Source: a bacterium (GTDB lineage Bacteria > Bacillota > Clostridia > Lachnospirales > Lachnospiraceae). Taken from it: a DNA stretch of 64,000 nucleotides. The notes below the pieces were generated by a model that saw only the letters and a list, made by a program, of their open reading frames with translations, made no database searches and was not told where the DNA came from. Positions within the stretch are counted from its first letter, which is position 1; every line of letters begins with the position of its first letter. Positions 1-64,000 of the stretch are shown here, piece after piece. Both the position numbers and the translations under genes were made by a program. The DNA lies in assembly GCA_023663725.1 (NCBI GenBank), contig JAMPGX010000010.1, positions 54,284 to 118,283 on the forward strand. The letters are read 5' to 3'.

Positions 1-285
1 CAGGACCATGGCGGAGAGCTCCATCGGCGTATACATTTTACCGCCCAGACTGTACTTTTTATCCGTTCCCATAAAGCGCTTGAAGGAACCCACCGTCTCC
101 TCGCCATGGGTCAGGAGACGTTCTCTTGCCGGCCAGCCCACAAGCAGACCTTCGTCCTTTACATAGCTCACCACGCTGGGAAACAGCACCCGCCCGCCCT
201 CATCCTGGAGCAGACAGACCTCCCCATCCCTCCAATAAGCTGCCAGACTGTTCGTCGTACCAAGATCAATGCCTATGATCGCCAT
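1..285 (-). CDS. Hsp70 (DnaK-family) protein, 3' part beyond the window
   Basis: Ninety-five codons of the N-terminus are visible; the rest lies off the left edge. The protein opens MAIIGIDLGTTNSLAAYW, the phosphate-1 loop of the Hsp70/actin ATPase fold (GIDLGTTNS). It continues with VLFPSVVSY, VGWPARERL and SFKRFMG, in the order seen in DnaK, HscA and HscC proteins. The family consists of ATP-dependent chaperones. The rapid divergence after the first motif suggests a specialised Hsp70 rather than the housekeeping DnaK. The ATG overlaps the end of the upstream kinase-like gene by 20 bases, so the two are probably co-transcribed. The domain assignment is secure; the subfamily is not known because the substrate-binding domain is missing. 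Confidence 0.85.
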   Translation of the reverse strand, partial: MAIIGIDLGTTNSLAAYWRDGEVCLLQDEGGRVLFPSVVSYVKDEGLLVGWPARERLLTHGEETVGSFKRFMGTDKKYSLGGKMYTPMELSAMVL

Positions 286-877
286 GATATTCCTCCGTTT
301 GATCTATATCGTTTTCATGATGCTCTTGCGCGTATTGCAACAATTCTGGCGTTCTGGACCAATATTTGACGCCCCAGTTCTCAAAGTTCCACTCTTCCAT
401 ATAATCGTTGCACTCATAGTCGATATAATAAAGCCTGTCTTTCTGCCACACAAAATTAGTGGGGAAATAATCAATATTGATATTGGCAGGATATAGCTTG
501 CGACACATCTCCTCAACCTGTTCCATGCAGGCGGCTGGCAACTCCCCTGTCAGCACCATCTCATACGCAGTTTTTCCATCAATGTATTCCTTGACAATGC
601 GCTCCGCCTGCCGGTCAACAGCCAAGAGCTTCGGCAGAGGGATGCCAATGGTCTGTAATCGCTCATAATCTCTCAGCTCCGATGCAAGCTTATCGCCAAA
701 TTGATAGTAAGCACAGGGTTCGTGATGAATCTGTTTCAGCACCACCTTTTTATCTCCATCAAAGACCAGATAGGAATATCCGCCCTTTCCCTTCCCCAAA
801 AGCTTTATGACGGGATACTCTTTGCCGTCTACCGTGAGAACATCCGGTAGTTTCTGATAGAATCCACTAGCTTTCAT
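266..877 (-). CDS. Protein-kinase-fold protein (APH / atypical kinase-like)
   Basis: The protein has 203 residues. It shows a reduced kinase fold: a Gly-rich loop (LLGKGKGGYSYLV, residues 27-38), a candidate ATP lysine (VVLK48), a catalytic-loop-like NIDYFPTNF with Asp136 and Asn141, and a metal-site-like YIDYE with Asp153. This spacing resembles aminoglycoside phosphotransferase, RIO or other atypical kinases more than a full Ser/Thr kinase. The substrate cannot be told. The ATG at 877 was chosen because GGAGG sits 5 bases upstream; a GTG at 922 is also open. The gene overlaps the downstream Hsp70 gene and follows a lipoprotein, a methyltransferase and a phosphatase on the same strand. The fold is a fair inference; the function is unknown. 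Confidence 0.65.
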   Translation of the reverse strand: MKASGFYQKLPDVLTVDGKEYPVIKLLGKGKGGYSYLVFDGDKKVVLKQIHHEPCAYYQFGDKLASELRDYERLQTIGIPLPKLLAVDRQAERIVKEYIDGKTAYEMVLTGELPAACMEQVEEMCRKLYPANINIDYFPTNFVWQKDRLYYIDYECNDYMEEWNFENWGVKYWSRTPELLQYAQEHHENDIDQTEEYHGDHRH

Positions 878-922
878 AAAATCCTCCATATAACATAAAA
901 TAAATGCTACCTGACTCTCCAC

Positions 923-3202
923 TTATATGCTGCCGCCATATCCGGCATTTTGCCAACAGGTAACGCCCCTCTCCTCTTTTCGCCAATAATCCTGTTCCAC
1001 ACAGTCCCAGACAATGTTTTCATAAGTGATGGCCCCATATTCATCCGGTGGAATTGTATAGTTGACAGTCACAATATCGCTGGGCTTCCACCTGACGATC
1101 TCCGTCACCTCGTACCCCTCCGCCTCCACTTTTCCGACCAAATCAAAGCCGCAGAGCTCCTGCAATTCTTCCCTTGAGATGTGCTCTCCCACATCCGGCT
1201 TGAGTTCTCCGGCTCCTGTTTCTCCAGGCTTTCTTTCATAATGGTAAAAATAGGGTCTCCAGGTATGTCCCGTCCACAGATCGTCCGCCGGTTCATAGTA
1301 ATGATCATAGCCATTTGCCCATACCTCAAAATCCCATCGGCTCTCCGGACGATAAAGCACCTCCCCAATCTGCGGCAAATGTACCTGCACCGGTTCCCCG
1401 TTTTCCACCGTCCAGACACGGCTTAGATTGGCAGTAAGGACTATGGCAGAATGGCAATAGAGATATTTCTGCCTGTGATCTGCTGTCTCAAATATCATCT
1501 GTCCGTCAATCATGCGATAACTTTCCTTTATAGAGCTATCCGACAGGCAAACGCAACAGTCTGCTCCCGCAAACCAATAGTCGCCGCTGTATTCGACGCT
1601 GCCAAAATCACCATCGCCTTTTTCCCCAAAGAACAGAAACGCCTCGTACCTGCCGTCCCCGTCAAAGTCGTCATAATCCATATGCAGCAGAGAGTCCTCC
1701 CCCATGCCGGACTTGAGCAGCGCATTTCTCTTTAATGTGTCATACTGGGTCAGAATCAACGTCTGCAACTGCTCCCGCAATGTCTCTTTCGTATCCATAT
1801 CTTTCTGTAAGAGCGTACAGGTATTCTCCCTCAGTATCTTATTGGCGGCATTGTCTTTCCATTCCTGCAAAGCCTCGTCATACTGCGCCTCGGATACTTC
1901 TTTATCATCTATTTCATACAGCGAAATCGGGACATCGTCTTCCCTGCCGTCGGCGTAGCGCCATCCAGACATAAATTCCTGAAGAACCGTATCCTCTGCT
2001 GCGTTTACCTGATGTATGCGCAATACAGTGCCGCTGCTCCGATAATCACTGAAAATAATCCCCTCTTTTTCCCGATAAACGGTAGTTCCCTCCGGCGATA
2101 TGCCGTAATTTCCCACCAAGACTGCTTTGCCACGTTCACAGGTATAGATCTCCGCCTCGTAAACGTTGATGACTGCCAGCTCCGGGATATCGTCTCCGTC
2201 TAGATAGAGCAGCGTAAAAGGCACTGTCTTCCGTTCATTGGCAAGCTCTCTCAACAACAGTCCGTAGGCATCCAATGCCTCCTCCTGTCGGGCAACCAGA
2301 TCCAAAATCGGCTGAGAGTCTCTTTTCCACAGTAAACTATCTATCTGCTGTGTAAGCGCAGGCAACAGATTGTCTTCACTCAGGGCAATACCGTCCTCAT
2401 AGCCGATCAGCACATAGCTCTGGCTGTCATACAACTCCTCCCATTTGGCCTCATATATTTCCTCTGTTGTGGACTTATCATCTATCTCATAATATTCTGC
2501 ATATATGAGTTCCTGCTCTTTCCACAAATACTCTGGCCAGGAATGCATACGGCAGATAACGTTTATCTCTCCGTCCGTCAACTGGTGAAAATATGTAAGG
2601 GCCTCCCCCTGTCCCATAAAATGGTCGAAGATCATACCATCTCCTTCCACATACTGCATTTTCCCGAAGGAACCGAACTCCCCCAGCTCCACTACCTCGC
2701 CCTGCGCATAGGTACAGACATTTACCCCAGCCGCATGGCAATCATTCCGAAACAGCAGCAGTTCAGGAACCGCGTCCCCGTCGATCAATACCAGCCGAAA
2801 GCGGTATTCCATATCTGTATCAGATCTTTGGGCAAGGCATTCCAATAAAAACTGACAGTACGCTCTGGCGTAGGGAGCTTCCAGTGAACATTGTATCTCC
2901 TTCGAAATCCCCTTCCCATCCAGAGCAGTCTCCTGCGCTGCCTCGATTGCCTGTGATTGCTCTACGGTTGCCTGTGGCTCCGCCGATTCTTCCAGTTGCG
3001 ACGGATGCGCACTGTTTTCCTGTTCTATACTCCTGTCCTCTGGCGATGTGCACACATTATCTTCCTGCTCCGCAGATTTGGCTATCAACAGCCCTTCCAT
3101 GTTTTCTTTATGTTCCGGCGTCCCGCATCCATTGGTCAATAGCAAGATGACACAGCTAAGTAGCATGACCGCAGTTTTCCACCTTTTTGTGTTTTTAGCC
3201 AT
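923..3202 (-). CDS. Large lipoprotein with repeated EIDDK modules, unknown function
   Basis: The protein has 759 residues. The N-terminus has a basic start, a hydrophobic stretch and a lipobox-like LLTNGC with the acceptor Cys26, followed by an acidic, Gln/Glu-rich linker. That suggests a surface lipoprotein. Two similar modules follow, each with a DGD-x-(V/I)-PEL core and a YEIDDK segment followed by acidic helices. A third segment holds DFDGDGRYEA, like a calcium-binding or FG-GAP-type loop. The ATG at 3202 is preferred over the in-frame TTG at 3217 because GAGGAAGG precedes it. The TGA of the upstream methyltransferase ends 1 base before, which suggests translational coupling. No enzyme motif was found. 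Confidence 0.6.
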   Translation of the reverse strand: MAKNTKRWKTAVMLLSCVILLLTNGCGTPEHKENMEGLLIAKSAEQEDNVCTSPEDRSIEQENSAHPSQLEESAEPQATVEQSQAIEAAQETALDGKGISKEIQCSLEAPYARAYCQFLLECLAQRSDTDMEYRFRLVLIDGDAVPELLLFRNDCHAAGVNVCTYAQGEVVELGEFGSFGKMQYVEGDGMIFDHFMGQGEALTYFHQLTDGEINVICRMHSWPEYLWKEQELIYAEYYEIDDKSTTEEIYEAKWEELYDSQSYVLIGYEDGIALSEDNLLPALTQQIDSLLWKRDSQPILDLVARQEEALDAYGLLLRELANERKTVPFTLLYLDGDDIPELAVINVYEAEIYTCERGKAVLVGNYGISPEGTTVYREKEGIIFSDYRSSGTVLRIHQVNAAEDTVLQEFMSGWRYADGREDDVPISLYEIDDKEVSEAQYDEALQEWKDNAANKILRENTCTLLQKDMDTKETLREQLQTLILTQYDTLKRNALLKSGMGEDSLLHMDYDDFDGDGRYEAFLFFGEKGDGDFGSVEYSGDYWFAGADCCVCLSDSSIKESYRMIDGQMIFETADHRQKYLYCHSAIVLTANLSRVWTVENGEPVQVHLPQIGEVLYRPESRWDFEVWANGYDHYYEPADDLWTGHTWRPYFYHYERKPGETGAGELKPDVGEHISREELQELCGFDLVGKVEAEGYEVTEIVRWKPSDIVTVNYTIPPDEYGAITYENIVWDCVEQDYWRKEERGVTCWQNAGYGGSI

Positions 3203-3203
3203 A

Positions 3204-3836
3204 TCAGCCTTCCTCAATCACCTCAAAATCAATATGCAACAATTTTTTCCTATTGGGCAGGGGATACTCTTTTGTTCCCAGATGAGTATATCCGGCCGCA
3301 CACACAGTTCTGCCCAGTTCTGCAGCATTTATCTGGCTGTGGATACCGCCGAGTCCGTCAAAGGCATGAAGATAGGGAGAGTCAGAGACAAACTCCTCCC
3401 CGGTATCCAGCTGAATGCCACAGGAGACAACTTTCGGTCTTACCCTTTCAACAATCCTCTGAAAGCAGTCACACCCGATATATTCCACCAGCAGATTCGC
3501 GATCAACAGCTCAGCCGCTGGCAATCCATCGCTTTCCGTCCGCAGATCAAGGCAAAGACAGTGTAAAATATCCGCAAGCCCCTGATATCTTTTCTGAACC
3601 TCACGCAGATACTCCCCATTCACATCCACACCATAAACCGCCCTGTATTTTTGCGGGTTGATATGCTCCAGACCGTTGCCGCCCGCAACTCCCAGAATCA
3701 TGACGCTTTGTACCGGATAGGCAGACAACTGCTCCTTCATCATCTCGTTAAGCGCCTGGAGCTGCATCACCGTATGCAGCTTCATATGGTTTTCATAGTC
3801 AGAAAGCTTTATCGATTCCCACGGATTGTTTGTCAT
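3204..3836 (-). CDS. Class I SAM-dependent methyltransferase
   Basis: The protein has 210 residues. Motif I is VMILGVAGGNGLEHI, the glycine-rich AdoMet loop, followed by an acidic strand end (YGVDVNGEYL) that would bind the ribose, and by LCLDLRTE and LLIANLLVEYIGC as later core strands. This is the Rossmann-like methyltransferase fold; the substrate cannot be predicted. The start codon overlaps the stop codon of the upstream phosphatase (ATGA), so translation is likely coupled. The gene lies between a tyrosine-phosphatase-like gene and a lipoprotein gene. Confidence 0.75.
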   Translation of the reverse strand: MTNNPWESIKLSDYENHMKLHTVMQLQALNEMMKEQLSAYPVQSVMILGVAGGNGLEHINPQKYRAVYGVDVNGEYLREVQKRYQGLADILHCLCLDLRTESDGLPAAELLIANLLVEYIGCDCFQRIVERVRPKVVSCGIQLDTGEEFVSDSPYLHAFDGLGGIHSQINAAELGRTVCAAGYTHLGTKEYPLPNRKKLLHIDFEVIEEG

Positions 3837-4849
3837 CCCAACAGCTTCCTCCTGATCAGCGCCGTCTCTTCCCGCGTCACGCCCCGCGCCTCAAGATAAT
3901 CCTCCACCGTATCAAAGCGCTCCTGAAAGAGCCTTAGAAACTCCCTCATATAGCTCTCATCCGGTATCACAATGCCCATATCCACCTCCGGATAATTCTG
4001 ATGGATCAATTCAAAGCGTTTCTGATTGCACTCGCGGGTCAACAGATAGTCATACACGATATCCTCGTCGCTGACGCCGCACAGCTTCAGCAAAAGAGCG
4101 CTGACCACGCCCGTACGGTCCTTACCCGCCGTACAGTTGATCATCACACCAGCGGGGGCGGCGGCTATCCTCTGAAAGACCAGCGGCATGTTCTTCGCCA
4201 TGGCAATATCCATATAACTGCCAGGAACTGCCTCCCGACTCTCCGGTATGCCGCTCCCCTCGTCGATAGGTACATGGCAGTACGCAAAGCCCGCCGCGTT
4301 CTCAAATCCGCTGGGCGCCCTCAGAATATCCTCCCCTCCCCGCATATCTATGATCGTGGTGATATGGTGACTTTTCAGCAGGGCAATATCCTCCTCGTCA
4401 GGGTATTTCTGCACATCGCTTCGCCAGACAGCGTTCATGCGGGTGTACCGCCCTCTTTCTATGGTCCTGTAACCTCCCAACTCTCTGGTATTCAATGTGG
4501 TATGTAAAAGGGTATGAGGAACGGCATTCCAGGCCAGTTTCCATCCCCACTGATACTCGTCCAGACCAGCCTGTCCCCGCGAAAACGCATCCAGCTCCTT
4601 CAGACAGAATGTCACAGCCATCTCAATAAATTCATCCGCCTTCTGCTCCGTGAAAAAGAACAGACTCCCGTCCTGACAGGAATTATAATCCTCCTTCAGT
4701 TCTTCATAAAAATTCTCATATCCAAAGGGATAGAGCTTATGAATCGCCTCATCCGCAAAATCCTGCGGGAGCGTGATATCATCCTGCAACTGATATTTCC
4801 TGACCACATAAGTATTGATCAGCGCATAATCAATGTGAAGCCGGTCCAC
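3833..4849 (-). CDS. Tyrosine-protein phosphatase family protein
   Basis: The protein has 338 residues. The P-loop NCTAGKDRTGV with nucleophile Cys239 and Arg245 fits the CX5R signature of the Y_phosphatase3 (PtpB/SIW14-like) family, which has GKDRTG in the loop. TTIIDMRGGED before it and the typical N-terminal LGGYRTIERG support the assignment. Family members dephosphorylate phosphotyrosine or phosphoinositides. About 110 residues before the phosphatase domain show no recognised motif. The gene is the first of the apparent operon phosphatase, methyltransferase, lipoprotein, kinase-like, Hsp70. A kinase-fold protein in the same operon makes a phosphorylation pair conceivable; this is inference. 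Confidence 0.8.
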   Translation of the reverse strand: MDRLHIDYALINTYVVRKYQLQDDITLPQDFADEAIHKLYPFGYENFYEELKEDYNSCQDGSLFFFTEQKADEFIEMAVTFCLKELDAFSRGQAGLDEYQWGWKLAWNAVPHTLLHTTLNTRELGGYRTIERGRYTRMNAVWRSDVQKYPDEEDIALLKSHHITTIIDMRGGEDILRAPSGFENAAGFAYCHVPIDEGSGIPESREAVPGSYMDIAMAKNMPLVFQRIAAAPAGVMINCTAGKDRTGVVSALLLKLCGVSDEDIVYDYLLTRECNQKRFELIHQNYPEVDMGIVIPDESYMREFLRLFQERFDTVEDYLEARGVTREETALIRRKLLG

Positions 4850-4915
4850 ATCAGAATATCCGTTATCGCCAAATGTATGATCCTGGACGCCATAGTTCCC
4901 TTTTCCTCCTCCAAA

Positions 4916-5455
4916 CTAGGAGATCTGTTCAATCCGGCACTTTTGACACAGTGGATACTGCTCGATAAAGGGCATTATCCTGTCTTTCATCTCAGCATAG
5001 GAGGTCCCATAGAAATACAGCGCCGTATGCGTTTTCCCCTCCCAATAGCTGTACATTCTGCCGACTCCCTCCATAGCCTTCTCCATCTGTTCGATCACAT
5101 AATTGATATCACAGCTCTGATATACCTCTGGCGGCAGATCGACACCGTTCGAATAATAGGCCAATCCCTCCAATGTGCCTACCTCGATTTCCGGATCTAC
5201 ACCCTGTAAGAGAGACCCCTTGGGAATCCCGATTCTGTTGAGCAAACGCACCAGCCATTCCACCTGCTCCGAGTCATCATCAGACAACGCAATCTCAATG
5301 TCACAGTAAGTAACTTCCCCGTCGGGCCTTTGCGCCGTTCCCCCTCCGGTTATTTCTCCTATCCCCTTTTCTTTCAATATCTCCTCCAAAGCATCTTCCA
5401 GCTCAAATCTATGAATGGGCTGAAACTTCGCATTCAATTTTAATGTCAAATACAT
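4916..5455 (-). CDS. Conserved-looking soluble protein of unknown function
   Basis: The protein has 179 residues and no signal peptide or membrane segment. The N-terminal half (MYLTLKLNAKFQPIHRFELE, then GGGTAQ and CDIEIAL) looks like a compact alpha/beta domain. The C-terminal half is Tyr-rich and ends with a CQKC pair. Small proteins of this appearance occur near immunity or accessory loci, but no family is assigned. The ATG at 5455 has GGAGGG 6 bases upstream. Upstream open reading extends into repeat DNA and is rejected. The start lies just after a copy of the ATCGCGCAGCGAT leader repeat. Confidence 0.55.
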   Translation of the reverse strand: MYLTLKLNAKFQPIHRFELEDALEEILKEKGIGEITGGGTAQRPDGEVTYCDIEIALSDDDSEQVEWLVRLLNRIGIPKGSLLQGVDPEIEVGTLEGLAYYSNGVDLPPEVYQSCDINYVIEQMEKAMEGVGRMYSYWEGKTHTALYFYGTSYAEMKDRIMPFIEQYPLCQKCRIEQIS

Positions 5456-5474
5456 TCCAATCCCTCCTATTTGT

Positions 5475-5517
5475 AATCGCTGCGCGATGGCACTAAAGGG
5501 TAAAGTCCCTTCGGCGC
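5475..5517 (-). repeat. RBS-proximal hairpin repeat, copy 1
   Basis: Read on the minus strand, the block is AAGGG-ACTTTA-CCCTT, then TAGTGCC, then ATCGC-GCA-GCGAT, ending 9 bases before the AGGAGGG of the gene starting at 5455. Both hairpin stems pair perfectly. The same block lies upstream of the genes starting at 23773 and 47698. Confidence 0.75.
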
Positions 5518-5544
5518 GCACCAGACGCAATCTCCCCCTGCGAT

Positions 5545-5700
5545 AGTCCCGAGTCCTGGGCGGGGTATATGCCCTTGCAGCGGTCGTTGTGAACCGTCGG
5601 TACTTAGCGGGCGTACTGTGCCCGCTTATGTACCGCTACGGCGAACACCGAGCGGGAGCGTGCCGCAACAAGGGCATATACCCCGCCCAGGACGAGACTT
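5545..5700. repeat. Foldback element copy A (about 155 bp)
   Basis: A perfect 23-base inverted repeat (5555-5577 with 5669-5691) encloses a 91-base interior. The interior contains GTCGGTACTTA, a GCGGGC / GCCCGC hairpin (7-base loop) and GTACCGCTACGG, then GAGCGGGAGCGTGCC. The core matches three elements at 37.4-38.4 kb, but the outer arms here are unrelated to the arms of those copies. Confidence 0.8.
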
Positions 5701-5726
5701 CCACATCCCAAGGGTAGTATTCCACA

Positions 5727-7655
5727 CTATGCGTTATAATCCAACTCCGCATCCGTGGCATGCTCATAAATAAACGCCTTCCGCGGCGGAACATCCGTTC
5801 CCATCAGCGTGCTGGTGAGATCTGTCGCCAGCCTTGCATCCTCGATCTCCACCCGCTTCATCATCCGCGTGGCCGGATCCAGCGTAGTCTCCCACAGCTG
5901 CTGTGCGTCCATCTCTCCCAGACCCTTGTACCTCTGCAGCGTAAAAGGCCCCTTGTGACTCTTGCGATACCTTTCCAGAGCCTTGTCATCATACAGATAC
6001 TCCTCCTTGCCTTTGGAGGGCATGGCCTTGTACAGCGGCGGCATGGCCAGATATACATGCCCCTCATAGATCAGCTCCGGCATAAAACGGTAGAACAGCG
6101 TCAACAGCAGCATAGAAATATGAGAACCGTCCACATCCGCATCTGTCATGATGATGATCTTGTCATAGCGCAGCTTGGAGATATCAAAATCGTTGCCATA
6201 CCCCTCCGAAAATCCGCAGCCAAACGCGTTGATCATCGTCTTGATCTCCGCGTTGGCAAGCACCTTGTCGATACTGGCCTTCTCTACATTCAGGATCTTG
6301 CCCCTTATCGGCAGGATCGCCTGGAAGCTGCGGTCCCTGGCTGTCTTGGCGCTGCCGCCGGCGGAATCGCCCTCCACAATGAATATCTCGCAACGCGAAG
6401 GGTCCTTGGACTCACAGTTGGCCAATTTCCCATTGGAATCAAAGGAAAATTTCTGTTTGGTCAGCATATTGGTCCTGGCCTTCTCCTCCGTCTTACGAAT
6501 CTTGGCCGCCTTCTCCGCACAGCCGATAATGTTCTTGAGCACCTCCAGATTGCGGTCAAAATAGCGGACGATCTCCTCTCCGGTAATCTTGGCCACCACC
6601 TTGGCAGCGTCCTGATTGTCCAGCTTGGTCTTGGTCTGCCCCTCAAAACGGGGATCGGGATGCTTGATGGACACCACCGCCGTCATGCCGTTGCGCACGT
6701 CCGCACCGGTAAAATTCACATCTTTTTCCTTGAGGATACCCAACTCCCGCGCATAGGTATTGATCACATTGGTGAACTGAGTCTTAAAGCCTGTCAGATG
6801 GGTGCCGCCCTCGGAATTATAAATATTATTGCAGAATCCCAGCACATTCTCATGAAACTCATTCACATACTGAAAAGCAACCTCCACCACAATGCCTTCA
6901 GATTCCCCTTTAAAGTAAATACATTCATGGACAGGCTCATCCCCTCTGTTCATATCCTTGATAAAGCCTGTGATACCTTCCGGCTCATGAAAAGTGACCT
7001 GCTCCGGCTCCTCCCTGCGCTTGTCCTCAAAGATAATCGTCAGCTGAGGGTTCAGGTAAGCTGTCTCATGAAGACGACTCTTAACCTCATCCTCCTTGAA
7101 ACGGGTCTTGTCAAAGATCGTGTCATCCGGCAGGAAATTGATCGTAGTGCCCGTCTCTCTGGTCTTGCCAATGATGGGAAGAAGGCCATTCTCCAGCTCT
7201 ATCACCGGCAGTCCTCGCTCATATTGATCCTGATAGACGCATCCCCCAACCTTGACTGTAACAGTCAACCGATTGGACAACGCATTGACCACTGAGGAGC
7301 CCACTCCGTGCAGTCCCCCGCTGGTCTTGTAGGCATTGTTGTCAAATTTCCCCCCCGCATGCAGCGTGGTAAACACCAGGCGCTCAGCGCTGATGCCCTT
7401 CTCATGCATCCCCACGGGAATGCCCCTGCCGTTGTCGCTGACAGTGGCGGAGCCGTCCGCCTCCAGAGTCACCCGAATGGTGTCGCAATACCCCGCCAGA
7501 TGCTCGTCTACAGAGTTATCGACAATCTCATAAATCAAATGGTTCAGCCCTTTGGTTGAAACGCTGCCAATATACATGCCCGGACGTTTGCGCACCGCCT
7601 CCAGACCTTCCAACACTGTGATGCTGGAAGCGTCATAATTCGTTGTTTTTGCCAT
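5727..7655 (-). CDS. gyrB: Type IIA DNA topoisomerase subunit B (GyrB/ParE)
   Basis: The protein has 642 residues, normal for bacterial GyrB. It contains the GHKL ATPase motifs EIVDNSVDE, DNGRGIPVGMH and GGLHGVGSSVVNALS, the transducer lysine region (FEGQTKTKL), and the Toprim motifs EGDSAGGSA and DADVDGSHI. It ends with the C-terminal RYKGLGEM block. The protein would use ATP to drive strand passage with a GyrA or ParC partner. No partner gene is adjacent, so GyrB versus ParE cannot be decided from context; the PIRGKILNVEKA segment looks GyrB-like. The ATG is preceded by AAGGGG at 6 bases. Just downstream lies foldback element A. Confidence 0.85.
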   Translation of the reverse strand: MAKTTNYDASSITVLEGLEAVRKRPGMYIGSVSTKGLNHLIYEIVDNSVDEHLAGYCDTIRVTLEADGSATVSDNGRGIPVGMHEKGISAERLVFTTLHAGGKFDNNAYKTSGGLHGVGSSVVNALSNRLTVTVKVGGCVYQDQYERGLPVIELENGLLPIIGKTRETGTTINFLPDDTIFDKTRFKEDEVKSRLHETAYLNPQLTIIFEDKRREEPEQVTFHEPEGITGFIKDMNRGDEPVHECIYFKGESEGIVVEVAFQYVNEFHENVLGFCNNIYNSEGGTHLTGFKTQFTNVINTYARELGILKEKDVNFTGADVRNGMTAVVSIKHPDPRFEGQTKTKLDNQDAAKVVAKITGEEIVRYFDRNLEVLKNIIGCAEKAAKIRKTEEKARTNMLTKQKFSFDSNGKLANCESKDPSRCEIFIVEGDSAGGSAKTARDRSFQAILPIRGKILNVEKASIDKVLANAEIKTMINAFGCGFSEGYGNDFDISKLRYDKIIIMTDADVDGSHISMLLLTLFYRFMPELIYEGHVYLAMPPLYKAMPSKGKEEYLYDDKALERYRKSHKGPFTLQRYKGLGEMDAQQLWETTLDPATRMMKRVEIEDARLATDLTSTLMGTDVPPRKAFIYEHATDAELDYNA

Positions 7656-7722
7656 AGATTACCCCTTATTCTGTGATTTATTTATGCAGTTATTCCTTCA
7701 TTTGCATTTTTTACCCAAATGC

Positions 7723-7728
7723 ATTATA
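7723..7728 (-). promoter_or_regulatory. Candidate -10 box for the gyrB-type gene
   Basis: A consensus TATAAT lies about 68 bases upstream of the start codon on the minus strand. No good -35 is seen at the right distance, so support is limited to the -10. Confidence 0.35.
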
Positions 7729-7810
7729 ACATACATTTTGTGGAGAGAAAAGAATAAAACTACTATATTTGCCTGCAATATTTTACTTTTGCAGGAAATC
7801 CTGCAGTCGC

Positions 7811-7848
7811 AAAACGGCGGACCTCTTTTCGAGGCATCCGCCGTTTTA
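7811..7848 (-). terminator. Intrinsic terminator after degV
   Basis: AAAACGGCGGA pairs with TCCGCCGTTTT around a 15-base inner section that itself pairs (CCTC / GAGG). On the minus strand the stem is followed by TTTTG. It separates degV from the gyrB-type gene. Confidence 0.75.
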
Positions 7849-7936
7849 TTCGAACTCTATTTTTGCCCATCTCTCGGCATTCTCTCTGTAGAATAATTCT
7901 TTGACATATGGCTGCTCAGGCAATCAGCGACTCCGC

Positions 7937-8806
7937 CTAAACCTCTATCTTCTTACAGCAGGCGAACGCCAGCGCGCCGGGACCGATATGGCAGGCCACG
8001 CTCAGAGACAACGGGTCGATGTGTATGTCGTAGCCTGGGAACTGCTCCAGAATCTCATTCCGATAAGCCTCCGCAGCCTCCTCATTGGCAGTATGCGCAA
8101 TCTGTAACCAGATATGTTTATCCTCCGTCATGCCGCCAAAACGATTCTCAATGTCGTTCTTGATTGCATTGATCATAATGGACTTCCCTTGATTCGTAGT
8201 GCGAGCCTTGGCGAAAGCGTCAAGCTTCTCCCCCTGAATCTGTAGCACGGGTTTTAGTTTCAGCAGTGTGCCGAGAGCCGCCGCCGCGGGAGTGATGCGA
8301 CCGCCCTTCTTGAGATAATACAGGGTATCCAACATTATATAGATGCTGCTGTTGAATTTATCCTCCTCCAGAAAATTCTTGATCTCCAGAGCGGACATTC
8401 CCTTTGAGGCAAGAAGCTTGGCATCCAGAGCCGACTGTCTCTGTGTCACGGAAATTCGCTGATTGTTTACTACCTGCACTCTGCCCTCATAGTCCTGAGC
8501 CAGCATGATGGCGCTCTGGCAGGAACCGGACAGACCGCTGCTCATAGGAATGTGTACGATCTCGTCATAGTCCTTCAGCACCTCATTCCACAACTGCATC
8601 ACCGACTCAGGGGACGGCTGACTGGTGTGGATATCGGCCCCTCCCTGCAGCTTCTCATAGAACTGGTCCTGAGTCAGACTAATATCCTCATAATAGGTCT
8701 CCTCATTGATAAAGAACGGCATGGGCAACACGAAAATGCCCATCTCCTTCCCCTGTGACTGGGTAATTCCGCTATTGCTATCCGTGATAATAGCTACCTT
8801 TGACAT
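7937..8806 (-). CDS. DegV family fatty-acid-binding protein
   Basis: The protein has 289 residues. It begins VAIITDSNSGI, followed by TSQPSPES and HIPMSSGLSGS, the three stretches that line the fatty acid carboxylate site in DegV/FakB proteins. KKGGRITPAAAALGTLLKLKP is also typical. FakB-type members hand fatty acids to the kinase FakA. A fakA-like gene lies two genes upstream on the same strand with recG between them, which supports a role as a FakB-like carrier. The start has GAGAGG upstream. A terminator follows the gene. Confidence 0.85.
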   Translation of the reverse strand: MSKVAIITDSNSGITQSQGKEMGIFVLPMPFFINEETYYEDISLTQDQFYEKLQGGADIHTSQPSPESVMQLWNEVLKDYDEIVHIPMSSGLSGSCQSAIMLAQDYEGRVQVVNNQRISVTQRQSALDAKLLASKGMSALEIKNFLEEDKFNSSIYIMLDTLYYLKKGGRITPAAAALGTLLKLKPVLQIQGEKLDAFAKARTTNQGKSIMINAIKNDIENRFGGMTEDKHIWLQIAHTANEEAAEAYRNEILEQFPGYDIHIDPLSLSVACHIGPGALAFACCKKIEV

Positions 8807-8894
8807 AGTATATTCCTCTCCCGAACCGCTCTTAACTGCATGTCGACACTCTTTTCTGATACTCGCGAACGGTTTCCGCTAGTATAGTATACCC

Positions 8895-10940
8895 TTAAAT
8901 CGTCCTAAAGTCAACCTGCAGCCGCTTTTCACGGTGCAGATATTCAAGGAGTTGCCGGTATTCCCCGTCCTGCGCGGCTGACACCTCCTCCACCGCTTGA
9001 CTGGCCTGTTTTAAGATCTCCGCATCCGTGTAGATATCGCCCATCTGAAAGGTCAGCGCTCCGCTCTGACGGATGCCGAACAGGTCCCCCGGTCCCCGAA
9101 GCTTCAAATCCTCCGAGGCGATGAAAAAACCGTCGTTAGATCGGTTCAAGATCTCCAGCCGCTCCATGGTCTCCCTGTTATCCTGCGCGCTCACAAAGAT
9201 GCAGTAGCTCTGATGCTCTCCTCTGCCTACCCTTCCTCTGAGCTGATGGAGCTGGGCCAAGCCAAAACGTTCCGCGTTCTCGACCATCATCACTGTGGCG
9301 TTGGGCACATTGATCCCCACCTCGATGACGGTGGTGGATACCAGCACATCTATGTTGTGGGTCCCATACTCCTCCATGATCCGGTTCTTGTCCGCGGGCC
9401 GCATCTTGCCGTGCAGAGTGGCCACCCGAATATCGGCAGGCAGAGCCGCACGCAGCTTGTCCGCATAGTCTGCCACATTTTCCAGCTCGTCCATCTCTCC
9501 CTCCTCCACCATCGGACAGATCACATAGGCCTGGCGTCCGGCCCGCACCTCTTTCTCGATAAAGCGGTAGGCGCTGGGACGGTAGGAGGTCCCCACCACA
9601 CAGTTTTTGATCGGGAGACGACCTGTGGGCAGCTCGTCGATGACAGACACCTTCAGATCCCCATAGAGAATAATGGCAAGTGTGCGGGGGATGGGCGTGG
9701 CGCTCATGACCAACACATGAGGATTGGCGCCCTTTTCCGCCAGAATCTCCCGCTGGCGTACTCCAAAGCGGTGCTGTTCGTCCGTGACCACCAGGGCCAG
9801 CTTCTGAAAGTGAACCTTGTCCTGAATGACAGCGTGAGTGCCTATCACCAGATTAACCTCCCCTGATGATATTTTTTCATAGGCCTCCCGCTTTTGTCTG
9901 GCCGTCATACTGCCCACCAGGAGGACCGGTCGCAGCGCTACGCCGTATCGCCGCACATACTCGCAGACGCCCTCGTAGTGCTGTGCCGCCAGCACCTCGG
10001 TCGGCGCCATCATAGCTCCCTGATATCCGTTGGAGACGCACATGAGCAGAGCCAGCACTGCGATGATGGTCTTGCCGGAGCCCACGTCCCCCTGCACCAG
10101 ACGGTTCATACACCAGGGGGAGGACATATCCTGACAAACCTCCTGCCAGGTACGCAATTGGGCCTCGGTGAGTCGGTAAGGCAGCCGCTCCAAAAGCCGC
10201 CCCATGTCCGCCGTCTCGATCATGCGGTATTCATTTTCCAACAGCCGGCACTGCTCCCGATTCTCCCGAAGCAGGTACAGAAAAGAAAAGAATTCCTCAA
10301 ACACCACGCGCCTGCGAGCTCTGACCATCTCCTCATAGTCTGTGGGAAAATGAATACTATGCATAGCCTCCTGTCGTTCCATCAGGTCATACTGTCGCCG
10401 AAGCCGCTCAGGATAGGGATCGCAGCCAAAGCAGTAATGGGTGAGCGCCTGCTTGACCGCCTTCTGCACCATCTGGTTGGTCAATCCCTTAGTCAAGGCG
10501 TAGCGGGGCTGGATAAAGGCCAGCAGTCTTGCATACTCCTCCTGCTTAAAGAGTCGGGGCTGTTCCATCGTCAGGGCAGCTCCCTTGGATTGCACCCGCC
10601 CGCGAAAGATATGGCTGCTGCCAGGCTTTAATACGTTTTTCAGAAAAGGCATATTAAAAAAGGTGAGCATCAGTCCCCCTGAGGCGTCCTGTACCAATAC
10701 ATTCAATATCGTCAGACTCCGTACCTTTTTTACATTGACTGTGCCACAGACTGCCGCCTGAATGGTACAAACCTCCCCTACCTTGAGCTTCGCGATCGGC
10801 TCCGGCTCGCGGAAGGTCTCATAGTCCCGAGGATAGTGATGCAGTAGGTCCCCAACGGTGAAAATATTTACTTTTGCAAACAGCTTCTGCGTTTTCTCCC
10901 CGATTCCCTTTAATTCCAGGATGGAAGTGCCGTCTTCCAT
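8895..10940 (-). CDS. recG: ATP-dependent DNA helicase RecG
   Basis: The protein has 681 residues, the normal RecG length. It has an N-terminal wedge (OB-fold) domain with HHYPRDYE near residue 33. Superfamily 2 helicase motifs follow: QGDVGSGKT (Walker A), APTEVLAAQH, VTDEQHRFG (DEQH box), MSATPIPRT, VSTTVIEVGINVPNA and QLRGRVGRG. RecG remodels stalled forks and Holliday junctions. The ATG follows AGGAGG at 6 bases. The order yloU, fakA, recG, degV matches the conserved Firmicutes neighbourhood of yloU and yloV. Confidence 0.95.
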   Translation of the reverse strand: MEDGTSILELKGIGEKTQKLFAKVNIFTVGDLLHHYPRDYETFREPEPIAKLKVGEVCTIQAAVCGTVNVKKVRSLTILNVLVQDASGGLMLTFFNMPFLKNVLKPGSSHIFRGRVQSKGAALTMEQPRLFKQEEYARLLAFIQPRYALTKGLTNQMVQKAVKQALTHYCFGCDPYPERLRRQYDLMERQEAMHSIHFPTDYEEMVRARRRVVFEEFFSFLYLLRENREQCRLLENEYRMIETADMGRLLERLPYRLTEAQLRTWQEVCQDMSSPWCMNRLVQGDVGSGKTIIAVLALLMCVSNGYQGAMMAPTEVLAAQHYEGVCEYVRRYGVALRPVLLVGSMTARQKREAYEKISSGEVNLVIGTHAVIQDKVHFQKLALVVTDEQHRFGVRQREILAEKGANPHVLVMSATPIPRTLAIILYGDLKVSVIDELPTGRLPIKNCVVGTSYRPSAYRFIEKEVRAGRQAYVICPMVEEGEMDELENVADYADKLRAALPADIRVATLHGKMRPADKNRIMEEYGTHNIDVLVSTTVIEVGINVPNATVMMVENAERFGLAQLHQLRGRVGRGEHQSYCIFVSAQDNRETMERLEILNRSNDGFFIASEDLKLRGPGDLFGIRQSGALTFQMGDIYTDAEILKQASQAVEEVSAAQDGEYRQLLEYLHREKRLQVDFRTI

Positions 10941-11023
10941 GGTCGTCCTCCTATATGGCGCTGCCGCTAAAAAGGGCAGGCAACCGCAAATGCCTGCGGT
11001 TCCCGCCCTCAGTTATCTGACCC

Positions 11024-12700
11024 TTATTCGACGGAGATCACATAGTAATAGATGGGCTGCCCGCCGTACTGCAGCTCAATGTCGCAATCCCCGCAGCTCT
11101 CCTCCAGCTCTCTGCAAAGTCGCTGGGCATCCTCCTCCTGCACATCGCTGCCATAATAGATGCTGATCAGCTCACTCGTCTCATCCACCATGGCTTCCAC
11201 CATATCCCTGGTGACCTGCAGCATATCCTGCCCTACGGACAGGATGCCCGCATCCCCAAGTCCCATATAGTCGCCCTGCCTGATCTCCTTGTCGTCGATC
11301 ACGGTGTCACGCACCGCGTAAGTCACCTGACCGGTCTTCACATTGCCGATCTCCTGCATCATAGTGACTTCATTGTCCTCCAGAGACATCTCCGCCACAT
11401 AATTGATGACCGCCGTAATGCCCTGCGGAATAGTCTTGGTAGGGATCACCAGCAAGTGTTTGTCTGTCATCAGCTCCGCCGCCTGGTTAGCCGCCAGAAT
11501 GATATTTTTGTTGTTGGGCAGGATAAAGATCGTCTCCGCATTTACCTTGTCTACAGCGTCGAGAATATCCGCTGTGCTGGGATTCATGGTCTGTCCGCCC
11601 TCAATAATATAATCTACGCCAAGGCTCTTAAATACCTCATTGATACCATCCCCTACGGATACCGCCAGAAACCCCACAGGTTTAAGCGGCTCCGAAAGCG
11701 CAGGGCGCTCCTCCGCCTCTTCTTTCCCACTCATTTTAAAGAGCTTCTCCTGATGCTCCAGGCGCATATTGTCTATCTTTAGATTAGATAATTGTCCATA
11801 CTTCAATGCCTTCTGGATGGCCAGTCCGGGGTCATTGGTATGTACATGTACCTTGACCACGTCCTCGTCGGCTACGCATACGATAGAATCGCCGATGGAC
11901 TCCAGATAGGCCTTGAAATCCATCTCCTGTTTGATATTGAAGGTCCTGTTCAACATAATGATAAACTCAGTGCAATAGCCGAATCTGATCTCCGCCTGTG
12001 CCTGCGCCTGATAGCTGGAGGATTTGCCCTCTGAGCTCTCTGCCGCCGAAGTATCCAGGATGCTATAGTCAATCTCCTTGCCCATAAAAGCATCATAGGC
12101 GCCGCTCAGCACTTCTACAAGGCCCTGTCCTCCGGAATCGACTACGCCCGCCTGCTTGAGCACCGGCAAAAGCTCCGGTGTCTGGCTCAGCACATATCTG
12201 GAATGCTCAATTACCTGAGACAAGAACTGCTCCATGTCCTCCGTACCGTCCTTGATCAGCTCTCTGGCTTTATCCGCACACCCTCTGGCCACGGTGAGTA
12301 TCGTTCCCTCCTTGGGCTTCATCACCGCCTTATAAGCAGTCTCCACCGCACGGTCGAAGGCTTCGGAGAGATCGGAAACCGTCAACTCACTCTTAGCGCT
12401 GATGCTCTTGGTAAAACCCCTCAGTAATTGAGACAGAATTACTCCCGAATTGCCTCTGGCGCCCCTCAAGGAGCCGCTGGAAATAGCCTTGCAAAGAGCA
12501 GCCATATCTGTACTGTCGCCCTGGGCCGCAACCTCCTTGGCAGCAGACATGATGGTCATGGTCATATTGGTACCGGTATCCCCGTCAGGCACAGGAAATA
12601 CATTGAGCTCATTGATCCACTCTTTTTTGCTCTCCAGATTTTTGGCGCCGGCTAAGAACATCTTTGACAGCATATTAACGTCGATTGTATTTGAAGCCAC
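11024..12700 (-). CDS. fakA: Fatty acid kinase FakA-like, DAK2 domain protein (YloV)
   Basis: The protein has 558 residues. The N-terminal DAK2 (Dak phosphatase) domain holds NVFPVPDGDTGTNM, SLRGARGNSGVILSQ and DSGGQGLVEV. These bind ATP, magnesium and the substrate. The C-terminal two thirds match the YloV/DegV-like region (GYCTEFI, HVHTNDPG, FILPNNKNI). FakA phosphorylates fatty acids presented by FakB (DegV) proteins. The start codon is GTG with AAGGAGG 8 bases upstream. The gene directly follows yloU, 14 bases away, as in Bacillus. Confidence 0.9.
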   Translation of the reverse strand: MASNTIDVNMLSKMFLAGAKNLESKKEWINELNVFPVPDGDTGTNMTMTIMSAAKEVAAQGDSTDMAALCKAISSGSLRGARGNSGVILSQLLRGFTKSISAKSELTVSDLSEAFDRAVETAYKAVMKPKEGTILTVARGCADKARELIKDGTEDMEQFLSQVIEHSRYVLSQTPELLPVLKQAGVVDSGGQGLVEVLSGAYDAFMGKEIDYSILDTSAAESSEGKSSSYQAQAQAEIRFGYCTEFIIMLNRTFNIKQEMDFKAYLESIGDSIVCVADEDVVKVHVHTNDPGLAIQKALKYGQLSNLKIDNMRLEHQEKLFKMSGKEEAEERPALSEPLKPVGFLAVSVGDGINEVFKSLGVDYIIEGGQTMNPSTADILDAVDKVNAETIFILPNNKNIILAANQAAELMTDKHLLVIPTKTIPQGITAVINYVAEMSLEDNEVTMMQEIGNVKTGQVTYAVRDTVIDDKEIRQGDYMGLGDAGILSVGQDMLQVTRDMVEAMVDETSELISIYYGSDVQEEDAQRLCRELEESCGDCDIELQYGGQPIYYYVISVE

Positions 12701-12714
12701 GATAAAAATCCTCC

Positions 12715-13074
12715 TTAATCAATCACTCTAACACCTTCTACAAAGATGTTGATTTTTTCTATATGGATACCAGTAAACTCTTCCACTTTATATTTGACGC
12801 TGCTGATCAGATTATCCGACACAGCAATAATGCTCACCCCATAGGCAACAATCACATGAAAATCCAGAGTTAACCGGTTATTGTTCAGGCTCACATTAAT
12901 CCCTCTTGTCAGACTGTCTCTTTTCAACAGCTTCGCCATGCCGTCTTTCATGCTGACTCCGGCCATCCCGACAATACCGAAGCATTCTACCGCCACGCTA
13001 CCGGCATACTGGGCAATGACTTCATTGTTGATCACAATATTGCCCATATGTGTATTCATAGAAGAACCCTTCAT
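12715..13074 (-). CDS. Asp23/Gls24 family protein YloU
   Basis: The protein has 119 residues: IVINNEVIAQYAGSVAVE, then GIVGM, and a C-terminal VHIEKINIFVEGVRV-like strand, as in the Asp23/Gls24 envelope stress family. These small proteins often sit upstream of fakA and are linked to the cell envelope. The start at 13074 has AAGGAGG 9 bases upstream. A closer ATG at 13079 is out of frame and stops after two codons. The longer upstream reading frame would lack a ribosome site and is rejected. Confidence 0.85.
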   Translation of the reverse strand: MKGSSMNTHMGNIVINNEVIAQYAGSVAVECFGIVGMAGVSMKDGMAKLLKRDSLTRGINVSLNNNRLTLDFHVIVAYGVSIIAVSDNLISSVKYKVEEFTGIHIEKINIFVEGVRVID

Positions 13075-13272
13075 AGCATAGTACCTCCTTATTATATAAG
13101 CTATAATCAATACGGATATAAGTATTCCCTCGATACTTTCAGGAATCATACCTCCCGCTGTAAACTGAAAGGACATTCGCAGGAGAACCTCAACGCATAT
13201 ATTCGATATTATACATGATATTGGATAAAAATGGAACACCTAAAACAAAAAAATAAAAATTTCATTTTTTAC

Positions 13273-13301
13273 TTGCTTTTCCACGCTTTTTCTGTTAATA
13301 T
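13273..13301 (+). promoter_or_regulatory. Promoter of rpmB
   Basis: TTGCTT and TAATAT are separated by 17 bases, in an AT-rich stretch 65 bases upstream of the rpmB start. Confidence 0.55.
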
Positions 13302-13366
13302 ATCAATGTTGTTAATTTTTATACAGGAATTATGAGAAAACAGCTTAGAATTGAGGAGGTGTCAAA

Positions 13367-13552
13367 ATGGCTAAGTGTGATATTTGTGGCAAGGGCGTTC
13401 ACTTTGGTAATAATGTAAGCCATTCTCATAGAAGAAGTAACGCGATATGGAAGTCCAATGTGAAAAGTGTAAAGTGCATGGTTAACGGCGCTGCCAAGAA
13501 ATTGCATGTCTGCACCAGATGCTTAAAGTCCGGCAGTGTTGAGAGAGCTTAA
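13367..13552 (+). CDS. rpmB: 50S ribosomal protein L28
   Basis: The protein has 61 residues. It shows the L28 features AKCDICGKG, HSHRRSN and VCTRCLKSG. Two CxxC pairs suggest the zinc-binding (C+) form. The ATG follows GGAGG at 9 bases. The gene is divergent from yloU, as is common in Firmicutes, and has its own promoter and terminator. Confidence 0.97.
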   Translation: MAKCDICGKGVHFGNNVSHSHRRSNAIWKSNVKSVKCMVNGAAKKLHVCTRCLKSGSVERA

Positions 13553-13573
13553 AAGTCGCCGAGCAGAGAAAAG

Positions 13574-13603
13574 AAAACCGATTCGTAAGAGTCGGTTTTT
13601 TTA
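13574..13603. terminator. Bidirectional intrinsic terminator between rpmB and the J-domain gene
   Basis: AAAACCGA pairs with TCGGTTTT around a 10-base loop. A T-run follows on the plus strand and an AAAA/TTTT context allows use on the minus strand, where the convergent gene ends 4 bases away. Confidence 0.85.
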
Positions 13604-13606
13604 TTC

Positions 13607-14143
13607 CTACTCTTCCTTTCGCCGCTGAAATTCACGGTTGATATACTGCATCAGTTCTCCATCTCCGCCATAATTATCCGGATGGAATATCTTCAGCAGA
13701 TCTCGATAGCGCTTGCGGAGAGCCAACGGGTTGGCAGTACTGCGAAACAATACATTGGCAATCGTTTCACCCTGCCCCAATAACTCTGCTCCGCCGCCTT
13801 GCTGCCCTCTTCCGCTCTGCGCCAGCCTGCGCTTCTCCTGCTCCAAACGCTGTCTGTCCTCCTCCAGCTTGCGAAAACCGTCCTGCAGAATCGCCAACTT
13901 CTTGTCAAAAAACAGATTCTCCTCCCGAAGTCGCTTTTGTTCCATCACCATACGGCGATTCAAAGCATCCATCTCATTGCGGAAACGAACTCTCTCCTCA
14001 ATGAGCTTGTCCTGCATATTCTCCAGCTCGCTTCGCTCATTCTGCAGGCGGATGCTCTCCTGAAACAGCCACAGCTTCATGCCGCGCAGTTCATCTTCAC
14101 TGTGCGCCTTATACACTTCCTCCCAGTTTATCTCATTTTCCAT
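13607..14143 (-). CDS. Coiled-coil protein with C-terminal J-domain-like segment
   Basis: The protein has 178 residues. Residues 15-110 are rich in Glu, Arg and Leu with heptad-like spacing, so a long coiled coil is likely. The C-terminus (LALRKRYRDLLKIFHPDN, His at about 154) carries the HPD motif of J-domains with the helix before and after it. The usual first helix is not obvious and the domain sits at the extreme C-terminus. It could stimulate an Hsp70, but this is inference. The ATG at 14143 has a weak AGGG; an in-frame GTG at 14173 is the alternative. Confidence 0.6.
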   Translation of the reverse strand: MENEINWEEVYKAHSEDELRGMKLWLFQESIRLQNERSELENMQDKLIEERVRFRNEMDALNRRMVMEQKRLREENLFFDKKLAILQDGFRKLEEDRQRLEQEKRRLAQSGRGQQGGGAELLGQGETIANVLFRSTANPLALRKRYRDLLKIFHPDNYGGDGELMQYINREFQRRKEE

Positions 14144-14199
14144 GTACCCTGACCCTGTTTCCTTAATCCACACAGCTTAATAAGGCACACAGCTCTTTC

Positions 14200-14349
14200 T
14201 CACAGATCGCAACACAGGCAACAATACCCCAGCAATAACAACAGGGCAATCAAAAACAACCCTGTCAGCCTGCTGGCCATAAACAGCATAATCAGCATGC
14301 CCAGCGCGGTAAAAAAAGCCGCCAGTCCTATCAGCTTAAAAAGTTTCAT
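14200..14349 (-). CDS. Small hydrophobic membrane protein (49 aa)
   Basis: The frame MKLFKLIGLAAFFTALG continues as an almost wholly hydrophobic chain and ends GYCCLCCDL. Two short membrane helices with a central ASRLTG turn are likely. GAGG lies 6 bases before the ATG. The gene lies between the J-domain-like gene and gerW on the same strand. No family is recognised. The ribosome site and amino acid content support coding, but with only 49 codons the evidence is moderate. Confidence 0.55.
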   Translation of the reverse strand: MKLFKLIGLAAFFTALGMLIMLFMASRLTGLFLIALLLLLGYCCLCCDL

Positions 14350-14421
14350 ATCCATCCTCAAACAGCAACAGCCCTTATGCTACTATATGCATCAATCTGC
14401 CGTTTGGGAACTGAAAATAAG

Positions 14422-14835
14422 CTACTCTTTTTCCTTTTCATTCTGTTTGGGAAATGCGATATCTACCGCCTCAGCATCTTCCATTCCAGCTTCCTTCTTT
14501 CCGGTGAATTTGTCCACCAGCTCCGGCAACATATCCAACAGCTTAGTCACGGTATTCTGATCCTTCACATTCACCAGACGAGCGACACCGTCCTTGATCA
14601 CCAGCACCGCGCTGGGCGACATCTTACCGCCAAGTCCGCCACCGGCTCTGGCTGCGTTTTTGTCCGCCTTGCTGCCCGCGCCCGCGGCAAAACCAAAGCT
14701 CACATCCACCAAGGGAAGAATAGTGATCTCCCCTACCTGGGTGGGCTGACCCACCACCGTCTTAGCCGATAACACAGTGTCCATTCCCCGCAGCAGGGAA
14801 TCCACTACTCCCTGAAACTCATGCTTATCTGCCAT
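14422..14835 (-). CDS. gerW: GerW family sporulation protein (YtfJ)
   Basis: The protein has 137 residues. It carries VGEITILPLVDVSFGF, a Gly/Ala-rich GAGSKADK segment, and GGGLGGKMSPSAVLVI, the signature of YtfJ/GerW. Family members are needed for proper spore germination in Bacillus. The ATG at 14835 follows GGAGG; an in-frame TTG at 14850 would put the ribosome site inside the gene. The upstream partner encodes a DUF2953 protein, as in the Bacillus ytfI-ytfJ pair. The gene indicates a spore-forming host. Confidence 0.9.
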   Translation of the reverse strand: MADKHEFQGVVDSLLRGMDTVLSAKTVVGQPTQVGEITILPLVDVSFGFAAGAGSKADKNAARAGGGLGGKMSPSAVLVIKDGVARLVNVKDQNTVTKLLDMLPELVDKFTGKKEAGMEDAEAVDIAFPKQNEKEKE

Positions 14836-14852
14836 ATTTTTATCCTCCAATC

Positions 14853-15710
14853 TTATTGAGCATCCATCTTGCCGCCATTTTGTATATTCTTCAACTGGTC
14901 AATCAGCCGTCGCAATCTCTTATCCAGAATCACTCTGACAATATGACGCAGAAGCACCACGGCCATAATGCGTCCGCGCAGAGATACCTCACCTTCCAGA
15001 ATCTGTCTCTCGAAATCCGGAGTGACGAGAATGTAACATTTACTGCCCAGAAAAGGTCTTACCGCCCAGAAAGCGCCATACAGGTAGCCTGTTGTGTCGG
15101 GCTCACCTGTACCCACTATCGCTTCGAGGCGAAGACATCGAGGGCGCATACTCCTTAATATCCTGCCCAGTCGATTCAGCGCATGCCCGACTAACGCCTG
15201 ATTATCCTCATCCAAAGCAATCGCCAGACAGCGCTGGATTATTTCCTTCAGACCAGATAGCCTATCCGACGGCTTTTCCCGTTCAGCCGCAGTCTGTTCT
15301 CCGGATGGCTGTCCCTGTTCAGCCGCGATCTGTTCTCCGGATGGCCGTTCCTCGAAGGATGACTTCTGCCCTGCCTCGCCCTTGTCCGCATCAGTTTTCA
15401 ACGATGCTTCCTCTCGATTCTCTTCTTTTGTTCCGATATCCCGCTGATTCCCTCCACTGTCGTATAAGGTCAGCCAGAGGGCCTTGATCTTCCACGCTCC
15501 ATTCCCGTCATAGTTAAAGCTTCCGCGCACCGCACCAAAGAGCCATCGGAAACGGAGAAGCATCTGGTATTTCCCGTTGTGGGCACTTCCGTAACCCCGA
15601 TATGCCACCGGCACGAGCAGAAGCAACAACACGGCGACAAGCAGAACAGCCAACAGGATCAGCACGATAATTCCCAATATACTAAGTATTCTCAATACCA
15701 CACTCAACAT
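14853..15710 (-). CDS. DUF2953 family membrane protein (YtfI-like)
   Basis: The protein has 285 residues. A single long N-terminal membrane helix (residues 8-35) is followed by VPVAYRGYG and a charged middle region with two imperfect copies of PSGEQ-AAE. The C-terminal part contains GTGEPDTTGYLYGAFWAV, the DUF2953 core. Its position next to gerW matches the YtfI/YtfJ gene pair. The role is unknown; a sporulation link is inferred from context. The PSGEQ repeats look like a recent local duplication. Confidence 0.7.
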   Translation of the reverse strand: MLSVVLRILSILGIIVLILLAVLLVAVLLLLLVPVAYRGYGSAHNGKYQMLLRFRWLFGAVRGSFNYDGNGAWKIKALWLTLYDSGGNQRDIGTKEENREEASLKTDADKGEAGQKSSFEERPSGEQIAAEQGQPSGEQTAAEREKPSDRLSGLKEIIQRCLAIALDEDNQALVGHALNRLGRILRSMRPRCLRLEAIVGTGEPDTTGYLYGAFWAVRPFLGSKCYILVTPDFERQILEGEVSLRGRIMAVVLLRHIVRVILDKRLRRLIDQLKNIQNGGKMDAQ

Positions 15711-16044
15711 CCGCGCTCCCCATGTCCGCCGTCAGATATCTCCTCAGCTCGCCATCACCCCTGGCCGCCCAAGTCTCTCCCGCTATCTGCCGCACGATCT
15801 CCACAGCCTCCTCATAGTCCGCCGCAATTCCTATGACGTATAGCGGATTTCGATCATAATATGCCTGCTGTAGATATCCGGACTCATAGATATCCAACTG
15901 GTCCGTCGCATTGCGCGGCAAAGTCAACAGATATACGCCCGCCTTTTTTGGCTTAACAGCGAGAACTCTTTTTAGTTTTTCCAGTTTCTCCCTGTTTATG
16001 CCCTCGCCCAGATAGAGCCTGGGGTAATATTCCAGCAGCGGCAT
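15682..16044 (-). CDS. Small soluble protein upstream of the DUF2953 gene
   Basis: The protein has 120 residues, with the central region VYLLTLPRNATDQLDIYESGY and IGIAADYEEAVEIVRQI. It has no membrane segment and no recognised catalytic motif. It overlaps the DUF2953 gene by 29 bases, so it is likely the first gene of the DUF2953 and gerW unit, and a sporulation role is possible only by context. Confidence 0.65.
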   Translation of the reverse strand: MPLLEYYPRLYLGEGINREKLEKLKRVLAVKPKKAGVYLLTLPRNATDQLDIYESGYLQQAYYDRNPLYVIGIAADYEEAVEIVRQIAGETWAARGDGELRRYLTADMGSADVECGIENT

Positions 16045-16184
16045 ATGCCTACCTCCCCTGAATATTCATCCGTCAGTTCTGAAATTCATTCATGTTTTTC
16101 AGTATAACACATATGCATTCAAAATGGAATAGCGTGAAATATAATTTCTAATGCATGGCAAGACTGATTGTATCACAAAGAAAA

Positions 16185-16207
16185 TCCGGGGATTACTCCT
16201 CCCCGGA
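16185..16207 (-). terminator. Terminator after the NUDIX gene
   Basis: TCCGGGGA pairs perfectly with TCCCCGGA around a 7-base loop, and on the minus strand TTTTCTTT follows. Confidence 0.75.
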
Positions 16208-16231
16208 CCCATTCTAACGCATCTAACAGGC

Positions 16232-16684
16232 TCAGTAATACTTTTTACTGCCCCACAGATTGTGTTTCTTCAGTTCCAGATACTCACAATAAGCTCTCTC
16301 CAGAATCTGCTTTTCATTGGCAAACTTCAACAGATGGCTTGCCTCATGGTACTTATAAAACCCCGAATCAACAAAAAACTCTTCCTTTTGTGGTTTGCTG
16401 TAATAACTGTCCGCCATCATAAGATACCAGTGAACATCCTTGGCCACGATGTCCTCTGGCACGGCAAAAGTATATTCACTTTTTCCGATATATTTTATGA
16501 TGGACGCCTTCGCTCCGGATTCCTCCAGCACCTCCCGCAGGGCCGTCTCCTTGTACTCCTCGCCCTCTTCCACAGTGCCCTTGGGAAGAACCCAGCCTTC
16601 GTATTTATTCCTGTAATTTTTATACAAGAGTAAAATCTTGCCTCGGAAAATTACCACACCACCACAGCTCGTTGCCTCGATCAT
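16232..16684 (-). CDS. NUDIX hydrolase
   Basis: The protein has 150 residues. The NUDIX box starts at GTVEEGEEYKETALREVLEE and ends SGA, with all the conserved acidic residues. The family cleaves nucleoside diphosphates linked to another group; the substrate here is unknown. The ATG at 16684 follows GGAGGG at 7 bases; the in-frame extension upstream has no ribosome site. The gene is flanked by a terminator downstream and by the U32 peptidase gene further upstream on the same strand. Confidence 0.9.
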   Translation of the reverse strand: MIEATSCGGVVIFRGKILLLYKNYRNKYEGWVLPKGTVEEGEEYKETALREVLEESGAKASIIKYIGKSEYTFAVPEDIVAKDVHWYLMMADSYYSKPQKEEFFVDSGFYKYHEASHLLKFANEKQILERAYCEYLELKKHNLWGSKKYY

Positions 16685-16803
16685 TGCAATTCCCTCCGAT
16701 ACGGTGTGTCGTATGACTACAGTAAGTATAGACGAAATCGGCGGGAATAGCAACCATTAAATCAAAAAATTTGTTCGCCAGATTCTTCCTGCCCGGCAGT
16801 TTC

Positions 16804-19113
16804 CTATAATACGCCTCTTTTCTCATGTCCGGTGGTATAGTCCTTAAACGGTGGCTTGTGCCTGCTCATTTCTGTCGGCTTCGCAAAAAAATCAAGTATC
16901 CGCATCATCTCTTCCCCGCTCTCCGCAGTGAAGGAAAGGCGCCTATACACATGCTCGCAGCAATCCCATTCTCGATGCAGCGACAGAGGCACGCTGTTGA
17001 AGATCACATTCATGCACACATCACAGCGAAGCTCTACTGGAAACTGTTTGTGATAGCGGTCTGTCAGTGTCCCCTGCGACACAGCAGCCTGTCCCCGCAG
17101 ACATTTTCCGGCTGTCCTGGCAATACAGTTAGCGGTCTGCATGACCGGAATACGGCCATAGACAAGCTTCTCTGGAATGCTGTCCGGGCAATTTCTCGCT
17201 ATCGCACCGACTAACTGTCTCCATTCTCTGGCATTTAACTCCAGTGGGCAGGTCAGTTCGCAGCTCTTTTGGCGCCAGAACGCCGCCGTGCGGCTGTTCC
17301 ACACATAAATAGTATGATCCAGTTGAAGCCGAAAAGTCTCCCCCTGCTCTTCAAGCCAGCCGTATTCCTCCAAATTCCGAATCAAAAAGCCCGTTACCCT
17401 TTCCTGATGATACCACTCCAGCGCCTGCCTCATGATTCCTGTATCCTTGTCCCGCAGGATATAGGGCAGAGCCGCCCAAACAGCGATCCCCGCCGCCCGT
17501 AGCAGCTCCAATGCCTGCCTGGTCCCGCCGCCAGACTTCAACTGACGCCCTGTCTCCGAACCTGACTGCGCATCGGCAAGCAGATGGCTCTCCACATAGA
17601 GCCGCCCGACGGCCAGACTGTCTCTCTGACGCTGGCATTCCTGCGCCAGACGCACAAGCTGTTCCTCCGTGGAGACATGAATTCGCATTTCGTCGCAATC
17701 CTCCCGCACCGGCACATGGTCTGCCGGACTCGCAAGGCTGGCAATATTCATACTGCGGGTTGTGGGCTCCCTCCGCACCGTCAATCCGTGACCGGCGATG
17801 AGCCGATCCTCCAACAGCCTTACAGCCTCGCGGCGCAGGACATTGATTTCCTTCAGGGAATAAAACCCGCTTTCATCCGTCTGTATCCTCAAATCCTCCA
17901 CAGTAAAACAGCTCTCTCCCATTTTCAAAAGCTGTCTGCGAATATCCTCCTCCAGAACAGGGCGATTTTGAGCCTGTTCTACCACAGACCCCAGGACCCG
18001 CACCTGCATTCTCCCCGTCCCCATCGAGAGCTCTGCCTGTTCACCGCATACGAAGACCGCTCTTACCCACACGCCAATCCTCTTTTTCTGCCGGATATAA
18101 CCCTGGCGGATTTGTTCCAGGAGCGCTTCGTCGCTGCCACAGTAGGAGGGACTGTCCAATGTGACCATCTCCCGACCATTATGCTTGAAAAAGTAACCAT
18201 CCTGCCTCTTTCCACGGATGTACAGGCTGGACAAAGTCTCCAGATCCTCCTTTTCTACGCGGAAGACTCCCTGGGGATAACTCATACAGAGATCAATATA
18301 TTTTCGGTAAATGGCTGTCACGCCTGCCGCGTATTCCGGTTTTTTCATGCGTCCCTCAATCTTGAGGGAGTCAATACCGCTCTCGATCAGTCGGGGGAGA
18401 TGCTCGATAGCACACATATCCTTGAGGCTCAGCGGATAATAATCCCTTTTGCGCACCGCGGCCCCTGGGCTATCTGTCTCATAGGCCAGTCTGCAGGGCT
18501 GAGCGCAGCGTCCGCGGTTACCGCTGCGGCCTCCCAGAAGACTGCTGAGCAGACATGCGCCGGAATAACTGTAACACATGGCTCCATGGACGAAGGCCTC
18601 CACCTCCATTCCACTTTCCTGCCTGAGCATGCAAAGCTCCTCCAGACTCAGTTCCCTTGCGGGGACCACTCTGGTCACTCCCAGCTCTCTGAGCAGTCGG
18701 GCTCCGGCTGGGCCAGTTATCGTCATCTGTGTGCTGGCGTGAAGCTCCAGCTCTGGAAAGCGCTGCTGTATCACCGTAAGCGCCCCAATGTCCTGCACGA
18801 TCACGCCGTCCAGCCCCGCCTCATACAGCGGGGAAAGAGCCTCCGCCATCTCCTCCAGCTCCTGCTCCTTCATAAGCGTATTCACTGTCAGATAACTCTT
18901 ACAACCGTAAATATGACCATAGCGGATACATTCTACCAGCTCCTCTGTAGTAAAATTATCCGCATAAGCCCTGGCCCCGAATCTCTCTCCGCCCATATAG
19001 ACAGCGTCTGCACCCGCATGCACGGCGCCCACAAAAGCGTCCCTGCACCCTGCCGGCGCCAGCAGTTCAATATTCCCTTGCCTGTTGTTCTTCCAGCTTT
19101 TATCCTGTTCCAT
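16804..19113 (-). CDS. U32 family peptidase with C-terminal DUF3656-type region
   Basis: The protein has 769 residues. The N-terminal domain begins IELLAPAGCRDAF and continues with AVYMGGERFGARAYADNF, LHASTQMTI, EAFVHGAMCYSYSG and GNRGRCAQPCRLAYE. These are the U32 signature segments, including the Cys pair (CAQPC). Residues after about 380 match the long C-terminal extension (DUF3656) of U32 proteins of the RlhA/YdcP group, which act in rRNA hydroxylation in Escherichia coli. That role may or may not apply here. A terminator separates the gene from zapA upstream. Confidence 0.85.
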   Translation of the reverse strand: MEQDKSWKNNRQGNIELLAPAGCRDAFVGAVHAGADAVYMGGERFGARAYADNFTTEELVECIRYGHIYGCKSYLTVNTLMKEQELEEMAEALSPLYEAGLDGVIVQDIGALTVIQQRFPELELHASTQMTITGPAGARLLRELGVTRVVPARELSLEELCMLRQESGMEVEAFVHGAMCYSYSGACLLSSLLGGRSGNRGRCAQPCRLAYETDSPGAAVRKRDYYPLSLKDMCAIEHLPRLIESGIDSLKIEGRMKKPEYAAGVTAIYRKYIDLCMSYPQGVFRVEKEDLETLSSLYIRGKRQDGYFFKHNGREMVTLDSPSYCGSDEALLEQIRQGYIRQKKRIGVWVRAVFVCGEQAELSMGTGRMQVRVLGSVVEQAQNRPVLEEDIRRQLLKMGESCFTVEDLRIQTDESGFYSLKEINVLRREAVRLLEDRLIAGHGLTVRREPTTRSMNIASLASPADHVPVREDCDEMRIHVSTEEQLVRLAQECQRQRDSLAVGRLYVESHLLADAQSGSETGRQLKSGGGTRQALELLRAAGIAVWAALPYILRDKDTGIMRQALEWYHQERVTGFLIRNLEEYGWLEEQGETFRLQLDHTIYVWNSRTAAFWRQKSCELTCPLELNAREWRQLVGAIARNCPDSIPEKLVYGRIPVMQTANCIARTAGKCLRGQAAVSQGTLTDRYHKQFPVELRCDVCMNVIFNSVPLSLHREWDCCEHVYRRLSFTAESGEEMMRILDFFAKPTEMSRHKPPFKDYTTGHEKRGVL

Positions 19114-19141
19114 CCACTCCCACTCCCGTATGCCATATGGG

Positions 19142-19170
19142 AAAAAGCTGCCTTACACCGGCAGCTTTTT
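19142..19170. terminator. Terminator that overlaps the zapA stop codon
   Basis: AAAAAGCTGCC pairs with GGCAGCTTTTT around a 7-base loop. On the minus strand the last zapA codons (AAG CTG CCG GTG TAA) form one arm and the loop. Confidence 0.8.
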
Positions 19171-19566
19171 ATTTTTCTGTTCCTTTTCCAATTTCTCGAT
19201 CTGCTTGGCATTCTCCCGCAGCAGTATCTCCATCTCCTTGGATTCCTTTTCCAAATTCTCCATCTTGATCTGGGTGGAGACAAGCTCATGCTTCAGATCG
19301 TACAGCTCCTTCTCCTTGCGCTGCAACTCCTCCTCCAGAACAGCTATCTGATTCTTGGCCTTGAAATAGTCATCCGCAATATTCAGCTGCAGGAGTACGC
19401 TCTGTGTGTCCAGCGGTTTCCTGCGGAAGCTGTCCACCTTGCTGTACTCATTCACTTTGTTATTGATATAGGAGGCTACTTTCTGTAAGTACTCCTCGCT
19501 CTCATAGCCGCTCAATGTAAAAACTTTTCCGCCGATGATAACCTCTGTATCTGTTTTGGAAGACAT
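19153..19566 (-). CDS. zapA: Cell division protein ZapA
   Basis: The protein has 137 residues. The N-terminal EVIIGGKVFTLSGYESEEYL with VASYINNKV is the ZapA domain that binds FtsZ. A long C-terminal coiled coil (residues about 65-130) follows and is longer than in many ZapA proteins. ZapA bundles FtsZ filaments at the division site. GGAAAGGA precedes the ATG. The terminator stem is formed partly from the coding end. Confidence 0.85.
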   Translation of the reverse strand: MSSKTDTEVIIGGKVFTLSGYESEEYLQKVASYINNKVNEYSKVDSFRRKPLDTQSVLLQLNIADDYFKAKNQIAVLEEELQRKEKELYDLKHELVSTQIKMENLEKESKEMEILLRENAKQIEKLEKEQKNKKLPV

Positions 19567-19821
19567 AATTCCATCCTTTCCTGTATGACCCTGAACCCAA
19601 ACGCATCATTGCCTCAATCGGAACGTGAAACAACAGTTCCACATCTTCCCTCAATGCCATTAGACACAAAACTACAATATATGCGTTCCTTTATGCCATC
19701 GTAACACAATATCTATTATTTTTATTATATATCAGAACCAGCAGACAGACAAGCCCATTCTGTCATTTTTTGAAAAATCTTTTCTATGCAATATATTTTA
19801 TCGTAAATCAATAAAATATTA

Positions 19822-19850
19822 TTGACATTCAATCTTACAAATGGTATTTT
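19822..19850 (+). promoter_or_regulatory. Promoter for the membrane protein at 19929
   Basis: TTGACA and TATTTT lie 17 bases apart, 79 bases upstream of the start codon. The remaining intergenic sequence from 19567 to 19821 is AT-rich and shows no further clear signal. Confidence 0.5.
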
Positions 19851-19928
19851 ATGGTTACAGAAGTTATAGCAAGAGGGCAATAAAAAGCAACGCAGAAAAT
19901 TCAATAGATATGGGAGGATACCACGATA

Positions 19929-21227
19929 ATGGATAACAAAACGCCCCAGTCTAATCGACTGATACCAAGGATGCTACAGAACTATCCCTTTCTCACAGTG
20001 GCACTGCTGTCCATGTCGGTGGGAATCGTGCTTACGCCCTTTCTGGCAGAGTTCGACTTCAGCATTGCGGAGTTGCCCGGACTCATCCTCGGAGGGACCA
20101 TGATTACGGGAGGCTTTGTAGTGTATCCCTGGGCTTTGACTGCCGCAGAGCTATATCTGGCCGTTCGGGGACACCGCAGGCCGGAGGTTTACCGCAAGGG
20201 AAGAATATTCGATGTGATTGGCATCCCCCTGGGAGTGATGTACAGTATCCTGTACCTGGGACTGTTGCACAGCGTGGAATTTGGCGCGGACTGGGACAGT
20301 GTGCTGTACAACGCGCAGACCCACACGCCCATTTACACGCAGTCGTCTATTACTATATGGGTACTGGCGCTGACGGGATATGTGGGCTATCTGGCCGTCA
20401 ATTTCTTCATATCTCTGAAGAAAGCGCCGCCGCTGATACCGGTATTGGGAATAGCGGCCATGTATCTGGGAACCGTGGAAAGCATCGTCTGGGGCATACA
20501 GGTATTTAGGCTTCCGACAAATATAGAAGGGATCTGGGATATTTGGGATATCTATCTGCTCCTGTTTCCTCTAAACTGCGTGATTGTCACTGCCAGAACC
20601 GTCCGGCACAAGATATGGGAGTGGGAACAGCTCTCCCGTCCCGAACAGGAAACATCCCCCTGGCTGCAAAAATGTAACCGGCTCCTGATGCGTTCCAAGC
20701 GCTGGCCCTTTGCCGCCTTTCTATTGATGTGGCCGCTGTTTGGCGTCCTGATCGCTCTGCTGCTCCTGGCGGGCCAGAGGCCGGACGCCGCCATCAGAGC
20801 CTTTACGGAGACGTCAGGCTGGAATCTCTCTCAGCGAGTGGCACCTCAGAATATTTATTATGACGAGCATTATCTCTGCACCGTGGCCGCAGGCGGGCAC
20901 AAGCGCGTCGTAAAGCCCCTGCGTCTCGGAGTACGGCACGGACACGAGGTAATCGTAAACAGACAGCTCTGTGTGGCCAATGCCTTTGAACAGATATTGG
21001 AGGAAAAAACGCCGGGATTGCACAAAGCGGTACGACATCTCTATGACACCTATGGGTTTCCGGTGGCCAGACTGATCCGCTCCCGGTATACGGCGGATAT
21101 CATTTATTTACTGATGAAGCCGCTGGAGTGGCTCTTCCTGATCGTGCTGTACCTGACGGATGTGAATCCGGAGAACCGCATCGCCCTTCAATATACGGGA
21201 AAGAGTTTGCGGGACTTCACAGAGTAA
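19929..21227 (+). CDS. Polytopic membrane protein, possibly DUF6688 family
   Basis: The protein has 432 residues. About seven hydrophobic segments are seen (near residues 22-40, 50-72, 95-112, 140-162, 168-190, 205-220 and 265-285), followed by a soluble part with [20 protein letters not shown] and [13 protein letters not shown] and one more hydrophobic stretch near 385. The C-terminal soluble part resembles what I recall of the DUF6688 family; this is uncertain. The gene is transcribed opposite to ruvB and overlaps its end by 11 bases. The function is unknown. Confidence 0.6.
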
Positions 21228-22215
21228 GCCCCAGCCCCAGATGCCGATAGGCGCTCTCCGTTACCACACGGCCTCTGGGGGTGCGGTTGATCAGACCGTT
21301 TTTGAGCAGATAAGGCTCCACCACATCCTCTATGGTTCCGGCGTCCTCCCCGATGGCGGCGGCCAGAGTGTCCAGGCCCACCGGCCCCCCCTGAAACTTT
21401 TCAATCATGGTATGCAGAATGTTTCTGTCGACATGATCCAGTCCCAGCCTGTCCACATCCATCAGATCCAGCGCCTCTCGCGCCACGGCCTCCGTAATCC
21501 TGCCGTCATATCTGACCTGCGCGAAATCCCGCACCCTTTTCAGAATCCGGTTGGCCAGCCTGGGAGTTCCCCGGCTGCGGCGCGCGAGCTCCTCAGCGCC
21601 CTCCTCGTCGATCTCCACGCCCAGTACCCGCGAGGAATGCTGAATAATCAGCTTCAGCTCCTGTATCGAATAGAATTCCAGATGATGAATCATGCCAAAC
21701 CGGTCCCGCAGAGGCGCTGTCAATAAACCTACTCTGGTGGTGGCTCCCACCAGCGTAAACCGTGGCAGATCAAGACGCACGGAGCGGGCTGTCGGACCCT
21801 TACCGATCATCACGTCAATGCAGTAATCCTCCATTGCTGGGTACAGCACCTCTTCCACCTGGCGGTTCAGCCGGTGGATCTCATCCACAAACAGCAGATC
21901 CCCCTCCTCCAGATTGTTCAGAATTGCCGCGATTTCCCCCGGCTTTTCGATGGCGGGACCGCTGGTCACCTTCAGATGCACGCCCATCTCATTGGCGATA
22001 ATGGACGCAAGCGTGGTCTTGCCCAGGCCCGGAGGACCGTAGAACAGCACATGGTCCAGAGCGTCTCCCCGCTGTCTGGCCGCTTCGATATAGATTTTTA
22101 ATGTCTCCTTGACCTTGGACTGCCCGATATAGTCGTCCAACACCTGCGGTCGCAGGGAACCCTCGATCTTTACGTCCTCCTCGGTCAAGCTGGTCTCTAT
22201 CACTCTCTTTGCCAT
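21217..22215 (-). CDS. ruvB: Holliday junction branch migration ATPase RuvB
   Basis: The protein has 332 residues. It has the RuvB start ([16 protein letters not shown]), Walker [12 protein letters not shown], Walker [11 protein letters not shown], sensor VGATTRVG with the arginine finger region [11 protein letters not shown], and a C-terminal winged-helix domain. RuvB forms the hexameric motor that works with RuvA on Holliday junctions. It lies 51 bases downstream of ruvA on the same strand. Confidence 0.97.
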
Positions 22216-22266
22216 ATTCTCTTCTATGCCCGCCAGAATCGCATTGGCGGGTGCATATCCTCTCCC

Positions 22267-22884
22267 TTAAAACATCTTCTTTAACGCCTGCTTCAGCAGC
22301 GCGGAGGAATCCAGAGACTCTGCCCCCTCCACCTGACTGACGGCTTTCATGGCCTCGCTCTGCCCATAGCCCAGAGCCACCAATGCTTCCACCGCCTCCC
22401 GCTTGCCGGGATGCTCCGGCAGATTCCCCAGAGCCTTGCCGTCCCCATACGCGGCGGCCTCCCTGGAGAGATCGGCGGTCTCGTAGTCAAGCTTATCCTT
22501 GAGTTCCAATACCAGCCGTTCCGCAGTGCGCTTGCCTATGCCGGGAGCCTGGGAGAGCGCCTTCACGTCCTGAGCCAGGATTGCGAACCGCAGCTGGCCC
22601 CCATCCATTGCGGACAGCAGTCCCAGAGCCCCCTTGGGGCCGATACCGCTGACAGTGATGCAACGCTTGAACATATCCAGGTCCCCCTTGGAGAGAAAAC
22701 CATATAGCCAGAACGCGTCCTCCCGAACGCTGGTATATGTATACAGCTTGGCCTCCTGACCAATTCCCGGCATCCTGGCCGCTGTCTGAGCTGAAATATG
22801 GACATTCACACCCACGTCATGCACATCGATGACGCAGCAGTCCTCCGCGATATCCGCCACAATTCCTTTCACATAAGCAAACAT
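22267..22884 (-). CDS. ruvA: Holliday junction DNA-binding protein RuvA
   Basis: The protein has 205 residues, a normal RuvA length. The N-terminal OB-fold (FAYVKGIVADI) is followed by two helix-hairpin-helix motifs (VSGIGPKGALGLL and APGIGKRTAERLVLELK) and a C-terminal domain that contacts RuvB (EALVALGYGQSEAMKAV). RuvA forms a tetramer on the four-way junction. No ruvC is adjacent. GGAGAG precedes the ATG. Confidence 0.97.
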   Translation of the reverse strand: MFAYVKGIVADIAEDCCVIDVHDVGVNVHISAQTAARMPGIGQEAKLYTYTSVREDAFWLYGFLSKGDLDMFKRCITVSGIGPKGALGLLSAMDGGQLRFAILAQDVKALSQAPGIGKRTAERLVLELKDKLDYETADLSREAAAYGDGKALGNLPEHPGKREAVEALVALGYGQSEAMKAVSQVEGAESLDSSALLKQALKKMF

Positions 22885-22981
22885 ATGCTCTCCTCCTGAA
22901 ACCGTCTGAACATAAATTTATTCTATCACATTCGAACATATGTTTCAAGTGCTATTTTTGCACGGCCAGAACACCCCCGCA

Positions 22982-23773
22982 TCATTCGCCGCCGAACATC
23001 ATTTCTGTGAACTTTCGAGTGTACTCATCCCAGAAGACCATGTCATGGATACCCTTGCTCTCAAGATAAACATGGGGATAGTCGATGCTTTCCAGATAGC
23101 GGTGAAACTCCCTGTTATTCTCCAGCAGAAAATCCTCCGTGCCGCAGGAGATGAAGAGTTCAGGGAGCCTATGCCCACTCTCCTTGAGCTTGCGGGCCAG
23201 AGTTTCAGGATTGTTATCGCTCTCCAGGACTTTGTCAAGATCGCCAAAGCATTCCCGATAGTACTCGTAATTCGCCACAGGATTGCTCTCCCCCTCCTTC
23301 ATATGGGCAATCCCATGGACAATCAGTGCGGAGGACATCCCCGCCGCCTTGCCGAAATGGTCCGGATAGGCGAGCGCCGTATGCAGCGCGCCAAAGCCGC
23401 CCATAGACATTCCCATGATGCAGGTCTCATCCGCGCTCATCGCCAGGCCAAAGGTACAGCGGACATATTCCACCAGCTCCTCCCCCACAAAGGTGCAGAA
23501 CTTGTGCCCCGAGGACAGGCCGTCCAGCCAGAACGCGTTCTCGCCGTTGGGAACCACCACCGCAAAATTGTATTTCTGCGCTATGTATTCAGGAACCCAG
23601 TTCCCGGCGTCACCCGTGTAGCCATGCAGCAGGAAGAGCGTTCTGGTCTTTCGGGACTGATATACCGTCTGTTCCTGCGGAATGTCCCTTCGGACGTCGT
23701 TGGGGATATACATCTGAAAGGATGTATACCGGTTTAAGGAATTTGCGTAGAAACGAATCTGGAAATTGGCCAT
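22982..23773 (-). CDS. Alpha/beta-hydrolase esterase (esterase D/tributyrin esterase-like)
   Basis: The protein has 263 residues. It shows LFLLHGYTGDAGNW (oxyanion region), the nucleophile elbow GMSMGGFGALH, an acid candidate in CGTEDF and a His in KGIHDMVFW. This set matches bacterial S-formylglutathione hydrolase/acetylesterase-like enzymes; the natural ester is unknown. No signal peptide is seen, so it is likely cytoplasmic. AAGGAGG lies close to the ATG. The start is preceded by a copy of the RBS-proximal hairpin repeat. Confidence 0.85.
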   Translation of the reverse strand: MANFQIRFYANSLNRYTSFQMYIPNDVRRDIPQEQTVYQSRKTRTLFLLHGYTGDAGNWVPEYIAQKYNFAVVVPNGENAFWLDGLSSGHKFCTFVGEELVEYVRCTFGLAMSADETCIMGMSMGGFGALHTALAYPDHFGKAAGMSSALIVHGIAHMKEGESNPVANYEYYRECFGDLDKVLESDNNPETLARKLKESGHRLPELFISCGTEDFLLENNREFHRYLESIDYPHVYLESKGIHDMVFWDEYTRKFTEMMFGGE

Positions 23774-23793
23774 ATCTAAACCTCCTTATTTTA

Positions 23794-23840
23794 AATCGCT
23801 GCGCGATGGCTCTAAAGGGTAAAGTCTCTTCGGCGCTCCC
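23794..23840 (-). repeat. RBS-proximal hairpin repeat, copy 2
   Basis: On the minus strand the block reads GCGCCGAAGAGACTTTA, then CCCTTTAGAGCC, then ATCGC-GCA-GCGAT. It ends about 7 bases before the AAGGAGG of the esterase gene. It differs from copy 1 at two positions in the first 43 bases. Confidence 0.75.
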
Positions 23841-23869
23841 TCATGAGAAAAACTTTCATTCGGAATTTC

Positions 23870-24304
23870 TTAGCAGGACTCGAATATTTTTATGATAACC
23901 CCACCCGCGGCAGGCTCTATCACCGATAGGAATTCCGCACACTCCCAGTCCGTGAGGACAGGACTGTCCGTCACCAGCATGGGCCTGTACCCGTCTCTGG
24001 CATTTCCTTGATTCTCAATAAAAACACGACATCTGTTCCCCGCAAAATCTTCTCCCTCCAGCATATATCTGGCCGACAGGACAGCCTCCCCGCCCTTTGC
24101 AATTTTCTGGGTATCGACGCCTGTGCCGACGGTTTTTCCCGTAAAAAATCTCCCTGACGCCGCCGCGGTGAACGGAATCATCACGATATCGGTCTTATAT
24201 CCCGCGACGCAGCTTGGCTCTCCGCATTCCACGTTGATCGTCATTATGGGGTCCATCGAGTTGCTGACGTTCTGACTATCTATCGGCTGCAAGTTTTCTT
24301 TCAT
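23870..24304 (-). CDS. DUF3237-like protein
   Basis: The protein has 144 residues, no signal peptide and no membrane segment. SGRFFTGKTVGTGVDTQ, then LSARYMLEGEDFAGNRCRVF, resemble the beta-barrel DUF3237 family, in which a Gly-rich turn and an ARY strand are conserved. The function of the family is unknown to me. The ATG is preceded by GGGAG at 6 bases. It lies upstream of the esterase on the same strand and may be co-transcribed, with 96 bases containing repeat copy 2 in between. Confidence 0.5.
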   Translation of the reverse strand: MKENLQPIDSQNVSNSMDPIMTINVECGEPSCVAGYKTDIVMIPFTAAASGRFFTGKTVGTGVDTQKIAKGGEAVLSARYMLEGEDFAGNRCRVFIENQGNARDGYRPMLVTDSPVLTDWECAEFLSVIEPAAGGVIIKIFESC

Positions 24305-24348
24305 GTTTTTCTCCCTATGGTTGCTATATGATAAAATTCCTGCATATA

Positions 24349-24696
24349 CTAATATTCTCCGTTATATTCCAAAGATGAAGATACTGTAACAAAATTAATA
24401 CAGTATGGAAAGTAGATATTTTTGCAAGAGGGAAGATTGTTTTCCAGAAATGAAACAATGTCATTCACCATTTCCTCACAAAAATATTTTGTGTTAAGTG
24501 TGCCAGTTAGAACTGCGTCCTCTGCAATATATTGTATCAGCAAAAATCCATAGGAAGGTGTTGCAATTACTAAGTCAGTTAATTCTTCGCCGTACTGTTC
24601 ATTTCGTTCTTCGAAAAAACGGACAATATTTGTATTGCCACATTGAAAGATTTCCGCGTCATATGTACAGCCATTGCTCTCAAATTTCCGCCGCAT
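24349..24696 (-). CDS. Small hypothetical protein (115 aa)
   Basis: The protein has 115 residues and is soluble. Its sequence (NTNIVRFFEERNEQYGEEL and LIQYIAEDAVLTGTLNTKYF) has no recognised motif. The DNA is more AT-rich than its neighbours, which suggests an accessory origin. GAGG lies just before the ATG. The ATG is 27 bases downstream of the end of a broken gene remnant. It could be an immunity-type protein, but nothing in the sequence proves this. Confidence 0.45.
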   Translation of the reverse strand: MRRKFESNGCTYDAEIFQCGNTNIVRFFEERNEQYGEELTDLVIATPSYGFLLIQYIAEDAVLTGTLNTKYFCEEMVNDIVSFLENNLPSCKNIYFPYCINFVTVSSSLEYNGEY

Positions 24697-24723
24697 TTCC
24701 TCACCATCTTATTCCATTAAAGT

Positions 24724-24906
24724 CTATTCATCACTGATCTTTACAAAGGTCAGACTATAATCTGTATTTACATAAAATGCCAGCATATCCAACGACAACT
24801 TTTTCAGGAGCAACTCCTACCCATGAGGGTTCAAACTGAAAACTTCTGACACCAAGCTGTGGATGACTTTCATATTCTTGTTTGCTGTCATTTTGGGCAA
24901 GACTGC
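24724..24906 (-). pseudogene. Frameshifted C-terminal gene remnant
   Basis: One frame reads SLAQNDSKQEYESHPQLGV and then RSFQFEPSWVGVAPEKVVVG. A shift of frame near 24780 then gives FYVNTDYSLTFVKISDE and a stop at 24724. Both parts read like natural protein sequence, but no start codon precedes them, so this looks like the tail of a lost gene. The family is not recognised. Confidence 0.4.
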
Positions 24907-24909
24907 TGA

Positions 24910-25437
24910 TCAGTGGCTACTTTTCTTTGCTATAAGAATATATCCTTGCAATTCCAGTGCCTTTCCAGAATCTGTGGTTAATTTCTCAAACCTCTGCTCA
25001 ATGATTTCATATTGATTCTCAAATTTTTGTAATAGCTTCGTGCTGGCTATATTGCGGATATCTGCTTCATAAAAAAAAGAAAGTTTGCCATATTTTACGC
25101 GGACATAATTAAGGACTTCTTTCAAAGCTTCATATGCATAACCTTTGTTCTGCTCCGATTCTACTATCCAGACCCCCAATTCAGGGGACTCTTCGGTAAG
25201 CCCGTGAACCTCAACACTTCCAAGAAACGCATCATTCTTCGAAAGAATGGAAAATAACAATGTTTCTTCTCTTTCCATTTCATTCAGGAACTCCTGTAGC
25301 ATGTCTTTTGCATGATCGCTGCTTTCAAATGGATCTGGCCACTGGAATTTTGTTATTTCTTGATTGAATCCGTGATAATAGTCCAACAGATGTCTCATTT
25401 CAAACGGTACAATATTTATTCTTTCAGCATATATCAT
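24910..25437 (-). CDS. GNAT family N-acetyltransferase (RimJ/RimL-like)
   Basis: The protein has 175 residues. It begins ERINIVPFEMRHL, typical of RimJ/RimL-like GNATs. LGVWIVESEQNKGYAYEAL is motif A, with the acetyl-CoA pyrophosphate loop (usual Q/RxxGxA/G), and ADIRNIASTKLLQKF is motif B. The acceptor is unknown. The ATG at 25437 is 10 bases after GGAGGG; a TTG two codons earlier is closer to it and possible. The DNA is AT-rich. A broken gene and a small orphan gene follow. Confidence 0.8.
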   Translation of the reverse strand: MIYAERINIVPFEMRHLLDYYHGFNQEITKFQWPDPFESSDHAKDMLQEFLNEMEREETLLFSILSKNDAFLGSVEVHGLTEESPELGVWIVESEQNKGYAYEALKEVLNYVRVKYGKLSFFYEADIRNIASTKLLQKFENQYEIIEQRFEKLTTDSGKALELQGYILIAKKSSH

Positions 25438-25531
25438 GCTCAATGTTCCCTCCAGCTTTCAATCTATGTATCTGATTATAAAATAGTTGCCTTCCACCCG
25501 CAATACTTATTTATTGCCTTATAAGCAAAAG

Positions 25532-26896
25532 TTAACCACGCCGCAGTATCCGGCGGTATACAACCAGAAAACACAGTAGATGCACCACGAAGGTCAACGC
25601 CCAACTGATGGGATAGGACATGTAGAGCACCTCCAGGCTGTGGTGGGCCTTGAACACCGTCATAATCCACACGACTCTAAACAGGCACGCTCCGGTCAGG
25701 GATACCAGCATGGGCATGACGCCATATCCCATGCCCCGTATCGCCCCAACCATCACATCCATCATGCCGCAGAGGGCATAGGTAGTGCAGATGTAGAGCA
25801 GGCGCAGCACACCGTACTCAATGACCTCCGCGTCTGGGGAGTAGAGCCTTAGCAGGATACCTCCGGCCAGATAGACCCCATTGCCCATGAGGACGCCCAC
25901 GGCGATGACGCAGCCCAGACAGATCAATAATATCTTTCCCATGCGCTTATACTGCCTGGCCCCGTAGTTCTGTCCGGTGAAGCTGATACAGGTCTGGTGC
26001 AGAGAGTTCATAGCGGTGTAGACGAAGCCCTCCAGATTCTGGGCGGCCGTGTTACCCGCCATAGCGATGGAGCCAAAGGAGTTCACCGAGGACTGAATCA
26101 ACACGTTGGAGACAGAGAACAGAGCGCCCTGCAAGCCCGCGGGCAGGCCGATCTGCGCCATCTTCAGCATCTTGTCCTTGACGATACGCAGCTTTCTCAG
26201 GCTGACCTGATAGTCGCCCTCACTGCGCATCAGACACAGGAGTACCAAAGCGGCGGAAACACACTGGGAGATGACAGTCGCCAGCGCTACACCCGCCACG
26301 CCCAGGGACAGGGTGATCACAAAAAACAGATTCAGAATCACGTTGACCACGCCCGCGATCAGCAGGAAATACAGAGGCCTGCGGGTATCTCCCACAGCCC
26401 GCAGCACCGCGCTGCCAAAATTGTAGAGCATCATCACGGGCATCCCTACAAAATAGATGCGGATGTACAGCACCGCCTGATCGATCACGTCATCCGGCGT
26501 ATCCATCAGCAGCAGCGCGGGACGGGACAGGATCAGGCCCACAAAGATCAGGATCACGCCGCTGACAATAGAAGTCAATATGGCGGTATGCACCATCTCC
26601 TCCAGCTCCCGCTTTTGCCCCGCGCCGTAAAAATGTGCCACCATCACATTGGTTCCCACGGACAGGCCCATAAACACATTCACCAGCAGATTGATCAGAG
26701 AGCTGGTGGAGCCCACCGCCGCCAGAGCGTCATTGCCCGCGAACCGCCCCACCACCACAATATCCGCGGCGTTGAACAGGAGTTGTAGAATTCCCGACAG
26801 CATCAGCGGCAGGGAATACAGCAATATCTTCGGCAGCAATGCGCCGCTGCACATATCCATCTCGTATTTGTTCTTTTTTGCAGAAGCATCTCTCAT
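25532..26896 (-). CDS. MATE family efflux transporter
   Basis: The protein has 454 residues and about 12 hydrophobic segments. LPKILLYSLPLMLSGILQLL, FNAADIVVVGRFAGNDALAAVG and the matching second-half segment (SVNSFGSIAMAGNTAAQNLEG) are the repeated MATE core. It would export cationic compounds using a Na+ or H+ gradient; the substrate is unknown. It sits in the envelope membrane. It is a single gene with no adjacent regulator. Confidence 0.93.
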   Translation of the reverse strand: MRDASAKKNKYEMDMCSGALLPKILLYSLPLMLSGILQLLFNAADIVVVGRFAGNDALAAVGSTSSLINLLVNVFMGLSVGTNVMVAHFYGAGQKRELEEMVHTAILTSIVSGVILIFVGLILSRPALLLMDTPDDVIDQAVLYIRIYFVGMPVMMLYNFGSAVLRAVGDTRRPLYFLLIAGVVNVILNLFFVITLSLGVAGVALATVISQCVSAALVLLCLMRSEGDYQVSLRKLRIVKDKMLKMAQIGLPAGLQGALFSVSNVLIQSSVNSFGSIAMAGNTAAQNLEGFVYTAMNSLHQTCISFTGQNYGARQYKRMGKILLICLGCVIAVGVLMGNGVYLAGGILLRLYSPDAEVIEYGVLRLLYICTTYALCGMMDVMVGAIRGMGYGVMPMLVSLTGACLFRVVWIMTVFKAHHSLEVLYMSYPISWALTFVVHLLCFLVVYRRILRRG

Positions 26897-26927
26897 GTTC
26901 TATCCTCCAAAAATGATAGTCTCGCAG

Positions 26928-27371
26928 TCATTCTGTAGACGCCAAGATACAATAATCTTCTATGTAATCGTCCACGTCAATCTCTATGATATCTACCGGA
27001 ATCTGCTCGGTATATGCGACCCACTGACTTCCCATGGCATGTGTGAACCCGTCTCTCTCTAATACATAGACATATCCCTTTTGCCCATATCTGGGATGGC
27101 AGTTCTTAAAAAGCATCTTCCTGCCGTACTCAGGCATCATAATCCGCTCACCGTCTCCCTCCACACCCAGCGCAAAACAGATCGCCATATCCAGACTGTC
27201 TGTGGCATATACCGCCTTCTGACAGCCAGCGGCATATGCTGTGTCATGGGCCTGCTTCGGCTGCAGGCATTCAATTTTGTTAGGGCTCCCGTGAAACAGA
27301 TAATCACCCTCTCGATAATCTTCCATCTCTGACCGCCATTCTGTAATATCTCTTGACCATTCACTGACCAT
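26928..27371 (-). CDS. Unassigned protein with HGSP motif (possible ADP-ribosyl-like fold)
   Basis: The protein has 147 residues. A YLFHGSPNKIECLQP stretch is followed by KAVYATDSLDMAICFALG and, near the end, VYVLERDGFTH and VDIIEIDVDDYIED. An HGS box followed by a second strand of the YATD type is reminiscent of the catalytic fold of ADP-ribosyltransferase-like proteins. The match is loose and the enzyme class is not established. The ATG at 27371 has GGAGAG 9 bases upstream. A leuD terminator lies between this gene and leuD. Confidence 0.45.
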   Translation of the reverse strand: MVSEWSRDITEWRSEMEDYREGDYLFHGSPNKIECLQPKQAHDTAYAAGCQKAVYATDSLDMAICFALGVEGDGERIMMPEYGRKMLFKNCHPRYGQKGYVYVLERDGFTHAMGSQWVAYTEQIPVDIIEIDVDDYIEDYCILASTE

Positions 27372-27411
27372 TATACTATTCTCTCCGACAAAAACAAGCA
27401 GAAACCGCAAT

Positions 27412-27443
27412 AAAAAAGGAAGACCCGCCTGACCGAGCCTTCC
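27412..27443 (-). terminator. Terminator after leuD
   Basis: On the minus strand GGAAGGCTCG pairs (with two G-U pairs) with CGGGTCTTCC, followed by a TTTTTT run. It ends the leuCD unit. Confidence 0.75.
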
Positions 27444-27455
27444 AACTGTTCTCAT

Positions 27456-27941
27456 TTACTTATTGTTGATATAATTGATCAGTCCCTCCGCGGCGATGAT
27501 CTTCTGCATAAACTCTGGAAATGCCTGTCCCTTGAACTGGGTGCCTCTGGTACGGTTGTAGATCATACCGCTGTCAAAATCTACCTCCACCTGATCTCCT
27601 GCCTCAATCCCCTTTGCCGCCTCTGGGCACTCGATGATGGGCAGGCCGATATTGATGGCATTGCGGTAAAATATTCGGGCAAAAGTCTCCGCGATCACAC
27701 AGCTGACTCCCGCCGCTTTGATGGCGATAGGCGCGTGCTCTCTGGAAGAGCCGCAGCCAAAATTCTTATCCGCCACGATGATATCGCCCTTCTGCACCTT
27801 TTTCACAAAATCCTGATCGATATCCTCCATGCAGTGCGTTGCCAGCTCTGCCGGATCTGAGGAGTTCAGATATCTTGCGGGGATGATTACGTCCGTATCT
27901 ACATTGTCTCCATATCGGAAAACTGTTCCATTTGCTTTCAT
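27456..27941 (-). CDS. leuD: 3-isopropylmalate dehydratase small subunit
   Basis: The protein has 161 residues, the length of the short bacterial LeuD form. It shows [30 protein letters not shown] and [20 protein letters not shown], all typical of the swivel domain. With LeuC it isomerises 2- to 3-isopropylmalate in leucine synthesis. AGGAGG precedes the ATG. It follows leuC with a 140-base gap that carries a long inverted repeat. Confidence 0.93.
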
Positions 27942-27963
27942 ATTTTCCTCCTATTTAAGTTCC

Positions 27964-28052
27964 GCATATCCCCTCCCTGTACACAGCCTGGTGATCCGCA
28001 TATGGCCGTTTGGTCGTCCCTATGCGGATCAGTGTACCATCCGGGGATATGC
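27964..28052. repeat. Large nested inverted repeat between leuC and leuD
   Basis: Outer arms GCATATCCCC and GGGGATATGC pair perfectly, then GTACAC pairs with GTGTAC, and inner GATCCGCATA pairs with TATGCGGATC around an 18-base loop. The whole could form one stem of about 35 positions per arm with small gaps. It is GC-moderate, has no T-run and so is not a standard terminator. Confidence 0.8.
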
Positions 28053-28081
28053 TGTTTTAAATGCTATGCGTTCCACACATC

Positions 28082-29344
28082 CTACAGTTGCTCAGGGCTG
28101 GAAATCTTTCCTGTCACTGCGCTGGCGGCCGCCACAGCAGGGCTGGCAAGGTAGATCTCGCTGGTCACATGTCCCATACGGCCCACAAAATTACGGTTGG
28201 TAGTGGAAACACAGCGCTCTCCCTCCGCCAATATCCCCATGTAACCTCCCAGACAGGGACCGCAGGTGGGAGTGCTGACGACAGCGCCTGCCTCGATAAA
28301 TGTTTTGAGCAATCCCTCCTCCATAGCCTGCATATAGATGGCCTGAGTAGCGGGAATCACGATACAGCGCATTCCCTTCTGCACATGACGGCCCCTGAGC
28401 ACCTCCGCCGCCGTCCGCAGATCCTCCAGCCGTCCATTGGTGCAGGAGCCGATGACCACCTGATCAATCGCAATATCCTCCCTGATCTCATCAATGGTAT
28501 GTGTGTTCTCCGGCAGATGGGGAAATGCCACGGTAGGGCGCAGACTGCTCAGATCAATGGTATACTCCTCATCATACACGGCGTCCGCATCCGCCTCATA
28601 GATCTTGTAGGCTCTGGCGCTGTGCTCCTTCATATACGCCTCCGCCTTATCATCCACCGGGAAAATCCCGTTCTTGCCGCCGGCCTCAATCGCCATGTTA
28701 GCGATCGTGAAACGGTCATCCATGGACAGACTGGCAATCCCGTCGCCTGTAAATTCCATGGATTTATACAGAGCGCCATCCACGCCGATCATCCCGATGA
28801 TATGCAGGATCACATCCTTGCCGCTCACCCATTTGGACAGCTTACCGGTCAGGTTGAACCTGATCGCCCCGGGAACCTTGAACCAGGCCTTACCGGTGGC
28901 CATACCCGCCGCCATATCCGTACTTCCCACACCGGTGGAAAATGCTCCCAGAGCGCCGTAAGTACAAGTATGCGAGTCGGCTCCGATGATCACATCCCCC
29001 GCCACTGTCAGACCTTTCTCCGGCAACAGAGCATGTTCAATTCCCATCTCACCGACTTCAAAATAGTTTGTAATCTCGTTTTTTCTGGCAAATTCCCGCA
29101 CGCATTTGCAGTGCTCCGCGGACTTGATGTCCTTGTTCGGCACGAAATGATCCGGCACCAGAGCTATCTTATCTCTGTCAAAGACACCCTGCACCTTCAT
29201 TTTTTCCATCTCCTTGATGGCCACCGGACTGGTGATGTCATTGCCCAACACCAGATCGAGACTGGCCTCAATGAGCTGGCCAGCCTCCACCTGCCCAAGC
29301 CCTGCCGCCGCTGCCAGAATCTTCTGTGTCATTGTCATTCCCAT
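28082..29344 (-). CDS. leuC: 3-isopropylmalate dehydratase large subunit
   Basis: The protein has 420 residues, the length of the shorter (archaeal/clostridial) LeuC type. The iron-sulfur cluster Cys ligands lie in [10 protein letters not shown] and [23 protein letters not shown] and the C-terminal [12 protein letters not shown] are also present. The start at 29344 follows AGGAGG at 8 bases; the longer frame upstream lacks a ribosome site. It is divergent from a LysR regulator gene. Confidence 0.95.
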
Positions 29345-29427
29345 AGCGTCATCCTCCTGATAAAAGTCCCGAGAAACCATGGCAAGAAGCTTCAGGCTTC
29401 AGGGATACTGTTTTGATCTGTAGCCTT

Positions 29428-29456
29428 ATGTTACCATACTTTTTGCTATTCTTCAA
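29428..29456 (-). promoter_or_regulatory. Promoter of leuC
   Basis: TTGAAG and TAACAT are separated by 17 bases and lie 84 bases upstream of the leuC start on the minus strand. Confidence 0.6.
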
Positions 29457-29473
29457 ATATATAATATTTATAC

Positions 29474-29501
29474 TTGTCATAGCTTCCAGTTATGGTATAA
29501 T
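29474..29501 (+). promoter_or_regulatory. Promoter of the LysR gene with a T-N11-A-like site
   Basis: TTGTCA and TATAAT are separated by 16 bases. An imperfect dyad ATAGC-N5-GTTAT at 29479-29493 lies between the boxes and resembles a LysR T-N11-A operator, consistent with autoregulation. Confidence 0.6.
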
Positions 29502-29607
29502 AAGCTGAACAGAATGTGCGCTGGAGCGAACCTGAAAAACCTATGGGTTTCTGCTCGTAATATGTAGCAATCTATAGATACATCCGCAACAGAAAGGCAT
29601 CCAAGTC

Positions 29608-30507
29608 ATGAACCAGCTTAATCTCTATTACATTTTCTATACAGTAGCTCAGTGTGGCAATATCTCCGCCGCCGCAAGAAAGCTGTACATCAGCCAGCCC
29701 GCTGTGAGCAAATCCATCTCCCGTCTGGAGGAGCATTTCACCTCCCCGCTGCTGATTCGCAGCTCACGGGGCGTCGCTCTGACGGAAAATGGCAAACTTC
29801 TCTACAGGCAACTGGAGACAGCTTTCCAGGCCATCCGTCAGGGTGAGGAGATGATTACTCAAAATGATCTGTTAGGCGCTGGAAGCCTGTCCATCGGCGT
29901 CAGCACCACCCTGTGCAAATATGTGCTGCTCCCCTATCTGCAGGACTATATCGCCGCCAACCCTTACGTCAAGGTGTCCCTGTCCTGCCAGTCCACACAC
30001 GAGACCATAGCCGCTCTGGAGAGCGGGGCCCTGGACATCGGACTGGTGGGCGGCGAGGGCGAGCGCCTGGAAAGCAGTCACCTGGTCTTTCTGCCCATAC
30101 GGGTGATCCACGATATTTTTGTCTGTTCGCCGGAGTATCTGCGCAAGCTGCGCAGTCAGACTGGAAACGCCTCCCCTGACTTGCCCTCCGAAGGGACTTT
30201 TTTACTGCTGGACAAAAATAATGTGACCCGTCAATATATGGACAAGCATATGCTTCTGCAGAATGTCACACTGGAACACCAGATCGAAGTCACCACCATG
30301 GACCTGCTCATCGATTTCGCGCGAATCGGCCTGGGAATCGCCTGTGTCATCGGCGAATTTGTCCAAGAGGAACTCAAAAAAGGCTCCCTGGTGGAATGTT
30401 CCATCAGAGAGCCTATCCCGCCCCGTAGCATCGGCTTTGCCTATCCCAAATCCGCCAGGTCCTCCGCCGCCATGAATGTATTTCTGACTCTGATCCACAA
30501 GAGTTAA
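29608..30507 (+). CDS. LysR family transcriptional regulator
   Basis: The protein has 299 residues. The N-terminal winged helix-turn-helix (YTVAQCGNISAAARKLYISQ, then PAVSKSISRLEE) is typical LysR, followed by a substrate-binding domain with SIGVSTTLCKYVLLPYL. The gene is divergent from leuC with a shared 260-base region, so it probably controls leuCD, and its likely ligand is an intermediate or product of branched-chain amino acid synthesis. This is inference from position. No clear ribosome site directly precedes the ATG. Confidence 0.88.
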   Translation: MNQLNLYYIFYTVAQCGNISAAARKLYISQPAVSKSISRLEEHFTSPLLIRSSRGVALTENGKLLYRQLETAFQAIRQGEEMITQNDLLGAGSLSIGVSTTLCKYVLLPYLQDYIAANPYVKVSLSCQSTHETIAALESGALDIGLVGGEGERLESSHLVFLPIRVIHDIFVCSPEYLRKLRSQTGNASPDLPSEGTFLLLDKNNVTRQYMDKHMLLQNVTLEHQIEVTTMDLLIDFARIGLGIACVIGEFVQEELKKGSLVECSIREPIPPRSIGFAYPKSARSSAAMNVFLTLIHKS

Positions 30508-30524
30508 TAATGCATAATTCACTC

Positions 30525-30719
30525 TTAAGCTCTTTTGCCAATCTTGTTGCGTGGCGGGTTTACACGTCTGTATTTTACAGCCTGCTCTGGCGTCGTTTCT
30601 GGACAATCCTCATCAAAAATAATCTGTCTCGTTCCCGCCGCAGCAAGCGCCGCTTTTTCATCATCTGAAAAAGCGAGAGATGCTATCATTTCCTGGGGCA
30701 TTTCATCAATATTTACCAT
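30525..30719 (-). CDS. BrnA-like antitoxin
   Basis: The protein has 64 residues and is acidic in the middle, with the segment IIFDEDCPETTPEQAVKYRR, a feature of BrnA-type antitoxins after their DNA-binding part. The DNA-binding region here is short. The start at 30719 overlaps the end of the toxin gene by 14 bases, with AAAGGGG upstream. BrnA normally neutralises BrnT and represses the operon. The gene is AT-rich relative to its flanks. The call depends on the neighbouring BrnT-like gene. Confidence 0.6.
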   Translation of the reverse strand: MVNIDEMPQEMIASLAFSDDEKAALAAAGTRQIIFDEDCPETTPEQAVKYRRVNPPRNKIGKRA

Positions 30720-31113
30720 AATACAATCCCCTTTCAAAACTTGTCGCAAATCTTGCGGACACCAATCTTGTAACATCTATATCTTTTCCGTTCTCATCTA
30801 CACGTACTCTTTCTGTATAAACTACAAAAACAATATCATTTGTTTCCATTGAAAATGAACCTATTCTTCCAATAACCGTTTCACCTGCATATCCCGCAGA
30901 CAAATCGCCTATCGTATTATAGCGTTCTTCTAATTCACTGTTTTCTTCGTCATACAGTTCAATCCGGTCATAATCAAAAAACACACGAGCTGCCTGCTTA
31001 AAGGAAATGCCATGATGTTCAACATTATATTCATTTTTCCATTCATCATACTCGAACTCTCGGAAATGAAATCTGAATGGTTTTACTGCGTTTTCCTGCT
31101 TATTATTCATCAT
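30706..31113 (-). CDS. BrnT-like ribonuclease toxin
   Basis: The protein has 135 residues. The core FEYDEWKNEYNVEHHGISFK is the BrnT N-terminal motif (F-x-W/Y-D-x-x-K-x-x-x-N-x-x-K/E-H-G-I/V-S-F). SELEERYNTIGD, VVYTERV and LVSARFATSFERGLYY follow, as in BrnT family toxins of the RelE-like ribonuclease type. The protein is about 40 residues longer than a minimal BrnT because of internal additions. No ribosome site is clear. Order is toxin first, antitoxin second, which is standard for brnTA. Confidence 0.75.
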   Translation of the reverse strand: MMNNKQENAVKPFRFHFREFEYDEWKNEYNVEHHGISFKQAARVFFDYDRIELYDEENSELEERYNTIGDLSAGYAGETVIGRIGSFSMETNDIVFVVYTERVRVDENGKDIDVTRLVSARFATSFERGLYYGKY

Positions 31114-31212
31114 ATTATCTAATTTAGCACTACATTTTTACTGTTCTGGAAATTTTTAGAGCCAAAATAGAGCCAGTGGCAAAATGCCGATTTTCCCCTT
31201 ATCTACCCTGAT

Positions 31213-31234
31213 TACATGGTGCTAGCACCATGTA
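31213..31234. repeat. Perfect 22-base palindrome
   Basis: TACATGGTGCT followed by its exact reverse complement. It lies in the intergenic region between brnT and the deaminase gene. Such dyads may be operators or recombination sites; nothing more can be said. Confidence 0.6.
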
Positions 31235-31300
31235 TAAAGAACATTAACAAGGAAAATATCAATTCGTTGTTCTCCATCAGTCTAATCAACAAACGGAAAT

Positions 31301-31693
31301 TTATTTATGTCGTGGATATTCGGGCATCAAATCAATCAACTTAACTGTCCGTCCTTCTTTATCCAATAGAATTTCAATATTTTCCACATCTCCGCCTAAA
31401 TGCATCATAAATTCTCTGCAAATACCGCAAGACGGAATTATATTTCCATCTTTATATACTGAAACCACTTTTTTAATCTCACTTTCGCCATATGTAAGCA
31501 TTGTTGATAAAGCATTTCTTTCAGCACACATTCCTATAGAGCCATCTGTGTCAATGCATATACCCTTGTAAATATTACCTTTTTTTGTGAGTACTGCAGA
31601 TGCCACACTTCCTACCCACATTTTATTTGAAACATCATGGGGGTTCAAAACACTCATTGCTTCTTCATATAATCTTTCCCATTCTTTATCCAT
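31301..31693 (-). CDS. Cytidine/blasticidin deaminase-like protein
   Basis: The protein has 130 residues. The zinc motifs CAERNALSTM (His replaced by Cys, as in tetrameric cytidine deaminases, with catalytic Glu) and SCGICREFM are both present. Cytidine deaminase and blasticidin-S deaminase families share these motifs and are not separated here. The reaction would be hydrolytic deamination of a pyrimidine nucleoside or analogue. AAGGAAGG precedes the ATG. It follows a truncated GNAT gene by 28 bases in an AT-rich patch. Confidence 0.8.
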   Translation of the reverse strand: MDKEWERLYEEAMSVLNPHDVSNKMWVGSVASAVLTKKGNIYKGICIDTDGSIGMCAERNALSTMLTYGESEIKKVVSVYKDGNIIPSCGICREFMMHLGGDVENIEILLDKEGRTVKLIDLMPEYPRHK

Positions 31694-31721
31694 CGTTTTA
31701 CCTTCCTTAATAAATTCCAGT

Positions 31722-32102
31722 TTATAACTCTATCCAATATCTTTGCGTAATCTTATTATTATATGGAATTTCATTTTCTAATACTGCACCATTTTTCTTC
31801 ATCGTAGCAATCGAAGCAAATTTATCACTATCAACAGTTAACAGTACTCTATTCAAACCAATCTTTTTTGCCTCTATCAATGCCAATCGCAACATTTCTG
31901 CAGCATATCCTTTTCTACGCTCTGATTTACGCACACAGTAGCCAATATGCCCTAAATACATTAACATTTCTTCTGTCAAATCATATCTCACATTAATCAT
32001 GCCAATAAGTTTTTCATCTTCTTTTCGAACAGCATATCTCCAAGCATGAATGTAACCGTTCTTGAATCCTTTTTGTCTATCAACCCATATGCTCCTAAAG
32101 AT
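31722..32102 (-). pseudogene. 5'-truncated GNAT acetyltransferase gene
   Basis: The open frame runs from just after a TAA at 32105 to 31722 and reads HAWRYAVRKEDEKLIG, then GYCVRKSERRKGYAAEML (motif A with RRKGYA) and KKNGAVLENE. Members of this GNAT group have about 60 more residues in front. The only ATG in frame is at 32000, which would drop part of the core. This is probably a remnant left after an insertion or deletion. Confidence 0.65.
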
Positions 32103-32227
32103 TTAATATTTGTATTTAAATGCCAACTGTTATATTTATTTTATCATATGTGTATATAAAATTCCATGAATTTTTATTAAATTATCTCTGTTCTTTTTAT
32201 GAATTCTTACTTTCTTCTTGATTCTTG

Positions 32228-34636
32228 CTAAAGGCTGAGCTGATTCCGCTCCAGCGCCCAGGTAGTGCTGGCGGTGAACAGATCACCGTCCACAGTCACC
32301 TCAAACCGCCCGCCCATCAGCTCCGTAAAGCTGCGGACGATGGCCAGGCCCAGGCCGCTGCCCTCGGTTCCACGGGAAGCGTCCCCACGCACAAACCGCT
32401 CCGTCAGCTCCTCGCCGCTGACTGTAATCTCCTGCTCGGTGATATTTTTCAGCCGCACCGTCACCTCTTCCTCGGAACGCTCCAGATCCACATAGATTCT
32501 AGTGCCCTCCATGGCATATTTAATGATATTCCCAAACAGATTTTCATAGATGCGGTAAGCTTTCTGGCTGTCAAGCCGCACCATGACCTTCTCCTCCGGC
32601 AGCCGCAGCCGCACGGCAAGATTTCTCTCCTCCAGCCGGTCCTCCTGCTCGAATTCCACCTGGCGCAACAGATTCACAATATCCACATCCACCAGATTCA
32701 GGGTGACATTTTTGCTGTTTGCCTTGCTGACTTCAAACAAATCCTCGATCAGCGCCTTCAGACGCAGAGATTTCTGCTCCAATATCTGTAGATACTGTGT
32801 TCTCTGCTCCTCGGTAACATTGTCCTCCTTCAGCAGATTTACATAGGTGATGATCGCCGTCAGGGGCGTCTTCAGATCATGAGATACATTGGTAATCAAT
32901 TCCGTTTTCATACGCTGGCTCTTCACCTCCTCAGCCACAGCCTTCTGAAACCCTTCCTCAATCCTGTAAATCTGAGGCTTAAAGGGTTCAAACACACCCA
33001 AATGCTCCGTTATCCTTACCTCCAGATTACCGTTCGCTATCTCGTTGGTCGCCCGCAGCAGGATGCTGTACTTTTTCTGCAGATCGCTCATATATTTTTT
33101 GATCACAACATATAACAGCAGCGAATACATGATCACACCAAACCAGCCCGCGACCCACATAGTACAGAGCAGCAGCACGACAATGCCATTGATGATCAAC
33201 AGCTTGATTACCTGTCTGCGGGAATCCTTAGTGATATCCAGGTTCACCAGAGTCCGATAGTACCGCGATATCCGTTCCTTACACCAATCCCACGCTCTGA
33301 AGCAGATCATTCGTTTGCGGAGATATCGCCGGATACCCAGTTGAAACGCCTCCGCCACACAACACCCCAAATACCAGGCAGCAAAGAACAGACATGCTAT
33401 CCCCAGCAGGTTCTTCCCGTAGAGCAACAGATCCCCCCAGGTCCATGTGCCCACTGTGTGCAGATAGTAATAGGGATTGTTGTTCATATACAGCCTTGTG
33501 GCCCATACCGCGATCTTATTACTCAGTTCAAGGAGTATAAACGTTCCGACCGCCACTGCCTCCGCTGGAGCGCGGAAAAAACGCTTTGACCTGCCATAGA
33601 CAATTCCTCCTGCCCACAACAGGCCCACAATCGCCAGATATATGGCCTTCAGGCCGTCCGTATTGTATCTCTGATAAATGTCGTCAAAATCATTTCGAGC
33701 ATGGTAATTGTCCACTAACGTGAGCCATTGATTCTTCTTGATGCCATAGTAGATCGTGCAGTTCCTGGGGCCCCCAAAGCTACGAATCCGCTGTTCAAGC
33801 TGGCTGACAAAAAGAGAGTCCTGAGTAATAATATCCCGTATGTCATCCATGCTATAATCAGGGTATCCATCCAACAACTCCGGCAAATAATACTCCAGGC
33901 CTGCCTCCCCCATGTAATTGTCATATAATCCCTTGCGGGCGCTGTCATAGAGAGTTTTGGTCAGCTTGTTGATATTCCGGTCCGCCGCCCCATTCACCGA
34001 GGGTTGCCCCGCCGCGTCATAGCTCATCTGAAACCAGACAACATATTCCTCCACTGAGAATTCCTGCCCTTTTTCCGTCTGCAAGGTATTGGTTACAATA
34101 GTGCCCGTCTCCTGATCCTGAATCCAATAGTCTAAAAAATCCATATCATTCGGCATACTTTCACTCAGGCTGTTCAGTATATGCTCCAGCCTGCGACGCA
34201 CATTGCCCAGCATATCTTGCATCAAGCTGTCCCAAAACAGCCGTATTGTCTCATTGTCCACATCATATCCCAGAAGTTCTCTACCCCGTGCTATCATGTA
34301 GTCGCTGAGGGTGAGTTCAGAATCTTCCTCTCCTGACGCGCCATATATTTGGCCAAACGAATAATATCCTCCATTCACCGCATTGTAAAGGTCACGGTAC
34401 AGCACATAGTTATAGCGTGGACATACCTCTATGTTACCTAAATTCGTCACCGACGGTTCCTCACTCTGCACCCCGTATATATTGGCATAGCGCAGCAGTA
34501 TAATCAGCGTACCGGCCAGAGACAATGCCACGCCAACCCACCATATGTTCTGCCATTTTCTCTTTAACTGTGTCGGCATTGCCTGTGTCTCGGACTCTGC
34601 CAGAACAACCTCCGCTTTCCGCTTTTTTTTACTCAT
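32228..34636 (-). CDS. Sensor histidine kinase with large extracytoplasmic domain
   Basis: The protein has 802 residues. A membrane segment at 31-48 is followed by about 280 extracytoplasmic residues, a membrane cluster (about 329-347, 358-376, 400-422, 477-513), and a HAMP-like region. The H-box NVSHDLKTPLTA has phospho-acceptor His586. An N-box-like EN-LFGNIIKYA and a G-box DASRGTEGSGLGLAI complete the HATPase domain. It phosphorylates the response regulator encoded 21 bases upstream. The signal is unknown; the multi-helix membrane part hints at an embedded sensor. Confidence 0.9.
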   Translation of the reverse strand: MSKKKRKAEVVLAESETQAMPTQLKRKWQNIWWVGVALSLAGTLIILLRYANIYGVQSEEPSVTNLGNIEVCPRYNYVLYRDLYNAVNGGYYSFGQIYGASGEEDSELTLSDYMIARGRELLGYDVDNETIRLFWDSLMQDMLGNVRRRLEHILNSLSESMPNDMDFLDYWIQDQETGTIVTNTLQTEKGQEFSVEEYVVWFQMSYDAAGQPSVNGAADRNINKLTKTLYDSARKGLYDNYMGEAGLEYYLPELLDGYPDYSMDDIRDIITQDSLFVSQLEQRIRSFGGPRNCTIYYGIKKNQWLTLVDNYHARNDFDDIYQRYNTDGLKAIYLAIVGLLWAGGIVYGRSKRFFRAPAEAVAVGTFILLELSNKIAVWATRLYMNNNPYYYLHTVGTWTWGDLLLYGKNLLGIACLFFAAWYLGCCVAEAFQLGIRRYLRKRMICFRAWDWCKERISRYYRTLVNLDITKDSRRQVIKLLIINGIVVLLLCTMWVAGWFGVIMYSLLLYVVIKKYMSDLQKKYSILLRATNEIANGNLEVRITEHLGVFEPFKPQIYRIEEGFQKAVAEEVKSQRMKTELITNVSHDLKTPLTAIITYVNLLKEDNVTEEQRTQYLQILEQKSLRLKALIEDLFEVSKANSKNVTLNLVDVDIVNLLRQVEFEQEDRLEERNLAVRLRLPEEKVMVRLDSQKAYRIYENLFGNIIKYAMEGTRIYVDLERSEEEVTVRLKNITEQEITVSGEELTERFVRGDASRGTEGSGLGLAIVRSFTELMGGRFEVTVDGDLFTASTTWALERNQLSL

Positions 34637-34657
34637 CTCTACCTCTTTCCCACATGC

Positions 34658-35377
34658 CTACTGCTTTTCCATCTTGTAGCCCACCCCCCATACTACCTTT
34701 AGGTATTTGGGATTTTTGGGGTCGAGCTCTATTTTCTCGCGTATATTCCTCACATGCACCATGATTGTGTCCGTGTTTACCGCCTTCTCATTCCATACTC
34801 TCTCATAGATCTCATCCGCGGAAAAGACTCTGCCCGGATTCTTCATCAACAGCTGCACGATCTTGAACTCCATCGGCGTCAGCTTGACCGGCTCGCCGTC
34901 AACTGTCAGCTCCACACTGTCCTCATTCAGCTCCAGTCCGCCCAACGTATAGATATGCTCCTTTCCTGCAGCGCCGCCCACGGCGTTCATATACTTGCTG
35001 TAACGCCGCAGATGGGAGTTCACCCTGGCCAACAGCTCAAGCGGGGTAAAGGGCTTGGAGATATAGTCGTCCGCCCCCATGTTCAGCCCCATGATTTTAT
35101 CCACTTCCTCAGATTTGGCGGAGAGCATCAATACCGGAAACTCATACCCCAACTCCCTGGTCTTCATCAGCATGGTAATTCCATCCATCACCGGCATCAT
35201 CACATCCAGAATCACCAGATGTAACTCCCTGCTCCTGACTACCTCCAATCCTTCCTTGCCGTTTGCCGCCTGATAGACCTGATATCCCTGGTTGCGCAGA
35301 TAGATCTCGATCCCCTGCCGGATCTCCCTGTCGTCCTCTACCACCAGGATGCTGTACTCTTGCTGATTCATGCTCAT
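34658..35377 (-). CDS. OmpR/PhoB family response regulator
   Basis: The protein has 239 residues. The receiver domain (VVEDDREI, phospho-Asp58 in VILDVM, LMLSAK, ISKPFTP) is followed by a C-terminal winged helix with KLTPMEFKIVQLLMKNPGRVF. The ATG follows AGGGAG at 4 bases. It is the first gene of the pair with the histidine kinase. Downstream targets are not visible. Confidence 0.93.
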   Translation of the reverse strand: MSMNQQEYSILVVEDDREIRQGIEIYLRNQGYQVYQAANGKEGLEVVRSRELHLVILDVMMPVMDGITMLMKTRELGYEFPVLMLSAKSEEVDKIMGLNMGADDYISKPFTPLELLARVNSHLRRYSKYMNAVGGAAGKEHIYTLGGLELNEDSVELTVDGEPVKLTPMEFKIVQLLMKNPGRVFSADEIYERVWNEKAVNTDTIMVHVRNIREKIELDPKNPKYLKVVWGVGYKMEKQ

Positions 35378-35391
35378 TACTCTCCCTTGTC

Positions 35392-35480
35392 ATTCATTCC
35401 CACGAGCAATGAGTCGAACGGCCGTGCTTGCACGGACAGTTGACGAATGCCGCGAGGGTATTTGATCCGCAGGCGCGGGA
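35392..35480. repeat. Multi-stem foldback region between the GT4 gene and the two-component pair
   Basis: CCGTG-CTTG-CACGG forms the tip, an imperfect arm pair (GAGTCGAAC with GTTGACG) extends it, and ATTCCC/GGGAAT closes the outer end. There is no T-run. It lies between the regulator start and the end of the glycosyltransferase gene, which are co-directional. Confidence 0.5.
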
Positions 35481-35481
35481 A

Positions 35482-36783
35482 TCACCCCAGCAGACGCAGA
35501 CGCTCCCGCAGATCCCGAAATGCGCTTATCTGGGTGCCAGTATGTGACGCCGCATATTGCCTACAGGTATCAGTATATATCCTGACGGCTTTTTCTGCAA
35601 CTGAATCTTCCCGATACATGAGCGCGGTCTGGAAAGCGCCTACCCGCAGAGAATCTCGCAAGGGTTCGCTCTGTAACACCCGCAGCAACTGCTCCGTATA
35701 ATTTTCCTCCTCCTCCGGACACAGGTATCCATTGACGCCGTCCTCCACCAAATCTTCCACACCGGATGCCCGCACAGCCACCACCGGAGTCTTGGCAGCC
35801 ATGGCCTCCAGAATCACGATTCCCTGAGTCTCTGTCTTGGAGGCGAAGACAAAGCAGTCCGCAGCCGCCATATGAGCGGCTATCTCCCGATTGGGCAGAC
35901 TGCCGAGAAAACAGATCTGCTGGCGGATATCCAGCTGTTCACACAGATCCATATACTCCTCCCTCTGAGGGCCGTCGCCGATCACCATCAGCCGGAAATC
36001 TGGCAAAAATTGCTTCAGCCTGGCCATACAGCGCAGCAGAAACGGCACATTTTTCTCATGCCCCAGGCGGGATACCGTGACCATCAGTGGCATCTCTCCC
36101 TCACAATAACGCTGCCGAATACCCATTACAGCCTTCGGCTCCGCCCGATAACTCTCCTGCGTCAATCCGGTGGGCAGCACGGACACATCCGCCCGACAGT
36201 TATAAGGATATCCGTATTGCATACGAAATACCCTCTTCATGCCCTCCGTGGGAGCGATGACCGTATGGCAGCGACGCATAAAGCCGCTGAGATACCAGGG
36301 AGCAATCTCCTGTTTGATGGCCCGACTTCCCCGACAGCGGAGCCGCCCCAGCAGATTGTCCTTCTCCGCTCCCTGACTCAACCAGTGGATGGGGCCTGCA
36401 TAATCCAGATACTGTTCATATTGAGTATGGTAGGTATATACCAGCGGAATCCCATATTTGCGGGACAAATATGCCGCGACTTTGCCGATCAGCACCGGAT
36501 GATGCACATGAATCACATCAAAATTCTCCCGGGCGAATGTCTCCTCCAACACAGGGTCCAACGGATTGGGCAACACCGTATCACTGTAGAAATGCTGGCT
36601 TAAGGTACTGTATCGCACCACATCCTCCTCCTGCGCCTGCTCATCTCCCAGAAACTTGTATTTGGGGGCAAACACCACTACTCGGTGCCCCTGCTCCCTC
36701 AGCGCCACAGTCAGACGCTCGATGGAGATGGGCACTCCTCCGATATACGGTTTGTAATTGTTGGTCATCATCGCTATTTTCAT
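35482..36783 (-). CDS. GT4 family glycosyltransferase
   Basis: The protein has 433 residues. It begins MKIAMMTNNYKPYIGGVP, an N-terminal GT-B domain with HVHHPVLIG, and ends with the donor domain (VSRLGHEKNV, then SKTETQGIVILEAMAAKTPV, which holds the EX7E motif). Family 4 retaining transferases of this kind add sugars to lipids such as diacylglycerol. Here the DedA gene upstream supports a membrane lipid role, by inference. GGGAGG precedes the ATG. An upstream in-frame extension was rejected. Confidence 0.88.
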   Translation of the reverse strand: MKIAMMTNNYKPYIGGVPISIERLTVALREQGHRVVVFAPKYKFLGDEQAQEEDVVRYSTLSQHFYSDTVLPNPLDPVLEETFARENFDVIHVHHPVLIGKVAAYLSRKYGIPLVYTYHTQYEQYLDYAGPIHWLSQGAEKDNLLGRLRCRGSRAIKQEIAPWYLSGFMRRCHTVIAPTEGMKRVFRMQYGYPYNCRADVSVLPTGLTQESYRAEPKAVMGIRQRYCEGEMPLMVTVSRLGHEKNVPFLLRCMARLKQFLPDFRLMVIGDGPQREEYMDLCEQLDIRQQICFLGSLPNREIAAHMAAADCFVFASKTETQGIVILEAMAAKTPVVAVRASGVEDLVEDGVNGYLCPEEEENYTEQLLRVLQSEPLRDSLRVGAFQTALMYREDSVAEKAVRIYTDTCRQYAASHTGTQISAFRDLRERLRLLG

Positions 36784-36818
36784 CCCTGCTATCCTCCCGT
36801 TAAAATATTGTATTTTCA

Positions 36819-37328
36819 TCAGGCAAACCAGCTGAGAACCTGTTCCCCACAAAAATACCCTGCACCCACAAAAAACAGATTCCAGATAAAGATACCAATC
36901 GTAGAACAGAGAATATATTGTCCCAGCCGCATCCGAAACACTCCCGCTGGGATGGACACCAGTGTCCGTATCATGGGAATCAGCTTGGCTGCGATCAGCC
37001 CCATGCCGCCCTTCTCCTGCACCCAGGCCAGGTATTTTTCGATTCTGGGCCTCTGCTTGGGAAACTTATTCATATATTTCTCCAGGAAAAAGCGTCCGCC
37101 TGTGAGTCCCAGCACATACAATACCATGCTCCCCAGAAGGCCGGCTGTCACTGTGATGACCATCACCCACGGGAACGAGATATTGCCGCCCGCCGCCATA
37201 ATCCCTGCCAACGGCATGATGATTCCCGCCGGAAAACCGGGCAAATTCATATACTCCAGAAAGACCAGTAAAAAGATTGCGATTGCCCCATAGCGGGTAA
37301 ATATGTCCATTATTTCTGCATAGCTCAT
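36819..37328 (-). CDS. DedA family membrane protein
   Basis: The protein has 169 residues and about four to five hydrophobic segments. It shows FLEYMNLPGFPAGIIMPLAG at the start, then GLLGSMVLYVLGLTGGRFF, KLIPMIRTLVSIPAG (typical DedA R-x-x-x-x-P-A-G signature) and GYFCGEQVL. DedA proteins are implicated in lipid flipping. It is shorter than the usual about 200 residues. It lies 35 bases before the glycosyltransferase gene on the same strand. Confidence 0.88.
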   Translation of the reverse strand: MSYAEIMDIFTRYGAIAIFLLVFLEYMNLPGFPAGIIMPLAGIMAAGGNISFPWVMVITVTAGLLGSMVLYVLGLTGGRFFLEKYMNKFPKQRPRIEKYLAWVQEKGGMGLIAAKLIPMIRTLVSIPAGVFRMRLGQYILCSTIGIFIWNLFFVGAGYFCGEQVLSWFA

Positions 37329-37387
37329 TTCTTCAGCCTCCTTGCGATTCCTTTTCTCCTTCGAACTAATAGTCGATTGCGAAACCC

Positions 37388-37568
37388 GGTTACTTTGCCA
37401 GTGTCATTGTGCCCATTGCATATCCCAACGTAGGCACGCTCTCGCTCCGTTCTCACCGTAGCGGTACATAAGATGCTAAAATACAGCATCGAGGGTTGCT
37501 AGCAACCCTAGGTACCGACGGTTCGAAAGGGCCTACTTATGGAATATACAATATGCACAATTCGGTAC
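37388..37568. repeat. Foldback element copy B
   Basis: Outer arms TTGTGCCCATTGCATATCCC and ATTGTATATTCC-type sequence pair imperfectly. The core GTAGCGGTACATAAG, a GATGCT/AGCATC hairpin and a GGGTTGCTAGCAACCC palindrome, then GTACCGACGG, follow. GATTGCGAAAC at the left flank and GTTTCGCAAG at the right may be outer ends. Confidence 0.75.
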
Positions 37569-37902
37569 TGATAAAATCAGAGTTTCGCAAGCACCTATTC
37601 GAACTAACTTGCACATTATCCGTTTATCAGCTTAAAAACAGTATATGTTTCGCTTCTGAAGTTTTCTGGCAGGGAAAACCAAAGAATTTCTAAAGAAAGA
37701 GCAAAGATAAGGAGAAGCGCTTACAAGCGTATATGTATTCTTAAACGTTTGTTAAACAAATCTTAAACGCATCTATCTTGCTATTCACCGTCCAATTCCA
37801 TATACTATTTTTATCTCTATAAACCCTGTACAGGCTATGTTGAGGGTAGCTATAAGACCGATTAACATCTGAACAATTAAAGATGGGCATATGCAATACT
37901 TA
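37569..37902. other. AT-rich gap between foldback elements B and C
   Basis: No gene, terminator or convincing promoter was found in this 334-base stretch. Short open frames here lack ribosome sites. Confidence 0.6.
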
Positions 37903-38104
37903 GTTACTATGCCAGTGTCATGGTGCACATTGTACATTCCAACGCAGGCACGCTCTCGCTTCGTTCTCACCGTAGCGGTACTAAGCTCGTGCCGAATGAA
38001 TTCGGCAAACCTCGCTAAGTACCGACGGCTCGTGGTGTTACGGTTGCAAACCGTAACACGAAGCCTGCTTTTGGAATATACAATATACACCATTCGATAT
38101 TGAT
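37903..38104. repeat. Foldback element copy C
   Basis: Same orientation as copy B. Arms GTGCACATTGTACATTCC and GGAATATACAATATACACC are imperfectly complementary. Core GTAGCGGTACTAAG is followed by a GCCGAA/TTCGGC hairpin and GTACCGACGG. An extra perfect hairpin, GTGTTACGGTT with AACCGTAACAC (38036-38060), is inserted in one arm. Confidence 0.75.
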
Positions 38105-38136
38105 AAAAAACTGTTTATAAACCCTTTATAAGTTAG

Positions 38137-38203
38137 TATAGCCAATTGTGAAACCTTGTCCGCAAATAATAGAATTGATCAATATAGACAATTGTAAAAC
38201 CTT
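38137..38203. repeat. Two 21-base direct repeats
   Basis: TATAGCCAATTGTGAAACCTT at 38137-38157 recurs at 38183-38203 with two changes (18 bases are identical in one block pair around AATTGT). They lie between foldback copies C and D, upstream of the solute-binding protein gene. Confidence 0.6.
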
Positions 38204-38212
38204 CTTTTTCCA

Positions 38213-38373
38213 GTACCGAATTGTGTACATTGTATATTCCAAAAGCAGGCTCTTTCGAACTGTCGGTACTTAGATGCTGTTTTTTAGCATCTTATGTACC
38301 GCTACAGTGAGAACGAAGCGAGAGCGTGCCTGCGTTGGAATATACAATGTACACAATGACACTAGCAAAGTAC
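38213..38373. repeat. Foldback element copy D
   Basis: A perfect 22-base arm pair (38221-38242 with 38335-38356) encloses GTCGGTACTTA, an AGATGCT/AGCATCT hairpin with a T-rich loop, and CTTATGTACCGCTACAG followed by GAGAACGAAGCGAGAGCG. The orientation is opposite to copies B and C. It ends 52 bases before the start of the solute-binding protein gene. Confidence 0.85.
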
Positions 38374-38424
38374 CTGGCTTTCGCAAACGTCTAACAATAA
38401 GGCAATATGAAAGGAGAATTCAAA

Positions 38425-40767
38425 ATGAAACGCAACTGCAAAAAGCGTTACAGGTGTCTCAGCATTCTGTTGTTTATCACCCTCTTTCTCACAGGATGCG
38501 GAAATGGCTCCGCAGACAGCACCGGAGAAGAGTCCGCCCCTGAAGCGGCTCCTGCGATATCTGTGGATTGGAGCTCATATCAAATCACTCCTCCGCAAAC
38601 TGCCAAAACAGGTGATCAATGGTTTGTGACAGAATATCATGACGACTGGATTGCCCCATGTGAGCGGGAGTATGATACTTCTTACAGGCTGAATCCCCAG
38701 ACCTTCAATGGCGTTATTTACTATTGGACCTCCTATAGAAAGGGCGATCAGGCTTGGAGCTATATGGACTGTTTCGATTCACAGACAGGGCAGAGCCTTC
38801 AGGTGGAGCTTGATTTTCAGGAGCCCCAGAATACATTTTTCAAGGATATGACGATGGCGGGTGATAAGCTGGCAGCATTTCTCGCCTGCAGTCGCCAGAC
38901 GGAATCCGACACTCCGCTCTGTGCCTGTTCTCTTATCTACTATCACTTGGAGAACGGCGTACAGAAAACACTGGATCTGCTGCCGGCCCTGGCCGATGTG
39001 GGAATAACCAAATTACCTGACGCCTTTCAGGACCACACTAAGAGAAGTATCCTATGCGATTCAAAAGGTTGCGTTTATCTGATCTGGGAAAATTCTTTGG
39101 TCGTTGTAAGCGAAACCGGAGAACTGCTCTGCTATATGGAGTCTGCGGACAATGTCTCTCTGTCCTGCCTGTGTGATTTTCCGGACGGTTTCCCGATGTT
39201 TGTCCGCGAGGATAAAAACAACCGCACCAGCACTTATCTGGTCTATGACCATGACGCCAAAGAGATGCGTTCTCTGGGTGAATCCAAAAAAATTGTGATG
39301 AAATACGCCTGTATGGACCGCGCCGGAAATCTGTATTTTTTCACGGACATCAATCAGACAGACAACAATATTGTCAGATGGGATACCTTGTCAGGGAACC
39401 GTGAGAAAATCTTTGACTGTAAGGCAAATAGCATCTGTAATAACACGATGTCCTACAAAGCCATGACAATCCGGGAAAACGGCGATCTGGTAATCATGGA
39501 CCCTGTCTCTGAACACAGGAATATATATGTATTATCTCCCAGACAGCCGGAGACGGAGAGAACACTGACCCTTGTATCGACCAGCTACTCCAGCCAGCTG
39601 GAGAAGACAGCCGCCATCCTGTTTACCCAGCAGCATCCTGAAGTAAAGATAGACTATACCTGCATCACGGAGAACGATGACTGGGCGGCATATGTTAACA
39701 CCCTGCTTAACCGCATCGTAACCGGCGACGCTCCAGATATGTTCATAATCCCTGTTGACGTCATGCAAACCCTGTATGAAAAGGGCGCTCTGGCGGAGCT
39801 GACGGATATCATACCAGCGGATATCCGTAATCAGGTATTTGACAGTGTCTGGGAGGCGGGAACTGTCGATGGCAAGCTGGTGGGACTCACTACTCAAATT
39901 AGCGCCTCCAGCATGTTGGTTTCAAAAGAACTCTGGCCTGAAGAGACCTGGACACTGGAAGACATTCTGACTTTGGCAGAAAATGCGCCGCAAGGGACAC
40001 TGAAGGGGCTGATTCCTCTAAAGTGGAACATTCCCCTTCCGGAGCTCGCGCTGCATGCGCTAACTCTTAAAACGATTAACTCCTCCCTCGTGGACCTGGA
40101 AGCCGGCACCTGCAATTTTGACTGTGATGCATTCCGAAAGGTACTGCAATACTGCAAGGACACTCCCATCCCAGAGCGCAATCCCGATATCGCGAATCCT
40201 GTTCCAGCCCGTGAGGTTATGAATGGAGAGTATCTGGCCGATGCCTGTGAGATATTTGATTTTCCTATGTTTTGCACACAGATGTCACTGTATTCAGAGG
40301 ATTATCATTGGGTAGGCTATCCTACCGACAAGGGGAACGGCAATCTAATATACGCAGATTCCTTCTTGGCTGTCAGCAAGGACACGCAAAATATGGATCT
40401 GATCCAAGAATTTTTGCCCACACTTTACAGTGAAAGGCTGGAAAGCCTGTATCCCGACAGATGTGTGCGCAGGGATGTGCTCCGAAAACGCGTGGTAGAG
40501 CGCTCGTCCAATCCCGACGAAGGCGTAGCCTACTATATGGGAGAAGGCTCCTACCGAATCCTGGAGGGCAAACCCGACGGTACTTCCTATGTGGAGGATT
40601 ATATAGAATTCATAGACAACTGCACGATGCCGGAGTCTGAAAGCGGCCAGATTTCCCGCATTGTGTTAGAAGAGGCTTCCGCTTATTTCTCCGGTGATAA
40701 GGATATAGATACTGTCATATCGATTATTCAGAATCGGGTCCAGCTGTATCTGGATGAGAACAAATGA
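38425..40767 (+). CDS. ABC-type solute-binding lipoprotein
   Basis: The protein has 780 residues. A signal sequence ends at the lipobox LTGC (Cys25). Residues up to about 375 form a beta-rich part with regular DTPLCACS-type strands, like a propeller. From about 375 a family 1 extracellular solute-binding domain follows (TLVSTSYSSQLEKTAAIL, AYVNTLLNRIVTGDAPDM, GKLVGLTTQ). The substrate is unknown; sugar uptake is common in this family. The ATG at 38425 follows AAAGGAG; the one at 38407 is earlier but has no ribosome site. No permease or ATPase gene is adjacent. Confidence 0.8.
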   Translation: MKRNCKKRYRCLSILLFITLFLTGCGNGSADSTGEESAPEAAPAISVDWSSYQITPPQTAKTGDQWFVTEYHDDWIAPCEREYDTSYRLNPQTFNGVIYYWTSYRKGDQAWSYMDCFDSQTGQSLQVELDFQEPQNTFFKDMTMAGDKLAAFLACSRQTESDTPLCACSLIYYHLENGVQKTLDLLPALADVGITKLPDAFQDHTKRSILCDSKGCVYLIWENSLVVVSETGELLCYMESADNVSLSCLCDFPDGFPMFVREDKNNRTSTYLVYDHDAKEMRSLGESKKIVMKYACMDRAGNLYFFTDINQTDNNIVRWDTLSGNREKIFDCKANSICNNTMSYKAMTIRENGDLVIMDPVSEHRNIYVLSPRQPETERTLTLVSTSYSSQLEKTAAILFTQQHPEVKIDYTCITENDDWAAYVNTLLNRIVTGDAPDMFIIPVDVMQTLYEKGALAELTDIIPADIRNQVFDSVWEAGTVDGKLVGLTTQISASSMLVSKELWPEETWTLEDILTLAENAPQGTLKGLIPLKWNIPLPELALHALTLKTINSSLVDLEAGTCNFDCDAFRKVLQYCKDTPIPERNPDIANPVPAREVMNGEYLADACEIFDFPMFCTQMSLYSEDYHWVGYPTDKGNGNLIYADSFLAVSKDTQNMDLIQEFLPTLYSERLESLYPDRCVRRDVLRKRVVERSSNPDEGVAYYMGEGSYRILEGKPDGTSYVEDYIEFIDNCTMPESESGQISRIVLEEASAYFSGDKDIDTVISIIQNRVQLYLDENK

Positions 40768-40784
40768 GATATTTAAGGCGATCA

Positions 40785-40812
40785 AAAAGAGCATCCGCAG
40801 GGATGCTCTTTT
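40785..40812. terminator. Bidirectional terminator between the lipoprotein gene and ilvC
   Basis: AAAAGAGCATCC pairs perfectly with GGATGCTCTTTT around GCAG. T-runs on both strands allow it to end both converging genes. Confidence 0.85.
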
Positions 40813-40824
40813 GTAGAATATCAC

Positions 40825-42440
<1,616 letters not shown>

Positions 42441-42518
42441 AAACTCCTTATATCTGACTTTGTTTTACATCCTCATATTCGCTCTACATTTTAGCAAGAT
42501 AAAGCGCGGATGTCAACC

Positions 42519-43010
42519 CTAATCATCATTCTCGCTGCATTTTGCCAGTGCCAGCGTTCCGGTGCGGGCCACCTCCGCAATGCTGACGGATTGCAGCATG
42601 GTCAGCAATAGCCGAGTCCGGTCCGGCGTATCACAGATCTGAATCATCATAAAGTGCTTGGACATATCTACGATCTGCGCCTGCAATATCTCACAGATCT
42701 CTGTGATCTCCCTGCGGTTTCCCTTGTTGTGGCGCACCTTCACCAGCATCAGCTCTCTGCTGATGCTCTGACTCTCGTCAAAGGTCTTGACCTTGATGAC
42801 ATCCAACTTCTTGTTCAACTGCTTCTCGATCTGTTCTATCGTTCGCTCGTCTCCGCTGCTGACAATCGTCATACAGGAGATCTCCGGGTTGTCTGTCTCC
42901 CCCACTGTCAGGGAGTCAATATTAAAACATCTTCTGGCGAAAAGCCCTGCCACCTTGCCCAGTACGCCGGAGCGGTTTTCCACCAACACGGAATAGATTC
43001 TTTTTCTCAT
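42519..43010 (-). CDS. Acetolactate synthase small subunit paralogue, copy 2
   Basis: The protein has 163 residues. It has the same ACT-domain plan as copy 1 (NRSGVLGKVAGLFARRCFNI, IEKQLNKKLDV), but differs in the rest; for example CMTIVSSGDE replaces the RVTIVAYGDD of copy 1. It lies directly after ilvB, 53 bases apart. Two different regulatory subunits might let the enzyme respond to more than one amino acid; this is inference. The start at 43010 has GAAAGG upstream. Confidence 0.85.
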   Translation of the reverse strand: MRKRIYSVLVENRSGVLGKVAGLFARRCFNIDSLTVGETDNPEISCMTIVSSGDERTIEQIEKQLNKKLDVIKVKTFDESQSISRELMLVKVRHNKGNRREITEICEILQAQIVDMSKHFMMIQICDTPDRTRLLLTMLQSVSIAEVARTGTLALAKCSENDD

Positions 43011-43063
43011 CGTTAAGCCTTTCCGCATATCGCTGGCTTGGCCTGCGATATTGCATTAATCCG

Positions 43064-44680
43064 TTACTTCACCAGATCCATGGGATCAATCAGACATTCC
43101 AGCAGCACGGATGTATCGTCTCTCAGGAACGCATCCAGCACCTCGTCTGTCTGGTCCATGTTTTCCAACAGCTGATACTGCATATCATAGGCTGCGGCAA
43201 TGCGGTCCAGCCTGGGGCTGCCGGTAAGGTCCACCACGGAATAGTGATCCTTATAAGTATAGTGCTGGTATTCCCGCACCATGCCCAGATAGCCGTTTTT
43301 CAGGACGATAATCTTTACCGGAATCCGGTACTGGCTCATGGTGGCAAGTTCCATCATGGACATCTGGAAAGAGCCGTCGCCGCACACGGCGATAACCTGA
43401 CGGCTTTTGTCCGCCAGCTTCGCTCCCATGGCCGCCGGAATTGAGTAGCCCATAGTCCCCATGCCGCCGGAGGTCAGGAAACGCCCCTCCTTCACAACAT
43501 GATAGCTGCAGGACCAGATCTGATTCTGTCCTACATCAGCCACATATACCGCATCAGAAGCCATCTTCTCTGACAGGCGGGCAATAAAGGCCGCTGGGTC
43601 CACGTAGGCCGGATTGGGAGTCCGCCTCACAACCAGATTCTCTCTATACTGCTCCAGTGTCCGCAGCCATTCCTCGTGCTCACAGGTGAATTCCTCCTTG
43701 GCAAAATCCAGGAAGATATGCTTCACATCACCCACAAGCGGTATCGTAGGGCCGGCGTTCTTACCGATCTCCGCGGGGTCCACGTCGATATGCACCAGCA
43801 CCTTGTCGCGGGTGATCAGATCCGGCTGGCTCACCGCGCGGTCCGCTACTCTGGCTCCCACCATGATCAGCAGATCGGACTCGTTCATCGCTCGGTTGGC
43901 ATAGGCCTTGCCGTGGTTGCCCACCATGCCGAAATACAGAGGATGCTCCGTTGGCATGACGCCGATGCCCATCATTGTGGACACCACCGGTACCCGATAT
44001 TTTTCCGCGAATTCCCGCAGTTCCTCCCTGGCCTCGCTGAGAAGCACGCCGCCGCCCGCGCAGATGATGGGTCTCTTCGCCTTCTCCAGCTCCTTGATGA
44101 CCTTTTTAATCTGCACCGCATGGCCCTTGACCGTGGGCTTATAGGTGCGCATATTGACCTCTTCCGGATACTGAAACCTGCTTATGACCGCATTCTGGAT
44201 ATCTATGGGAATATCAATCAGCACCGGCCCTTTTCGCCCCGTATTGGCAATATGAAAAGCTTCCTTGAAGATGCGGGGAATGTCTCCCACATTCTTGACC
44301 AGATAGCTATATTTCACAAAGGATTCCACTGCGCCTGTGATATCCGCCTCCTGAAAGGAATCGCTGCCCAACAGCTGTGTATGTACCTGTCCGGTGATGC
44401 ACACCAGAGGAATGCTGTCCGCGAAGGCGGTGGCGATACCGGTGATCACATTGGTTGCGCCGGGGCCGCTGGTGACGGCGCAGACGCCAGGTCTGCCCGT
44501 AATCCGTGCCATACCGCTGGCCGCGTGAGCCGCATTCTGCTCCGTACGAATCAGTATGGTCTGGATCTGAGACTGCAGGATACTGTTGTAAAAGGGACAT
44601 ATGGCCACGCCCGGGTAACCGAACACATATTTTACGCCCTCTTCCTCCAGACATTTGATTATGGCATCCGCTCCTATCAT
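43064..44680 (-). CDS. ilvB: Acetolactate synthase large subunit
   Basis: The protein has 538 residues. It shows the thiamine diphosphate features: catalytic Glu in IRTEQNAAHAASG, VCAVTSGPGATN, and the GDG motif of GDGSFQMSMMELAT. Pyruvate condensation starts the valine, leucine and isoleucine pathway. AGGAGG precedes the ATG. Two small subunit genes and ilvC follow. A promoter is visible about 97 bases upstream. No T-box sequence was found in the leader. Confidence 0.93.
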   Translation of the reverse strand: MIGADAIIKCLEEEGVKYVFGYPGVAICPFYNSILQSQIQTILIRTEQNAAHAASGMARITGRPGVCAVTSGPGATNVITGIATAFADSIPLVCITGQVHTQLLGSDSFQEADITGAVESFVKYSYLVKNVGDIPRIFKEAFHIANTGRKGPVLIDIPIDIQNAVISRFQYPEEVNMRTYKPTVKGHAVQIKKVIKELEKAKRPIICAGGGVLLSEAREELREFAEKYRVPVVSTMMGIGVMPTEHPLYFGMVGNHGKAYANRAMNESDLLIMVGARVADRAVSQPDLITRDKVLVHIDVDPAEIGKNAGPTIPLVGDVKHIFLDFAKEEFTCEHEEWLRTLEQYRENLVVRRTPNPAYVDPAAFIARLSEKMASDAVYVADVGQNQIWSCSYHVVKEGRFLTSGGMGTMGYSIPAAMGAKLADKSRQVIAVCGDGSFQMSMMELATMSQYRIPVKIIVLKNGYLGMVREYQHYTYKDHYSVVDLTGSPRLDRIAAAYDMQYQLLENMDQTDEVLDAFLRDDTSVLLECLIDPMDLVK

Positions 44681-44776
44681 AAAAAACCTCCTAAATTAAT
44701 GAGTTCCACCTATCAGAGAACCCTGTTAGATTCTTTGTCTCATAAATATATCGTTTATCATTCTACATTTCTGCCT

Positions 44777-44805
44777 ATTCTAGCATAATAGATTGTGATA
44801 TACAA
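44777..44805 (-). promoter_or_regulatory. Promoter of the ilv operon
   Basis: TTGTAT and TAGAAT are separated by 17 bases on the minus strand. The leader to ilvB is about 90 bases. Confidence 0.5.
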
Positions 44806-44890
44806 GGTAAGGATTTAACCTGTTTATAACCTGTTAATTTTTGCAGGGCCACCAACCGTCCCTGATTCCGCTCCTAATTACGCATTACTG

Positions 44891-47443
44891 TTATGCATTC
44901 ATCATACCCAGCAGACGGCGGGCCAGCTTCACCGCCTCCGCCGCGTCCTTGGAATAACCGTCCGCGTGAATCTCGTCAGCATATTCCTGCGTAATCACAG
45001 CCCCGCCGATCATGATCCTGGCGGTGACTCCCTCACGCCTGGCCAGTTCCACCACCTCCCGCATGCGCTGCATCGTGGTGGTCATCAGAGCTGATAGGGC
45101 GATAATGTCCGCACGATACTCCTTAGCCGCTTGAACAATCGTCTCCTTCGGCACATCCTTGCCCAGATCGATCACTTTGAAACCGTAGTTTTTAAGCATC
45201 AACGCCACCAGATTCTTGCCGATATCGTGAATATCCCCCTCCACGGTGGCAATGACCACCACCGGCATGGAATCCCCATCCTGCTCCTTCAGCAAATGTG
45301 GCTCCAGCACCTGAATCGCATTTTTCATAGCCTCCGCGCTGGCAATCAACTGAGGCAGAAAGTATTTTTTTTGCTCAAACAAATCTCCTACCTTGTTGAT
45401 AGCGGGCAAAAGGCTCTCATTCAACAGCCTGTTCGGGTCCTCGCCTGCCGTCAACGCCTGCTCCGTCAAGGCGGCTATTCCGTTTCGGTTGCCCTTCAGC
45501 ACAGCGTCCGCAATCCGTTCCGAGTAAGTCTGCGGCGCGCTGGCCGCTTGATTCACCTCGATGCGGCCAGCGCTCTGACCGCCAGCCGCTGCGCCTGTCT
45601 TCCCAGTGGAAACACCTGCCGGCGGCTGCAACTGCGAGGCGTATGCGATATAGCGCAGATCCGCATCTCGCTTGACTTTTAACAGATCCGTGGCCAGAGC
45701 GCCGCAGACCAACATCTCCTGAGAGGGATTGGCGATAGCCATCGTCAGGCCCTCGTAGATGGCCAGCGTCAGAAAAGCCGTATTTACATAGGGTCTGGCT
45801 GGCATGCCAAAAGAGATGTTGGACAGTCCGCAGACCGTGGCCAGTCCCTGCTGTTTGCAGTAGCGGATGGTCTCCAGGGTCTCCAGCCCCGCCTGCTTAT
45901 TGGCGCCAATGGTGGCAACCAGTCCGTCCACCACGATATCCTCCCTGCGCATGCCCAACTCCAGCGCCCTGTTTACGATCTGGTCAATGATCTGTCTCTT
46001 CTCCTCCATGTCCTTGGGCAGTCCATCATCCGAGAGGGGCAGCAAAATAAACATGGCGCCATATTTCTGCACAATGGGCAGCAGCCTGTCCATCTTATCT
46101 GTCTCCAGAGACACCGAGTTGACCAGAGCCCGACCCGAATAGTGGCGCAGCGCTGCCTCCAGCACCTCCACATGACTGGAATCCAGAGACAGAGGCAGAT
46201 CCGTCACGCCCTGTACCTCCTCCAGCGCCCTCAGCATCATGGCTTTCTCATCAATGCCGCTCATCCCCATATTGATATCCAACACGGATGCCCCGCACTC
46301 GTCCTGCTCCTGAGCGAACTGCAACACCATATCCATACAGCCGCTCCGCAGCTGTTCCTGCAATTTTTTCTTGCCAGTGGGATTGATTCGCTCCCCGATA
46401 ATCATAAAGGGATCGTCCAACCCAAAGGCGAGCGTCCTACGCTCGCTGGTCAGATAGCGGACATTGGCCGGACGCCCGTTCCGCTCCGTGGGAATCCTGC
46501 CCTGAACGCGACGTTTCAATCCGGCAATATAGGCCGGCCCTGTGCCGCAGCATCCCCCCAGGATCGTGGCTCCCGCCGTCAGGAGCTCCTCCATTTCCGT
46601 CCCGAAAGTGTCACTGTCCATATTATAGACAGTGCGTCCCTGCTCGTCCATCTCGGGCAGACCCGCATTGGGCTTGGCAATCAGAGGGAGATTGCTGATA
46701 CGGGCCATGGCCTCCACGATCCCCTTCATCTTCGCCGGTCCTGTGGAACAGTTCACCCCTATGGCATCCGCTCCCAGGCTCTCCAACACGATGGCCGCTG
46801 TCTCCGCATCCGTGCCATACAGCGTGCGCCCGTCCGCCTCAAAGGTCATCGTCACCATCACCGGCAGCTCAGCGGTTTCCCTGGCCGCGATCAATGCCGC
46901 ACGAGTCTCTCCCAGACTCATCATGGTCTCTACTACCAGCAGATCTACCCCCGCCGCTACCAGCAAACGGATCTGTTCCTTATATATATTGATCAGCTCC
47001 TCCAACTCCATCGTGCCCATGGGCCGCAGCTGCTGTCCTGTCATCGTCAGATCGCCGGCTACAAGGGGGATTCGCTGTCCCATGGCCAAGCTGCGATCCA
47101 CCTCCCCTGCCGCCAGGACAGCCATATCCGGCTCTATGGCTGTCCGACCTACCGCCTGTCTGGACAGGGCTACCAGCCGCCGTATCATATCCTCCTGCTG
47201 CTTCTCTAGCCCATACTCCGCCAGCTTGACACGGTTGGCGGTGAATGTGGGAGCATACAGAATATCCGTTCCCGCTTCCACATAACTTCGCTGCAGCTCC
47301 GCGAGCACCTGAGGGTGCTCTAAAATCCACTGCTCCGGACACGCGCCGGCCGGCATCCCCTCCCTGATCAAATTGGAGCCCGTAGCCCCGTCAAGCAGGA
47401 CATATCTGTCCCTGCAATATTCTCTAAACTGCTGTTTTGTCAT
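44891..47443 (-). CDS. metH: Cobalamin-dependent methionine synthase without activation domain
   Basis: The protein has 850 residues. Domains in order: homocysteine-binding (1 to about 300, with zinc Cys ligands in GVNCSTGP and GGCCGTGP), pterin-binding (about 330-600, with MIIGERINPTGKK and LDINMGMSG), cobalamin cap and B12 domain (about 650-850, with GDIHDIGKNLVALML). The AdoMet-binding reactivation domain of full-length MetH (about 1200 residues) is absent, as in many clostridial forms that use a separate reactivating protein. GAGG precedes the start at 47443. Upstream frame extension was rejected. Confidence 0.9.
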   Translation of the reverse strand: MTKQQFREYCRDRYVLLDGATGSNLIREGMPAGACPEQWILEHPQVLAELQRSYVEAGTDILYAPTFTANRVKLAEYGLEKQQEDMIRRLVALSRQAVGRTAIEPDMAVLAAGEVDRSLAMGQRIPLVAGDLTMTGQQLRPMGTMELEELINIYKEQIRLLVAAGVDLLVVETMMSLGETRAALIAARETAELPVMVTMTFEADGRTLYGTDAETAAIVLESLGADAIGVNCSTGPAKMKGIVEAMARISNLPLIAKPNAGLPEMDEQGRTVYNMDSDTFGTEMEELLTAGATILGGCCGTGPAYIAGLKRRVQGRIPTERNGRPANVRYLTSERRTLAFGLDDPFMIIGERINPTGKKKLQEQLRSGCMDMVLQFAQEQDECGASVLDINMGMSGIDEKAMMLRALEEVQGVTDLPLSLDSSHVEVLEAALRHYSGRALVNSVSLETDKMDRLLPIVQKYGAMFILLPLSDDGLPKDMEEKRQIIDQIVNRALELGMRREDIVVDGLVATIGANKQAGLETLETIRYCKQQGLATVCGLSNISFGMPARPYVNTAFLTLAIYEGLTMAIANPSQEMLVCGALATDLLKVKRDADLRYIAYASQLQPPAGVSTGKTGAAAGGQSAGRIEVNQAASAPQTYSERIADAVLKGNRNGIAALTEQALTAGEDPNRLLNESLLPAINKVGDLFEQKKYFLPQLIASAEAMKNAIQVLEPHLLKEQDGDSMPVVVIATVEGDIHDIGKNLVALMLKNYGFKVIDLGKDVPKETIVQAAKEYRADIIALSALMTTTMQRMREVVELARREGVTARIMIGGAVITQEYADEIHADGYSKDAAEAVKLARRLLGMMNA

Positions 47444-47576
47444 TACATTTTCCTCTTTTTTCCCAAACAATGGCTAATCTATCCTGAAAATCATAACATA
47501 ATCGGCTGTGTTACACAAGAGTCTGATAACACTTACTTTTATGAATACACTTATTGAGATTGCCTGCAGTATACGG

Positions 47577-47605
47577 TTGTCGATTTCCGTCTTTTATGCT
47601 AGAAT
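47577..47605 (+). promoter_or_regulatory. Promoter of the small lipoprotein gene
   Basis: TTGTCG and TAGAAT with a 17-base spacer, 93 bases upstream of the start codon. Confidence 0.5.
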
Positions 47606-47652
47606 AAATAAAATGTTTTTCTATTGTCGAACTAAACACCTATATAGCTTCG

Positions 47653-47678
47653 CCCTTTAGAGCTATCGCGCAGCGATT
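47653..47678 (+). repeat. RBS-proximal hairpin repeat, copy 3
   Basis: CCCTTTAGAGCTATCGC, then GCAGCGATT, followed by 5 bases and AGGAGG. It shares 24 of 26 positions with copy 2. The upstream hairpin AAGGG/CCCTT of copy 1 is replaced by TAGCT with AGCTA. Confidence 0.75.
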
Positions 47679-47697
47679 CAATTAGGAGGTAATGTGT

Positions 47698-48147
47698 GTG
47701 AGGATAAAAATATTGTTGCTGACGGCTTGTCTGCTTCTGCTGGCTGGCTGCGGAAAAGACCCCGTCACCGCCAAATTTAACAGCGAGATCAATGGAATCT
47801 GTGAAAATATTTCCGCCATTGATGCCAAGATCAATGCCATCCATGTGGAGGCCGAGGAAAACAGTATCCGCTATGCCACCTCCGATCTTCTCTCCTATTT
47901 GGACGAGCTGGAAGTGGAGTTCCTAAAATTCTCCAACCTTGACTTTCCAACGGAATTTGACTATCTGGAGGACATGGCAAAGGAGGCGGGAACCTATATG
48001 AAGGAGGCAGTTTCCTCGTATCATAATGCCTACGAGAATGGCTATGATGAGAGCATGGAGGAATATGCCAGAGAGAACTACTCCCGTGCATGCAAACGTG
48101 TACAGATCGCGCTCGCTCTGCTGAGGGGAGAGGAAATTGGCGGGTGA
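47698..48147 (+). CDS. Small lipoprotein
   Basis: The protein has 149 residues from the GTG at 47698. A signal peptide ends at the lipobox LLAGC (LLLAGCGKDP). The mature part is helical and acidic and has no known motif. It likely sits outside the cell membrane. The GTG has AGGAGG 8 bases upstream, better than an ATG two codons earlier at only 2 bases. The gene carries hairpin repeat copy 3 in its leader. Confidence 0.75.
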   Translation: MRIKILLLTACLLLLAGCGKDPVTAKFNSEINGICENISAIDAKINAIHVEAEENSIRYATSDLLSYLDELEVEFLKFSNLDFPTEFDYLEDMAKEAGTYMKEAVSSYHNAYENGYDESMEEYARENYSRACKRVQIALALLRGEEIGG

Positions 48148-48254
48148 TATTCGCTGATGTTGTACGGTATTCCCGAATGACGTTGTCTCCAAATTATATT
48201 AATGATATTTTTCGACACTTTCTACAATTTTTATGTGGAAATTATCTAAGAGTC

Positions 48255-48283
48255 TTGACAAGAACCAAGAGAGAGCGTACAAT
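48255..48283 (+). promoter_or_regulatory. Promoter of the DUF4870 gene
   Basis: Consensus TTGACA, then a 17-base spacer and TACAAT. The imperfect dyad GGTACGCGTTAT / ATAATACGCACC just downstream (48297-48330) could be an operator. Confidence 0.7.
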
Positions 48284-48358
48284 AATAATAAATTTGGTAC
48301 GCGTTATATTCCAAAATAATACGCACCAAGTAACCAAAACTTTTCAGGAGGGTTATAT

Positions 48359-48646
48359 ATGAGCAAGAAAGCAACAGGTATTGTAGCCTACATAACATGG
48401 ATCGGTTGGCTGATCGCATTTTTTGCGGGCGACAGGGAGGGCGCTAAGTTCCATCTGAATCAGGCGTTGGTTGTGGTCGTTGCACAGTTTGTCGTAGGAA
48501 TTTTAACATGGATTCCTATTGTCAAGTATGTGGCAGGTATTCTTAGTCTCTTTTTATTTGTCTGCTGGATCCTTGGCCTGATCGCAGCCTGCAAGGAGGA
48601 GGAGAAAGAGATCCCGCTGATTGGCAGCATCAAGATCTTAAAGTAA
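48359..48646 (+). CDS. DUF4870-like small membrane protein
   Basis: The protein has 95 residues with three hydrophobic segments (about 8-24, 38-55 and 58-80). The pattern AYITWIGWLIAFFAGD, KFHLNQALVV, and EIPLIGSIKIL at the end matches DUF4870-type proteins. The function is unknown. GGAGG precedes the ATG at 9 bases. A terminator lies 25 bases after the stop, so the next gene has its own ribosome site and perhaps its own signal. Confidence 0.7.
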   Translation: MSKKATGIVAYITWIGWLIAFFAGDREGAKFHLNQALVVVVAQFVVGILTWIPIVKYVAGILSLFLFVCWILGLIAACKEEEKEIPLIGSIKILK

Positions 48647-48671
48647 TCCTCGGTTTACATGACTGACAACG

Positions 48672-48710
48672 GGAGCGCATCTCATGAGGCTTTCATGATG
48701 CGCTCCTTTT
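48672..48710 (+). terminator. Terminator after the DUF4870 gene
   Basis: GGAGCGCATC-TCATGA and TCATGATGCGCTCC pair with one bulge, followed by TTTT. Confidence 0.7.
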
Positions 48711-48745
48711 GTGAAAAAGGAAATCAATATTCTGGAGGGATTAAA

Positions 48746-49180
48746 ATGTATTATTGTAAAAACTGTGGCGAGCCATATGGAACCGATGAAGCCGTGTTGT
48801 GTGTGCGCTGCGGCGTGAGCAAGGGACTTGGCTCCAACTACTGTCACAACTGTGGCAATGCTGTGACGCCTGATATGGCTGTTTGTCTGAACTGTGGAGT
48901 ACCCTGTTCTCCCCCCGCCGCCGCCAATGCGAAGTCCAAGATTGCCGCCGGCCTGCTGGCTATCTTTCTGGGACAGTTTGGCGTACACAACTTTTATCTG
49001 GGCTATACACAGAAGGCAGTCATCCAACTGGTTCTGACGATAGTTGGATACATACTTTGTTGTGTAGTTGTCGGTGTTTTCTTTGTCATGGCCACTTCTA
49101 TCTGGGGCTTGATCGAGGGGATCATGATTCTGGTCGGCAAGATAAATGTGGATGGCAAGGGCATTCCCTTGGTGGAATAA
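48746..49180 (+). CDS. Zinc-ribbon TM2 domain membrane protein
   Basis: The protein has 144 residues. Four CxxC pairs (CKNCG, CVRCG, CHNCG, CLNCG) in the first 55 residues form a double zinc ribbon. A TM2 domain follows (AGLLAIFLGQFGVHNFYLGY, and a second hydrophobic segment with IWGLIEGIMIL). The role is unknown. The ATG at 48746 follows GGAGGG at 7 bases; the frame starts earlier but lacks a ribosome site. It lies in a row of small membrane genes. Confidence 0.85.
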   Translation: MYYCKNCGEPYGTDEAVLCVRCGVSKGLGSNYCHNCGNAVTPDMAVCLNCGVPCSPPAAANAKSKIAAGLLAIFLGQFGVHNFYLGYTQKAVIQLVLTIVGYILCCVVVGVFFVMATSIWGLIEGIMILVGKINVDGKGIPLVE

Positions 49181-49189
49181 CGCGTTTTC

Positions 49190-49594
49190 ATGAAGAAGCA
49201 TCATTCTCTGGAAGACAAACTCTTTTATCTGGGAATTGGCTGTATGGCAGGGGTACTGCTTTGTTATGTGCTCCTGCCTTATTTGCCTCTTCCGCCCTGC
49301 CCGCTTTACACCTATCTGGGACTTTACTGTCCTGGATGTGGCGGCACCAGGGCTCTCGACAGTCTACTCCATGGGCATATTCTGCAATCCCTCTGGTATC
49401 ATCCTCTGGTGCCTTACAGCGCCCTGATCTTCAGTGCATTCATGCTCTCTCAGCTCCTGGCTCGGCTCACGCGCCGCCGCTATTTCCAAGGTCTGGCATT
49501 CCACAATTGGTATCTATATGCAGCCGGCGTCATCCTGGGTGTAAACTGGATATTGAAAAATGTCCTGCTTTTGGCATGTGGAATTTCCCTCTGA
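49190..49594 (+). CDS. DUF2752 family membrane protein
   Basis: The protein has 134 residues. The motif YCPGCGGTRALDSLLHGH is the DUF2752 signature (CPxCGxTR). Hydrophobic segments lie at about 12-32, 68-90 and 108-128. The function is unknown. It begins 10 bases after the TM2 gene and is probably co-translated with it. Confidence 0.85.
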   Translation: MKKHHSLEDKLFYLGIGCMAGVLLCYVLLPYLPLPPCPLYTYLGLYCPGCGGTRALDSLLHGHILQSLWYHPLVPYSALIFSAFMLSQLLARLTRRRYFQGLAFHNWYLYAAGVILGVNWILKNVLLLACGISL

Positions 49595-49686
49595 TACATG
49601 ACATACTGTTGTCCTGTTTTGTGTGTTATTCTGAAGATACGGATCAGAGAAAGGATCATCGATCAACATAAGGAGGAAACTACGAT

Positions 49687-50382
49687 ATGATACATTCATT
49701 CTCGGAATTTTGTGAAGAACTGCTCAGATGTGGCTTTTCTATGGGCGGTGGCAACGCCAAGGGGATCTATTCTGTCATCCCCTATGACTGGCAGTCCCCC
49801 CAGTCCGGTCCCATACAATGGCACACTGGCGACCCAGAGACCGACCCCTGGGAGTGGCGGATGCGCGTTCTGGAGGAGCGTGACGACATTGCCTACGGCA
49901 AGTTCTTCCTCGGCGCCAGCGGCTATATCACCAGACAGTGGTATCCCCTGTTTCTCGCTGTGCGCAGACAGGGCCTTGTATTCGACGAGTGGTACGACGA
50001 GGGGAAGGCCAGTCTGATGGAGAAACAGATCTTTGAAACCATAGAGCATCAGGGAAGACTTCCCCTCCACGATTTGAAACGCCTCTGTAGCATCGGCAAA
50101 GAGGATGCGTCCGCATTCGAGAGAGCCCTTGTCAATCTGCAGAAAAATCTGTTCATCACGATGTGCGGGCGCATGCAGAAAAAGAACAAATCAGGACAGG
50201 AATACGGCTGGAGCAGCACTGTCTTCTGCACGACGGAGGAGTTCTGGGGAGAAGATCTGTCCACAGACATCTCTCCCGAAGATGCCTACGGACAGATCCA
50301 CGATCATATTCTGGAGTTGAACTCCCAGGCGGAGGAAAAGACCATCCGCCGCTTCATTGGCTTCTCTGGTCCTTTTTCTTGA
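49687..50382 (+). CDS. AlkZ-related winged-helix protein
   Basis: The protein has 231 residues. It shows DPWEWRMRVLEERDDIAYGK and SGYITRQWYPLFLAVRR, as in AlkZ-related proteins. The typical AlkZ catalytic domain for glycosylase activity (about 360 residues in the full protein) is not complete, so it may be a derived member without that activity. GGAGG precedes the ATG. It overlaps the end of the convergent VWA gene by 29 bases. Confidence 0.7.
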   Translation: MIHSFSEFCEELLRCGFSMGGGNAKGIYSVIPYDWQSPQSGPIQWHTGDPETDPWEWRMRVLEERDDIAYGKFFLGASGYITRQWYPLFLAVRRQGLVFDEWYDEGKASLMEKQIFETIEHQGRLPLHDLKRLCSIGKEDASAFERALVNLQKNLFITMCGRMQKKNKSGQEYGWSSTVFCTTEEFWGEDLSTDISPEDAYGQIHDHILELNSQAEEKTIRRFIGFSGPFS

Positions 50383-53300
50383 GCAGCGCTGAGGTGTCCA
50401 GGCTCTGAACCTCCGGCTTCCTCTGTTTTTTCCTGACCTTTTCCGGCTTCACTTCTCTGACTTCGCTGGCAGGAGCGGCGCTCTCCGTCTCCTGGCCTGC
50501 GATATCGCCATCCCATGCCGGACTCTGAGTCTGCATCTCTCTCGTCTTTTCAGCCACTTTACGATGCTGCCACCGGTTTCTGACGCTGCGGTACAGCCTT
50601 GTATCCTGGGGCCGGAAATGGAATCTGCGCAGGGCGATATCCAGCACAAACCACAGGATCGCCAGCATAATCAGCCACCCTGCCAGCGCATACCGCTCCC
50701 TTCCGACATTCTTTCTCCGCTGCCAGAAATTTTCCTCCGGCTCAAGCATTCTGCCATAGCGCTCCACGAAACCTTTGAACGCTATATTGTCCACGTCGAA
50801 TTTGTATTCATCCGAATATTGTACGGCCGCCGCTGTAGTCACCGCATTGGCGATAGTCCCATCGTCCACTCTTCTCACGCTGAGCTGATAGATGCCCGTT
50901 ATATCTGTATCCAGCCTGGCCTCAAAGCTTCCCGGCGCAGTAGCTTGCAGCGGTTTTGTCATCGTGTTGCCATCCGGATCAGTATATACCACCTCCACTT
51001 GGGTCTTCTCGCTATAATCAAGAGCCTGATAGGTGACTATTGTGCTTCCTCCTGCCGTCATCACCTCAGCCCTATCTTCACCGATGCCTGTCCTGCCCAC
51101 GCTGTAGTCCACTATGCGTCTCCAGAGCTGCGCATAATCCTCCTGTCCGGCAAATCCCGCCGTCCATTGATTCGTCACATCCGTGTTCCATGCCACCGTA
51201 TGCCCCAGTCCATATTGCATGACTGTGAGAATAGGGTCCTGTTTTTCCGATGCGATCAGCACGTTTGACACACTCTTGGGCGACGCGCTGACATACCCCA
51301 GGATACTCGGCCAACCATCCTCAAAAAGTCCTCTCGTGATCTCATGGCTGCCGTTCACCGCCAAACCAAACACGCCGTTTTGCAGATAGGTGTCTCCGCC
51401 CAGAAATACCTCCTGGGCAAAAATCTTGGGGATATCCATGGCCAGGTCAGAATAATAGTAACGGCCATTGCAATCTTTCGCAAGCTGCCTTAAGAGCACA
51501 GTGTCCGAGTCCACCCCCACAGCTACCGTGGACAGAGTCACACCACTGTCCTTATATTTTTCGGTGAGCTCCCTGTAGCTGCCGCCCTCGCCCTGTCCAT
51601 CCGTGAGCAGGACCACATGGCGTACACTCGCGTCGCATTGCTCCGCGCCCTCCAGCGCCTCCCACAGCGCCGGCTGAATCGTGGTCCCGCCGCCCTCGTC
51701 TATCCCTTCGATCTGCGCCTTGATCTTCTCCTTATCGGCTGCTATGGTGGGCTCCACTACCCACGAATACTCTGTGTCAAAGCAAAGCACACCCACATAG
51801 TCATTGTCCTGCATCAGATCCACCGCGGAGCAGACGGCGGTAATCGCCAGGTCGAGATTGGTGGAGATACCATCCCCCGCATCCATAACCATGCTGCCGG
51901 AGCGGTCTATCACCATGATCATGGCCATGGACGGCACCTCATTCACTCCACGCAACATCATGTCCACCGGAAGCGCTGTCTCCAGCACGCTCCCCCGATA
52001 TCCGCCCAGCGCATAGCTCTCCTCACCGCCGCAACAGATTAGTCCGCAGCCATAGTCTTTCACATAAATCTCGATATTTTGCAGAAATCCCTCCGGAAGA
52101 TCCGACAGATATACATTCTCCAGAACGATGCTCTTATACTCCAGCAACTCCTCCAGCGTATCCGGCGCATTGATGGCGGACATGGCGTTGATATTGCAAT
52201 TGGCGCTATCAAGCAGCTCCCTGTAGTGACTTCCATCCTCCTCCATACCGGTCACCACCAGCACCTTGGGAACGGAATCAATCACCGAATAGGCATGATA
52301 ACCATCGTTCTCCGCACAGGTATCTCCGGCTGCCACCACTCTTACCTCAAAATTCTCCACACTTTCCCCTGTGACCTCCTGCCGGAGCTGGAAGCGGTTG
52401 GAGCCCTTGCTTAAATGCACGTCATAGGCGGCTGTCTGCATGGTGCCCGCCCAGATCTGGAGCTGAGCATCCGTCTCATAGTTGCTTTCCACTGTCACTG
52501 TCATGGAGTAGGCATCCCCCTGATAGAGATAGCTGGGCAGCTCCACACGCTCCACATAGGCATCCGGCCCCTGCTCTGTCTCATAGACCATCGCCAGCAA
52601 TTCAATCTGTCGGGAGCTCAGCGCAGAAGCCGTGCTGAGCAGATTCCCCCTCGTCTCCCTGCCATCCGTCAGGATTACCACCCGTCCGGCGCCCTCCGCC
52701 GGTAGCATGGCCAACGCCCTGGATATAGCCTCCTCAATATTGGTGGCAGTCTTGTCCGGCAGCGACATGATATGGGAAAAATGATTCTCTCCGGTGAGAA
52801 ACTGTTCCACCAGAGAATCCTTGCCGAAGGTCACGATACCGTACTGATCTCTTCCAGGCATCCGATCCAGAGCACGATCCACAAAGCCTTCCATAGCTTC
52901 AAGATTCTGCGCGTTGCTGTTGGAGATATCTATCAGGAAAATCGTGGTGTTCGTCCCATGCCTGCGATTTATGGTCACGCCAAACAATGCCAGCAGCAGC
53001 ATGCCTGCACAGATCAGGCGCACAGCCAGATAGAAGCTGCTGCGGCAACGCATCTGCCGCACATAGAGTATCCACTCCAACATCAGCAACAGCAACGCCA
53101 ACACCAGAAGCACATTCCGCAGCTGTCTTCTTACCAGCTGGCTGCTGTAGGCGCTGTCCCTGACAGTACCCTCCGCCGTCTGCCGCCCGTCTGACTGACT
53201 GTCCGTGGCAAAGCGTACCACATATTGCTCTGTGAACGCTCCCGCATTTATCTCGTATAGACCTGCCTTATCGGTTCTGGCTATCAGCGTATTCACGTCT

Positions 53301-54889
53301 ATATCTGCCTGGGGATGAAATAGCACCTGCGCCCCCGCCTGATAGACATTCGCCGCTAACAGGGAGGTATCGCTCAAATATTGCAGGGCATTTGAAATAA
53401 ATATAGGGAATTCCGCCTTCAACGGGAAATCAGATTCTCGGATGTCGAACCCCACCACCACTGTTTTCACGCCGTCATGTTCCCCATAATATCCGGCGCA
53501 CTGCTCCCCCGCCCACAGGAACCCGATCCCCCAGGAGGGAAGCTCATACACCTTTGTCTCATTTACTCCGATGGAAAAGGATGTCAGTCCCGCCGTGAGA
53601 TCACAGTCCGAGACAGTGAGCAGCACTCTTTCAGCCGTGCCCTCCGCTCCCCTCTCATCGCCAAAAATCATGGCGCTGACATCCTCTCGCGGCGCTTCTC
53701 CCATACCCGCGTCATAGATGCGTACGGTCTGAGCCATCTGAGGATCTTCAGCCTGCCCGTCAGCGTCCATGCCCTCGCTGTGCAGCTTTGTCAGACTTGT
53801 TCCCGTGGCGGCCTGATAAGCCTTCTCGATATAAGTATTGCCCTCTCCTACCATCGCCGCCTGAATCTGGACTGTCCTGTCGGCTACGGCATAGGCTGTG
53901 TTATCGCCTGTCAAAGAATCCCCATAGCTGCTTCCCGCAAAGGAGACAGAGCCGACCTCACTGCGCAGCGGCTCCCCCTGCCATGTGAAGGCATCATAAA
54001 AACACAGCGTACTCTCCCCCGCCTCCAGAGTCAGCTCCTTGATCTCCTGCAGCCTGTCTCCCACATACAGACTGATCTCCAGAGAAGCCGCCGTATCACT
54101 GTAATTGGTGAGACTGGAAGCGCAAATGATCATTTTCCCCACACTCGCTTCAGCCTCTCCTTCATCGATCTCTGTGCTGCTCTCCGCATAGGAAAGGAAA
54201 TGGTTGGCCACATTGTTCACTGCCTCGCCGATCACCATCACCTGGGCATCCAGATAGGCTGAAAAATACTGTGCCTCCTCCGCGCCATTGCCGTCGGTAA
54301 ACACAATAATCTCCGTCTGCTGGGCATCCTTGGCGGCTTCCTGGGAGGAGCGCAGAGTCTCTACCACCCCTTCCGCACTCTGCAGATCCCCCTGTCCATC
54401 GCAGCACTCCACTCGGTCCAGCAATTCATAGAGACTGCCTCTGTCCCTCACTCCCACCGCCAGCAGCTCCGTGCCCCTGCAGTCGCTGGTCACGATGGAA
54501 AAGGCCGAACCCTCAGAAGCGGCAATCAGGCTTTTGGCTTGTTTTACAGCCTCCTCAATGCGCTGACTCCCTGTGCCAGCGTCATGCTGCATACTTGCGC
54601 TGGTATCAAATACCAGGATTACATTCCCCCTGCTCTTTCCCTGCGTACGCAGGTAAGGCGACATCAGCGCCAGCACCAGTACCAGAATGATTACAATCTG
54701 GAGATACATCAGAATATTATGAATAAATTTCTCCAGAAAGGTCTTGGACTGCTGGTTCCGAAGCAGCCGATCCCATAACAGGATCGAAGATATCCTCTGA
54801 TCTCTGCCCTTTGGCCTCAGCAAATATAGAATTATCACCACTGGTACCGCCAACAGTAGGGCCAGCGGCCATAAGCTCTCAAATATCAT
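50354..54889 (-). CDS. Giant membrane protein with three VWA domains
   Basis: The protein has 1511 residues. Residues 1-80 match the aerotolerance-regulator N-terminal (BatA type) with two helices. VWA1 begins near 90 with MIDAS DTSAS (95-99). A hydrophobic pair (592-610, 620-637) leads to VWA2 (DISNS, 654-658). A glutamine-amidotransferase-like segment (about 872-985) precedes VWA3 (DRSGS, 995-999, with LLTDGQG), and a late helix lies at 1402-1418. VWA domains bind metal and ligands. It overlaps DUF58 by 11 bases. The three VWA units in one chain look like a fusion of Bat proteins. Confidence 0.85.
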   Translation of the reverse strand: MIFESLWPLALLLAVPVVIILYLLRPKGRDQRISSILLWDRLLRNQQSKTFLEKFIHNILMYLQIVIILVLVLALMSPYLRTQGKSRGNVILVFDTSASMQHDAGTGSQRIEEAVKQAKSLIAASEGSAFSIVTSDCRGTELLAVGVRDRGSLYELLDRVECCDGQGDLQSAEGVVETLRSSQEAAKDAQQTEIIVFTDGNGAEEAQYFSAYLDAQVMVIGEAVNNVANHFLSYAESSTEIDEGEAEASVGKMIICASSLTNYSDTAASLEISLYVGDRLQEIKELTLEAGESTLCFYDAFTWQGEPLRSEVGSVSFAGSSYGDSLTGDNTAYAVADRTVQIQAAMVGEGNTYIEKAYQAATGTSLTKLHSEGMDADGQAEDPQMAQTVRIYDAGMGEAPREDVSAMIFGDERGAEGTAERVLLTVSDCDLTAGLTSFSIGVNETKVYELPSWGIGFLWAGEQCAGYYGEHDGVKTVVVGFDIRESDFPLKAEFPIFISNALQYLSDTSLLAANVYQAGAQVLFHPQADIDVNTLIARTDKAGLYEINAGAFTEQYVVRFATDSQSDGRQTAEGTVRDSAYSSQLVRRQLRNVLLVLALLLLMLEWILYVRQMRCRSSFYLAVRLICAGMLLLALFGVTINRRHGTNTTIFLIDISNSNAQNLEAMEGFVDRALDRMPGRDQYGIVTFGKDSLVEQFLTGENHFSHIMSLPDKTATNIEEAISRALAMLPAEGAGRVVILTDGRETRGNLLSTASALSSRQIELLAMVYETEQGPDAYVERVELPSYLYQGDAYSMTVTVESNYETDAQLQIWAGTMQTAAYDVHLSKGSNRFQLRQEVTGESVENFEVRVVAAGDTCAENDGYHAYSVIDSVPKVLVVTGMEEDGSHYRELLDSANCNINAMSAINAPDTLEELLEYKSIVLENVYLSDLPEGFLQNIEIYVKDYGCGLICCGGEESYALGGYRGSVLETALPVDMMLRGVNEVPSMAMIMVIDRSGSMVMDAGDGISTNLDLAITAVCSAVDLMQDNDYVGVLCFDTEYSWVVEPTIAADKEKIKAQIEGIDEGGGTTIQPALWEALEGAEQCDASVRHVVLLTDGQGEGGSYRELTEKYKDSGVTLSTVAVGVDSDTVLLRQLAKDCNGRYYYSDLAMDIPKIFAQEVFLGGDTYLQNGVFGLAVNGSHEITRGLFEDGWPSILGYVSASPKSVSNVLIASEKQDPILTVMQYGLGHTVAWNTDVTNQWTAGFAGQEDYAQLWRRIVDYSVGRTGIGEDRAEVMTAGGSTIVTYQALDYSEKTQVEVVYTDPDGNTMTKPLQATAPGSFEARLDTDITGIYQLSVRRVDDGTIANAVTTAAAVQYSDEYKFDVDNIAFKGFVERYGRMLEPEENFWQRRKNVGRERYALAGWLIMLAILWFVLDIALRRFHFRPQDTRLYRSVRNRWQHRKVAEKTREMQTQSPAWDGDIAGQETESAAPASEVREVKPEKVRKKQRKPEVQSLDTSALLKKKDQRSQ

Positions 54890-55754
54890 AAATCAACCTC
54901 AGATCCTGAAAGATCAGACTATGCCGATCCCTCCTTGTATCGCAGAGCACATAAGTCCCCCTGCCTGCACCACAGCCTCTTTTCATCCGCTCAATAAAAC
55001 TCCTGACCGCTCCCTCATAGGCGTCAATTGTTCTGGCATCCATTGTCAGACGCAGGCGGGACGCACTCTCGGCATCAATCAAATTGAGCGTTCCCTCCAG
55101 TGTGACCCGAAGCTCCTCCGCCGCCATAGTATGCAACACCACCGGCCGCTGCCTGCAATACCATAGGTACTGTAGCAGCTTCTCGTAGCCCCGCTCCTCT
55201 CTCAGCATATCCTCATGGAGAAAATCACTGATGATCACTGTAACCCCCGGGCCGCGACTCTGCATTTTCCTGGCGGCGGCCAGCATGTCGACCTCACCGG
55301 AAAAGCTTCGCTGCTCCAGCCAGCGCAGCACTTTCGCAAAGCCCTGTCTTCCCCCGTTCACCACAAGACATCGGCTCATATCCTGCATATCGTAGAGCAA
55401 CAGCCTGTCCATATTTTGCAGGGCCAGAAAACTGACCACGGCAGCCAAATCTCTGGCCAACTCAGCCTTGCTCTCCGCCCCATAGTCCATGGAGGCGCTG
55501 GTATCGAGCAGCACGGAGACCACGGCCGCCTTCTCCTCCATATATTCCCGAATATACAGCTTGTCCAGTCTCGCATACACATTCCAGTCCATGCGACGCA
55601 GATCATCTCCGGGCATATACTCCCGAAAATCTGAGAATTCCGCAGAGATCCCCTTCTGGACAGACTTGCGGCTGCCTGACATGTTGAGATTACTCTTGTG
55701 CGTCATTCGCAGACGAATCCGAGATAACTTATCGAAAAATTCCATGTCAAGCAT
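54879..55754 (-). CDS. DUF58 family protein
   Basis: The protein has 291 residues. It shows the family core GISAEFSDFREYMPGDDLR, then MDWNVYARLDKL, and a VWA-like motif LLDTSASMDYG. DUF58 proteins commonly pair with MoxR AAA ATPases. The start at 55754 overlaps the end of moxR (ATGCTTGA). The gene overlaps the VWA gene downstream by 11 bases. Its place between MoxR and VWA proteins is the usual Bat-type order. Confidence 0.9.
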   Translation of the reverse strand: MLDMEFFDKLSRIRLRMTHKSNLNMSGSRKSVQKGISAEFSDFREYMPGDDLRRMDWNVYARLDKLYIREYMEEKAAVVSVLLDTSASMDYGAESKAELARDLAAVVSFLALQNMDRLLLYDMQDMSRCLVVNGGRQGFAKVLRWLEQRSFSGEVDMLAAARKMQSRGPGVTVIISDFLHEDMLREERGYEKLLQYLWYCRQRPVVLHTMAAEELRVTLEGTLNLIDAESASRLRLTMDARTIDAYEGAVRSFIERMKRGCGAGRGTYVLCDTRRDRHSLIFQDLRLIYDI

Positions 55755-56703
55755 AGAGTTTGGGTTCCTTTCCCTGTATGATCTGCGCAATCACAGCATC
55801 CTCCACGATCCCCTCTGACACAGCGTCAAAGCTCAGCAGCAGCCGATGGCGCAGCACTGGATAGGCCACATACCGCACATCGTCAAAGGATACATTCAAC
55901 CGTCCTTCCATAAACGCGAGCGCTCTGGAGGCGCGGATCAACGCCTGTGCCGCACGGGGACTTGCCCCCTCGCGGATATGAGGATGCGCTTCATGCGTAG
56001 CCATCACCAGGTCCAGAGCATAATCCATGACCGCATCGGCAACAGGAATTCGTGAGATCAGCCTGCGCACCTGCAATAGCTCCTCCCCGTCAAGGAGACT
56101 GCGAATCTGAGGCGACTCCTCCCCCTCGGTGAGTCTGACAATGGCCCGCAGTTCCTCTTTGGCGGGGAAACGCACCAGCACCTTGAACATAAAACGGTCA
56201 AGCTGCGCCTCCGGCAATGGATAGGTTCCCTCCTGTTCTATCGGATTCTGAGTAGCCAATACCAAAAAAGGTTCCTCCAGACGGTGGCTCTCATTTCCCA
56301 CTGTCACCGTGTGCTCCTGCATGGCCTCCAGCAAGGCAGACTGTGTCTTGGGCGTAGCACGGTTGATCTCATCCGCCAACACCAGGTTGGCAAATACAGG
56401 CCCCCTCTCAAAGCGAAAGCTGCTCCGCCCCTCCTCCTTTACCATGATATTGGTTCCGGTCACATCGCTGGGCATTAAATCCGGTGTGAACTGGATGCGC
56501 TTGAAGGACAGCCTGAACACCTGTCCAATGATTCGCACCAGCATGGTCTTACCCAGTCCAGGCATTCCTTCCAGAAGTACATTGCCACCGGAGAGCAATG
56601 CCAGCATAACCTGCCTCACGATTTCCTTCTGGCCAATAATGCCCTTGCCAATCTCCTGTTCGCATTCCATTATCTTCTGTTTATATAATTCTATCTCTGA
56701 CAT
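55747..56703 (-). CDS. MoxR family AAA+ ATPase
   Basis: The protein has 318 residues. Walker A is EGMPGLGKTMLV, Walker B LVLADEINRATPK, and the MoxR region LATQNPIEQEGTYPLPEAQ, then DRFMFKV. Such ATPases act as chaperones with VWA partner proteins. AAAGGAG precedes the ATG. The operon places it between the Asn/Gly-rich membrane protein and DUF58. Confidence 0.93.
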   Translation of the reverse strand: MSEIELYKQKIMECEQEIGKGIIGQKEIVRQVMLALLSGGNVLLEGMPGLGKTMLVRIIGQVFRLSFKRIQFTPDLMPSDVTGTNIMVKEEGRSSFRFERGPVFANLVLADEINRATPKTQSALLEAMQEHTVTVGNESHRLEEPFLVLATQNPIEQEGTYPLPEAQLDRFMFKVLVRFPAKEELRAIVRLTEGEESPQIRSLLDGEELLQVRRLISRIPVADAVMDYALDLVMATHEAHPHIREGASPRAAQALIRASRALAFMEGRLNVSFDDVRYVAYPVLRHRLLLSFDAVSEGIVEDAVIAQIIQGKEPKLYA

Positions 56704-56727
56704 TGTGCTCTCCTTTGCTGATGGAAC

Positions 56728-58095
56728 CTATTTGTTCAAGCTTTCAAAATAGTCTCTGATCAGGGCTTCCATGCCGCTGGGATACCTGCCGCCCGCTATA
56801 CCCTCATAGGCATTGTCGGTATACGCTCCGATCACGGAATTATAGTCCACATGCTCTCCCTCCCAGGCCAGGCCATTCTGCTGACGAAAATATTCCGAAT
56901 CCTGATCTCCAACCTTATTACCAGTCAGAGAAGCATCCTCCCCCATGGCATTGGGAATGCTCACATAGTCATGGACCGCATTACTGCTTCCTGTGCCCCT
57001 GCCATTGCCGCCGCCACTCTGACCATCCTCGCCGCTTCCGAAGCTATTGCCTCCGTCACCGGAGCCGTCCCCGTCATCGCTGCCGCTTCCCACGCTGATC
57101 GAGCCTTCTCCCTGGCCGCCGTTTTCCGCGCCGCCATTGTTCTGACCGCTGCTGTTCTGATTGCCGTTGCCTTGACTGCCGCTGTTCTGACTGTTGCTAC
57201 TTTGATTGCCGCTGTTCTGGTCATCTCTGGGTGAGGCTGCGCTGGGTGTTCCCGCCGCCGTCTGATAGTTGTTCTGGTTCGCTGCCCTGGCCAGTTCCTG
57301 CGCGGAGGCTAATCCCACTGCGGCCGGATCAGTCATCTGTGCCGCCAGCTGTTCAAGACTGCTCTGCGCCTGCCCGTACTTGTAGTCCAATCGCTGTGTT
57401 GCGGCATCAAGGCTCTCCCAGGAGTTCGCCGCGGCCAACTCCTCCATGGAGCGCTGCATGGTATCGACCAATTCCTGCAACTGCTGACGCTGTTCCTGTG
57501 TCAGACTCTCCATATCCACTTCCTCCAGAGCGTCCAAAAGATCTCCCAACTCCTGCCGCTCCTCCTCGGCCTGCTCCTGTACCTGATGTTGAAGCACGGC
57601 CCTGTCCCTGACCGACGAAGGGATAAGGCTCATGCCCAACACCGCCGCCAAAACCAGAGACAACACCAATATATGCCTCCTGTCCGGCAAAAGCGGTATC
57701 CTGATCCGGTCACGGCTCTGTCGATAATACGCGCAGGCATCCTCCCGCTGAAGGACAGCCAACTCCGTATCCTGTTCCATCAGCTCACAGGCCGTCACCA
57801 TGCGTTCCTTCAGCCCGAAGGCATCCAGCCGCATCGCTGCCTGCCGCATGCTGGCTCGCCGACATACGGCATAGAGGCTGCCTGTCAAAATACCCGCTGC
57901 AAAGCACAGCGCTACCGCCAGCCACACATGATAAAAGGGCCATATTAAGGATACGATCTCACAGCACACGGCCACCCCCCCGCCCGCCGCGGCAAACAGC
58001 ACCCAACAGTCCAGAAGTTTGGCGGTATTCAGTTTCCTTCTGCAATGATCTATTTGTTCCCGCAGATATTTTTTATCATCCATAACCTTCCTCAT
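56728..58095 (-). CDS. Membrane protein with Asn/Gly/Ser-rich low-complexity region
   Basis: The protein has 455 residues. Two hydrophobic segments lie near residues 28-75 and a third near 145-160. A Gln/Glu-rich coiled-coil-like region (about 170-245) follows, then about 80 residues dominated by Asn, Gly, Ser and Gln (about 300-380). The low-complexity tract is unusual and probably disordered and external. The start overlaps the permease stop by 4 bases (ATGA). No family was assigned; its role with MoxR and VWA proteins is unknown. Confidence 0.6.
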   Translation of the reverse strand: MRKVMDDKKYLREQIDHCRRKLNTAKLLDCWVLFAAAGGGVAVCCEIVSLIWPFYHVWLAVALCFAAGILTGSLYAVCRRASMRQAAMRLDAFGLKERMVTACELMEQDTELAVLQREDACAYYRQSRDRIRIPLLPDRRHILVLSLVLAAVLGMSLIPSSVRDRAVLQHQVQEQAEEERQELGDLLDALEEVDMESLTQEQRQQLQELVDTMQRSMEELAAANSWESLDAATQRLDYKYGQAQSSLEQLAAQMTDPAAVGLASAQELARAANQNNYQTAAGTPSAASPRDDQNSGNQSSNSQNSGSQGNGNQNSSGQNNGGAENGGQGEGSISVGSGSDDGDGSGDGGNSFGSGEDGQSGGGNGRGTGSSNAVHDYVSIPNAMGEDASLTGNKVGDQDSEYFRQQNGLAWEGEHVDYNSVIGAYTDNAYEGIAGGRYPSGMEALIRDYFESLNK

Positions 58096-59036
58096 TTCCG
58101 CCTGGGCGCCGTCCGCTTTCTGGCCCGTCCCCTGATCGGGTCAATGCGCTTGGACGCTATCCAGAGAAACAGCAGTGAGACTGCCAGGAACAGAACCGTG
58201 GAGACAATAATCCACCCATAGCCGCTGGCCACATAGTCGATCAACGTCTTGTTCTGATTGGAGGCCCCTAGATCAGCAATGCTACCAACCACAGATTCCC
58301 CCACCATAACTCTGGCAAAAAATTCTGTCAGATACACCGCCGGATTCAGCAGCAGAAGCAGATACATATTCCTGCTGAGATTGACTGCCAGATCAGATGG
58401 CGCAGAGGACGTCGTCATCGCATAGTCGCTGGCAAGTATCACGGCTGAGAGTATCGTAGCGGGCAGAACCGTCCCCAGGAAAAAGATCAGATAGAATACA
58501 TAGGACAGAATCACGGCGCTGATGCTCCTCTTGCAGAGGGAGGAACACAGGATCCCAATGCTCGCCGTGAACAGCGACACCAGCAGCGACACCGCCAGAA
58601 ACCAGAACAGATAGCTCCAGGACACCCCGCCGATAATGAAGGACAGCGCCATAATAGGCATACTGGCCACGACGAAAAACATGCTCTGCACGATGGCGGT
58701 CATCACTTTGCCCCAGACGATGGAGAAGGGGGTCATACTGGTAGTCATCATGATATCGAAGGTCTGTCGCTCCTTCTCCCCCGATATGGAGGATGCCGTT
58801 CGCACCGGCACCACCAGCCCCAGAACGATCAACTGCGTCACCGCGAGCACAGGGTAGAGCCACACCAAGGCACTGTAGATATTATCCGTGGAATATCTGT
58901 TGTTCTGCTGGATGATCAGCATGGACAGAAAAAACACCAGCGCCAATATCAATTCATAGGCAAACACACCCCAGCAGATCCTCATGCTGCGTGATTGTAC
59001 CCTTACATCCTTTTTAACGATGGGATTGAGCTGCAT
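58092..59036 (-). CDS. ABC-2 type transporter permease
   Basis: The protein has 314 residues and about six hydrophobic segments. The segments RTASSISGEKERQTFDIMMT and SFIIGGVSWSYLFWFLAVS fit ABC-2 permeases of the GldF/NatB kind. The start at 59036 follows GGGAGGG. It overlaps the ATPase gene by 23 bases and forms its transport partner. The substrate is not predictable. Confidence 0.85.
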   Translation of the reverse strand: MQLNPIVKKDVRVQSRSMRICWGVFAYELILALVFFLSMLIIQQNNRYSTDNIYSALVWLYPVLAVTQLIVLGLVVPVRTASSISGEKERQTFDIMMTTSMTPFSIVWGKVMTAIVQSMFFVVASMPIMALSFIIGGVSWSYLFWFLAVSLLVSLFTASIGILCSSLCKRSISAVILSYVFYLIFFLGTVLPATILSAVILASDYAMTTSSAPSDLAVNLSRNMYLLLLLNPAVYLTEFFARVMVGESVVGSIADLGASNQNKTLIDYVASGYGWIIVSTVLFLAVSLLFLWIASKRIDPIRGRARKRTAPRRK

Positions 59037-59979
59037 TCCCCGTCCCTCCCTTCTGTTCTGTCTCATTGTCGGTGACACGCATGAACAGGGTCTCCAGATT
59101 GCCCTCCTGTTTATGGAAGCCAGTGACTACAACACCGCCCGCAATCAGTTCACCGATCATCCGAGAGATCTCTGGCTTGGTCATATTGTGAGACAGCTTG
59201 ATCTCATGCTCTCCCACCGAGTCTATCTTCGCCTTGGCCTGCTCGCTGACAATACGCACTGCCATATCACGTCCCTCGTCCAACGTGATGACCAGCTGAT
59301 TGCTCCCAAATACCCCTTCCATGACATCCTCGATACGGCCCGCCGCCACCAGATTACCATGGTTCATGATGCCGATGCTGTTGCACATTTCTGACAGCTC
59401 AGACAGAATATGAGAGCTGATGACGATGGTCTTGCCCATGCTGCGCAGATTCAGCAGCAGCTCTTTCATCTCCACCCTGGCTCTCGGATCCAGACCGGAG
59501 TTGGGCTCATCCATAATCAACAGCGACGGATTATGGATCAGGGCTCTTGCCACACAGAGACGCTGCTTCATTCCCCTGGATAGCGTGTCCACAAAGGCTT
59601 CCTTTTTATCTGATAAATTCACCAGCTCCAACAGATCGTTGGATATCTTTTCAATCTCCCTGGAGTCCATGCGGTACATGGAGCCATAGAAATCCATATA
59701 CTCTCTGACCTTTAGATTGTCATACACTCCAAAGAAGTCCGGCACATAGCCAATCTGCTTCTTGATCTCCCTCTGGTTGGCCAGCGCATCCATGCCGTTA
59801 ATGAAAATTCCGCCGCTGCTCGGCAGCATCAGACCGCACACAATGCGGATCGTGGTCGTCTTGCCTGCCCCGTTTGGTCCCACGAATCCAAACAAATCTC
59901 CTCTGGGAATATGGAGAGTCAGATTGTTGACGGCCTGGAACTTGCCATAGTACTTATATAGATAATTAATTTGCAGCAC
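59014..59979 (-). CDS. ABC transporter ATP-binding protein
   Basis: The protein has 321 residues. Walker A is GFVGPNGAGKTTTIRI, the signature is DTLSRGMKQRLCVARAL (LSRGMKQR), Walker B LLIMDEPNSGLDP, and a switch His is in TIVISSHILSE. A C-terminal extension of about 90 residues follows. The start is GTG at 59979 with GGAGG 8 bases upstream. It pairs with the permease and follows the GldG-like membrane protein. Confidence 0.93.
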   Translation of the reverse strand: MLQINYLYKYYGKFQAVNNLTLHIPRGDLFGFVGPNGAGKTTTIRIVCGLMLPSSGGIFINGMDALANQREIKKQIGYVPDFFGVYDNLKVREYMDFYGSMYRMDSREIEKISNDLLELVNLSDKKEAFVDTLSRGMKQRLCVARALIHNPSLLIMDEPNSGLDPRARVEMKELLLNLRSMGKTIVISSHILSELSEMCNSIGIMNHGNLVAAGRIEDVMEGVFGSNQLVITLDEGRDMAVRIVSEQAKAKIDSVGEHEIKLSHNMTKPEISRMIGELIAGGVVVTGFHKQEGNLETLFMRVTDNETEQKGGTGNAAQSHR

Positions 59980-62023
59980 TTTGTCCCACCTCCACTCCCA
60001 CATAATTATACAGACAACCGTACGCTATCTCATTACATTTCTCCGCCACCGCCCTGTCATAATTTTTCACCACGCCGGCGATCAACGCACTGTCATTTCC
60101 CATTGTCCGCGCTTCTCTGGCCATACCCAGCCCGATTATCAGCGCGGCCATATCATCCTGTTGGTAATCCGCCCTGGTGCCGTAGCTGCGATAATATACT
60201 ATGCTGTAAGACAAGTCGCGCACATCGCTCGCCGTTGTGTCCCGATACACATAGCGGTTCTCATTAAATGCCTGCTTTAGATCGAGCGCCTCACCCGCCT
60301 TTACATCCGAGTATATCAGGAGATTTTCCTCATACCACACAGCCATATAAGCCAGATCATAGCCCGTATCATTAGTGATGGCGCCGCCAAGACCGCCGTA
60401 TAAGCTGTCTTCATGGAGCGCGTCTGCAGTGAAATTTCCCTTTTTCTCTGCCCTTCCTCCGGCATAGAGGTATCCGCTCTCGAAGTTTTCTCTGGGCTTT
60501 ATACCCACAGACAATCCCTGGCTGCCATTGCTCACAGTATAATAGTAATCGCTGGCACTGGATGAACCGCGGTAATAATATCCGCCAAAGCCAGGCCCCG
60601 CCACATCATAGTCATCTGCAAGCTTCACCTCCCACAGTCTGGTGCCGGAACGGTACGCCAGGAGGAAGGTATCCATCCGGCTGCTGTCCGTCCGCTGAAC
60701 CGTGACAGAATATGCCCGAATTCCGTTTACCTTGGCTCCCTGTCCGAACAGAGATACCCCTGCGATAAACACCAGGCCCAAGGCCGGCACCCCGAGCCAA
60801 TACCATTCACTTTTCCGATATCTGCGCAGAACCAGATAGAGCACTGGTCCCACTAATACCACATAGACGGCGATCAACACCTTCAGCCAGGAGAAGTCCA
60901 CATTGGTATTCCTGTTGTCGATATTGGCCAGCGCCCTCTGTCCTATCTCCTGCATATCGGAATTGCCGTTGAAATTAGAGCTGCTCGACCGTTCCATAAC
61001 TTCCTCAAACATGGTCCGGATCATATAGTTGGGAAGCCTGTGCATCTCCTCATCTCCCAGAGAGCAGAAATAGACTGTCACAACTCCACTCCCATAGGAA
61101 TCGCTCAATAGGATAGCCGGATTCTGTGAGCTTTCAAAGCCCCCCCTCGCATAGAGATCATCCAAGTCAAATTCCGCCACAGCCATTTGTTCAAATTCAA
61201 TTCCCTCCACTTGATAGCTGTAATAATAGCTGTATCTCTGTGCATTGTCGGACAGAATGTTCTCCTCTCCCGGCTCACTGATACGCACAGGCTGCAGATC
61301 GAGAAAATCCGCGTCAAAGCCTGAGAGCGTCTGCTGTGCATATGCGCCGGTTCCCAGGATGAGCCAGCCGCCGCCAATTACCCATTCCTGAATCGCCTGA
61401 ATATTCTCCTGCCCTAAGGTCGAAGTATCAAACTGGTCAATCACCAGGAAATACAGGCCATCCAGATAAGTTCTGAGATTTTCACCACTCAGCTCCATCA
61501 GTTGTAATGGATAGTCCACTCCTCTGACGTCAAGATTTAATCCCCTTGCATCCAGATAGGAAAGCTGCGAATAGTCATCCGACAAAATGCCCACTGTGAT
61601 TCCCGACGCGAGGCCGCCAAATACATTTTTAAGCGGGACATTCTGAAGCACCTCCCCCTTCTCATCCAGGAAGTTCAGCGAGCACAGACCCTTAACCGTC
61701 TCCACGGCCCTCTCCGGCACAGTGATGGTAAATTGCTTCTTGCCCTGGGACGGGAGTGTAATCTCCGTATTGTATGCGCAATTCCTGGCTATGCTGCCAG
61801 CGAAGACTACCTGCACAGTACCGGTGAAATCCTTCCCCCGATTTACCACCGTAACCTGCATCACATAGTTGCCATCCTCCTGCTTGAGCAACTCCACATT
61901 GCCAAAAAAGCTGCTTTCGCCAGTCTCTTCCCCCGCGGCATACGCTACATTCCCGCCCGAACCTGATAACAGGAGGATGATACATAACAGCACGGAATAT
62001 ACCAATGCAATTCGTCTACCCAT
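59966..62023 (-). CDS. Large exported membrane protein, GldG-like organisation
   Basis: The protein has 685 residues. A signal-like segment (about 5-30) is followed by a long outer domain with a beta-rich first part (VTVVNRGKDFTGTVQVVFAG) and a Rossmann-like glutamine-amidotransferase-type segment (IQAIQEWVIGGGWLILGTGA). Two hydrophobic stretches occur near 385-405 and 415-432. This layout resembles proteins that accompany ABC-2 transporters such as GldG, though no exact family is claimed. It is the first gene of the seven-gene operon and overlaps the ATPase gene by 14 bases. GGGAG precedes the ATG. Confidence 0.65.
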   Translation of the reverse strand: MGRRIALVYSVLLCIILLLSGSGGNVAYAAGEETGESSFFGNVELLKQEDGNYVMQVTVVNRGKDFTGTVQVVFAGSIARNCAYNTEITLPSQGKKQFTITVPERAVETVKGLCSLNFLDEKGEVLQNVPLKNVFGGLASGITVGILSDDYSQLSYLDARGLNLDVRGVDYPLQLMELSGENLRTYLDGLYFLVIDQFDTSTLGQENIQAIQEWVIGGGWLILGTGAYAQQTLSGFDADFLDLQPVRISEPGEENILSDNAQRYSYYYSYQVEGIEFEQMAVAEFDLDDLYARGGFESSQNPAILLSDSYGSGVVTVYFCSLGDEEMHRLPNYMIRTMFEEVMERSSSSNFNGNSDMQEIGQRALANIDNRNTNVDFSWLKVLIAVYVVLVGPVLYLVLRRYRKSEWYWLGVPALGLVFIAGVSLFGQGAKVNGIRAYSVTVQRTDSSRMDTFLLAYRSGTRLWEVKLADDYDVAGPGFGGYYYRGSSSASDYYYTVSNGSQGLSVGIKPRENFESGYLYAGGRAEKKGNFTADALHEDSLYGGLGGAITNDTGYDLAYMAVWYEENLLIYSDVKAGEALDLKQAFNENRYVYRDTTASDVRDLSYSIVYYRSYGTRADYQQDDMAALIIGLGMAREARTMGNDSALIAGVVKNYDRAVAEKCNEIAYGCLYNYVGVEVGQSAAN

Positions 62024-62143
62024 ATTTCTCTCCCTTCCTCATAGCCTCTAATACTTCAATCATAACATAATACAGAAACAAAATCCTGCTTATTTTGCAA
62101 AAAAATGCTTAAGATTTTATGAATAGATTTCCTTAACCATAAA

Positions 62144-62184
62144 ATTCCGGTTATCCATGCTTCTGAACATGGATAACCGGAACA
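62144..62184 (-). terminator. Terminator after the chemotaxis receptor gene
   Basis: A 15-base perfect stem (TTCCGGTTATCCATG with CATGGATAACCGGAA, loop of 8) is followed on the minus strand by TTTTA. Confidence 0.8.
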
Positions 62185-62222
62185 GATTTATCACAAGCTT
62201 GAAATAGCAGATTACCCTGCGG

Positions 62223-63788
62223 CTATAGCTTGAAGATGGACAACTCCTCCATCAGGCTCTCCGCTTCCTGAGCCAGAGTGACAGTACTCTGATCTACAGA
62301 GTGCATCAGGGCAGTTAGTTCCTCTATAGAGGCGTTCACCTGCTGGCTGGCGGCAGCATTACTCTCGGATACATCTCCCAATACGGCGACTTCTTCAGAT
62401 ATTCCCTCCATCTGTTCCTGCGTTTCAGCCACCGCCTTACCGATAACCCCAACCTGCGCGGAAGTATTCTTGATCGCTTCATCCACCAGTTTGAAAGATA
62501 CGATGACTTCCTCAATGCCTTTCATGCTTTCCGAGTTATTCCGCACCACTGCGTCAATGCTGTCCGCACACTCCTTAAAGACATCCGTGATATTGGAGAT
62601 AATCTCCTTGATTCCCACCAGCTCCCTGGCCGTGTTCTCCGACAGGGTCCGTATGCTGTCCGCCACCACGGAAAACCCCCGCCCCATCTCGCCGGCTCGG
62701 GCTGCCTCGATAGAAGCGTTCAAAGAGAGCAGACTGGTCTGCGACGCAATATCCTCAATGCTGGCCAGTATCTCGGACATATTGGCAATAACCTTATTGG
62801 TCTCATCAATCTTTTCCTTAATGCCCACTACACTCTTGGACATCAACTCGCTTGTACCCTGAGTGGCCTCTATCCTCACTCGCATATCGTTACAGTTCTC
62901 CGTCAAGCTGGAGGAGCAATCTTTAATACCATCCACACATTCGGCTATGTCGGAAGTCTTTTTTTGCATGATCCCTATGCCATTTGTAATGCTCACTACA
63001 ATTCCGGCCTGGCTGGTATTGTTCTGCGCCACATCCTCGATAGCCTTGGCAATCTCCTCGCTGGCGCTCAGTGTAGAAGCTGCCGTCCCCCGCAGACTGT
63101 CCGCCGAGCTTCTGGCTTCCCCGCTGACCCTGGATATATCGGAAACCATCGTCTTTAACTTCCGGGCCATAGCGCTCACAGAATTATTCATCGCCGCAAT
63201 CTCATCGCGTCCTGTCATATCCTGTACGTCACCTGTCAGGTCTCCATCGGCCACATGACTGACAGTACTGCTCACATTGATAATCAGCTTGGCCATCCTG
63301 CTCACAATGATATATGCCACGATGGTTACCAGAACAATGATAATCGCGGAGATGGACAGGATGGCAATCAACAGCTGGGTCAGCACTTTCCGTACGTCCG
63401 CCTGGGGCTTGCCCGCAAACAGCATTCCGCCATCAATGGGTATATAATACCCATAGTAAGGCTAGCCGTTCACCATTACATCAGGACTGAAGAAGGTTCT
63501 GCCTCCATTCAGTGTGGTTCTGATAACCTCCTCGGATGCCTTGGTTCCCACAACACCCTCTATGGAGCTGTATGCTCTGGTGTCCCCCTCAAACACCGTG
63601 ATGTCGATATCCATATCCTTGAATGCATACAGATCATCGCTATATCCCTCGCAGGCAACCTGAAGCTGTCCCTCTATCGTCTGTACCAACGCACTTCTGG
63701 CCTGGATGAACGCAAAAATGCCTACCCCAAATCCCAGAACCACCACAGGAATCAAAACCAGCATAATCAGTTTTTGTTTTAGTTTCAT
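62223..63788 (-). pseudogene. Methyl-accepting chemotaxis protein interrupted by an in-frame amber codon
   Basis: The whole frame is 522 codons. The first 108 codons encode a membrane segment and an extracytoplasmic part that ends VMVNG. A TAG follows at 63462-63464. The same frame continues without shift ([13 protein letters not shown]) into the second membrane segment, a HAMP domain ([21 protein letters not shown]) and the signalling domain with [20 protein letters not shown]. The residue expected before PYYGYY is Glu or Gln, one base from TAG. This is either a real nonsense mutation, a read-through or a sequencing error. Confidence 0.85.
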
Positions 63789-63898
63789 ATGTGTCCCCCC
63801 TCAATGATGTAGTCCCCTGTCAGATTAGGAACCCAAACTCTACTTTTCCCTGCATATAGTTTGTGATGCAGATTTATCATGATGTAAATAATAATATA

Positions 63899-63927
63899 AT
63901 TGTAGCACATAAATTGTAGGCTTGCAA
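63899..63927 (-). promoter_or_regulatory. Promoter of the chemotaxis receptor gene
   Basis: TTGCAA and TACAAT with a 17-base spacer, about 110 bases upstream of the start codon. The rest of the region up to 64000 holds only a 39-codon frame without other support. Confidence 0.65.
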
Positions 63928-64000
63928 CACCTGATTGTGTATAAGCACGACAAACGCATGAATACTTCTATCCTCCTAAATATCTCCACACCCCGTTTTT

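Follow-up and report, generated by a model that had tools for sequence, protein, structure and literature searches.

What keeps a cluster of inverted repeats so well paired, and how did it come to lie between two genes? The question is raised by three copies (B, C and D) of one repeat at 37.3-38.4 kb of the window, i.e. the whole stretch of 64,000 nucleotides of a Lachnospiraceae genome that was analysed. A first-pass annotation made from the sequence alone proposed a structured RNA, a cruciform or a mobile foldback element. The three copies lie at the positions that it gave, with D indeed inverted relative to B and C. The reading favoured here, to which we give a probability of roughly 0.55, is that a folded-DNA core has spread in this genome as a MITE, so that a vehicle and a separate cargo are superimposed.

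The repeat is distinct at the level of short words. The 19-mer GTTCTCACCGTAGCGGTAC has four matches at up to three mismatches in the 64 kb (mean of 0.01 in shuffles), being exact in B and C and carrying one change in D (CACTG for CACCG). The 14-mer GGCACGCTCTCGCT has three exact matches in the 64 kb, while its matches at three mismatches are not above chance there (8 versus 5.4 expected). The sequence blocks said to be shared by all three copies are found in B and C, but in D GTACCGACGG is replaced by GTACCGACAG. The GACAG of D finds its partner in the CTGT of the same copy, so that one change compensates for the other, and the description of GTACCGACGG as shared was therefore slightly wrong for D. 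The annotation gives the inner hairpins correctly (GATGCT/AGCATC for B and D, GCCGAA/TTCGGC for C), and the outer arm of D is perfect over 23 bp (22 in the annotation). Copy B harbors an extra hairpin, GGGTTGCTAGCAACCC, and copy C another one, GTGTTACGGTTGCAAACCGTAACAC. All three copies fold far better than their shuffles (z of -6.1, -7.5 and -9.0, with 0 of 200 shuffles folding as well). Both terminal inverted repeats (TIRs) of the insertion sequence (IS) type described below are present in B and D. The ends of C are decayed, without a clear TIR pair by eye, and no IS1182-type TIR is seen in copy A, whose outer arms differ from those of the other copies and yet pair. To note, the remnant located between C and D looks, by eye, like another MITE type of the same genome.

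Features of the window around copies A to D (positions are those of the window)
Feature	Positions	Strand	Remarks
Copy A, same core, unrelated outer arms	5568..5682	-	covariance-model match
VTT-domain gene facing the 5' end of copy B	36819..37328	-	start codon 41 nt from the B TIR
Left target-site duplication of copy B, TTCGAACTAA	37360..37369	.	
Copy B, complete 228-bp MITE	37370..37597	+	TIR TAGTCGATTGCGAAA ... TTTCGCAAGCACCTA
Copy B folded core	37415..37546	+	covariance-model match, G000 C1:91698-91829 minus 54283
Right target-site duplication of copy B, TTCGAACTAA	37598..37607	.	
Copy C folded core	37929..38051	+	covariance-model match, C1:92212-92334
Remnant between C and D	38139..38184	+	opens with the same TIR motif, TAGCCAATTGTGAAACC; by eye
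Copy D, 209-bp MITE	38185..38393	-	both TIRs, TAGACGTTTGCGAAA and TAGACAATTGTAAAA
Copy D folded core	38235..38348	-	covariance-model match, C1:92518-92631
Solute-binding protein domain gene facing the 5' end of copy D	38425..40767	+	

The search for further copies that the annotation had recommended is positive in the genome itself and in its relatives. BLAST with copy B reaches at least 53 places in its own genome, and a covariance model built from 11 copies yields 108 matches, 107 of which are kept after removal of the antisense echo of C47:68032; these copy numbers are lower bounds, since only part of the first-look candidates was scored. The inner hairpins are interchangeable among copies (a GATGC type, a GTGCCGAAT type, and extra GGGTTGCTAGCAACCC and GTGTTACGG modules). 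In one subclass the entire lower stem is swapped and still pairs (GTGAAAAACGT/ACGTTTTTCA for GTTCTCACCGT/ACGGTTCGAA). A further module is found at L051/L176 (G000 C29:17544), where the TAA internal loop next to P4 of one copy has taken up a hairpin of ~100 nt.

The vehicle can be recognized from its ends. Both TIRs, of the type TAGRCRNTTGCGAAA, are located at the expected distance in 89 of the 107 copies, and 77 of these 89 measure 198-247 bp (range 121-277). Of the 89 copies with both TIRs, 22 are flanked by a direct repeat of 10-14 bp that can still be read (the other 18 of the 107 were left out of this test), as compared to a mean of 0.06 and a maximum of 1 in 200 shuffles of the flanks. 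It is not found in the remaining 67, D included, for which the flank comparison gives no duplication with 8 or more matched bases. Copy B is flanked on both sides by the same 10 bp, TTCGAACTAA. The annotation had overlooked the TIRs, this duplication and the ~100 further copies in the genome, but its suggestion of a mobile foldback element is borne out by them (TIRs in 89/107 copies, a readable duplication in 22/89). It had also stated that no transposase is present, which is correct for the cluster and incorrect genome-wide: an IS at C44, whose other end falls at the contig edge, encodes a matching transposase of 485 amino acids (Pfam DUF772) and carries the TIR TAGGCGTTTGCGAAAC. Its best NCBIfam match is IS1182, at 78 bits for a cut-off of 270, and the family name is therefore tentative. 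Homologous ISs in two other genera (L438 and L439) have the same TIR and a 12-bp target duplication, with protein identities of 86% and 68%. Six contigs of the assembly end within 54 bases of the start of such a TIR, as expected when a repeat breaks an assembly. Judged by these ends, most copies of this genome are non-autonomous transposons bounded by IS1182-like TIRs, presumably moved by the IS1182-like transposase, and their insertion duplicates about 12 bp of target. We hold with high confidence that B and D belong to them as MITEs of the resident IS. The TIR, target duplication and vehicle of the window copies are those of IS1182-family MITEs; the core, by contrast, does not belong to the IS. 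By eye, shorter MITE-like elements with the same TIR are found at L049, L050, L051 (410-650), L057, L060, L061 and L073, with unrelated hairpins such as GGGCAATATATACAAAA...TTTTGTATATATTGACC. Another short repeat, unlike these (GTACTGTACC... / ...GGTACAGTAC), is found nested within one MITE (L056) and next to a second one (left flank of L053).

These elements land in a particular place. With gene starts assigned heuristically and the TIR position taken as nominal, 70 of the 106 copies that have a neighbouring gene on their 5' side turn this end towards its start codon, at a distance of 25-37 nt in 40 of the 70 and of at most 60 nt in 50. A Shine-Dalgarno-like hexamer begins 11-20 nt past the 5' TIR in 42 of 88 copies, versus 14 of 81 at that distance past the 3' TIR and 1.9% of random positions. 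Three of the four ISs with a TIR-like left end (L437, L438 and L439 among the four) likewise adjoin the Shine-Dalgarno sequence of a gene, and the fourth sits inside the end of another IS. About half of the copies have their 5' end 13-20 nt upstream of a Shine-Dalgarno-like sequence, and this landing places inverted copies on both sides of divergent gene pairs. Of 23 close pairs of copies in the genome, 16 are plus-then-minus, five minus-minus, two plus-plus and none minus-then-plus. The window follows this layout, as the 5' ends of B and D are each aimed at the start of a divergent gene, and the AAAGGAG of the solute-binding protein domain gene starts 16 nt past the TIR of D. A crude test, with the origin assumed at position 1, gives no replichore bias in two genomes. 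The comparison of an empty site (L147, in the genome of the window) with L114 in G006 met intergenic sequence too diverged for the edges to be placed.

The cargo is a core of about 110 nt. From the 5' side it reads arm, ACGCTNTCGCT, NN, P2, CGTAG, CGGTAC, (A)TAA and P4 with its loop AAAATAC, and its 3' half after P4 comprises TAA, GTACCG, ACG, P2', A, NN and the returning arm'. An alignment of 81 sequences from other genomes (A4; median identity 57%) includes 28 same-genus loci and 45 later-added loci of other genera or species. In this alignment, which is fitted to the covariance model and leans towards structure, seven helices hold: 95.1% of the cells are paired and 33 of the 34 pairs change two-sidedly somewhere. 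The two-sided cells number 743, versus 187.9 +- 12.5 after shuffling, with a covariation score of 0.714 versus 0.185, and the covariation is lost when partners are slid by 1-3 columns. The covariation of the hairpin, for which the annotation had asked for a test, is overwhelming, and its conserved core with covarying stems is supported across genomes. Thirteen unpaired positions are 94-100% conserved (C27, T30, C33, T36, A54, T64, A65, A74, A77, C81, A117, A118 and A137), while over all columns the mean top frequency of unpaired positions (0.685) is no higher than that of paired ones (0.684). The first four of these positions surround a two-pair mini-hairpin, A54 (followed by G55 at 81%) lies in the bulge of CGTAGCGG, T64 and A65 stand opposite A117 and A118, and A74, A77 and C81 belong to the top loop. 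Of 77 short top loops, 66 are rich in A and have AC at their end. The outer arms, which are partly inside the model, have a median of 31 paired positions, versus 8 when arms of different copies are confronted.

This core reaches well beyond the genome of the window. With a first model it is detected in 24 of the 37 genus members (own genome included) and in 0 of 24 genomes from other families. A second one (38 diverse sequences, 113 positions, two of 40 matches being left out by a stricter E-value) finds it in 93 of 200 sampled Lachnospiraceae genomes, i.e. in 92 of 199 genera, all of these being counts for which only part of the first-look candidates was scored. An order-wide sample, in which the family of unlisted genomes is taken from the listing order, has the core in 30 of its 48 members of the family and in one of the 247 genomes from outside, the latter being marginal (E 9e-4), again with part of the first-look candidates scored. 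The family is identified by record titles: among the matches listed of an exact-pattern scan, most are labelled Lachnospiraceae; Acetatifactor, Lachnospira, Kineothrix and Herbinix labels also occur, as do a few others on metagenome bins. Two exact patterns have no match in viral contigs, nor copy B in phage and plasmid records, both searches reaching close relatives only. In other species and genera the core is kept with other arms and with another TIR or none; the outer arms differ between species and, in G260, also between copies. At the sequence level, this comparison shows the core to be independent of its transposon vehicle. Rfam yields no match above the gathering threshold in the window. 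Sub-threshold hits are C0299 over the core of D (23.3 bits versus 40, E 0.93; four loci, to E 10) and MIR162_2 over the hairpin of L126 (33.1 versus 103; 20 loci, to E 0.1). The open literature searched holds no recognized description of the element. We conclude with high confidence that the core is a structured element, absent from Rfam, that has spread through the family. Tandem arrays of the core are also found, at L346 (G170 C21) and L340, with periods of 187 nt and 138 nt. The G170 copies have common arms and start at AGGACG; in some of them a further inverted repeat, GTCAATTTGCAC, lies on the outside.

A new structured RNA, either a mobile 5'- or 3'-UTR element or a ncRNA, spread by transposition and with its hairpin acting in the transcript, would also be in keeping with the covariation and with the near-invariant unpaired bases. 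This is the competitor that survives best, although we consider it unlikely. Selection at the RNA level should leave more G·U than A·C on the RNA strand. The helices seldom wobble, and across genomes neither strand displays a clear G·U excess: the G·U:A·C ratio is 45:29 of 2710 cells in A4 by model alignment, which leans to G·U, with 14 of the 45 in one column pair, and 58:79 of 2892 in the outer arms. Alignment by MAFFT plus RNAalifold gives 72:70 of 2733, and 80:63 when the opposite strand is folded. The same method applied to riboswitches of 28 family genomes (2/30 TPP loci and 2/30 FMN loci being removed as short, at contig ends) gives 44:4 of 334 for TPP (12 pairs only) and 9:0 of 672 for FMN, with 23:9 on the FMN antisense strand. 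As the method leans to G·U even on the wrong strand, the balance of the element is the more telling. Copies located between tandem genes in other genomes are 30 sense and 26 antisense; a further 15 lie between convergent genes, two between divergent ones, and eight have a neighbour missing. A structured RNA is not supported as the favoured reading by these two results, the helices lacking the one-strand G·U excess seen in the riboswitches of the family and the tandem-gene copies being about equally sense and antisense.

Some observations nevertheless lean towards RNA. In the own genome the model alignment (A5) gives 34:69 of 3118 cells. Read on the opposite strand of the core, this A·C excess becomes one of G·U, and that strand would be in the leader, given that 50 of the 70 start-facing copies lie within 60 nt of the start. 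The excess could also come from strand-biased deamination of leaders. As for the placement itself, it is common to the IS and, by eye, to further MITEs sharing these ends, and this speaks for a choice of target. Nearest copies of the own genome, taken separately, give an A·C:G·U ratio of 54:24, as in the A5 excess. In other genomes a stop codon lies at most 60 nt from the 5' side in 39 cases and from the 3' side in 16, an imbalance that indicates some polarity relative to transcription. Taken together, the wobble counts show that something strand-blind keeps the helices; template switching alone would suffice for this, and an RNA function could coexist. In its behaviour the element is closer to a folded DNA signal than to an RNA; this is the best reading, with RNA function and repair by-product, counted jointly, being about as probable. 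Among the options of the annotation, the cruciform is supported as one possibility besides mobility.

Could the palindromes be kept perfect solely by template-switch repair, without any function, the covariation being a mutational by-product? In 37 pairs of copies that differ by less than 3%, two-sided changes already make up 6 of the 20 at paired sites, and the available text of PMC8794818 ascribes both compensatory changes and loop inversion in hairpins to template switching. Nearest copies of the own genome display 52 two-sided and 113 one-sided changes at paired sites. However, none of the 77 short top loops is inverted, and specific bulges and loops are left untouched, with the 13 unpaired positions conserved at 94-100% in sequences of 57% median identity. 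Template switching may homogenize the outer arms; it does not explain why these particular bulges and loops are spared, and as the whole account it seems improbable to us. An origin of the outer arms as inverted duplications of the end of the neighbouring gene was rejected: a few arms do run into the adjoining gene, but the signal is near chance level (4 of 36 loci with p <0.05, one with p <0.01). Finally, that there is nothing but a large MITE family of one IS holds for the vehicle, with its TIRs, target duplications and co-resident IS. As an account of the whole family this reading is very improbable and already contradicted, given that other genera have the core without these TIRs and that its presence is independent of the IS1182-like transposase, which was rejected as a general mover (17/93 element genomes versus 16/107 others, p 0.57).

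Y1 transposases read REP hairpins, and IntI reads attC. By analogy, the folded-DNA core that we favour would work as a hairpin on single-stranded DNA or as a cruciform, recognized through its near-invariant unpaired bases by a putative chromosomally encoded protein. The long arms would supply stability and may themselves be homogenized by template switching. A cellular function of the core is, for its part, something that we only infer. Whether the core founds a new class of folded-DNA signal is a tentative proposal, which we place slightly below even odds. Such a class would be inherited on the chromosomes of Lachnospiraceae, stay strictly Watson-Crick on both strands, be read by a putative chromosomal protein through about a dozen near-invariant unpaired bases, and hitch-hike on different transposon ends, including those of an IS that lands upstream of Shine-Dalgarno sequences. 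A trans-acting gene beside the copies was searched for among 650 ORFs within 500 nt of 226 loci and the idea was rejected, the largest cluster covering 7 loci (ABC-F-like by eye) and four more covering 3.

Several known systems share some of these traits. The NEMIS/Correia elements of Neisseria are MITEs with long hairpins near genes and are RNase III targets in mRNA. The present element resembles them as a MITE with a long hairpin near genes; to our knowledge they have no conserved bulged core of its type. REP/BIME sequences, in the available text of PMC3733652, are high-copy intergenic palindromes often found as inverted pairs. REPs are 20-40 bp long and fall into GTAG and CGTC super-families. 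The element is alike in its high copy number, its intergenic palindromes and its inverted pairs, in lying mostly outside divergent regions in other genomes, and in the GGACG foot (CGTC on the other strand) that flanks the hairpin in G170. It differs by its size (113 model positions plus arms), by its conserved multi-bulge interior and by its lack of RAYT association. Indeed, Y1_Tnp is absent from the own genome, and RAYT/Y1-driven mobility was rejected, the domain being present in 51/93 element genomes versus 64/107 others (p 0.57). Eubacterium, Roseburia and Clostridium each have 0 occurrences in the main text of PMC3733652. BOX elements, described from streptococci (Streptococcus pneumoniae) in the available text of PMC3049150, are similar by description: they are structured repeats, interspersed and modular, into which internal modules can be inserted, and their TIR is compared with the one of a resident IS. 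The main text of that paper uses the word "covariation" 0 times.

The element is an abundant, Rfam-absent feature of a major gut family, occurring in roughly half the genera sampled and at up to ~100 copies per genome. Compensatory changes are commonly regarded as proving an RNA, and the wobble comparison provides a cheap means of distinguishing a conserved hairpin of DNA from one of RNA. Should the core have a protein that reads it, this would represent a new hairpin-recognition system; if none does, the core would be a striking case of natural covariation without RNA. The choice of ribosome-binding sites as targets by the IS1182-like IS and its MITEs would be a separate finding. As for individual sites, copies at L182, L203 and L266, in different genomes, adjoin the same gene, jag-like by eye; those at L182 and L203 stand in opposite orientation, as at a hot spot or an old site.
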